DNA from: Butyrivibrio sp.
Lineage (GTDB): Bacteria > Bacillota > Clostridia > Lachnospirales > Lachnospiraceae
Reading direction: 5' to 3'
Length of the DNA: 34,999 nt
Assembly (NCBI GenBank): GCA_017446685.1
Contig: JAFSQI010000059.1
Span: forward strand, 1 to 34,999
Part shown: positions 1-34,999 of the stretch, in pieces
Layout: each line of letters opens with the position of its first letter
Numbering within the stretch: the first letter of the stretch is position 1
Program-made: the position numbers and the translations under genes
The notes under the pieces: generated by a model
Seen by the model: the letters and a program-made list of their open reading frames with translations, nothing else
Databases searched by the model: none
What the model was told of the DNA's origin: nothing

Positions 1-96
1 ATGCCCGAGCGGCGGAGATGCCCTTCTCAAAGGGCAGTCTCCAAGAGCGGAGTTAAGGCTATGATAAAGCAAAGCCCCGGCATAAAAGCCAGGGCT
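1..96 (-). promoter_or_regulatory. Structured RNA, candidate L21 (rplU) leader; partly cut by the window edge
   Basis: Downstream of rng on the minus strand there is no ORF but two strong hairpins. One (73-96) is a 9-bp stem with one G-U pair and a 6-nt loop, followed by a short U-rich run. The other (14-42) has a 5-bp outer stem, GGAGA with TCTCC, around a 6-bp GCCCTT/AAGGGC inner stem with a 4-nt loop. GAGCGG occurs at both 7-12 and 45-50. In Firmicutes the usual order is rng, rplU, ysxB, rpmA, with an autoregulatory L21 leader before rplU, so position and structure fit that leader. The upstream hairpin could instead be the rng terminator. rplU itself lies outside the window, so the assignment is inference. 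Confidence 0.45.
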
Positions 97-97
97 A

Positions 98-126
98 ATG
101 TTAAAGATTTTTTGAGACATTTTCAA
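98..126 (-). promoter_or_regulatory. Possible sigma-A promoter between rng and the leader RNA
   Basis: On the minus strand TTGAAA (121-126) and TAACAT (98-103) are separated by 17 bases. The -35 is close to consensus and the -10 is a 4/6 match. The predicted start would fall near 91, inside the hairpin at 73-96, which weakens the call. AT-rich DNA gives such matches by chance. Confidence 0.25.
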
Positions 127-139
127 AAATGCTTGACAC

Positions 140-203
140 ATTTTTTTGACTTTAACTAATATTTTTTTGACTTCAACTAATATTTTTTTTGACTTCAACT
201 AAT
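140..203. repeat. Three tandem copies of a 21-22 bp unit at the 3' end of rng
   Basis: Copies lie at 140-160, 161-181 and 182-203. The unit on the plus strand is A, a run of T, then GACTTCAACTAAT; the first copy has one substitution (GACTTTAACTAAT). The third copy has eight T where the others have seven. It encodes the last residues of RNase G, and the extra base brings a TGA into frame inside the second copy. The other two copies are therefore outside the gene. This looks like recent slippage duplication. Confidence 0.9.
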
Positions 204-1420
204 ATTTCTTTTAATGATTTATCGTTTTTATTTCTTGTTAATTCCATAATACCAAGTCCGGTTACATCTATAAACTGCGTATGTACAGGATCTTTTCTGC
301 ATAAAAAAGAAATGTGTTCTACTAATCTGTCATATTGTTCCCTGGTATCCATATTAATAAAATCAATCAAAATCATTCCAGTGAGATTTCTAAGCCGTAT
401 CTGTCTCATAATCTCATCAGCAGCCTCAAAATTAACTTTTTCAAGAATACTGCTTTTTCCCTTAATTGCTTTGCCTGTATTTACATCAATTGCATTAAAG
501 CTTTCTAGCTGCTCAATTATAAGAAAGGCACCGCTTTTAAGCCAAACTTTATTAGAACACAGATCTTCAATTTTAGAATTAATTCCAAAAATACCAGTAT
601 CATTTATTATTCTAATTTTCCCTTCATTTCGGGATTTCAAAAATGCAATCGCCTTATCAACATGAAGCTTTATACTAATATCAAGATTAAAATAATCCTC
701 AGCATTTTCAATTAAATCATTGATTTCGGAAAAATTATCAGCTTCCTTTGCATTGCCAAATTCGAAATTTGAATCATATATTAAAGAATATATTGTTCTT
801 TTTGAAGCCCTGTCTAACATATCAGCTAGAAAATCAAGGCACCTTCTGATATCAGCTGTTATTACGTCTTTAATTTCCGATTCAGGAATCTTGGCCGCGC
901 TGGTTCGGATTATAACACCAAAGCTTTCACACATAAGTCTGGAAAAATATTCTGAATTTAACTCTTTAACATCATTTTTTACAGCTTCCGTCAATGCAAA
1001 GCGTATGTTATCCGGAAGTTTTAAAGAAGCACCTACACCGGTCCTTCCAAGTGTAATAACGCAATACTTTCCCGATACAGAAAGTGAAGTTGATAACTTA
1101 GTCTTTTTACTTTTAATCGGTTCTGCTTCAACCTGAACAATGACTTCATCACCACTTCTTACTTTATCGCCATCATCAAGTTTTCTATTGATAACGCAAG
1201 CTTTTATTAAATGTTTCAGCGGCAAGTATCCTATTTTATCATTAGAATATTTTACAAATGCTGCATCCAGGTTTTTTACAACATGATCAACCTTACCGAT
1301 ATATATGTTTTGGTACTCACTGTTTCGTGCAAAAGCAATATACTCCATTTTATTCTCAATAAAAGCAGTAATAACAGGAGTTTTCAAATATTCTGAAATA
1401 ACAATCTCAGCATTATGCAT
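173..1420 (-). CDS. rng: Ribonuclease G/E family endoribonuclease
   Basis: Endoribonuclease that cuts single-stranded AU-rich RNA and takes part in rRNA maturation and mRNA decay in the cytoplasm. The 415-aa product has the RNase E/G layout: an S1-type RNA-binding domain at about residues 35-115 (YIGKVDHVVKNLDAAFVKY), then the catalytic core. The metal-binding residues are visible as D312 and N314 in NAIDVNTGKA and D353 in MILIDFINM. No CPxC zinc-link is present, as in short Gram-positive RNase G proteins. The ATG overlaps the end of the upstream DUF2344 gene by 8 bases, so the genes are probably co-transcribed. The order radical SAM, DUF2344, rng, then presumably rplU is conserved in Clostridia. 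The last codons lie in a tandem repeat whose extra base sets the stop. Confidence 0.93.
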   Translation of the reverse strand: MHNAEIVISEYLKTPVITAFIENKMEYIAFARNSEYQNIYIGKVDHVVKNLDAAFVKYSNDKIGYLPLKHLIKACVINRKLDDGDKVRSGDEVIVQVEAEPIKSKKTKLSTSLSVSGKYCVITLGRTGVGASLKLPDNIRFALTEAVKNDVKELNSEYFSRLMCESFGVIIRTSAAKIPESEIKDVITADIRRCLDFLADMLDRASKRTIYSLIYDSNFEFGNAKEADNFSEINDLIENAEDYFNLDISIKLHVDKAIAFLKSRNEGKIRIINDTGIFGINSKIEDLCSNKVWLKSGAFLIIEQLESFNAIDVNTGKAIKGKSSILEKVNFEAADEIMRQIRLRNLTGMILIDFINMDTREQYDRLVEHISFLCRKDPVHTQFIDVTGLGIMELTRNKNDKSLKEILVEVKKNIS

Positions 1421-2141
1421 TCAAATAATACCTCGATTCAATATCATTGCATATTAAAGGCTCGATATATTTTTCACTTTCATTTTCAACAAGTTTGTAA
1501 ATATCAATTCTATGAATATCTAAAGCTAATGGCGAAAGTTCTTTAGAAATAGATTCAAAAAAAGTACCAAACAAAAGCGCAACCTTCAAAGTAGCACTAC
1601 TGCTCATTGCTAAAAGAAATGTAGCTGAATCATCTTTTTCATCAAAAGAATAATCATATATCATTTCTTTCATATTTATTTCTTTTTCACCACTTTTTGT
1701 TTTCTTCATTGCAGGCAGTTTTTCCTGAGACAGATATTTCTTAAACTCATTTATCCAATCAAAATCAGGCTTAAGACTATCTCTGAAACGTACTACATAT
1801 TTCGCAGCATAAGCCGCTGTCATAGCCTTTTCATCAGAATCAGAAAGTTCTGCAACAGAAGTGATCTTTATGCCTTCATTCATTACAGCGTTAAGCTTGT
1901 TCATGACATCAGCTGCACTTTCCATAGAATTTACGGTTATATCCATATACTCGCCATCACTTGTTGCTCCAACGCTTAAAGGCTGGGCAAAAGATATAAT
2001 CTGATGAGGGCTGAAGCCTTCAGAATATTTAATATCAATTTCAGCTCTTCTGATTGCCTTTTGAAAATATCTCATCACATCCAGATGTCCAATGAATTTT
2101 ATCGGACCGTTCTTAGAAAATTTCAATCGTAATTTATTCAT
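1413..2141 (-). CDS. TIGR03936/DUF2344 radical SAM-associated protein
   Basis: Protein of unknown biochemical role that accompanies, or is fused to, the TIGR03960 radical SAM protein in many Firmicutes. The 242-aa product begins MNKLRLKFSKNGPIKFIGHLD, the family's typical start, and continues with a conserved block around YSEGFSPHQIISFAQPLSVG. I chose the ATG at 2141 over a frame that opens upstream at 2297. It has an AGGAGGG ribosome binding site at a normal distance, and its ATG overlaps the radical SAM stop codon as TAATG. The upstream extension only shadows the radical SAM C-terminus. Likely partner of the gene directly upstream; the substrate is unknown, though the link with rng and ribosomal protein genes suggests RNA or ribosome modification. 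Confidence 0.85.
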   Translation of the reverse strand: MNKLRLKFSKNGPIKFIGHLDVMRYFQKAIRRAEIDIKYSEGFSPHQIISFAQPLSVGATSDGEYMDITVNSMESAADVMNKLNAVMNEGIKITSVAELSDSDEKAMTAAYAAKYVVRFRDSLKPDFDWINEFKKYLSQEKLPAMKKTKSGEKEINMKEMIYDYSFDEKDDSATFLLAMSSSATLKVALLFGTFFESISKELSPLALDIHRIDIYKLVENESEKYIEPLICNDIESRYYLNA

Positions 2142-4015
2142 TAGTTTTTGCCCTCCTGGCATACGCCAACACCATATGCCGCAGCGCCACAGCCCAGACA
2201 TCCTTTTCTGCAATTGGAAGATGGTTTGCCTGAAAGCGCATTCTTCCATTCTCTTAAAAGAAATGATTTTGAAACTCCACAATCGAGAATATCCCATGGA
2301 AATATTTCATCATCTTTTCTTTCTCTTGTTGTATAAAACAAAGGATCTATGCCACATTCTTTAAAGGTATCCATCCAAACATCAAAATGAAAATATTCAC
2401 CCCAGGCATCATATATGCAGCCCTTTTTATATGACTTAAGTATAACTTCACAAAGCTTTCTGTCACCTCTTGCCAAAACACCTTCCATCATGCTGGCATC
2501 AGCTTCATGCCAGTTATATTTGATATGTTTTTGGTTAAGCTGAGACATAATTCCTTTTCTTGTCTTATTTGCTTTGTCAAGAAATTCTTCTTTAGTGTTC
2601 ATTCTAGCCCATTGAAAAGGTGTAAATGGTTTGGGTACAAAAAATGAAGTACTTGCAACAATATCAATTGTTCTTCCATTCCTCTTTTCTTTAGGCATGG
2701 TTTCAAAGTATTCAACCGCTACTTTATTGGCAATATCACCTATTCCCAGAATATCTTCATCTGTCTCAGTAGGAAGCCCCAGCATAAAATAAAGTTTAAC
2801 TTTATTCCAACCACCAAGAAAAGCTTCATGTGATCCTCGTAAAATGTCTTCTTCTGTTAATCCCTTATTGATTACATCTCTCATTCGCTGAGTTCCGGCC
2901 TCAGGTGCAAAGGTCAGTGAACTTTTCTTGACATCCTGTACCTTGCTCATAACATCAAGAGAAAATGCATCAATTCTAAGAGAAGGCAATGAAATATTAA
3001 CTTTCTGTTCACTGCAGTTTTTTATAAGAAAATCAATCAATTCAGGAAGCTGACTATAATCGCTTGAACTGAGCGAACTTAATGATATTTCTTCATAACC
3101 GGTATTTTTTAATGACTCTATTGCAAGCTGCTTTAGATGCTCAACATCTTTCTCTCTTAATGGTTTATATAATTGACCAGCCTGACAGAATCTGCATCCA
3201 CGTATACACCCTCTCATTACTTCCAAAACAACCCTGTCCTGAGTAACTTTTATATACGGAACAACCGGTTTTGTAGGATAAAAAACGTCATTTATATTTA
3301 AACAAAGTTCCTTGTGAATAGTAGCCGGAACATCTTCAAACATTGGAGTCATAGATTCAATAGTACCATCTTCTTTGTAAGTAACATTATAAAGAGAAGG
3401 TACATACATTCCGGGAATATGCGAAAGCTTTCTCAAAAAATCAGGTCTTGATATTCCTTCTTTTTTGGCAGCTCTGTATAATTCAAAAATTTCTTGATAT
3501 CTGGTTTCACCCTCACCAATATAAAAAACATCAAAAAAGTCAGCAATAGGTTCGGGATTGTAAGTGCAAGGTCCACCACCTATTACAATAGGATCATCCC
3601 ATGTTCTGTCTGCTGTTAAAAGAGGAATCTGTGAAAGATCCAAAACCTGAAGAATATTTGTATAACACATTTCATATTGAATTGTAAAACCAAGGAAATC
3701 AAAATCTTTAACAGGATCCTGAGATTCCAACGCAAAAAGAGGAATGTTCTTTTCTCTCAGCAGTTTGTCACAGTCAAGCCATGGTGAGTATACACGCTCA
3801 CACCAGACATTCTCCATAGAGTTAAACATTCCATACAGAATTTGAATACCCAAATGAGACATACCTATTTCATATACATCCGGAAAGCACATGGCAAATC
3901 GTATATCAACTTTGTCTTTATCTTTGACAACGCTGTTTACTTCATTGCCAATGTACCTTTCGGGTTTCTCAATACTTAGAAGTGTCTCATCTGAAAGAGC
4001 TAAATTGTAATTCAT
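2141..4015 (-). CDS. TIGR03960 family B12-binding-like radical SAM protein
   Basis: Radical S-adenosylmethionine protein of unknown substrate. The 624-aa product has an N-terminal half resembling the B12-binding domain found in many radical SAM enzymes (CFPDVYEIGMSHLG, then VIGGGPCTYNPEPIADFFD at about 145-163). The radical SAM core follows, with the 4Fe-4S motif C270-x3-C274-x2-C277 (GCIRGCRFCQAG). A second Cys-rich cluster near the C-terminus (about C602, C606, C609, C619) could bind another iron-sulfur cluster. An AAGGAA ribosome binding site overlaps the end of hisIE, 9 bases upstream, so it is probably read from the his promoter as well. No cofactor-dependence can be proven from sequence alone. 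Confidence 0.9.
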   Translation of the reverse strand: MNYNLALSDETLLSIEKPERYIGNEVNSVVKDKDKVDIRFAMCFPDVYEIGMSHLGIQILYGMFNSMENVWCERVYSPWLDCDKLLREKNIPLFALESQDPVKDFDFLGFTIQYEMCYTNILQVLDLSQIPLLTADRTWDDPIVIGGGPCTYNPEPIADFFDVFYIGEGETRYQEIFELYRAAKKEGISRPDFLRKLSHIPGMYVPSLYNVTYKEDGTIESMTPMFEDVPATIHKELCLNINDVFYPTKPVVPYIKVTQDRVVLEVMRGCIRGCRFCQAGQLYKPLREKDVEHLKQLAIESLKNTGYEEISLSSLSSSDYSQLPELIDFLIKNCSEQKVNISLPSLRIDAFSLDVMSKVQDVKKSSLTFAPEAGTQRMRDVINKGLTEEDILRGSHEAFLGGWNKVKLYFMLGLPTETDEDILGIGDIANKVAVEYFETMPKEKRNGRTIDIVASTSFFVPKPFTPFQWARMNTKEEFLDKANKTRKGIMSQLNQKHIKYNWHEADASMMEGVLARGDRKLCEVILKSYKKGCIYDAWGEYFHFDVWMDTFKECGIDPLFYTTRERKDDEIFPWDILDCGVSKSFLLREWKNALSGKPSSNCRKGCLGCGAAAYGVGVCQEGKN

Positions 4016-4024
4016 ATTTTTTCC

Positions 4025-5326
4025 TTATCGTCTTGATAGTTCATCAGTTATATCCTCCCAGCTGACATTTTTTTCAGCCATGAGGACCATCATATGATAC
4101 AGGAAATCAGACATTTCGTAAACTATTTCATTTGAATTTGGATTTTTTGCAGCAATTACCATCTCTGTAGCTTCCTCACCAACTTTCTTTAATATCTTGT
4201 CAAGTCCCTTATCAAAAAGATAGTTGGTATAAGATCCTTCCCTGGGATTAACCTTGCGATCTTTGATTACATCAAATACACTATCAAGAACCTTTTGAGG
4301 ATTCTTTTCGTTGTAATCCTTAGATGCAATTTCATTAAAGAAGCAGGAATAGCTTCCGGTATGGCAAGCTGCTCCAATCTGTTTTACTTTGGCCAAGATA
4401 GTGTCCATATCACAATCAGCAGTTAATGACATTACATATTGGTAATGAGAACTTGTTTCACCCTTGAGCCAAAGCTGTTTTCTGCTGCGACTAAAATATG
4501 TCATTTTCCCTATACTTAGAGTTTTATTATAAGACTCTTCATTCATATATGCCAGCATAAGAACCTGATCGGTTCTATAATCCTGAACAATAACAGGAAC
4601 CATTCCATCAGAATTTTTCTTAAGTTCATCCCATGTAAAAGCTGGTTCAAGCTGAGAAATTTTAATACCAGCAGATATGCAATCATCCTTTATTGATGAA
4701 ATATTATTTATATTATTTAAAATAATTTCGCCCGTTATTGCGCATATCAAATCATCATTTTTTAAAAAATCTGCTATATCAAAATCAGTATTTTCATCAT
4801 ACAAAGCTATAATTGGCAGATTTATTTCAGGTAATGAATCATCCGATATGTTTCTACAGATTTTAACCAGTTCACCTGCAAATTTTTCAACTGACGTTTT
4901 ATTTGAATTAACAGACTCTATCTCAGAAAAACAAATAACAATTTTATCTTTCCCAAATTTAGCAGATACCTCTTCTAAAATTTCAATATTAGAAGCTTTA
5001 GAAAAATTAAGACATGCCTTTTTACATCCTGCATAAAGCAGTTTCTTAATATCTTCCATTCTTTTTACATTTCCTGCACCAATAACAGGAACATCGGATA
5101 CTTTGCAGATTTCTTTGATAATATCAAGCGCCTTTTCATGTTCAATATCATTAGAAGGAGATTTATCGAAAACAATTATTTCATCAACACCACAATCAGA
5201 AAACTTTCTTGCAAGTTCAGCAGGTGTTTCCTCAAAAGCTTCACCCTCGCAGGACAAGTTTTTATAGGCTTTACAATTATATAAATAAATTGGTGCAATT
5301 ATTCTATTAACTGAATTCATTGACAT
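4025..5326 (-). CDS. hisIE: Histidine biosynthesis HisIE with a fused N-terminal HisF-like pseudoenzyme domain
   Basis: Catalyses steps 2 and 3 of histidine synthesis: HisE hydrolyses phosphoribosyl-ATP to phosphoribosyl-AMP, and HisI opens its purine ring. Of 433 residues, about 228-335 are HisI (metal motif DCDMD at 304-308, zinc-type C321 and C328 in ACHTGSYSC). Residues 345-433 are HisE (KVGEEATEMVIAAKN). Residues 1-225 align with the HisF barrel: RIIAPIYLYN corresponds to RIIPCLDVKDG, and VDEIIVFD and VPVIGAGNVKRMEDIKKLL also match. Both catalytic aspartates of HisF are replaced, so this part is probably not a working HisF. The start at 5326 was preferred over 5356 because AAAGGAG stands 9 bases before it and the longer version would overlap hisB. 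Confidence 0.92.
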   Translation of the reverse strand: MSMNSVNRIIAPIYLYNCKAYKNLSCEGEAFEETPAELARKFSDCGVDEIIVFDKSPSNDIEHEKALDIIKEICKVSDVPVIGAGNVKRMEDIKKLLYAGCKKACLNFSKASNIEILEEVSAKFGKDKIVICFSEIESVNSNKTSVEKFAGELVKICRNISDDSLPEINLPIIALYDENTDFDIADFLKNDDLICAITGEIILNNINNISSIKDDCISAGIKISQLEPAFTWDELKKNSDGMVPVIVQDYRTDQVLMLAYMNEESYNKTLSIGKMTYFSRSRKQLWLKGETSSHYQYVMSLTADCDMDTILAKVKQIGAACHTGSYSCFFNEIASKDYNEKNPQKVLDSVFDVIKDRKVNPREGSYTNYLFDKGLDKILKKVGEEATEMVIAAKNPNSNEIVYEMSDFLYHMMVLMAEKNVSWEDITDELSRR

Positions 5327-5327
5327 A

Positions 5328-5918
5328 TTAAAGAGCTCCTTTTGTGCTGAGTACATCAGTTATTCTGTTATCAATTGTCGTAGCTTCATCAAGAGACTTT
5401 GCGAAGGATTTAAAAAGTGCTTCAATTTTATGATGATCATTAACTCCTGTTATTACTTTAAGATGTAAATTCATGGCTGCAGAATAAGAAATTGCATAAA
5501 AAAATTCTCTAACCATTTGCGTATCAAATTGACCAACCATGGGAGTAGAAAAATTTGCATCCATAACAAAATATGGTCTGCCACAAAGATCAATTGCAGT
5601 CATAACCAATGTTTCATCCATTGGAAGAATTGAACTTCCATATCTTTTAATACCTTTCTTTTCACCAATTGCTTTGGCAATAGCCTGTCCCAATACTATG
5701 CCTGTATCTTCAATCGTATGGTGACAGTCCACTTGAAGATCACCATTGACTTTTACAGTCAAATCAAACAAACCATGTCTTGCAAAACCCTCCAGCATAT
5801 GATCAAAAAAGCCTATTCCGGTAGAGACATCGCTTTTACCCGAACCATCAATATTTAGCTTTATTGTAATATCTGTCTCCTTGGTTTTTCTTGCAACTTC
5901 AGAAATTCTACAATCCAT
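5328..5918 (-). CDS. hisB: Imidazoleglycerol-phosphate dehydratase
   Basis: Dehydrates imidazole glycerol phosphate to imidazole acetol phosphate, the sixth step after PRPP in histidine synthesis. It is a monofunctional 196-aa enzyme without the fused phosphatase of enterobacteria. The metal-binding histidine motifs are clear: GFFDHMLEGFARHG, DCHHTIEDTG and GVNDHHKIEALFKS, with LCGRPYFV between them. An AAGGAG ribosome binding site lies 9 bases before the ATG. It starts a second his segment after a 224-bp gap downstream of hisD and is followed almost without gap by hisIE. In many Clostridia hisC or hisH lies around here; neither is present. Confidence 0.96.
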   Translation of the reverse strand: MDCRISEVARKTKETDITIKLNIDGSGKSDVSTGIGFFDHMLEGFARHGLFDLTVKVNGDLQVDCHHTIEDTGIVLGQAIAKAIGEKKGIKRYGSSILPMDETLVMTAIDLCGRPYFVMDANFSTPMVGQFDTQMVREFFYAISYSAAMNLHLKVITGVNDHHKIEALFKSFAKSLDEATTIDNRITDVLSTKGAL

Positions 5919-6142
5919 AAATTGTATCTCCTTAAATTAATCAGGCAAAATATTGTTAATTTAATCTTATAAAAATTAAATAACTTGCAGTTTATAAACA
6001 GTTTAGAAAGATAACTTGCATTTTTAAATCAATTCAGTAAAATCACAAAAGTAATTTTATCATTATCGAGGTTGTTGACTCATTTGTTCAACGTTGACCA
6101 TTATGGTTTATCCTTTTTGATTGGAAAAAATCTAAAATATTC
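5919..6142 (-). promoter_or_regulatory. 224-bp hisD-hisB gap with possible promoter and repeated elements
   Basis: This gap interrupts an otherwise tightly packed his operon. On the minus strand TTGAAC and GATAAT are 18 bases apart, a possible promoter for hisB onward (inference). The 10-mer ATAACTTGCA (plus strand) occurs twice, at 5980-5989 and 6011-6020. An imperfect inverted repeat, AAAATCAC with GTAATTTT around AAAA, lies near 6039-6058. A 12-codon ORF (6063-6101, MVNVEQMSQQPR) has an AAGGAT-like sequence upstream but no other support. No known riboswitch or T-box is recognised. Confidence 0.35.
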
Positions 6143-7432
6143 TTATTCAAATCTCACTGCAATAGAATTTGCATGAGCAGTAAGCCCCTCTTCTTTTGCA
6201 AATAGCTCAATATCCTTATGAACCTTTGAAAGTGCATCTCTGGAATAAGAAATTATACTTGTCTTTTTCATGAAATCATCAACATTAAGAGGTGAGAAGA
6301 ATCTCGCAGTTCTGTTTGTTGGCAAAATATGATTTGGACCGGCATAATAATCACCAAGAGGCTCGGATGAATAATCTCCAAGGAAAATTGCGCCTGCATT
6401 TTTTATTTTTGTCATTGTTTCAAACGGATTAGCCGTTATAATCTCCAGGTGCTCAGAAGCTACAGCATTTGCAGCATCAATTGCATCCTGCATATTATCA
6501 GCCACGAAGATGTAGCCATAATTCTCAAGAGACTTTTTTATAATATCTGCTCTTTCAAGAGTTTGTAAAAATCCATCAATTTCTGCTGAAACTTCATCTG
6601 CAAGAGCCTGTGATGTAGTAACTAAAATTGCACTTGCCATTTCATCATGTTCAGCCTGTGACAAAAGGTCTGCAGCCACATATCTCGGATTAGCAGTCTC
6701 ATCCGCAAGAACAAGAATCTCACTTGGTCCTGCAATCGAATCGATAGATACGTGTCCAAAACAAGCCTTTTTTGCAAGAGCAACAAATATATTGCCGGGG
6801 CCCGTTATCTTATCAACTTTTGGAACTGACTCTGTACCAAATGCCATAGCAGCAATAGCTTGAGCACCACCGACCTTATAAACTTCATCTACTCCTGCTA
6901 TATTAGCTGCAACAAGAGTACCCGGATTAACTGAACCATCCTTTTGAGGAGGAGTGCACATAATAATTCTTTCAACTCCTGCAACTTTAGCAGGTACTAC
7001 ATTCATTAGAACGCTTGAAGGATAAGCAGCTTTTCCCCCAGGAACATATACACCTGAAATTTCAACCGGCAGTATTCTCTGACCAAGGATACTTCCATCT
7101 TCTCTGGTTTCAATCCAACTGTTTCTTTTTTGTTTTTCATGAAAAGAGCGGATATTCTCAGCACTCTTTTTCATAACTTCTATAAATTTGGGATCAAGAG
7201 CATTATAAGCTTTTCTTATTTCATCCTCGGTAACCTTAATTGTATCAGCTGTTATTTCACATTTATCAAAATTTGATGTATATTCAAAAATTGCTTTATC
7301 GCCATTATTTCTGACATTCTCAATAATATCATTTACTGTTTTTTCATATTCGGAAAAGCTTCCCGGATTTCTGTTTAAAAGATTACCCAAAAGTTCATTT
7401 TTTGTTTCTTCTGTAAGTTTAAGCGTACGCAT
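6143..7432 (-). CDS. hisD: Histidinol dehydrogenase
   Basis: Catalyses the last two steps of histidine synthesis, oxidising histidinol to histidine with two NAD+ in a zinc-dependent reaction. The 429-aa length is normal. Signature stretches include GVYVPGGKAAYPSSVLMNVV, YKVGGAQAIAAMAFGT, the family signature DSIAGPSEILVLAD, and LLSQAEHDEMASAILVTTS, which supplies the zinc and catalytic Gln/His residues. GPNHILPT near the C-terminus fits the His/Asp active-site region. The ATG overlaps the hisG stop by one base as TAATG, so translation is likely coupled. The reading frame is intact. Confidence 0.97.
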   Translation of the reverse strand: MRTLKLTEETKNELLGNLLNRNPGSFSEYEKTVNDIIENVRNNGDKAIFEYTSNFDKCEITADTIKVTEDEIRKAYNALDPKFIEVMKKSAENIRSFHEKQKRNSWIETREDGSILGQRILPVEISGVYVPGGKAAYPSSVLMNVVPAKVAGVERIIMCTPPQKDGSVNPGTLVAANIAGVDEVYKVGGAQAIAAMAFGTESVPKVDKITGPGNIFVALAKKACFGHVSIDSIAGPSEILVLADETANPRYVAADLLSQAEHDEMASAILVTTSQALADEVSAEIDGFLQTLERADIIKKSLENYGYIFVADNMQDAIDAANAVASEHLEIITANPFETMTKIKNAGAIFLGDYSSEPLGDYYAGPNHILPTNRTARFFSPLNVDDFMKKTSIISYSRDALSKVHKDIELFAKEEGLTAHANSIAVRFE

Positions 7433-8070
7433 TATGTTAAGTTCTCCTTCATTGCTGCAATTAGTTTTCTAATTCGTTCTGTTTCCATCTGCATACTTAC
7501 CTGATTAACAATCATTCTTGCAGACAATGGGCATATTTCCTCTAAAACTTCAAGTCCGTTTTCCCTAAGGGTTGATCCCGTCTCAACTATATCAACGATA
7601 ACATCTGAAAGATTAACAATAGGCCCAAGCTCAACAGAGCCATTTAGTTTAATAATATCTACAGTTTGATGTTTTTTGTTAAAAAAATAGTCTTTGGCAA
7701 TTTCCGGATATTTAGTCGCCACTCTAATCATTTCTCTGTGATCTAAAAGCCCTAAAGCGTCATGCGGTCCACAAACACACATTCTGCATTTACCAAAGCC
7801 CAGATCAAGAACTTCATAAACTCTTCTTTTTTCCTCAAGAATAGTATCTGCTCCGACAATTCCTATATCTGCAGCCCCATATTCAACATATGTAGGTACA
7901 TCAGGACCTTTTGCAAGAAAGAATTTAAGTTTTAGTTCCTCATTGGTAAAAATAAGCTTTCTTGTCTTTTTATCAAGAATTTCTTCACAATCAATTCCAC
8001 ATTTATTAAGCAGCTCCATAGTGGAATCAACAAGCCTTCCTTTACCGAGTGCAAAAGTAAGATATCGCAT
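7432..8070 (-). CDS. hisG: ATP phosphoribosyltransferase, short form catalytic subunit
   Basis: Commits ATP and PRPP to histidine synthesis by forming phosphoribosyl-ATP. At 212 aa this is the short HisG that lacks the C-terminal regulatory domain and works with HisZ, which is encoded directly upstream. Visible motifs are [16 protein letters not shown] at the start, [14 protein letters not shown], and the PRPP-binding loop [23 protein letters not shown] ribosome binding site precedes the ATG, 12 bases after hisZ. Feedback inhibition by histidine would act through the HisZ partner, as known for this family. Confidence 0.97.
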
Positions 8071-8082
8071 ATTCCCTCCAAA

Positions 8083-9192
8083 CTATTTTCTGTTTAATAC
8101 CACTTTTTTCCCTTGTTTTCTTAATCTTGTTGCTTCTATAAGAGAATCCTTAAAATTTTCATCTGTGTATGTAATGACATCTGCTTTATTCTCATGTTCA
8201 ACTTCTATATTCTGCCTGTATAAAGCAGACATAAGATCATCAACAACAATTGAAAAACCAATAGCCGGAGCATCCTTGCCATATTTTCCAAGAAGATTAT
8301 CATATCTTCCGCCCTTTGCAATGGCATCACCTACACCATAGGTATAAGCACTGAATATTACTCCTGTGTAGTAATTAAATTTGCTCAAAATTCCAAGATC
8401 AAAAGATACATATTTTTCCACGCCATAATATGTTAAAACTTTATACAAGTCTTTTAATCTTTTTATTGCATTTAATGAACGCTTATTTGTAACCTGATCA
8501 AGAGCTTTATCTAAAGCTTCATCGTTACCTATAAACTCAGATACTCTGACGATAAGATTTCTGTATTTTTCAGGAATTTCTTTTTTAGTCATTATATTTT
8601 CAGCAGCAAAATAATTCTTGCCGATTATCTGCTCACGAATTTCCTCTTCAGTTTCTTCCTGAATACCGGCTTCTTCACAAATTCCTTTATAATAATCCGC
8701 ATCACCAATACTTACCTGAAAATCTGAAAGTCCAATGCCTTTTAAGGATTCAATCAAAAGAGCAATTATCTCCGCATCAGCATAAACTGAAATATCATTC
8801 ATAAGCTCTACGCCAATGTTATAGTTTTCCTTTAATTTTCCCTGTAGACTGGAAGTGTTTAAAAAAGCATTCCCTTCATAGCAAACGCGAACAGGATTGC
8901 CGTTTTCAAGCATTCCCTTAGAAGCACATCTTGCAATTGATGGAGTAAAATCCGGTCTTAGTACAAGTGTATTTCCCTCTTTATCAAAAAACTTATACAA
9001 CTGCTTTGCATCAGTTGTATTTATTTCCTCTGCAAATACATCAAAAAATTCAAAAGATGGTGTGGCAATATCTTCATAACCAAAACTCTTCATTGTGTCA
9101 TGAATTTTCCCAGTTACCAGCTTTCTATCGCCTAACTCAGTTCCGTAGATGTCTCTTACTCCGTCCGGAGTATGTAATAACACTTTACTCAT
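8083..9192 (-). CDS. hisZ: ATP phosphoribosyltransferase regulatory subunit (HisRS-like)
   Basis: Regulatory subunit that forms a hetero-octamer with short HisG and senses histidine. The 369-aa product resembles the catalytic domain of histidyl-tRNA synthetase: PDGVRDIYG at the start, YEDIATPSFEFFDVF, the motif-2-like LVLRPDFTPSIARCA, and a motif-3-like APAIGFSIVVDDLMSAL in which the synthetase arginine is missing. That loss and the very short C-terminus, without a tRNA anticodon domain, argue for HisZ rather than HisS. It is the first gene of the his operon. The ATG is preceded by GCGAGG, and a strong promoter and a palindrome lie just upstream. Confidence 0.94.
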   Translation of the reverse strand: MSKVLLHTPDGVRDIYGTELGDRKLVTGKIHDTMKSFGYEDIATPSFEFFDVFAEEINTTDAKQLYKFFDKEGNTLVLRPDFTPSIARCASKGMLENGNPVRVCYEGNAFLNTSSLQGKLKENYNIGVELMNDISVYADAEIIALLIESLKGIGLSDFQVSIGDADYYKGICEEAGIQEETEEEIREQIIGKNYFAAENIMTKKEIPEKYRNLIVRVSEFIGNDEALDKALDQVTNKRSLNAIKRLKDLYKVLTYYGVEKYVSFDLGILSKFNYYTGVIFSAYTYGVGDAIAKGGRYDNLLGKYGKDAPAIGFSIVVDDLMSALYRQNIEVEHENKADVITYTDENFKDSLIEATRLRKQGKKVVLNRK

Positions 9193-9208
9193 ACTTACCT
9201 CGCTGACT

Positions 9209-9228
9209 TTAGCACGTCACAGTGCTAA
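9209..9228. promoter_or_regulatory. 20-bp palindrome upstream of hisZ, candidate histidine operator
   Basis: TTAGCAC and GTGCTAA form a perfect 7-bp inverted repeat separated by six bases. It sits between the promoter and the hisZ start, about 20-40 bases after the predicted transcription start. A further TTAGCAT lies next to it on the minus strand. The size and symmetry suit a dimeric repressor. In Firmicutes a TrpR-like regulator (YerC/HisR) is thought to control his genes, but I cannot confirm that this matches its motif. It could also form a small RNA hairpin. Confidence 0.6.
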
Positions 9229-9254
9229 TATGCTAATTCGTTATCATAATACAG

Positions 9255-9283
9255 AGTTTACAGGATAAAAAGAACCATGTCAA
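9255..9283 (-). promoter_or_regulatory. Sigma-A promoter of the his operon
   Basis: A perfect -35 hexamer TTGACA (9278-9283 on the minus strand) is followed by 17 bases and TAAACT (9255-9260). It lies in the recU-hisZ gap, 62 bases before the hisZ ATG, with the palindrome at 9209-9228 downstream. This is the best promoter match in the window. Confidence 0.75.
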
Positions 9284-9294
9284 CCATAAAAACT

Positions 9295-9831
9295 TTATCT
9301 TTCATCAATATCTTTTTGTATATAATCTAAATATGGAATTAAAATTCCCGAATCTCCGGGGGAGTATACAACATAATCATCATTAAGTTCATCTCTTCTG
9401 AAACTCTTTCTTCCACCGTTTAAGGCTCTGTCCCAGAAAATTTTTAATTGTCTGAAAGTGAGATAATAAAATTCATTTCTTGAAGTATAATAAATTAGAA
9501 AAAAAGCTACACCATCCTGTTTTTCAAAAGCTTCCATAAAGCTGACCTGATGCGCATGTATATTTTCAAGGGCAAAAGTATCAAACGCACATTCTTTTGC
9601 ATCAAAACAAACAGGAATTCCTTGAACTGCGCCTATATAATCAACCGTACTTTTTTGATCAAAATATGCCAAGGTAATATGCCTTGTTTCTTTTTCTATA
9701 TTAATTGGAGTTATTGGTGTAGGTATTTTCTGTATAAGAGCAAGTTCAAGTTCTAAATAACGCTCATTGGTTCTGTTTATAAGCTCTTCCAAAGTAGAGC
9801 CTCTAAGACCTCTTGACTTCCAGGTTGGCAT
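9295..9831 (-). CDS. recU: Holliday junction resolvase RecU
   Basis: Cuts four-way DNA junctions during recombinational repair and chromosome segregation, the Gram-positive counterpart of RuvC. The 178-aa protein has the RecU signature: RGLRGSTLEELINRTNERY at the N-terminus, then STVDYIGAVQGIPVCFDAKE, containing catalytic-type D64, D77 and K79 of a nuclease fold. It is somewhat shorter than Bacillus RecU (about 200 aa). AAGGCGGT precedes the ATG. It is the last gene of the block that begins with the amidase, and the his promoter begins 11 bases beyond its stop. No terminator is visible, so read-through into his is possible. Confidence 0.9.
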   Translation of the reverse strand: MPTWKSRGLRGSTLEELINRTNERYLELELALIQKIPTPITPINIEKETRHITLAYFDQKSTVDYIGAVQGIPVCFDAKECAFDTFALENIHAHQVSFMEAFEKQDGVAFFLIYYTSRNEFYYLTFRQLKIFWDRALNGGRKSFRRDELNDDYVVYSPGDSGILIPYLDYIQKDIDER

Positions 9832-9854
9832 AATTACCGCCTTTATACATATGA

Positions 9855-10838
9855 TTAATTTTTAAAATATTTTTCAAAAATATCGGGAAGTGGAGCTACA
9901 AACTCTTTTCCCTCAATATCAGAAAAATCAGAAGAAAAGCTATCAGGAAACTTAAGCCTGTAGCTGTGTAGAATCTGCATGTTTAACCCATCAATTTTAG
10001 GGCCATTATATTTCACATCACCTATTATAGGAGTGTTCTGACTGGAAAGATGTGCTCTTATCTGATGAGGTTTGCCGGTAACAAGCTTTACTTCCAAAAG
10101 AGTTAAATCTCTTTTTTCATTATAGGCAATAGGCTCATATCCGGTTTCTATAAAAGAATATCTGTCATCATGTGGGTTTTCTTTTTTAATAAAGACTTTG
10201 TTCCTGGACTCATCTTTATATAAATATCCCTTAAGATATGAAGCTTTGGAAATACGTCCTTTTACAATCGTTCTATAATATTTGTCAAGGCTTCTGTCCT
10301 TAAGCATCTCATTCATAATACGTGCACCAAGTAGCGACTTAGCACATATTACAAGCCCACTGGTATTTCTATCCAAGCGGTTACAAATTGATGGTTTATA
10401 GGTTTCGAGTTCTTTTTCAGATATCTCACCTTTTTTTAATAAATATTCTATCAAATAATCGTTAAGACTTATATCCTCAGGTTTCGCCTTTTGTGAAAGA
10501 AGGCCTGCCGGCTTATTGAATAAAATAATATGATCATTTTCATAAATAATCTGAATATCACCAAATTTTTTCAAAGCAGTAAATTCATTTGCAGCTCTTT
10601 TTTCTGAATTTGAATTTACTCCCCTGAATTTTTCAAAAGTTTCATCAGCAAAAAAAATCCTGATAAAATCACCTGATTTCAATCTTTCAGTGCCATCCGC
10701 TTTTTTTCCATTTAATGTTATATTTTTCTTCCTAAGCATCTTATAAATAAATCCCATTGAAGCATTTGGAAGATAAGTCTTCAAAAAGCCATCAAGGCGT
10801 TTATCTTTTTCATTATTACCAATCTGTATTTCTTTCAT
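9855..10838 (-). CDS. RluA/RluD-family pseudouridine synthase
   Basis: Isomerises uridine to pseudouridine in RNA, most likely 23S rRNA. The 327-aa protein has an N-terminal S4 RNA-binding domain (RLDGFLKTYLPNASMGFIYKM, then ITLNGKKAD) and a catalytic domain with the nucleophile D156 in CNRLDRNTSGLVICAKS. Other family blocks are IILFNKPAGLLSQK and VTGKPHQIRAHLSSQNTPIIGDVKYNG. The exact target (RluC-, RluD- or RluB-type) cannot be told from sequence, so no symbol is given. The ribosome binding site is weak. It follows a small membrane protein gene in the same direction. Confidence 0.92.
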   Translation of the reverse strand: MKEIQIGNNEKDKRLDGFLKTYLPNASMGFIYKMLRKKNITLNGKKADGTERLKSGDFIRIFFADETFEKFRGVNSNSEKRAANEFTALKKFGDIQIIYENDHIILFNKPAGLLSQKAKPEDISLNDYLIEYLLKKGEISEKELETYKPSICNRLDRNTSGLVICAKSLLGARIMNEMLKDRSLDKYYRTIVKGRISKASYLKGYLYKDESRNKVFIKKENPHDDRYSFIETGYEPIAYNEKRDLTLLEVKLVTGKPHQIRAHLSSQNTPIIGDVKYNGPKIDGLNMQILHSYRLKFPDSFSSDFSDIEGKEFVAPLPDIFEKYFKN

Positions 10839-10876
10839 TTTTAACCCATTTATTTAACTTAATAAATTAATTCAAA

Positions 10877-11479
10877 TTACAGTGAAATAGAAAGCAAAAT
10901 AGATGCAGGCGTTTGCACCGTGCCGGCGACCCAGGCATCTTCAATTGCCTGCGGGTCAATTTCCTTATCAGAACGAAGCTTTTCCAATTCCCTTAATCTT
11001 AAGCAAAACTTATCAATATCTGTAAAAATCTTAATACTATAGCTGGAATATCCATTTTGAGCTATCATCTTTTTAATATGCTTTTCGCAATCACTTATTT
11101 CTATACTCTTATCGGATGTATAACAACAGATATTTTTATCAATTACCGTGGAAGCATTTATATTGTAGTTCGTTTCATAAGAAGTAATGACATGGTCATA
11201 TCTAATTAGTAGACCGCCTTTATTTTTTTCAATTTTATTATAGTCCTCATTACTGCATCCTTTTGCTCTTAAAAGCATTATCATATTTACAGCACTCCAA
11301 CCTGTAGGTAAACATCCTAGCGCTGCAACAATGCTGAAAATACTCTTTTGGGAATGATAAATTATAAGTCCTGTAAAAAAAAGACAAAGAGTTATTAAAA
11401 GACAAATAACAGTCCTTATTATTGCGACCTTAGTTTTATATTTCAAATATCCAAAATCACCTTTATATGCTTTTTTCAT
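10877..11479 (-). CDS. Conserved-looking two-helix membrane protein of unknown function
   Basis: I do not recognise this 200-aa protein. It has two hydrophobic segments, at about residues 18-42 (VAIIRTVICLLITLCLFFTG) and 48-70 (FSIVAALGCLPTGWSAVNMI). A soluble C-terminal part of about 130 residues follows, with scattered cysteines and a mixed alpha/beta look. The ATG overlaps the stop of the RsuA-type gene as TAATG, with GGAG 9 bases upstream, so it is translated as part of the operon. Its position between two pseudouridine synthase genes suggests a stable neighbourhood but does not reveal a role. No catalytic motif is visible. Confidence 0.85.
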   Translation of the reverse strand: MKKAYKGDFGYLKYKTKVAIIRTVICLLITLCLFFTGLIIYHSQKSIFSIVAALGCLPTGWSAVNMIMLLRAKGCSNEDYNKIEKNKGGLLIRYDHVITSYETNYNINASTVIDKNICCYTSDKSIEISDCEKHIKKMIAQNGYSSYSIKIFTDIDKFCLRLRELEKLRSDKEIDPQAIEDAWVAGTVQTPASILLSISL

Positions 11480-12213
11480 TATTTTATTGCTCCAATACTT
11501 TTTAGTTCATCATCATTCAACGGTCTATATTCCCCCGGCTTTAAGTTTTCATCCAATATAAGAGCCCCCATTGAAAGTCTTTTTAAAAACAGCACTTCAT
11601 TTCCAACAGCTTCAAGCATGCGCTTTACCTGATGAAACCTTCCTTCATGAATAATAAGGTGTATCACAGGTCTTCCTTCGGAATCTGCGTCTTTTTTTAT
11701 GATTTTAGCAGGAAGCGTAGGATAAACAGAACCGTCATCTTTTTTATCTCCGATATCCACGCCATCCTCAAGCTTTTTAATATCAATGTCTGATAATTTC
11801 TTTTTTATATGAACTTCATAGGTCTTATCAACATGCTTCTTTGGTGAAAGAAGTCTGTGAATAAGCTGTCCATCATCGGTAAGAAGTAACAATCCCTCCG
11901 TATCTATATCAAGTCTTCCGGCAGGACTTAACCCCTTTACATTTTCATCAGCCAGAATATCCAGAACAGTCATGTTTTTTCCATCTGTTGTTGCAGATAC
12001 AACCCCCTGCGGCTTATACAGCATATAATAGTGATTCTTACTATAGGACAATATATTACCGTCAAAAGAAATCTCATCGCTGTTTTCATTAATTTTTTCA
12101 TCTGAACGCACTGCCACATTTCCATTAATTTTACAACGACCGTTCTTAATATATTCTTTTATCTCTTTTCTGGTACCGATATTATGATCGGCAAGAAATT
12201 TATCTAGTCTCAA
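11479..12213 (-). CDS. rsuA: RsuA-family 16S rRNA pseudouridine synthase
   Basis: Makes a pseudouridine in rRNA, in this subfamily usually position 516 of 16S rRNA. The 244-aa protein has an S4 domain (RLDKFLADHNIGTRKEIKEY, then CKINGNVAV) and the RsuA/RluB catalytic motif AGRLDIDTEGLLLLTDDG with the nucleophile at D102. It ends with EGRFHQVKRMLEAVGNEVLFLKR. The start codon is TTG at 12211-12213, preceded by GAGG at a good distance, and it gives the standard MRLDKFL start. It overlaps the end of the amidase gene by 14 bases. RluB or RluE specificity is an alternative that sequence cannot exclude. Confidence 0.88.
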   Translation of the reverse strand: MRLDKFLADHNIGTRKEIKEYIKNGRCKINGNVAVRSDEKINENSDEISFDGNILSYSKNHYYMLYKPQGVVSATTDGKNMTVLDILADENVKGLSPAGRLDIDTEGLLLLTDDGQLIHRLLSPKKHVDKTYEVHIKKKLSDIDIKKLEDGVDIGDKKDDGSVYPTLPAKIIKKDADSEGRPVIHLIIHEGRFHQVKRMLEAVGNEVLFLKRLSMGALILDENLKPGEYRPLNDDELKSIGAIK

Positions 12214-13243
12214 TTTTTACCTCATTACTCTGTGTAAACAGTTCATAATTGTTATAAGCTCTTAATACAATATCAGCCGTGTTCATCACGGCCGGAATAT
12301 TAACATTAAAGCCCTGTGTATCTTTTGTTTGATCCCACATTTGAAGTGTGCAAAAAGTCTTCCCTCCATCTACACTGTACGAAAAATAAATTACAGGACT
12401 TTGCGAATCCTTGACAGACATCTCAATAAGAGCATTTCTGCTTGCTTTATCATATTTAATCAAACTAATACTGCATTTTTCCGGAGCACTTGTATCCTGA
12501 TAAACTCTGTTGGAGGGCTTTTTTACAGAAACTGAAGCATATTTGCTATAATCTACATTTTTAGACGAAGACTTCAGCTTAAAGTATTTTGCTACCGCTG
12601 TTGCATCAGCTACACCAAGTTTTGTAAAAAAATCAGGTGAATTAAGTAATTGAAGATCATAGCCATGATCAAGGTATGCATGTTCAATAATATCGCAGGG
12701 GATGTCTCTGGCTACGCAAGCTCTGATTATGCCATAATAATCTCCGTTTTTTCCAACTTTTGTTTTTACTCCTTTCTGATACAAACCAAGAGAAGCAAGT
12801 TCATTCATTTCTATCAGTCCAAAATTGTATCCCTTTTGATAAAAAGATCCGCTTGAAGGAGCCCATATCTCTGAGCCATAGAACTCGTGAACTAATGAAG
12901 CATTAAAATGTATACTGAATACAAAATCAGCATTAACGCTTTTTGCAAATTCTGCTCTGTCTTCCAAAGATATTTTTACATCTTCGGTTCTGGTTAAATA
13001 TACAGTAACATTTTCATATTGCTCTAACTCGTTTTTCATAGCATTTGCAACTTTTAAAGTAAGTTCCTTTTCAGAAAAACCATTATACTGAGCACCTAAA
13101 TTTTTTTCGCCTTCACCGCCGTGTCCCGGATCAATTACAACTACTACATTTTTACCGGCAGCTTCAGTTTGAATATCAGATGTAAATACACTACATAGGA
13201 AAATAAAAAAAGATAAAAATACAGAAATTAACCCCTTTTTCAA
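12200..13243 (-). CDS. Secreted N-acetylmuramoyl-L-alanine amidase (Amidase_3)
   Basis: Zinc hydrolase that cuts the bond between N-acetylmuramic acid and the peptide stem of peptidoglycan, acting outside the membrane. The 347-aa product has an N-terminal signal peptide (KKGLISVFLSFFIFLCSVFT, cleavage near residue 29). An Amidase_3 domain at about 32-222 carries zinc ligands H41 (DPGHGG), E58 and H112 (SIHFNAS) and catalytic E187 (IIEHAY). The C-terminal 120 residues look like a beta-sandwich (FSYSVDGGKTFCTLQMW) of unknown role. The start codon is TTG at 13241-13243, behind GGGGGA; no ATG is available before the signal peptide. It is the first gene of a block running to recU. Confidence 0.92.
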   Translation of the reverse strand: MKKGLISVFLSFFIFLCSVFTSDIQTEAAGKNVVVVIDPGHGGEGEKNLGAQYNGFSEKELTLKVANAMKNELEQYENVTVYLTRTEDVKISLEDRAEFAKSVNADFVFSIHFNASLVHEFYGSEIWAPSSGSFYQKGYNFGLIEMNELASLGLYQKGVKTKVGKNGDYYGIIRACVARDIPCDIIEHAYLDHGYDLQLLNSPDFFTKLGVADATAVAKYFKLKSSSKNVDYSKYASVSVKKPSNRVYQDTSAPEKCSISLIKYDKASRNALIEMSVKDSQSPVIYFSYSVDGGKTFCTLQMWDQTKDTQGFNVNIPAVMNTADIVLRAYNNYELFTQSNEVKIETR

Positions 13244-13316
13244 AACAAGTCCCCCAAAATATCTAATTCTTATTAATTCATAATTAATTTCATTTTCTTT
13301 GTAATTTTAAAATGAA

Positions 13317-13337
13317 AGCTGTCGCAAAGCGACAGCT
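13317..13337 (-). terminator. Hairpin after the coiled-coil gene, probable terminator
   Basis: AGCTGTCGC and GCGACAGCT form a perfect 9-bp stem around a 3-base loop, 41 bases downstream of the stop of the coiled-coil protein gene. On the minus strand it is followed by TTCATTTTAAAATT, a broken rather than solid U tract. Termination is likely but may be partial. The amidase gene begins 73 bases further on, and I see no convincing promoter for it in between. Confidence 0.6.
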
Positions 13338-13377
13338 CATATCATATACACATTTTAATTCTATTAACAGCAGCCTA

Positions 13378-14076
13378 TTAGCTCAACATGTCAAGGTTAA
13401 GTGAATCCTGTGATGAACCATTTTGATCTACAGATGTTGATGTTCCTGCAGCAGAATATGAATTCTCTGCCTCCGGAGGACGAAGATCTGCTCTGTTGGA
13501 TCTAATAATTTCACTGTACTGAGTGAGTGCAGTCAATATACTGTCATTACTCTGAGTAACGTTTGCAATCATGCTCTCACTGTTCTTTTTAATAGTTGCA
13601 ACAATTTCATCATTATTTTTACTTGTTGCATCTATTGACTGTGAAATAATATCATCAACTCTTGCAAGAAGATCATCTGTATACTGAACAGCAGCAGCCT
13701 TCATCTCATTAGCTTCAATCATAGCCTTATTTAATATATCTTCAGCTCTTTTAGCCGCCTGAGTAACAACTTCATTGGCTTGAGCATAAGCCTGCTGCAT
13801 AATCTCATGTTCATTTATGAGTTCATTGGTATGAACTGTAGCCTCATCTATAAGAGCCTGAGCCTTCTGACGTGCATCATTTAAAATAGCTTCTTTATTG
13901 CTTATAATTTTCTGATAACGCTTTATTTCTTCAGGAGTCTTACTTCTAAGTTCCCTTAAAAGCTCATCAATTTCTTCTTTATTTACAATAATCTTAGTCT
14001 GTGAAAGAGGCTGAGGCTTGCAGTTGTCTATATAGGTCTCGATTTCATCTATAAGTTGCTCAATCCTGCTTGTCAT
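13378..14076 (-). CDS. Coiled-coil protein, DivIVA/ATP synthase-like helical repeat
   Basis: Function unknown. The 232-aa protein is almost all helical and predicted to be cytoplasmic. Residues about 45-170 are rich in Ala, Glu, Gln and Ile in a heptad-like pattern (ILNDARQKAQALIDEATVHT, AKRAEDILNKAMIEANEMKA), as in DivIVA, SepF-associated or V-ATPase subunit E/H-like proteins. The last 40 residues are low-complexity Ser/Asn/Gln. No signal peptide or membrane segment is seen. AGGGGG precedes the ATG, 17 bases after coaD. A coiled-coil protein after coaD recurs in Lachnospiraceae as far as I remember; a scaffold role at the cell envelope is only a guess. Confidence 0.85.
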   Translation of the reverse strand: MTSRIEQLIDEIETYIDNCKPQPLSQTKIIVNKEEIDELLRELRSKTPEEIKRYQKIISNKEAILNDARQKAQALIDEATVHTNELINEHEIMQQAYAQANEVVTQAAKRAEDILNKAMIEANEMKAAAVQYTDDLLARVDDIISQSIDATSKNNDEIVATIKKNSESMIANVTQSNDSILTALTQYSEIIRSNRADLRPPEAENSYSAAGTSTSVDQNGSSQDSLNLDMLS

Positions 14077-14093
14077 TTACAATTCCCCCTGTT

Positions 14094-14594
14094 TTATCGG
14101 CTGTTTTTTTCTAAATAGCCGTACTTTTTATATAGCTCATCTGCGACAAAATCCGGAACACAAGGTGTAATATCCCCATTATAACTTGCAATCTCTTTTA
14201 CCACAGAACTGCTGAGATATGAATATTTAAGATTAGTAGTAAGGAATACTGTATCAACTTCATTATGAGATAGTTCTCTATTGGTCTGAGCAATCTGAAG
14301 TTCATACTCAAAATCCGTAATTGCCCGAAGGCCACGGATAACAATATGAATATTATTCTCCTTGCAATAATTTATTAAAAGACCATCAAAGGACTCTATA
14401 AAAACATTATCCAGATCCTTAACTGCATCTGTTATCATTTTAACACGTTCATCAAGCGTAAACAATGGAGTTTTAGCGGAATTGCACATAACTGCAACAA
14501 TTACCTTATCAAACATTTGTGATGCACGCTTAATTATGTCCAAATGTCCATAAGTTACAGGATCAAAGCTTCCAGGATATAATGCTATTTTCAT
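14094..14594 (-). CDS. coaD: Phosphopantetheine adenylyltransferase
   Basis: Transfers AMP from ATP to 4'-phosphopantetheine, the penultimate step of coenzyme A synthesis. The 166-aa protein starts with YPGSFDPVTYGHLDII, carrying the nucleotidyltransferase T-x-G-H motif (T14, G16, H17). It also has IRGLRAITDFEYELQIAQTN and the second nucleotide-binding motif near SYLSSSVVKEIA. Length and motifs are standard. Its ATG overlaps the rsmD stop as TAATG, matching the very common rsmD-coaD pairing. Confidence 0.97.
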   Translation of the reverse strand: MKIALYPGSFDPVTYGHLDIIKRASQMFDKVIVAVMCNSAKTPLFTLDERVKMITDAVKDLDNVFIESFDGLLINYCKENNIHIVIRGLRAITDFEYELQIAQTNRELSHNEVDTVFLTTNLKYSYLSSSVVKEIASYNGDITPCVPDFVADELYKKYGYLEKNSR

Positions 14595-15148
14595 TATTCT
14601 GCCTTTCTGTAAATAAATACATGCTTATTTGTCTTATATTCTTTTTCTCTTCTGACTTCAAAGCCCAGATCATTTACAAACGAAAAATCCATCTCAAGCG
14701 GAGCCTCAACAATAATCATAGTATTGGGAGTGACATAGTTCATTGTACCAAGTTGCGCTAATGTTCTCTCATACAGATCATCATGATAAGGAGGATCTAT
14801 AAAAATAATATCAGCTTCGCTTTCATGAATATTTCTAAGACCAATAACAACATCCTGTTTTAAAACTGTTGCCACATCTTCAAACTTTGTTGTCTTAAGA
14901 TTGGCAAGAATACATTTATGTGCATTTGTAGCATTTTCGATAAAATAAGCTTTTTTTGCGCCTCTGGAAAGAGCCTCTATTCCAATACCGCCACTTCCAG
15001 AAAAAAGATCAATAAATACAGAACCCGGAACCTGTATCTGAATCATATTAAATAATGTTTCTTTGATTCTGTCCTGAGTAGGTCTTGTATCATTGCCATC
15101 AGGAGTTATCAAACGTAATCTTCTTGCTGAACCGGCTATAACTCTCAT
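14594..15148 (-). CDS. rsmD: 16S rRNA (guanine-966-N2)-methyltransferase
   Basis: Methylates N2 of a guanine in 16S rRNA (G966 in E. coli numbering) using S-adenosylmethionine. The 184-aa protein begins MRVIAGSARRLRLITPDGND and has RPTQDRIKETLFNM. It carries the SAM-binding motif FIDLFSGSGGIGIEALSRGA and the catalytic ADIIFIDPPYHDD with the DPPY motif of N-methyltransferases. The ATG overlaps the end of the topoisomerase subunit A gene by four bases, so translation is probably coupled. Confidence 0.96.
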   Translation of the reverse strand: MRVIAGSARRLRLITPDGNDTRPTQDRIKETLFNMIQIQVPGSVFIDLFSGSGGIGIEALSRGAKKAYFIENATNAHKCILANLKTTKFEDVATVLKQDVVIGLRNIHESEADIIFIDPPYHDDLYERTLAQLGTMNYVTPNTMIIVEAPLEMDFSFVNDLGFEVRREKEYKTNKHVFIYRKAE

Positions 15149-17382
15149 AATCTCACCTTTGTACCCTTTGTATCTCTGCTTGTTACTTTTAAATGTCCAA
15201 GCTCAAGTGTCTTATCATTATGCTCAATGGCTTTATCTTCCATGTCATTTAGATAGAACACATCTCTAATGTAATCATTTTTGCCCAGTCGCATACCGCG
15301 AACACCAACAGCAGCTTTCTTCTTTTCAGGTATGGTATCAACATAGAATCGCAAGAAGAATCCATCATAAGATCTTAAAACAACTGTTTTCTGCTCATGT
15401 AATATCTCTACGTTAACAACCTCATCATCATCCATAAGCTTTGTAGCTGCAACTGTTCGCTTGGAAACATCAAATTCGCCTCCATCAACGATCTTCATCA
15501 TGGACATCTTTGTTGTAAATACAACCCTATAGAGGTTTAAGTCTGATTGGCTTGCCGCAAGAACAATTGTTTCCTTTGACATATCAAAATTGCTGACATT
15601 ATCAATAGGAACGCCCTTATCTCGCATTTTTCCCTGCGGAAGATCCATAGCTTTTACTGTATGAAGATTACCGGTATTAGTAAAGAAACACACTTTTCCG
15701 GTATTCTTCATAACAAAAGAATACTTAAACTCACTTTGAATTGTCTCTTTATTCTTTTCATAGGTAGATGCATCAATAGTTTTAGCATATCCAAATCTAT
15801 CCATGATAAATGCTACATCTGTTTCTTCTACAGGCTTTTCTTCATATACGGCTGTTTCTCTGTTATCTATAACAGTCCTACGAGCCTGTTGAAATTCTTT
15901 TTTTACCTTGTTGAGTTCATTCTGGATAACCATAGACATAGAATCATGGCTTTCAAGAATATCCTCATATCTGTATATATTTGCAACTGTCTGCTCGTGC
16001 TCTTTAATAAGTGCATCAAGTTCAAGTCCTATAAGTTTATATAAGCGCATCTCAAGAATTGCATCAGCCTGAGCTTCTGTAAACATAAGCTGTGCAGCCA
16101 TCGCCTTTGACTCTCTGGACTTGAAATTAATTCCGTCAGTGACACCATTAACCAGGCAATTCTTTGCCATTGCTCTGTCTTTGGAGCCTCTTAAAATCTC
16201 AATAACAAGGTCAATAACATTGCATGCCTTGATAAGACCTTCCTGGATTTCTTTTCTTTCCTGTTCTTTTTTCAGTAAAGTATTATATTTTCTGGTATTT
16301 GTCTCAAACTGGAAATCAACACATGCCCGCATTATCTCTTTTAAAGACATTGTCTCAGGTCTTCCGTTATCAATAGCAAGCATATTTACGCCAAAAGTAT
16401 CTTCCAGCTTGGTCTTTTTGTAAAGAAGGTTAGTAAAATTCTCAACATCAGTATCCTTCTTTAGTTCAATAACAATTCTGATACCTTCTTTAGAGGACTG
16501 GTTAGAAATATCAACAATATCATTAGTAATCTTTTTCTCGGCAAGTTCAGCAACATCAGACATAAACTTACCAATACCCATACCTATCATCGTATATGGA
16601 ATTTCTGTCACAACAAGATTAATATGTCCGTTTTTACCTTTTTCAGTCTCAACCTTACCACGAATTTTTATTTTGCCGACACCGGTCTCATATATTTCAA
16701 GCAGCTCATCTTTATTGATCACTACTCCGCCTGTAGGAAAATCAGGTCCTTTAATGTATTTCATAAGATCCCTGGTAGTGAGCTGGTCATTTTGCATATA
16801 AGCAATTTCAGCATCGATAACTTCTGCCAGGTTGTGCGGCGGAGTACTAGTAGCCATACCTACCGCAATACCTTCTGAACCGTTTATAAGAAAATTAGGA
16901 ATTTTTACCGGTAATACAGAAGGTTCCTTTTCAGTCTCATCAAAATTTGGTACGAAATCAACAACATTTTTGTCGAGGTCCTCAAGGAAATTTTCCTGTG
17001 TTATCTTGGCAAGCCTAGCCTCAGTATATCGCATGGCAGCCTGAGGATCACCTTCAATGTTTCCGAAATTACCGTGACCATCGACCAAAGGAATAGATTT
17101 TTTAAAATCTTGTGTCATCACAACAAGACAGTCGTAAATTGAACTGTCACCGTGAGGATGATATTTACCCATGGTATCGCCGACAATTCTGGCACTTTTT
17201 CTATACGGTCTGTCAAATCTGATTCCAAGCTCAAACATATCATATAAAGTTCTGCGCTGAACAGGCTTAAGACCATCCCTTATATCCGGAAGTGCTCTGG
17301 CAACAATAACGCTCATGGCATAGTCTATAAAAGATTTCTGCATTACTTCCGAATACTCGGTCTTAATAATTCTATCTTCCAT
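15145..17382 (-). CDS. parC: Type II topoisomerase subunit A, topoisomerase IV-like
   Basis: DNA-cleaving subunit of a type II topoisomerase. The 745-aa protein has the breakage-reunion domain with catalytic Y119 in AAMRYTEARLA. The quinolone region HPHGDSSIYD keeps Ser80 and Asp84, the residues of sensitive wild-type enzymes. A coiled segment and a C-terminal beta-pinwheel follow (VGVRGMRLGKNDYI is one blade motif). I see no canonical GyrA box (QRRGGKG), which favours a ParC-type role, but Lachnospiraceae carry more than one such pair, so an alternative gyrase is possible. It lies 27 bases downstream of the B subunit, with an AAAGGAAA ribosome binding site. Confidence 0.85.
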   Translation of the reverse strand: MEDRIIKTEYSEVMQKSFIDYAMSVIVARALPDIRDGLKPVQRRTLYDMFELGIRFDRPYRKSARIVGDTMGKYHPHGDSSIYDCLVVMTQDFKKSIPLVDGHGNFGNIEGDPQAAMRYTEARLAKITQENFLEDLDKNVVDFVPNFDETEKEPSVLPVKIPNFLINGSEGIAVGMATSTPPHNLAEVIDAEIAYMQNDQLTTRDLMKYIKGPDFPTGGVVINKDELLEIYETGVGKIKIRGKVETEKGKNGHINLVVTEIPYTMIGMGIGKFMSDVAELAEKKITNDIVDISNQSSKEGIRIVIELKKDTDVENFTNLLYKKTKLEDTFGVNMLAIDNGRPETMSLKEIMRACVDFQFETNTRKYNTLLKKEQERKEIQEGLIKACNVIDLVIEILRGSKDRAMAKNCLVNGVTDGINFKSRESKAMAAQLMFTEAQADAILEMRLYKLIGLELDALIKEHEQTVANIYRYEDILESHDSMSMVIQNELNKVKKEFQQARRTVIDNRETAVYEEKPVEETDVAFIMDRFGYAKTIDASTYEKNKETIQSEFKYSFVMKNTGKVCFFTNTGNLHTVKAMDLPQGKMRDKGVPIDNVSNFDMSKETIVLAASQSDLNLYRVVFTTKMSMMKIVDGGEFDVSKRTVAATKLMDDDEVVNVEILHEQKTVVLRSYDGFFLRFYVDTIPEKKKAAVGVRGMRLGKNDYIRDVFYLNDMEDKAIEHNDKTLELGHLKVTSRDTKGTKVRL

Positions 17383-17409
17383 AATGTTTCCTTTAAAATT
17401 TCCGTTTTA

Positions 17410-19332
17410 TTAAATATCAAGCTCTGCATCAGTTGCATGCTGATGAATAAATTCTCTTCTTGGCGGAACATCCACACCCATCAGGAGTTCTGTCATCTGA
17501 GATGCCATCTTGGCATCCTCAATTTCAACCGCTTTCAATAGACGTCTTTCAGGATCAAGTGTAGTTTCCCAAAGCTGATCGGGATCCATTTCACCAAGGC
17601 CCTTATATCTTTGAAGAGTAAAATTACCTTTATGAGTTTTTCTGTATTTTGCAAGAGCACCATCATCATAAAGATATTCTTCTTTTCCTCTTGCAGGCAA
17701 AGCCTTATAAAGCGGAGGCATAGCAATGTAAACATGCCCCTGGAAAATAAGCTCAGGCATAAATCTATAGAACAATGTCAAAAGAAGTGTTGCAATATGT
17801 TCACCGTCTACATCGGCATCTGCCATTATAATAATCTTGTCATAGCGAAGTTTTGCAATATCAAAGTCATTACCATAGCCTTCAGAAAAGCCACAACCAA
17901 AAGCATTGATCATTGTCTTTATTTCAGCATTGGCGAGTACTTTATCAATACTTGCTTTTTCTACGTTAAGTATCTTACCTCTGATGGGAAGAATAGCCTG
18001 ATAATTTCTGTCTCTTGCCATCTTGGCACTACCACCGGCAGAATCACCCTCTACAATAAATATTTCGCACTTTGAAGCATCTTTGCTAATACAATTTGCG
18101 AGCTTACCGTTTGAGTCAAAAGAATACTTCTGCTTGGTAAGCATATTAGTCTTGGCTTTTTCTTCGGTTTTTCTAATTTTTGCAGCTTTCTCGGCACATC
18201 CGATGATTGCTTTCAATGTATCAAGATTTCTGTCAAAAAATCTGGTAACCTCTTCACCGGTTATCTTGGATACAACCTTTGCGGCATCCTGATTATCAAG
18301 CTTAGTCTTGGTCTGTCCCTCAAATCTCGGGTCCGGATGCTTGATTGAAACTACAGCAGTCATACCGTTTCTTACATCAGTGCCAGTAAAATTAACATCT
18401 TTTTCCTTTAAGATATTAAGTTCCCTTGCGTACTGATTGATTATATTTGTAAACATAGTCTTAAAACCGGTCAGATGTGTTTCACCTTCGGCATTATATA
18501 TGTTATTACAAAATCCAAGAACTTCTTCATGAAATTCATTAACATATTGGAAAGCAATCTCTACTTCAACACCATCACTTTCCCCACTAAAAGCAACAAC
18601 ATCATGAACAGCCTCTTTTGATTTGTTCATATCCTTAATAAAGCCAGTAATTCCATCCGGCTCATGATATTCAATATATTCCTCTACTCCCGGTCTCTTA
18701 TCCTGAAAAATAATAGTAAGACTAGGATTAAGATATGCGGTTTCATGAAGTCTGGATTTTATATCATCCTCTTTAAAACGAGTCTTTTCAAAGATTGTGT
18801 CATCCGGAAGGAAATTTATTTTGGTTCCTGTTTCCCTTGTAGTTCCCAATGGCTTCAAGAGACCGTTTTCAAGCTGTGTTGTAGGGATTCCTCTCTCATA
18901 GGAATCCTCATAAATATATCCATCTTTTTTTATACAAACGCTCATTCTGGTGGAAAGAGCGTTAACAACTGACGAACCGACACCGTGGAGACCACCACTT
19001 GTCTTATATGAATTATTATCGAATTTACCACCGGCATGAAGCATAGTAAGAACAACACGCTCAGCAGTTATGCCCTTGGCATGCATTCCTACAGGAATGC
19101 CTCTTCCGTTATCTTCAACAGTCGCTGATCCATCAGCTTCTAGTGTAACATGGATTTTTGTGCAGAAACCTGCAAGATGTTCGTCAACCGCATTGTCCAC
19201 AATTTCATAGACAAGGTGGTTGAGTCCCCTTGTAGTAACGCTTCCTATGTACATTCCAGGACGTTTTCTTACCGCTTCAAGTCCTTCTAGTACTGTAATA
19301 CTGGAAGCATCATATTGATCAAAAGACGCCAT
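17410..19332 (-). CDS. parE: Type II topoisomerase subunit B, topoisomerase IV-like
   Basis: ATPase subunit partnering the downstream subunit A. The 640-aa protein has a GHKL ATPase domain (catalytic E43 and N47 in YEIVDNAVDE, then VEDNGRGIPVGMH and GGKFDNNSYKTSGGLHGVGSS). It is followed by a transducer domain, the TOPRIM motifs FIVEGDSAGGSAK and IIMADADVDGEH, and a C-terminal YKGLGEMDPDQLWETTLDP. Length suits GyrB or ParE of Gram-positives; the choice of parE follows the pairing with a GyrA-box-lacking subunit. The ATG lies 45 bases after the DegV gene, and no terminator separates them. Confidence 0.88.
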   Translation of the reverse strand: MASFDQYDASSITVLEGLEAVRKRPGMYIGSVTTRGLNHLVYEIVDNAVDEHLAGFCTKIHVTLEADGSATVEDNGRGIPVGMHAKGITAERVVLTMLHAGGKFDNNSYKTSGGLHGVGSSVVNALSTRMSVCIKKDGYIYEDSYERGIPTTQLENGLLKPLGTTRETGTKINFLPDDTIFEKTRFKEDDIKSRLHETAYLNPSLTIIFQDKRPGVEEYIEYHEPDGITGFIKDMNKSKEAVHDVVAFSGESDGVEVEIAFQYVNEFHEEVLGFCNNIYNAEGETHLTGFKTMFTNIINQYARELNILKEKDVNFTGTDVRNGMTAVVSIKHPDPRFEGQTKTKLDNQDAAKVVSKITGEEVTRFFDRNLDTLKAIIGCAEKAAKIRKTEEKAKTNMLTKQKYSFDSNGKLANCISKDASKCEIFIVEGDSAGGSAKMARDRNYQAILPIRGKILNVEKASIDKVLANAEIKTMINAFGCGFSEGYGNDFDIAKLRYDKIIIMADADVDGEHIATLLLTLFYRFMPELIFQGHVYIAMPPLYKALPARGKEEYLYDDGALAKYRKTHKGNFTLQRYKGLGEMDPDQLWETTLDPERRLLKAVEIEDAKMASQMTELLMGVDVPPRREFIHQHATDAELDI

Positions 19333-19377
19333 GCTTTAAAACCCCTTTAACAAAACTAAAAATTTAAATAAATAAAA

Positions 19378-20247
19378 TCAAAAATGCAGTTTTCTTGTAA
19401 CTGTAACTGCAAGCGCACCCGGACCTATATGGCAGGCAACTGAAAGTGACAATGGATCCATGTGAATATCCATATCAGGAAATGCTTCCTGAACTTCCTT
19501 TTTCCAGTTGTTAGCTGCATCAATATCCTTGGTATATGCGCAGGAAATCCAATAATCTTTTGCTTCAAAGCCGCCAAAACGATTTTCTATATCAGCTTTG
19601 ATAGCATTTATCATTATATTCTTACCTTGATTACTGGTTCTTGCTTTTGCAAAAGCATCAAGTTTTTCACCCTGAATCTGCAATACCGGCTTAAGTCTTA
19701 AAAGAGTACCGAGCGCAGCGGCAGCAGGTGTAATTCTGCCACCTTTCTTAAGATAATGCAATGTATCAAGCATGATGTAAATGCTTGATTCAAATTTAGT
19801 TGCCATAAGCTTATCAACAATAGCTTCTGCTGATAAACCGGCATCTGCCATAGCCTTGGCATCAAGTGCAGACTGTCTCTGGGTAACAGATATTCTCTGA
19901 TTGTCTACCACAAAAACTTTTCCTTCATATTCTTCCTGCGCTATCATGATTGCACTCTGACAGGAACTTGATAAGCCGCTACTCATCGGAATATAAATAA
20001 TCTGATCATTATCCTCAAGTACTTTATCCCACATTGTCATAAGAGAATCCGGAGAAGGCTGGGATGTAGATACATTAGCATCTTCTGCCAATTTCTGATA
20101 GAACTGCTCCTGTGTCAGGTTAATATCTTCAAAATAGTCTTCATCATTGATTCTAAAAGGCATTGGAATTACATGAATGCCAAGCTGTTCAGCCTGAGTT
20201 TGAGTCACGCCGCTGTTGCTATCAGTTACTATTGCAATTTTAGACAT
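19378..20247 (-). CDS. DegV family fatty-acid-binding protein (FakB type)
   Basis: Binds a fatty acid and presents it to a FakA-type kinase for phosphorylation, feeding acyl-phosphate into phospholipid synthesis. The 289-aa protein starts MSKIAIVTDSNSGVTQTQAE and has the lipid-binding motifs TSQPSPDS and MSSGLSSSCQSA, then GGRITPAAAALGTLLRLKP. It closes with ACHIGPGALAVTV. The start at 20247 was chosen over an in-frame ATG at 20340 because AGGTG stands before it and family members begin at this point; the longer version would also overlap recG. A FakA-type gene lies 2.2 kb upstream across recG, so the two may be partners. Confidence 0.9.
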   Translation of the reverse strand: MSKIAIVTDSNSGVTQTQAEQLGIHVIPMPFRINDEDYFEDINLTQEQFYQKLAEDANVSTSQPSPDSLMTMWDKVLEDNDQIIYIPMSSGLSSSCQSAIMIAQEEYEGKVFVVDNQRISVTQRQSALDAKAMADAGLSAEAIVDKLMATKFESSIYIMLDTLHYLKKGGRITPAAAALGTLLRLKPVLQIQGEKLDAFAKARTSNQGKNIMINAIKADIENRFGGFEAKDYWISCAYTKDIDAANNWKKEVQEAFPDMDIHMDPLSLSVACHIGPGALAVTVTRKLHF

Positions 20248-20320
20248 ATATTCACACCTGCCAGCAAAAAAGCCGACAATCCTCCTATAAAAAAATACTA
20301 CAACTAAGCTTATCTTACTT

Positions 20321-22390
20321 TTATAATGTTGTAAAGTCAAAAAAATTTGCCGATTTAGGGGCTAAAATTTGTTTCATTACACGATGTTGTGGAAGCAATA
20401 AATCAGGATCCATCGCTAAAATTCTGTCAGCATCCATGGCAGACTCTTTTACCAGATCAGCATCATGATAAATATCACCAACCTTAAATCCAAGCTCACC
20501 ACTTTGCCTTACACCGAATAAATCTCCGGGTCCTCGCTGTCTTAAATCTTCTTCAGCAATTTTAAAACCATCATTGGATTTATTCATAATATCTAGTCGC
20601 TGTATCGCATCCTTACTCTCAGATGTATTAAGGAAAATGCAATATGATTGATGTTCTCCGCGGCCAACTCTTCCTCTTAACTGGTGAAGCTGGGAAAGTC
20701 CGAATCTTTCTGCATTTTCAATCATCATAACTGTAGCATTCGGAACATTGATTCCAACCTCAATAACTGTTGTTGACACCAGCACATCAATTTCTTTCCT
20801 TGCAAAAGAATCCATTATAGCATCCTTTTGCGCTGGTTTCATTTTTCCATGAAGCATTTCAACATTAATTGATTGAGGCAAATTACTTCTGAGCTTTTCT
20901 GTATAATCCATAACATTTTCTACTCCGTCAAGCTCGCCTTCTTCAATCATAGGACATATTACATATGCCTGTCTTCCTGCTTCAATTTGATTTTGAATAA
21001 ATTTATAGGCCTTAGGTCGATAGTCTGTACCAACCACACAGTTTTTAATCGGAAGTCTTCCTCCGGGAAGCTCATTAATTATCGATATATGAAGATCTCC
21101 ATATAATATTATTGCAAGTGTTCTCGGGATAGGTGTGGCGCTCATTGCAAGAACATGCGTATTTTCGCCTTTTCCTGCCAATGCTTCTCTTTGTCTTACG
21201 CCAAATCTGTGCTGCTCATCAGTAACTACAACTGCAAGATTTTTGTAATTTACTTTTTCCTGAATAAGAGCATTTGTACCGATAATACAATTTGCTTCAC
21301 CTTCACTTATAAGACGGTAAGCTTCTCTTTTTTCTTTAGCAGTAAGAGCACCTGTTAAAAGAACAGGACGCAAAGATTTAATTTCATAATTTTCTATGAT
21401 TTCCTTAAAGCTTTCATAATGCTGAGCTGCCAAAACCTCAGTCGGTGCCATAAGCGCACCCTGATATCCGTTAGCTGCACAGGTAAGGAGCGTCAAAAGA
21501 GCTACAATAGTCTTACCTGATCCCACATCTCCTTGAATAAGTCGATTCATAACATGCTTACTGCCAAGATCATTTTTTATATCATTCCATGCGGAAATCT
21601 GGGCATTTGTAAGTTTGTACGGAAGCCTGTCAAGCAAAGCATCAGCCTCTGAAGATTCATCCATTGGAAATGTATTAATTATTTCATCAGAATTTTGTTT
21701 TAACAAACGAAGTTTTAAAACAAAAAGCAAAAATTCATTATACGCAAGTCTCCTTCTAGCTTTTTCAAGTTTTTCAGAATTTTGAGGGAAATGAATTTCT
21801 CTAACAGCATCAGAAAAAGATATTAACTCAAGGCGCTTTAGAATATCATCCGGCACAAATTCTTCGATAGCGCCAACATTCATAATAGCCTGATTTACTG
21901 CTTTTATAACTGCATTATTAGTAAGCCCCTTAACAAGAGGATATCTTGGCTGCATTGTTCCCATTAGTGCTGCATATTCTTCGGATTTATACATTTTGGG
22001 CTGATCCATAGTAAAAAAACTGCCTTTTTTTTGAACCATTCCCCTAAATATATATGTTGTCCCAGGCTTTAATGAACTCGCAAGATAAGGAGCATTAAAA
22101 TATGTAATTTTAACTTTACCGGTCTGATCTGCTGCTTCAAATGCAACTATGGAGAGTTTTCTGACATGACGTCTTGCAATATTACCTACAATTGTAAGTT
22201 TACAGGCACAGACCAATCCGCTTTTCAAATCGCATACTGCAAGTGGTGTGTCAAAAGTATCATAGGCACGAGGATAATAAGTAAGAAGATCTTCGCATGT
22301 AAAAACTCCGCACTTTTCAAAAAGCTTAGCTGTTTTTTCTCCTATCCCCTTTAGATTTATAATATTTTCCTCTAAAAAACGTCTGTCCAT
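20321..22390 (-). CDS. recG: ATP-dependent DNA helicase RecG
   Basis: Remodels stalled replication forks and branch-migrates Holliday junctions. The 689-aa protein has an N-terminal wedge/OB domain (about residues 1-240, with GIGEKTAKLFEKCGV and TYYPRAYD) and two RecA-like helicase domains. Walker A is RLIQGDVGSGKT, the DEQH box is VVVTDEQHRFGVRQR, and motif III is AMSATPIPRTLA. Motif VI is QLHQLRGRVGRGEHQSYC. The C-terminal signature EEDLRQRGPGDLFGVRQSG is typical of RecG. It stands just downstream of a terminator-like hairpin after the FakA-type gene. Confidence 0.97.
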   Translation of the reverse strand: MDRRFLEENIINLKGIGEKTAKLFEKCGVFTCEDLLTYYPRAYDTFDTPLAVCDLKSGLVCACKLTIVGNIARRHVRKLSIVAFEAADQTGKVKITYFNAPYLASSLKPGTTYIFRGMVQKKGSFFTMDQPKMYKSEEYAALMGTMQPRYPLVKGLTNNAVIKAVNQAIMNVGAIEEFVPDDILKRLELISFSDAVREIHFPQNSEKLEKARRRLAYNEFLLFVLKLRLLKQNSDEIINTFPMDESSEADALLDRLPYKLTNAQISAWNDIKNDLGSKHVMNRLIQGDVGSGKTIVALLTLLTCAANGYQGALMAPTEVLAAQHYESFKEIIENYEIKSLRPVLLTGALTAKEKREAYRLISEGEANCIIGTNALIQEKVNYKNLAVVVTDEQHRFGVRQREALAGKGENTHVLAMSATPIPRTLAIILYGDLHISIINELPGGRLPIKNCVVGTDYRPKAYKFIQNQIEAGRQAYVICPMIEEGELDGVENVMDYTEKLRSNLPQSINVEMLHGKMKPAQKDAIMDSFARKEIDVLVSTTVIEVGINVPNATVMMIENAERFGLSQLHQLRGRVGRGEHQSYCIFLNTSESKDAIQRLDIMNKSNDGFKIAEEDLRQRGPGDLFGVRQSGELGFKVGDIYHDADLVKESAMDADRILAMDPDLLLPQHRVMKQILAPKSANFFDFTTL

Positions 22391-22403
22391 ATTTTTACTC
22401 CAA

Positions 22404-22431
22404 AATAAAAGCCAGGCATAATTGCCCGGCT
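22404..22431 (-). terminator. Terminator-like hairpin between the FakA-type gene and recG
   Basis: On the minus strand AGCCGGGCA and TGCCTGGCT form a 9-bp stem (one G-U pair) around a 4-base loop at 22410-22431. TTTTATTTT follows. It begins 7 bases after the stop codon at 22439. The recG ribosome binding site (TTTTGGAG) follows at once, so recG must be reached by read-through or by an unseen promoter inside the upstream gene. Confidence 0.7.
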
Positions 22432-22438
22432 CTTAATA

Positions 22439-24211
22439 TCACTCGGCAGAAATAATATAATAATAAATCGGCTGTCCACCAAATTGTATTTCCACATCGC
22501 ACTGAGGATATTTTTCAGATATCTTTGCGCCTAATGCCTCAGCGTCCTGTTCGCTAACTTCATCACCATAGAACACACTGATAAGCTCAAGGTCATCGTT
22601 CATCATCTTATCAAGCATATCTGCAGCAACATCTGAAATCTCTGCTCCAACAGAAAGAATTCCGCTGTCTCCGATTCCCATATAATCTCCCTGCTTGATC
22701 TGTACATCATCAATGACTGTATCTCTTACGGCATATGTAACTTCACCAGTATTTACTGTTTCCAAAGCTTCTGTCATTGCAGAAATTACATCATCAAGAG
22801 GTGACTCAGGAACATAATTAATCATAGCAGTAATGCCCTGAGGAACAGTTTTTGAAGGAACTACAACAATCTTTTTATATGAATCTGAATCTTCTGACAT
22901 GATTGCTGCCTGATTAGCTGCAAGAATAATATTCTTGTTGTTTGGAAGTACAATAACTGTATCAGCATTTACTTTGTCTACAGCATCCATAATATCAGCT
23001 GTACTTGGATTCATGGTCTGACCGCCTTCTATAACATAGTCAACACCTAACCCTCTGAAAATATCAGCAAGTCCACTACCAGCACAAACTGTAACAAAAC
23101 CGATTTCTTTATGAGGTGTTTCCGCAGCCTTTTCTTCTATATCAAGTTCAACCTTATCGCCAAGAGGAATATCATCTCCCGGAAGATATGTTGGAGTAAG
23201 CTCAGCAGCACCATTTATTTCTGTTTTGATTTCAGCCCATGAACCATCTGTATTTTCATGAAAAAGCTTTTCTCTATGCTCCATTCTCATGTTGTCAATT
23301 TTCATATTTGAAAGCTGACCATACATAAGCGCTCTCTGGATGGCAAGACCAGGATCATTAGAATGAACATGTACCTTACAGATTTCATCATCAGCAACCA
23401 TAACAATACTGTCACCTATTGACTCCAAAAAGCCCTTGAAATCTATTTCCTGCTTAACATTCAGAGGTTTGTTCAAAAGGACAATAAATTCAGTGCAATA
23501 TCCAAATTTGATTTCTTCCTCTTTTGGCTCTGATTTTGTCTTTGCACCGGGAGTGACCTGCTCTTCAGAAATAGAGAGATCAATCTCTTTTCCGAGATAT
23601 CCATCAAATGCACCTTTAAGTACCTGAACAAGTCCCTGTCCGCCTGAATCAACTACGCCGGCCTGTTTGAGTACAGGAAGCATATCGGGTGTCTTTGCAA
23701 GAACCTCCTCAGCATATTTGATAACCTCAATGCAGAAGGTCTCAATATCTGTTGTTCCTTCGATAGCAAGTTCATGTGCCTTTTCACTTGCTCCCTTGGC
23801 AACTGTAAGGATTGTTCCTTCCTTGGGCTTCATAACAGCCTTATAAGCAGTTTCAACTGCCTTTTCAAATGCCTCACCAAGCACTTTGACATCAATTTCA
23901 TCATGTGTTTTAACAACCTTTGTGAAGCCACGAAGCAACTGTGACAAAATAACTCCGGAGGTACCTCTTGCGCCTCTCAGTGAGCCAGATGAAATAGCTT
24001 TACAAATCGCTTCCATATTGGCACTGTCGCCAAGATTGCTAACCTCTTTGGCAGCAGACATGATAGTCATAGTCATATTTGTGCCTGTATCTCCATCAGG
24101 AACAGGAAAAACATTAAGCTCGTTTATCCACTCTTTCTTTGCCTCAAGATTCTTGGCACCTGTCAAAAACATTTTAGACAGCATCTTTGCGTCTATACAA
24201 TTGTTACTCAA
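22439..24211 (-). CDS. fakA: Fatty acid kinase catalytic subunit (DAK2 domain, YloV/FakA type)
   Basis: Phosphorylates fatty acids bound to DegV/FakB proteins so that exogenous or recycled acyl chains can enter phospholipids. The 590-aa product has an N-terminal DhaL/DAK2 ATP-binding domain (VFPVPDGDTGTNMTMT with Mg-binding D39 and D41, then GSLRGARGTSGVILSQLLRG). A middle domain and a C-terminal DegV-like part (FVTVCAGSGLADIFRGLGVDY) follow. The start is TTG at 24209-24211, with AGGAGG 8 bases upstream. It follows the Asp23/Gls24 gene, the same order as yloU-yloV in Bacillus, divergent from rpmB. Confidence 0.9.
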   Translation of the reverse strand: MSNNCIDAKMLSKMFLTGAKNLEAKKEWINELNVFPVPDGDTGTNMTMTIMSAAKEVSNLGDSANMEAICKAISSGSLRGARGTSGVILSQLLRGFTKVVKTHDEIDVKVLGEAFEKAVETAYKAVMKPKEGTILTVAKGASEKAHELAIEGTTDIETFCIEVIKYAEEVLAKTPDMLPVLKQAGVVDSGGQGLVQVLKGAFDGYLGKEIDLSISEEQVTPGAKTKSEPKEEEIKFGYCTEFIVLLNKPLNVKQEIDFKGFLESIGDSIVMVADDEICKVHVHSNDPGLAIQRALMYGQLSNMKIDNMRMEHREKLFHENTDGSWAEIKTEINGAAELTPTYLPGDDIPLGDKVELDIEEKAAETPHKEIGFVTVCAGSGLADIFRGLGVDYVIEGGQTMNPSTADIMDAVDKVNADTVIVLPNNKNIILAANQAAIMSEDSDSYKKIVVVPSKTVPQGITAMINYVPESPLDDVISAMTEALETVNTGEVTYAVRDTVIDDVQIKQGDYMGIGDSGILSVGAEISDVAADMLDKMMNDDLELISVFYGDEVSEQDAEALGAKISEKYPQCDVEIQFGGQPIYYYIISAE

Positions 24212-24279
24212 AATTAAATCCTCCTAGAACTGCAATCGATTAGGATCCTGCAAAGCATCCAATAATATGTCTTAATACA

Positions 24280-24642
24280 TTAATCTATAACACGGACGCC
24301 TTCAATGTAGATGTTAATCTTCTCGATTTCAAGCCCCGTAAATTCCTCTACTTTATATTTAACAGTACTGATAAGATTATCAGATACTGCAGAAATACTA
24401 ACTCCATATGCAACTATAACATGAAAGTCAAGTTTGAGTTTATTGTCATCATCAAGCGTAACATTAATTCCTCTTGTCATGGAATCAAGCTTAAGCAGGC
24501 TTACAAGTCCGTCCTTGACATTAACGTTAGCCATTCCTACGATTCCAAAGCACTCCATAGCAACTGCACCGGCATACTGGGCAATTACTTCATTATCAAT
24601 AGAAATATTTCCCATGTGCGTGTTCATCACTGAAGCCTTCAT
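24280..24642 (-). CDS. Asp23/Gls24 family envelope stress protein
   Basis: Small alkaline-shock-type protein, usually found at the membrane in Gram-positives and linked to envelope homeostasis. The 120-aa product has the family pattern VIAQYAGAVAMECFGIVGMA, a central beta part (FHVIVAYGVSISAVSDNLIS) and the closing EIEKINIYIEGVRV. I chose the ATG at 24642, which is preceded by AAGGAGG, rather than the frame opening at 24714, which would start inside the promoter. It pairs with the FakA-type gene downstream and is divergent from rpmB, an arrangement conserved in Firmicutes. Confidence 0.92.
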   Translation of the reverse strand: MKASVMNTHMGNISIDNEVIAQYAGAVAMECFGIVGMANVNVKDGLVSLLKLDSMTRGINVTLDDDNKLKLDFHVIVAYGVSISAVSDNLISTVKYKVEEFTGLEIEKINIYIEGVRVID

Positions 24643-24684
24643 ATAATACCTCCTTAATGCGTTTTTTCGCATACATATAGTATT

Positions 24685-24714
24685 ATAATAGCAGTTTAAT
24701 AAAAAATAAAGCAA
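24685..24714 (-). promoter_or_regulatory. Promoter of the asp23-fakA transcription unit
   Basis: On the minus strand TTGCTT (24709-24714) and TATTAT (24685-24690) are 18 bases apart. A TG dinucleotide one base before the -10 makes an extended -10. A small hairpin, ATGCG with CGCAT around six A, lies at 24657-24672 in the leader, before the AAGGAGG ribosome binding site. Confidence 0.6.
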
Positions 24715-24732
24715 GTTTTTTCAAGAATTTAC

Positions 24733-24761
24733 TTGCAATTATTTTTAGTATCTGCTAAGAT
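24733..24761 (+). promoter_or_regulatory. Promoter of rpmB
   Basis: TTGCAA (24733-24738) and TAAGAT (24756-24761) are 17 bases apart, giving a start near 24768 and a leader of about 60 bases. The leader contains a perfect 12-bp palindrome, GGAAATATTTCC (24773-24784), which could be a regulator site or a short hairpin. Confidence 0.65.
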
Positions 24762-24829
24762 ATCACTGTTGTGGAAATATTTCCGCAAAAAATCAGTAAA
24801 AATTACATGGCTTATAAGGAGGTGTCAAA

Positions 24830-25015
24830 ATGGCTAAATGTGATATTTGTGGCAAGGGCGTTCATTTCGGAAACAACGTAAGCCATTCTCATAGAAGATC
24901 TAACAGAGTTTGGAATGCAAATGTTCAGCACGTTGCAGTTAAAGTTAATGGTCAAACTCAGAGAATGCATGTTTGCACAAGTTGCCTTAGATCAAACAAG
25001 GTAGAGAGAGCTTAA
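24830..25015 (+). CDS. rpmB: 50S ribosomal protein L28
   Basis: Structural protein of the large ribosomal subunit. The 61-aa product starts MAKCDICGKGVHFGNNVSHS and has a second pair HVCTSCLRS, so it is the zinc-binding C+ form with two CxxC pairs. RRSNRVWNANVQ is the conserved rRNA-contacting stretch. AAGGAGGTG stands before the ATG. It is the only plus-strand gene in the window and has its own promoter and terminator, divergent from the asp23-fakA unit as in Bacillus and other Firmicutes. Confidence 0.98.
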   Translation: MAKCDICGKGVHFGNNVSHSHRRSNRVWNANVQHVAVKVNGQTQRMHVCTSCLRSNKVERA

Positions 25016-25028
25016 TAAGCTTGCAAAA

Positions 25029-25056
25029 CCACCTGAAATTTCAGGTGGTTTTTTTT
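25029..25056 (+). terminator. Intrinsic terminator of rpmB
   Basis: CCACCTGAAA and TTTCAGGTGG form a perfect 20-base inverted repeat (25029-25048), followed at once by eight T. It starts 14 bases after the rpmB stop. Confidence 0.95.
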
Positions 25057-25073
25057 GCATTTTTCAGTCAAAA

Positions 25074-25121
25074 TAAAAAAAGCAGTAAACACTTGATTAT
25101 AAATCTCATGTTTACTGCTTT
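25074..25121 (-). terminator. Intrinsic terminator of the ABC exporter operon
   Basis: On the minus strand AAAGCAGTAAACA (25109-25121) pairs perfectly with TGTTTACTGCTTT (25079-25091) around a 17-base loop, and more T follow. It begins 5 bases after the stop of the DUF4340 gene. Together with the rpmB terminator it closes two convergent units. Confidence 0.9.
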
Positions 25122-25125
25122 ATTT

Positions 25126-26526
25126 TTATTCTTCCTCTTCTGTCTTATTTAAAGAAAGTAGCATCTTAGTAAAGTCTTCTTTCAATGTAACAACCTGACT
25201 TCTTGAAACATATCCCAATATCTCATCATTAAATATAGCCAGACAATTTTCATCATCCAATCTGTAAATTGCGATATTAAGTTCTGTTTCTGTATTTAAT
25301 GTCAAAGTAAATGAAAATTCAACTACATCACCGGATTCTTCAGAATTAAACTCCGTTATGCTTAGTGCTTCAATATCATCAAGAACAGTTGCACCATCGA
25401 CTTCTTTTTCACCCATGGAAAATACCACACCGGAGTTGTCATCAGTTTTAACATCTAATGTATATTCTTCTCCATCTACAACAGCTGTAATTTTCTCAAG
25501 TTTATCTTCTTCAACAGAAACTACAGCACTTGGTCTTAAATCATCATATGTCATGGATGAAAGCTCCGCATAAAGCTCGGCATCAAAATTATAGATAATC
25601 TTTGATCCATCCACATGTAAATATACTGTTTCATCATCCTTATGAGCAAAATAAATAGTAAACTCTGCCTCACTTATCTCGTCTTCATCTGAGAGTTGTT
25701 CAGTAGTGTACTCCGAATATTTGTCTCCCTGAATATATATAGTAAGGTCAGGATCATCAAAACCATAATCCGAAAGATCATCTTCCGAAGCCTTGTAAGT
25801 AACATAATCTGTATATGTTTCATTTGTAATATTGTTGATAAGACTATTCATATTGGTAGTTGAAACAGGCTTATACTCATCTCCCGAAACCAGATAATAA
25901 TCATAATTAGTGGAATATATGTACTCGCCTTCATCATCATAAATAATATCTAGTGTTTCATCAGTTGTTATCTTTATATTCTTAACCTGATAAAAATATG
26001 GGATTTTATCATTATCAAGGAAATCATCCCTTACACTTTCAAGGTTTTCGGCAATATCAGTTTCAACAAGATATACTGTACCTCCGTCGACACAGATATA
26101 TCTTTTTTCATCCATAGTTGAATAGGTTCCGGTCGTTATAACTGTATCACCTTCTTCAGTATGAAATGTTATTGTATGTTCAGGATCAGCAAGCCCATAT
26201 TGTTCATAATCCTCTACATCTTCAATAATAAAGCTGGCTCTTACATCTTCAAAATTATCCAAAAATGCGGAAAACAAGATTTGTGAAACCGGAAAATCTT
26301 CATCACCTGAATATTTCCATTCATCCTCTTCTTTTACAAAAGTAACCTCTCCTTCTTCATTAGTCCAGGAAACTGAAGTGAGCTTATCTTCATCTACCGA
26401 AATAACGGTTTCATCAATAGTATTAATACTGTCAACATGCTTCTCAACTGCATTTACAGCCACTATTGCACCACATATTACCAGTAAAGAAGCACACAAT
26501 ATTATCAAAGTTTTTTTACGCTTCAA
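25126..26526 (-). CDS. DUF4340 domain protein of a GldA/F/G-type exporter operon
   Basis: Membrane-anchored extracellular protein of unknown function that commonly accompanies Gld-type ABC exporters. The 466-aa product has an N-terminal anchor or signal (LIILCASLLVICGAIVAVNA, about residues 7-26) after a KRKK stretch. A long, strongly acidic extracellular part follows with DUF4340-like repeats (LTSVSWTNEEGEVTFVKEED, then YGLADPEHTITFH and later YGFDDPDLTIYIQG, about 160 residues apart). No lipobox cysteine is clear. The start appears to be TTG at 26524-26526, because a TGA lies two codons upstream; it overlaps the GldG gene by 11 bases. The repeat suggests two copies of one domain. The substrate of the exporter is unknown. 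Confidence 0.82.
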   Translation of the reverse strand: MKRKKTLIILCASLLVICGAIVAVNAVEKHVDSINTIDETVISVDEDKLTSVSWTNEEGEVTFVKEEDEWKYSGDEDFPVSQILFSAFLDNFEDVRASFIIEDVEDYEQYGLADPEHTITFHTEEGDTVITTGTYSTMDEKRYICVDGGTVYLVETDIAENLESVRDDFLDNDKIPYFYQVKNIKITTDETLDIIYDDEGEYIYSTNYDYYLVSGDEYKPVSTTNMNSLINNITNETYTDYVTYKASEDDLSDYGFDDPDLTIYIQGDKYSEYTTEQLSDEDEISEAEFTIYFAHKDDETVYLHVDGSKIIYNFDAELYAELSSMTYDDLRPSAVVSVEEDKLEKITAVVDGEEYTLDVKTDDNSGVVFSMGEKEVDGATVLDDIEALSITEFNSEESGDVVEFSFTLTLNTETELNIAIYRLDDENCLAIFNDEILGYVSRSQVVTLKEDFTKMLLSLNKTEEEE

Positions 26527-27985
26527 CCTTCACACCCGCCTTTCTCCTTCTAAGCACTTCTTCTACTCCATAAAACAAATAGAAAGCAGGTATTACGCCT
26601 ATCATTATGATCTTGATTCTCTTTGCAGCAGATTCACTTATAGTCAGATAATTATAATCAAGAGATTTAGACCTTATGGAAATAGTGTCTTCTTCTCCTA
26701 TCATCCAGGAAATAGCATTCATTACAAAATCAATATTGGCCCCGGAAGAATAGGAATTATATCCATCGTCAAGCATTACATCGCTTGCAATCCATACTAT
26801 TTTGCTTCCAAGATCAGAGCTTTCAACTGATACAGCAAGTGAAAAAGGTCCATCAATATCACCATCTTCTTTTTCATAGGTTTCAAGCTTATATCCAGCT
26901 ATTTTTGAAAAAGATTCTTCCGAAGTAGAAAGTAAACTTGTTGTCTCATAGTAGTCAGAATATCCCGTAACAGTAAGACCTGCTGAAACCGGAACAATTA
27001 CATTACTTTTTTCATCAATAAGAGCTTGAGTAATATCAGAAGTTTCAATTGTAGGTAAAAGAATATATGGTTGCGCAAATGCATAGCCATCCCTGCTTCC
27101 CTCTACAACAATTCCTTCATTAATTGTCACTCCAAGCGCCTCTATAATACTATTAAGATTTGTAAGCTCTGTATCCTCCTGTGCAGGTCCTGAAAATACC
27201 AGAAGTTTCCCACCATTTGCAACATAATCCTCAAGCATGGTTACCTCTTCTTCTGCCAAATCACTGGTTGGCGCATTTATTATAATCAGATTGGCATCCT
27301 CGGGAACTGCATCAACATTTAAAAGTGTAAATTCTTCTGTCTCAATATTTGCCTTTTCAAGAGCAGATGAAAAACTTTCTGAAATCTCACTTTCACCATG
27401 ACCTGTCAAAAGATAAGCCACCGGAAGGTCCTCTGAAACGACATAGTCAATTGCTGTTGTAATCTGACTTTCTCCGTCAAAACTGGATGAAACAGAGCCT
27501 GTCATGTAATAACTTGTCATATCATACTGATATATATCCTCATAACTTATATATCTATAGCGGTCTCCACACTCAACTATAAGTGAATTATTTGCCACTT
27601 CCTCTTCAGTGTACTGAGCTGCAAAAGTTGGATATACATCGGGATTTTTCTTAATTACTTCTATATGATCAGACATGCCATCATAAATGTTCAAAAGTTT
27701 TTCTATAACAGCATCTTCCTGTCCTGACTGAGTAATCCAATAAATCGTCACATCCTCGGAAAGATTATTTACTACAACTTTTGTGGAAGAAGTCACCGAA
27801 TAAAGCTGAGCTGCAGATATATCAAATTGTGTTATTGTAGCCGGAAGGGATCTCACAAAAACATTAATAGCTACAATTATAGCAAGCACAATAATAGAAA
27901 CGACAAAATTGTAACCACCGATCTTGGCAGTTCTTGTACTTAATGCATCCCTGTTTTTTCTAAGAGTTTCCTGAATATTAAACAT
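26516..27985 (-). CDS. GldG-type auxiliary protein of an ABC exporter
   Basis: Membrane protein with a large extracellular domain that works with an ABC-2 exporter. The 489-aa protein has a transmembrane helix at about residues 29-46 (VVSIIVLAIIVAINVFVRSL), the GldG-type opening SAAQLYSVTSSTKVVVNNLS and an extracellular region of about 400 residues. That region includes YLLTGHGESEISESF and LLVFSGPAQEDTE. A C-terminal helix (IIMIGVIPAFYLFYGVEEVL) and a basic tail follow. The ATG overlaps the permease stop as TAATG. In Bacteroidetes the family supports gliding, but similar operons in non-gliding Clostridia must do something else. The GldG name describes family only. Confidence 0.85.
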   Translation of the reverse strand: MFNIQETLRKNRDALSTRTAKIGGYNFVVSIIVLAIIVAINVFVRSLPATITQFDISAAQLYSVTSSTKVVVNNLSEDVTIYWITQSGQEDAVIEKLLNIYDGMSDHIEVIKKNPDVYPTFAAQYTEEEVANNSLIVECGDRYRYISYEDIYQYDMTSYYMTGSVSSSFDGESQITTAIDYVVSEDLPVAYLLTGHGESEISESFSSALEKANIETEEFTLLNVDAVPEDANLIIINAPTSDLAEEEVTMLEDYVANGGKLLVFSGPAQEDTELTNLNSIIEALGVTINEGIVVEGSRDGYAFAQPYILLPTIETSDITQALIDEKSNVIVPVSAGLTVTGYSDYYETTSLLSTSEESFSKIAGYKLETYEKEDGDIDGPFSLAVSVESSDLGSKIVWIASDVMLDDGYNSYSSGANIDFVMNAISWMIGEEDTISIRSKSLDYNYLTISESAAKRIKIIMIGVIPAFYLFYGVEEVLRRRKAGVKVEA

Positions 27986-28851
27986 TATCCGTTATACCTC
28001 CTCTTTTCAAGAGACTGAACACACAAGAATAAAAAGAAGGCTACAACGCTTATATAATAAACTATTCCGTTTATATCAAATACTCCGTTTACAAATACAT
28101 TAAATCTCTCATATAAAGACAGATTCTTCATAATATTGGGAAGTAGATTATCCAGCGTAGTGCTTCCGACAAAATAAGCTACAAGAACTGCACCTATTCC
28201 TAGTACAAAAACTATTGCTCCGGCGATAGTTGATTTTGTCATAAATCTCACAATAAAACCAATAATAAGACACATAACGACAAGAACCACCACTGAGCCA
28301 AATGCAGTAGCAGATACATAATCCGAAAGTGATGCACAAAAATAATTAAATAACATAACGGCTATACAGATACCTGCAGCCATTCCCTGAGATTCAGTTA
28401 ATGAAGAAATATACATTCCCATACTTATAAATGCTGCTCCCATAAAAAAGAAAGCAACAAGCGAGCCATAGGAAGTTGGCAGATAAACATCACCATATTG
28501 TGCAAATATCAATGGATATGCAGCAATAAAAATGAGCGGCATAACATACACACAAATCAACGAAAAAAACTTTCCCATCACTATTTCAGTCGAGGTGATA
28601 GGAAGTGAATACAATAACTGGTCAGTTTTTTGTCTTCTTTCTTCTGAAATAATCCTCATAGTAAGTATTGGAACAATAACAACAAACACAACTGATATAA
28701 AGCTAAGAACATACTCAAAATTAGCCACAGAGGAATTGATATTATAAAGCATTGCACCAATTCCTGTAAAAAGAAGAAGAAACGCTCCAAATACATATCC
28801 TGTCATATTATGATAAAAAAGTGATAATTCATGCCGTAACACTGCTGTCAT
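27985..28851 (-). CDS. ABC-2 type exporter permease (GldF type)
   Basis: Membrane-spanning subunit of an ABC exporter. The 288-aa protein has about six hydrophobic helices: near residues 17-35, 45-65, 98-120, 130-150, 160-180 and 195-245. A final segment near 265-283 is also hydrophobic. The short motif TMRIISEERRQKTDQLLYSLPIT between the second and third helices is the usual ABC-2 coupling region. The N-terminus sits in the cytoplasm, as in GldF. The ATG lies inside the end of the ATPase gene (23-base overlap), behind GAGGAGGTG. Confidence 0.9.
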   Translation of the reverse strand: MTAVLRHELSLFYHNMTGYVFGAFLLLFTGIGAMLYNINSSVANFEYVLSFISVVFVVIVPILTMRIISEERRQKTDQLLYSLPITSTEIVMGKFFSLICVYVMPLIFIAAYPLIFAQYGDVYLPTSYGSLVAFFFMGAAFISMGMYISSLTESQGMAAGICIAVMLFNYFCASLSDYVSATAFGSVVVLVVMCLIIGFIVRFMTKSTIAGAIVFVLGIGAVLVAYFVGSTTLDNLLPNIMKNLSLYERFNVFVNGVFDINGIVYYISVVAFFLFLCVQSLEKRRYNG

Positions 28852-29800
28852 ATGTCGTCACCTCCTCATCTTTTGTGAGTTCAATGAATATATCTTCAAG
28901 TGTTGTCTTAATTGGATTTATCTGCATTAAAGCAATATCTTTTGAAGCAAATGCCATGAAAATCTTTTTGCATACATTAAGTGGCTCATTTCCGTTTGCA
29001 TGAACACGAATTTTGCAAATATTTTCTTCTTCCATTAATATCTCTTTATCCTTTATTTCTTCAATATCTTCCAAAATTTCAAAAGCGCTTTCTTTATCAC
29101 AATCGCAGAATATTTCTATTACAGATTCCTGTTCCAGATTTTTACCCAAATTTTCAGGTGCATCAAAGGCAACCATTTTTCCTTTATAGATGATAAGTAC
29201 TTTATCACATATAGCCTGTACTTCAGACAAAATATGAGAACTTAAAATAACAGTATGTTTTTTTCCAAGTTCATTTATAAGTTCTCTTATTTCTAAAATC
29301 TGGACAGGATCAAGACCTACTGTTGGTTCATCAAGAATAACTATCTGTGGATCACCAACAAGCGCTTGAGAAATTCCTACTCTTTGTCTATAACCCTTAG
29401 ACAAAAACTTTATTGGCTTATCCAGAACATGTTCGATATGAGTTTCTTTGGCAACTCTTTCTATTTCGTCATTTTTTGATGCTCTTGCAACTTTCTTTGC
29501 ATCAGCAACAAAATCTAAATACTCTCTTGGGGTCTGATCAACATAAAGTGGTGGAATTTCAGGAAGATAACCAACTTTTCTTTTGGCTTCCCTACTATTT
29601 TCATAGATATCAAGATTGTCTATTTTTACCTCCCCCGAAGTAGGGGCAAGACACCCCGTAATAATATTAAGCGTTGTGGATTTTCCTGCTCCGTTAGGTC
29701 CTAAAAAGCCATATACATGTCCATCTTCAATGGTAAAAGACAAATCATCTACGGCAGCAAAATCTCCGTACAGCTTAGTCAAATGCGTAGCTGTAATCAC
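28829..29800 (-). CDS. ABC exporter ATP-binding protein (GldA type)
   Basis: ATPase that powers the adjacent ABC-2 permease. The 323-aa protein shows Walker A GFLGPNGAGKSTTLN, a Q-loop (GYLPEIPPLYVDQTPREYLD), the signature LSKGYRQRVGISQALV, Walker B QIVILDEPTVGLDP and the H-loop ILSSHILSE. About 100 C-terminal residues after the core are typical of GldA/CcmA-like members. The start codon is GTG at 29798-29800, with GGAGGA 8 bases upstream. A terminator ends only 27 bases before it, so the way this operon gets its transcripts is not obvious. Confidence 0.93.
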   Translation of the reverse strand: MITATHLTKLYGDFAAVDDLSFTIEDGHVYGFLGPNGAGKSTTLNIITGCLAPTSGEVKIDNLDIYENSREAKRKVGYLPEIPPLYVDQTPREYLDFVADAKKVARASKNDEIERVAKETHIEHVLDKPIKFLSKGYRQRVGISQALVGDPQIVILDEPTVGLDPVQILEIRELINELGKKHTVILSSHILSEVQAICDKVLIIYKGKMVAFDAPENLGKNLEQESVIEIFCDCDKESAFEILEDIEEIKDKEILMEEENICKIRVHANGNEPLNVCKKIFMAFASKDIALMQINPIKTTLEDIFIELTKDEEVTTYDSSVTA

Positions 29801-29827
29801 TTTTTCTTCCTCCTTTCAAAACAGCAC

Positions 29828-29864
29828 AAAAAAAGTATGCTGATTCTTACTTGAACCAACATAC
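29828..29864 (-). terminator. Intrinsic terminator after the 138-aa gene, just ahead of the ABC operon
   Basis: On the minus strand GTATG then TGGTTC pairs with GAATCA then CATAC, with one T/G mismatch between the two stems and a 6-base loop (29835-29864). Seven T follow. It lies 54 bases past the stop of the 138-aa gene and 27 bases before the GTG of the ABC ATPase, so it could end the upstream unit or act as an attenuator for the ABC operon. Confidence 0.8.
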
Positions 29865-29918
29865 CAATCTAAACTTAATTGAAACTAAAATTATTTCAAA
29901 TTAATTGTGAACTAGCTT

Positions 29919-30335
29919 TTAGACAGAGAACGCAAAAAGAGCAAGTTTGGATATTATCAATTCTCTAATAATCATACCCATCTTTCCCTTTTCATCAGCA
30001 GAAATTCTGGATATTTCTTCAATAGTATAAATTTTCTCTTTAAATCCTTTTTCCGGCTTATCAGGATTTTTATATTGAGAAGTTCTTACTCTTGCTTTGA
30101 GCTGCCTGAATACTTTATAATCAAAACTCTCCGGTTCTATATAATAAAGATGGCTTTCCAAAGTAGTAGATAAATCAATATCATCCTTGAAATATTTTGT
30201 GATTATAGTTTTAAATTTAAACGGAACCATTTCATTATCAAGAAGTTCCAAATAATTATAACGGGCACCAAAATAATTTCTTTCTATATCCTGCATATAA
30301 TATTTGAAATCATCTTCGCCCACAATGTTATTCAT
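29919..30335 (-). CDS. Unknown 138-aa protein downstream of the sigma-like gene
   Basis: I do not recognise this protein. It is 138 aa, soluble, rich in Lys, Glu, Tyr and Phe, with a compact alpha/beta look. Distinct stretches are DIERNYFGARYNYLELLDNE and ITKYFKDDIDLSTTLESHLY, then YIEPESFDYKVFRQLKARVR and a hydrophobic C-terminus (IIRELIISKLALFAFSV). No signal peptide or clear membrane segment is seen. Its ATG begins 2 bases after the stop of the sigma-like gene, so translation is tightly linked, and a terminator follows. A role as binding partner of the sigma-like protein is inference from context. Confidence 0.8.
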   Translation of the reverse strand: MNNIVGEDDFKYYMQDIERNYFGARYNYLELLDNEMVPFKFKTIITKYFKDDIDLSTTLESHLYYIEPESFDYKVFRQLKARVRTSQYKNPDKPEKGFKEKIYTIEEISRISADEKGKMGMIIRELIISKLALFAFSV

Positions 30336-30337
30336 TA

Positions 30338-31096
30338 TTAGTTTTCTCCACTATCAAGATCTTCAATTTTATCGCCGCTAAATTTGATGGCACTTCTGAT
30401 TTTATCTTCATCCCAGCCGGTTTCTTCCATAAGCTCAGAAACAGTAACTTTTCTTCTAAGGTCTTCAGCAAGCTCTTTAGCCTTATCAGCCACCTCCTGT
30501 ACAAGCTTGACAACCTTCTGGCCTCCAGCATCTTCTGCAAGATTATCCTGGATAATTGCCTCCATCGCATCAAGCATCATCTTATAAAGAAAACTTTCAA
30601 CTTCTTTGGGTTCACCAACTACATCGAGCATTGTGACGCCTCTTGTAAGAGCAAAATTCCCCTCTCCAATCAAATCCTCAAGATAAACTCCCTGCTCTGT
30701 ATACATACGGGCTACATCTACGACAAGAGGAAGATAACACTCAATAAGTTTTGACTGAGCAATCTTATCTCCGGCAATAGCAGACATGGAAATAGCTTCT
30801 TTTTCGCCGTCACTGTAAGTCGGTAAATCTTTTAAAGCTTCCAGATAATCATTCAAATAATTGGTTTCTTCTTCAGTAAGATCATCCTCTGAATATTCCG
30901 GCTTAGTATCTACACCAATCTTATGGTTTTTCAAATAGTCAAAAACCATATCCATCTGATTTTCATCAAGATTAAGTTCGGAAAAAGCCTGCTCAACCTG
31001 ATCTTTTGAAATTGTATTTTTATTTTCTCTTGCTGTGCGAGTTACAAATTTAAGTATATCAGCAAATTCTTTTTCTTTATTATCAATATTTCCCAT
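30338..31096 (-). CDS. Truncated sigma-70-like protein lacking region 4
   Basis: Resembles the N-terminal half of a housekeeping sigma factor. Of 252 residues, about 10-65 look like region 1.1. Residues 80-155 match regions 1.2 to 2.2 (LNDYLEALKDLPTYSDGEKE, then KLIECYLPLVVDVARMYTEQ and LEDLIGEGNFALTRGVTMLD), the part that binds core RNA polymerase. At 160-190 the -10 binding and melting region is replaced (the usual FSTYATWWIRQAI reads VESFLYKMMLDAM). Residues 195-245 match region 3 (VADKAKELAEDLRRKVTVSE, LMEETGWDEDKI). No region 4 follows, and the stop is immediate. I chose the ATG at 31096, with GAGGAA before it, over the TTG at 31108. Whether it directs transcription or only binds polymerase is unknown. 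Confidence 0.85.
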   Translation of the reverse strand: MGNIDNKEKEFADILKFVTRTARENKNTISKDQVEQAFSELNLDENQMDMVFDYLKNHKIGVDTKPEYSEDDLTEEETNYLNDYLEALKDLPTYSDGEKEAISMSAIAGDKIAQSKLIECYLPLVVDVARMYTEQGVYLEDLIGEGNFALTRGVTMLDVVGEPKEVESFLYKMMLDAMEAIIQDNLAEDAGGQKVVKLVQEVADKAKELAEDLRRKVTVSELMEETGWDEDKIRSAIKFSGDKIEDLDSGEN

Positions 31097-31108
31097 AACA
31101 TTCCTCAA

Positions 31109-31978
31109 TTATTTTACGTGTTGATGAGTAAAAAGATGATCTTGGCAATACTCATAATTTCCATTACATTTAGAGCAGAATCTGAATTCAAGATTAGGGT
31201 CATCCTTTTCTGTTCTGCCACAAACTGCACATTTGTGTCTTGTTACACCTGGAGGTGTCATTCTCACATTGCGATTAAAACTCTGTCTTCTTTTTACTTC
31301 TTTAGGTCTTAAATGACTAAGTTTTCCTGTCTGTATCCAGAAAAGCAAAAGGTTTATAAGCTGTGTACCAATTGCAAAAGCTACACAATAGTTATGGCCA
31401 GCCAAACCGGAAATCATATCATAAACCAGTAAAGCACCATAAAGTATTCCAAGATATTTAACTTTAATCGGTATTATGAACATAAGAAGAACCTGCATGT
31501 CAGGATACACAATGGCAAAAGCCAAAAATACAACCTGTTGCAAATAATATGTGCTAAAAAAGGCTGAATAAAAATACATTATCTGATAAGCAAGTGTAGG
31601 ATCAATAAGATAATATATCAGATATGCCAGAAATGCTCCGATTATCATCAAAAGCATTCCACCAAAAATAAAAAGATTATATCTGAAAGTTCCTATTGTT
31701 CTCTCCATGGTACTTCCGACAAAATAATAAAATATCAGTGTAATTATAATCAGAATACTAAAACTTGAAGGCGGGATCAAAATCCAGGATACAATTCTCC
31801 AAATCTGCCCCTGCAAAATCAATGCCGGATTAAGCGTTAGAAATGAAGTAAAATTCACACTTGCCGGAGCAAGCTGTAAAACATATCCGACAACATACAG
31901 GCCAATAATGTATAATGTCAGATTTGGAATAGCATATTTTCCAATTTTTCTTTCAAGATTATTTAAGAAATTATTCAT
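31109..31978 (-). CDS. Rhomboid-like membrane protein, catalytic serine missing, zinc-ribbon-like tail
   Basis: Has the fold pattern of a rhomboid intramembrane protease but probably not the activity. The 289-aa protein has six hydrophobic segments within residues 17-213, with the rhomboid/derlin-like GQIWRIVSWILIPPSS and FAIVYPDMQVLLMFIIPIK. Where rhomboids have GxSG in the fourth helix, it reads STYYLQ, so the serine becomes Y144. H195 may match the catalytic histidine. After a basic linker (RPKEVKRRQSFNRN) a cytoplasmic zinc-binding tail carries C250, C253, C268, C271, C278 and several His near 281-287. The ATG follows the sensor kinase by 24 bases, with a GGAG site. Confidence 0.83.
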   Translation of the reverse strand: MNNFLNNLERKIGKYAIPNLTLYIIGLYVVGYVLQLAPASVNFTSFLTLNPALILQGQIWRIVSWILIPPSSFSILIIITLIFYYFVGSTMERTIGTFRYNLFIFGGMLLMIIGAFLAYLIYYLIDPTLAYQIMYFYSAFFSTYYLQQVVFLAFAIVYPDMQVLLMFIIPIKVKYLGILYGALLVYDMISGLAGHNYCVAFAIGTQLINLLLFWIQTGKLSHLRPKEVKRRQSFNRNVRMTPPGVTRHKCAVCGRTEKDDPNLEFRFCSKCNGNYEYCQDHLFTHQHVK

Positions 31979-32002
31979 CTGAACACTCCAATCTTTACTT
32001 TT

Positions 32003-34786
32003 TTATTTTAAAAGCCCGGATAAAGTCTCCATCATTTTGGGAAGTTCATATGGTTTTATAACATAACCGGAAATAATATCCTCAAAACGTGTCACTTCAA
32101 TTATATCAGGCTGATTTTCTGTCGATGCAACTATAGGTATATTCGCCTTAACCGGATCCATAAGCTCTCTAATATTGCGCAATGCATTTATATTGGTCTG
32201 ATCAGACAAATTGATATCAATCAAAATAATGTCAAAATAACCTGAGGGAGCTGCATTCATCTTCTCATAGGCCTCAAAAGCATCATTAGCAATCTGAATT
32301 TCAAATCCAACCTTTTTCATGATACGCCCTGTAATCTGCTGATTGGGAACTGTATCTTCAACAATCATAATTCTCTTTCCATAGAAGTCATAGGCATTCA
32401 AGGTCTCATGATCATAGATTTTATAACTATCGCCGGTAGATTCACTCATTTTAAAAGGAATCTCAAATATAAATGAAGTGCCTTCACCTTCAACACTGTT
32501 AACAAAAATTTCACCCTGCATCTTGTCAACAATCTGCTTGGTTATAGCCATACCAAATCCCTGTATTTCACTTCCACCTTCTATAGTAGATTTATCCTCG
32601 TTATATGGATCAAAAATAGAACTGACAAGTTTCGGGCTCATACCAATCCCATTATCACGAATTTCAAATTTGAGCTTAATTTTATCAGAAACACTTTCTT
32701 CCTCTGAAACGATAAGATCGATCATTCCATTAGGTGGAGTAAAGTATACTGCATTGGAAAAAATATTCAGAATTACTTGCGTAAGTCTCATTTTATCAGT
32801 AATAATGTTAACGTGATTTACATTTTTTAAATCCACATTAATAATATGCTGTTTTTCAATTACAGCAGATGAAGTAACTGCTCTAACATCATTAATGACA
32901 TCATGCAGATTAACATTCTGCTCATCCAGATGCACCTGGCCACTTTCAAGTCTACTAAAATCCAACACATCATTAATTACACTTAAAAGCTGATCAGAAT
33001 ATCTGCTCATAGTATCAAGATACTCATTTCTAAGCTTCATGTCTTCCGTATGCTTTGAAAGGTCAATAAGACCATTTATTGAGTTAATCGGATGTCGTAA
33101 ATCGTGAGTCATATTTTTCAGGAAAATAATCTTCTGTCTGTTTGAATTTTCAAGAGCAAGTCTATCTTTTTCCTTTTCATTAAGTCTTTTTGACTTATTT
33201 ATTGATTCTCTTATCAAGATAAGGAACACCAACATTCCAATTATCGCAAAGATAATGGAAATCAGCATCAGATGATTTCTAACAAAGTCCTTAAATGTGT
33301 AAGTATATAATTCGTCCGTATAATTATATGCAAGATTCAAAATATAATCCTGCCCCAAAATATTAATACCTCTGTTAAGAAGCTTTAACAGTGCCTCATT
33401 TCCAATTTTTACACCAAAGCTCTTCTCATCAGCATATCCAAGCTGTCTAAAATCAAGATCTCTATATCTGTACTGCTTGAGTATTCCGTTTGTTCTTAAT
33501 CCGTCAAGAACTGTATAGCTAACCTTTCCATCAACAACCGCATCAAGACATTTATTGATAGAATCATACGAAGAAATCGAATAATCAGAATAATGAGAAA
33601 TAATGTAGTAATACTGAATCTTATTCAGTCCATTGACAGCAAAATCCGAACTACTTGTTCCCATATATTTGTCACTATAGATTAAATTAGCATAAGAAGA
33701 TATAACCTGATTTGATAAATAAACGCCATCTTCTTCCGAATAAAAAAGTCCACCGCCAACAGGGAATGCCATATCTATTGTATTATCTGAAATTGCATCT
33801 ACAATTTCTTCATAAGAATCGTATCCGACATAATTGATTTGCAGATCTTTTACTCCCAGATTATAAAACAACGCAGGAACAACATCTTTTACAATGCCTG
33901 TAACATTTCCCTTATTGTCTGTGTCACTGTATGGAAGAAAATCATTGAGATACCCTACTTTAATACTTGTGTTTTCTCTTATCCACTCTCTTTCTTCCAA
34001 AGTAAATGCCTTACTTGATAATGAACCGGCATAATATTTATTTCTTAAAAGACTGATATAACCGGGCTCCTCTATAAAAAGCTGTTCCTGTGCCTGATTT
34101 AGTTCTTTTAATAAATCGACTCTGTCAATATTAACCGCAAGATAGTAATCTGCTTCACCAAATGTATATAGTGTCTGCGCATGATTTCTGTCATAGGTTC
34201 CCTCATATTCTGTGGCAAGAACATCTACTTCTTTTTTGTCAAAAGCTGATAAAAGTGTGTCGTAATTTTTATAAGTAATAACTTTAGCATCTATATCATG
34301 CTCATCAAGAAAAAGATACAGGCTATCTGCAATTGCACTTTCAAGAACACCAATTGTCCTGTCATTAAGCGTAGATGGGTTAGAATTAATAGAATCATCA
34401 TCCTCATGCTTAACCAGACCATAATACTCATATCCCATAGTTTTCTCGGGATATGAAATAATCTTTTCTCTTTCTTCGTTTTTGGCAAGGCCTGCAACAA
34501 GATCCACTTCACCATCCAGGAGCATCTGATAAACATCAGCAAAATCGCCATATACATACTCGTAAGACCATCCGGTATACTCAGATAGCTTTCGATAATA
34601 TTCGTAGGCATATCCATTTTTTACGGCTCCATCATAAGCCCCTTCTTCAAAAAGTTCATTGGAATAATATCCTACTCTTACCACTTTATTAACTGTATTC
34701 TTGGAATAGCTGTTTATTGGAAAGGCAGTAAAACAAATCATAAAAGAGAAAAAAATGATAAATAGTTTTTTTACCTTAATATACAT
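32003..34786 (-). CDS. Hybrid sensor histidine kinase with two solute-binding-like sensor domains
   Basis: Membrane sensor of a phosphorelay. The 927-aa protein has an N-terminal signal or anchor (residues 5-22) and two extracellular SBP_bac_3-like domains at about 34-260 and 273-495 (VVRVGYYSNELFEEGAYDG; IKVGYLNDFLPYSDTDNKG), as in BvgS-type sensors. A transmembrane helix (504-527) follows. The kinase core has H561 in MTHDLRHPIN, the N box at N678 and DNGIGM at 711-716. The C-terminal receiver (805-925) has E810/D811, phosphoacceptor D857 and K911. No PAS, HPt or output domain is seen. The ATG at 34786 is chosen; a TTG at 34798 also opens the frame but sits too close to the AGGAG site. Confidence 0.93.
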   Translation of the reverse strand: MYIKVKKLFIIFFSFMICFTAFPINSYSKNTVNKVVRVGYYSNELFEEGAYDGAVKNGYAYEYYRKLSEYTGWSYEYVYGDFADVYQMLLDGEVDLVAGLAKNEEREKIISYPEKTMGYEYYGLVKHEDDDSINSNPSTLNDRTIGVLESAIADSLYLFLDEHDIDAKVITYKNYDTLLSAFDKKEVDVLATEYEGTYDRNHAQTLYTFGEADYYLAVNIDRVDLLKELNQAQEQLFIEEPGYISLLRNKYYAGSLSSKAFTLEEREWIRENTSIKVGYLNDFLPYSDTDNKGNVTGIVKDVVPALFYNLGVKDLQINYVGYDSYEEIVDAISDNTIDMAFPVGGGLFYSEEDGVYLSNQVISSYANLIYSDKYMGTSSSDFAVNGLNKIQYYYIISHYSDYSISSYDSINKCLDAVVDGKVSYTVLDGLRTNGILKQYRYRDLDFRQLGYADEKSFGVKIGNEALLKLLNRGINILGQDYILNLAYNYTDELYTYTFKDFVRNHLMLISIIFAIIGMLVFLILIRESINKSKRLNEKEKDRLALENSNRQKIIFLKNMTHDLRHPINSINGLIDLSKHTEDMKLRNEYLDTMSRYSDQLLSVINDVLDFSRLESGQVHLDEQNVNLHDVINDVRAVTSSAVIEKQHIINVDLKNVNHVNIITDKMRLTQVILNIFSNAVYFTPPNGMIDLIVSEEESVSDKIKLKFEIRDNGIGMSPKLVSSIFDPYNEDKSTIEGGSEIQGFGMAITKQIVDKMQGEIFVNSVEGEGTSFIFEIPFKMSESTGDSYKIYDHETLNAYDFYGKRIMIVEDTVPNQQITGRIMKKVGFEIQIANDAFEAYEKMNAAPSGYFDIILIDINLSDQTNINALRNIRELMDPVKANIPIVASTENQPDIIEVTRFEDIISGYVIKPYELPKMMETLSGLLK

Positions 34787-34835
34787 TAATAAAAACAAAC
34801 TCCTAAATTTTTCATAAATTTACTCATACAGAGTA

Positions 34836-34864
34836 ATAATAACACATAACATATAAATAGTTAA
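34836..34864 (-). promoter_or_regulatory. Candidate promoter of the sensor kinase operon
   Basis: On the minus strand TTAACT (34859-34864) and TATTAT (34836-34841) are 17 bases apart, with TG one base before the -10 (extended -10). The rest of the stretch from 34787 to 34999 is extremely AT-rich, and I see no gene, known riboswitch or clear terminator in it. In such DNA chance matches are common. Confidence 0.4.
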
Positions 34865-34999
34865 ATAGTCAAAACATAAATTTTATACAATATATCTATA
34901 TATAAATTTTGTGCAATCTATTCACATTGATTTTTATAACTTTCTGAATTATAATCATATAGATTGTCTAAAATACAATAAAATAAAAATATAATTAAA

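Follow-up and report, generated by a model that had tools for sequence, protein, structure and literature searches.

The window, a stretch of 34,999 nucleotides from a Butyrivibrio contig, carries on its reverse strand a short gene whose product runs parallel to the primary sigma factor and then ends just past region 3. The gene, its recognisable parts and its two immediate neighbours are as follows:

30338..31096, minus strand: coding sequence (open frame, 252 codons) of a 252-residue sigma70 paralogue that lacks region 4 and is predicted to be promoter-blind
30902..31084, minus strand: residues 5-65, region 1.1-like domain (Pfam r1_1, E 0.0062, below cut-off; aligned by hhalign to RpoD from RpoD residue 4)
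30695..30874, minus strand: residues 75-134, regions 1.2 and 2.1 (RpoD alignment, predicted model, sigma2 fold match)
30632..30694, minus strand: residues 135-155, region 2.2 helix with EDLIGEGN, the presumed beta' clamp-docking motif (conserved D141, N147, E145 and G146)
30527..30631, minus strand: residues 156-190, replaced region 2.3-2.4, acidic and without the Trp dyad (alignment and net charge)
30362..30526, minus strand: residues 191-245, region 3.0-3.1-like segment, followed by seven residues and the end of the protein (Pfam Sigma70_r3 in relatives)
29919..30335, minus strand: f1, downstream gene of 138 residues with a predicted half PCMH-type FAD-binding fold, starting 2 bases after the stop of the sigma-like gene
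31109..31978, minus strand: f0, upstream gene for a rhomboid-like membrane protein with a Cys/His-rich C-terminal tail, near-universal in Lachnospiraceae

A GAGG lies six bases 5' of the ATG at 31096, and all 24 Butyrivibrio proteins of alignment A4 begin with MGN, as does the majority, though not the whole, of the wider A1 set. Further out lie an ABC transporter set at 25126-29800 (an ATPase, a permease and two large neighbouring proteins), presumably of the gliding type, and, at 32003-34798, a hybrid histidine kinase containing a pair of SBP_bac_3 stretches.

By descent the 252-residue protein is a member of the sigma70 family, having significant full-length homology to the primary sigma factor as well as a predicted model that matches the sigma2 fold. 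Its best match among PDB sequences is SigA of C. difficile (E 8e-13), and the NCBIfam RpoD model PRK09210 aligns with residues 9-240 (E 2.5e-12); both lie well above chance and bear out the sigma-70-like identity proposed in an earlier sequence-only reading of this DNA. The curated RpoD cut-offs are missed by a wide distance (46.8 bits against 572 for PRK09210, 39.2 against 354 for TIGR02393), and the Pfam matches to region 2 (E 4.9e-5), region 3 (E 0.0045) and region 1.1 (E 0.0062) are all below the curated values, although several relatives do reach the Pfam sigma-70 cut-offs. All 54 members of alignment A3, from which L128, L165 and L175 were left out, match PRK09210 at E 1e-5 or better, and at E<=0.01 the Pfam models for region 3 (Sigma70_r3) and region 1.1 (r1_1) are matched by 49 and 35 of them, respectively. 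When the family was aligned to RpoD with hhalign (probability 100, E 2.4e-42), residues 4-265 of the 370 in RpoD were covered, region 1.1 included, and no intact region 2.3-2.4 was present. The predicted model has pLDDT values of 80-94 over the 10-residue blocks that span residues 71-140, and its confidence is below 50 at 190-203 and 205-215, region 3 being poorly modelled. The protein is co-linear with the primary sigma factor (RpoD/SigA) from region 1.1 to region 3.1, and then ends.

The extent of this truncation was assessed in an alignment of 59 members (the window protein, two further Butyrivibrio proteins and 56 from other genera, picked from the Lachnospiraceae list) with 21 RpoDs (that of the same genome and 20 that were picked). 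Beyond position 245 the members have 0-39 residues (median 8) compared with 106-107 in RpoD, so that none of the 59 has space after region 3 for region 4, with which a functional sigma70 factor reads the -35 element and binds the beta flap. One weak Sigma70_r4 match (E 7.5e-4) was obtained among 54 members, in a protein other than the ten long-tailed or distant members that were rescanned. Six Sigma70_r4 matches occur in the genome of the window protein, all of them away from its own contig, and a region 4 supplied from nearby is rejected accordingly. The earlier claims that region 4 has been lost, and that the protein stops right after region 3, hold in every aligned member; orthologues with the same missing regions were sought and the truncation proved common to all 59, which, with the absence of Sigma70_r4 from the contig, also speaks against a frameshift whose correction would restore the region.

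Residues are named here by sigma70 numbering. Its anchor is the equivalence of W433, W434 and Q437 given in a passage of PMC12000874. In helix 2.2 the window protein reads EDLIGEGN where RpoD reads LDLIQEGN. The equivalents of D403 (D141) and N409 (N147) are present in 59 of 59 members, those of E407 (E145) and G408 (G146) in 57 each, and in the diverse alignment A3 just two columns never vary, the D and N of this presumed beta'-contact motif, whose conservation could be partly structural. The position of Q406, which we take to be a core-binding residue of sigma70, is Q in 24 members, G in 34 (the window protein among them) and S in one. In region 2.3-2.4 the aromatic stretch, KFSTYATWWIRQAIT in RpoD, is EVESFLYKMMLDAME in the 252-residue protein. 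The WW dyad (W433-W434), found in 21 of 21 RpoDs, occurs in none of the 59 members (the W433-equivalent in one, the W434-equivalent in none), and a Trp is found anywhere in residues 155-190 in only six. Q437, likewise universal in the RpoDs, is kept in four members, and T440, presumably a -10 recognition residue, is T in 21 of 21 RpoDs and in no member, 44 of which have E instead. Residues 162-190 carry a net charge that averages -4.8 (from -9 to 2) in the family and +4.0 (from 4 to 5) in the RpoDs, and for helix 2.2 the averages are -2.6 and 0.0, respectively. Mean retention of RpoD-conserved residues is 0.40 in region 1.1, 0.24 in 1.2, 0.53 in 2.1, 0.56 in 2.2, 0.12 in 2.3-2.4 and 0.29 in region 3; a permutation test gave 0/100000, with motif positions that had been chosen after the data were seen. 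The 59-member alignment upholds the view that the core-binding part was retained while -10 recognition was lost, the Trp-rich stretch having been replaced, and it suggests that a sequence motif for docking on the beta' clamp helices is present in region 2.2.

The window protein is a member of a wider Lachnospiraceae family, most members of which are about 250-300 residues long. Within Butyrivibrio an orthologue was found in 30 of 37 genomes searched, its own included, and in all 19 of those with a completeness of 90% or more, the seven without one being 60-84% complete; a separate collection scan returned 32 loci, all from Butyrivibrio, with identical proteins in several records. Among 397 Lachnospiraceae genomes searched with profile A1, at least 86 matches in at least 85 genomes rank above the first RpoD-sized one, in frames of up to 308 residues, and among the 150 matches listed, frames of up to 330 residues come from at least 123 genomes, some of them perhaps contig-edge fragments. 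In a survey of 392 genomes of the order with profile A3, the 57 best matches listed are all from Lachnospiraceae and the next is a 364-residue frame from another family; in both surveys at most six candidates per genome were scored. A class survey of 243 genomes gave six that pass E 1e-54, all Lachnospiraceae, while some Lachnospiraceae in the sample do not pass. No members outside Lachnospiraceae stood out among the matches listed for the order and class samples, where low-scoring ones would be hidden among the RpoD matches (order) or below E 1e-54 (class).

Several members show features of their own. One locus (L162) has two short sigma-like frames of 203 and 255 residues close together on the same strand (1963-2574 and 4599-5366), five others outside the f0-f1 locus (L156, L161, L163, L165 and L172) encode histidine-rich C-terminal tails with HHH runs, and at L169, L174 and L177 the gene has conserved neighbours on both sides, lepA- and hemW-like genes upstream and a polC-like DNA polymerase gene downstream, as named by eye. 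The RpoD frames of Butyrivibrio themselves (L002, L205 and L206) are 478-592 residues long versus 362-392 in 17 of 18 other RpoDs, and the two that are shown aligned have an insertion near region 1.2.

In a FastTree phylogeny the 59 members group together, separate from the RpoDs, in a single clade with a support of 0.916 and a stem of 0.78. The Butyrivibrio orthologues are under strong purifying selection, with dN/dS of 0.006-0.048 in 11 of 12 pairs and a dS that could not be computed in the twelfth. A phage collection contained 27 records that match at E 0.01, of which the best, MT837372.1 (L209), was the sole one inspected; labelled Bacteriophage sp., it carries a family member among genes that by eye resemble mutY, nrdD, nrdG, dUTPase and leuC, and looks like a fragment of a Lachnospiraceae chromosome. 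No plasmid match was obtained at E 1e-10, and an origin from phage or plasmid is rejected on these two grounds.

We propose, with confidence that is evenly balanced, that a duplicate of RpoD has become in many Lachnospiraceae a promoter-blind mimic, one that binds at the beta' clamp helices in competition with sigmaA. In its sequence the duplicate has kept the scaffold of the sigma core and, in helix 2.2, the acidic/Asn face, and has shed the -10-reading residues together with region 4. It would then dock on the clamp helices of core RNA polymerase and make no choice of promoter, which we infer because the acidity of helix 2.2 is kept or raised while the surface that reads positions -12/-11 is lost. 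According to a portion of PMC4598750, region 2.2 and the beta' coiled coil form the main contact between sigma2 and core, and T4 gp55 is described in part of PMC7892883 as using three acidic residues to dock on these clamp helices. Region 1.1 of the mimic would perhaps lie in the DNA channel, and by occupying the sigma site on a fraction of RNA polymerase the mimic would most probably compete with sigmaA, as a brake, a reservoir or a clamp-helix placeholder. In the Butyrivibrio-type subfamily, where the gene sits between f0 and f1, the membrane protein and f1 may control how much of the mimic is available. The low retention of region 1.2 and the poorly modelled region 3 count against this proposal, and the G at the Q406-equivalent could weaken docking. 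Of the options that the sequence-only reading had raised, a decoy or competitor appears to fit the alignments best and a co-sigma working with the 138-residue protein least.

Other readings of the same data have to be weighed. The sigma fold may have been turned to a purpose that has nothing to do with RNA polymerase, as the loss of DNA contacts and, in one subfamily, of Q406 would allow; we consider this unlikely, given that retention is highest in the presumed beta'-contact motif, which also holds the only invariant columns of A3. A rather small chance attaches to mimicry of the PhyR type, in which an anti-sigma factor is titrated, a real sigma factor is freed and RNA polymerase is left untouched: the sigma-like domain of PhyR binds NepR (PMC5898713) and anti-sigma factors can bind region 2.2 (in a section of PMC4598750). 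Here the most conserved face is that of region 2.2 in the primary sigma factor, no recurrent neighbour family, most being named by eye, could be identified as that of an anti-sigma factor or a receiver protein, and no receiver domain was found in the window protein (Pfam) or among the 25 families listed for 54 members. These bacteria are not known to have a general anti-SigA factor. Docking on the clamp helices might alternatively take place mainly during elongation, in competition with NusG-type factors and with an effect on pausing or elongation, not initiation. NusG can bind these helices, as noted in an excerpt of PMC7892883, and the loss of promoter contacts would be in keeping with this, but the region 1.1 kept in many members is better suited to RNA polymerase in its initiation phase, and we rate this reading as rather improbable too.

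The neighbouring genes bear on a further reading, that of a bipartite sigma factor comparable to SigO-RsoA or T4 gp55-gp33, in which the protein would be the sigma2/sigma3 half and f1 or another protein would give the region-4 function. In its favour, f1 was found in 50 genomes and in 48 of them is no more than 200 bp away from the sigma-like gene, and phage gp33 takes the place of sigma4 although the two are not alike (in a passage of PMC7892883). An integral membrane protein controls SigO-RsoA (going by a reference title in PMC10141391), and a membrane protein gene lies upstream here. Yet the -10-reading residues are gone and the charge of region 2.3-2.4 is reversed. As for f1 itself, it has no relative among PDB sequences and no consistent Pfam match (scattered weak ones in 1-2 of 29 members), and its predicted model matched subdomains of PCMH-type FAD proteins, not those of an HTH protein (Foldseek top 1000; other folds possible), so that it seems to resemble half of a PCMH-type FAD-binding fold and is improbable as a disguised region 4, although gp33 shows that an unrelated fold can do that work. 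Moreover, of the 57 genomes with the best sigma-like genes (at least 163 bits), 10 gave no f1; at least one of these genes, that of G207, lies at a contig end. In two incomplete genomes, of 69% and 84% completeness, f0 and f1 are present with no sigma-like gene between or beside them. The idea of a co-sigma that needs f1 is weak because of the half FAD fold and these two genomes, and we regard a bipartite sigma factor as very unlikely. In genome G188 (L207, 4125-6411) ftsY stands between f0 and f1 in place of the sigma-like gene.

The upstream gene f0 has an invariant WR pair and a Cys/His-rich tail, with no catalytic serine motif visible, and is possibly a core gene for a pseudoprotease, judging from its sequence. 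Its presence in 379 of 397 Lachnospiraceae genomes, where it is far commoner than the sigma-like gene, makes the adjacency weaker evidence than it had at first seemed, and a specific partnership is rejected. The neighbour table, which picked genes by greedy ORF length, missed the f0 of L126 (G323), which was seen in the f0 survey.

That this truncated relative of an essential gene is a pseudogene, a frameshift or an assembly artefact has a virtually negligible probability and is rejected because of its genus-wide conservation and its dN/dS, to which the truncation shared by all aligned members can be added.

The mimic that competes with sigmaA could also be part of something larger, a new class of RNA polymerase-associated regulator in which a sigmaA duplicate is parked on the beta' clamp helices and one subfamily is wired, through the Q406-to-G change and a fixed operon, to f0 and f1, membrane or redox state setting the RNA polymerase available to sigmaA; we regard this broader scheme as speculative and unlikely. 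A shortened copy of the main sigma factor in many gut and rumen Lachnospiraceae points to an unstudied form of transcription control. If the proposal is true, many gut and rumen anaerobes regulate transcription with a conserved duplicate of their housekeeping sigma factor that is unable to read promoters, an anti-sigma-like device built from a sigma factor and aimed at RNA polymerase, not at an anti-sigma factor. Pfam and NCBIfam hold no dedicated model for the family, the matches being to general sigma models, and no published description was found in the literature searched, which lay mostly outside subscription journals. Automatic annotation may well label such genes sigma factors, several members passing the Pfam sigma-70 cut-offs, and this would mislead work on regulons.

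Set beside known systems, the family shares with SigA/RpoD, the group 1 sigma70 factors, its co-linearity from region 1.1 to 3.1, the sigma2 fold and the helix 2.2 motif, but differs in having no -10 recognition residues, an acidic region 2.3-2.4, no region 4 and, by position, no region 3.2. Like SigO-RsoA of Bacillus subtilis it would have sigma parts split over proteins and is associated with a membrane-protein gene, whereas SigO-RsoA is an active two-subunit sigma factor and no region-4 partner was found for the family. It resembles the sigma-like domain of the alphaproteobacterial PhyR in being derived from a sigma factor and, to judge from its residues, in not being a promoter-specific one. 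The PhyR domain is of ECF origin. PhyR further includes a fused receiver domain and has the anti-sigma factor NepR as its binding partner, while the present family is derived from RpoD, lacks a receiver domain and has retained the beta' motif. The likeness to T4 gp55, which works with gp33, lies in a sigma2-like protein with no sigma4 domain of its own and in a docking on the clamp helices through acidic residues that is proposed for the family; gp55, however, reads a -10-like element, and in the family the corresponding surface has been both lost and acidified.
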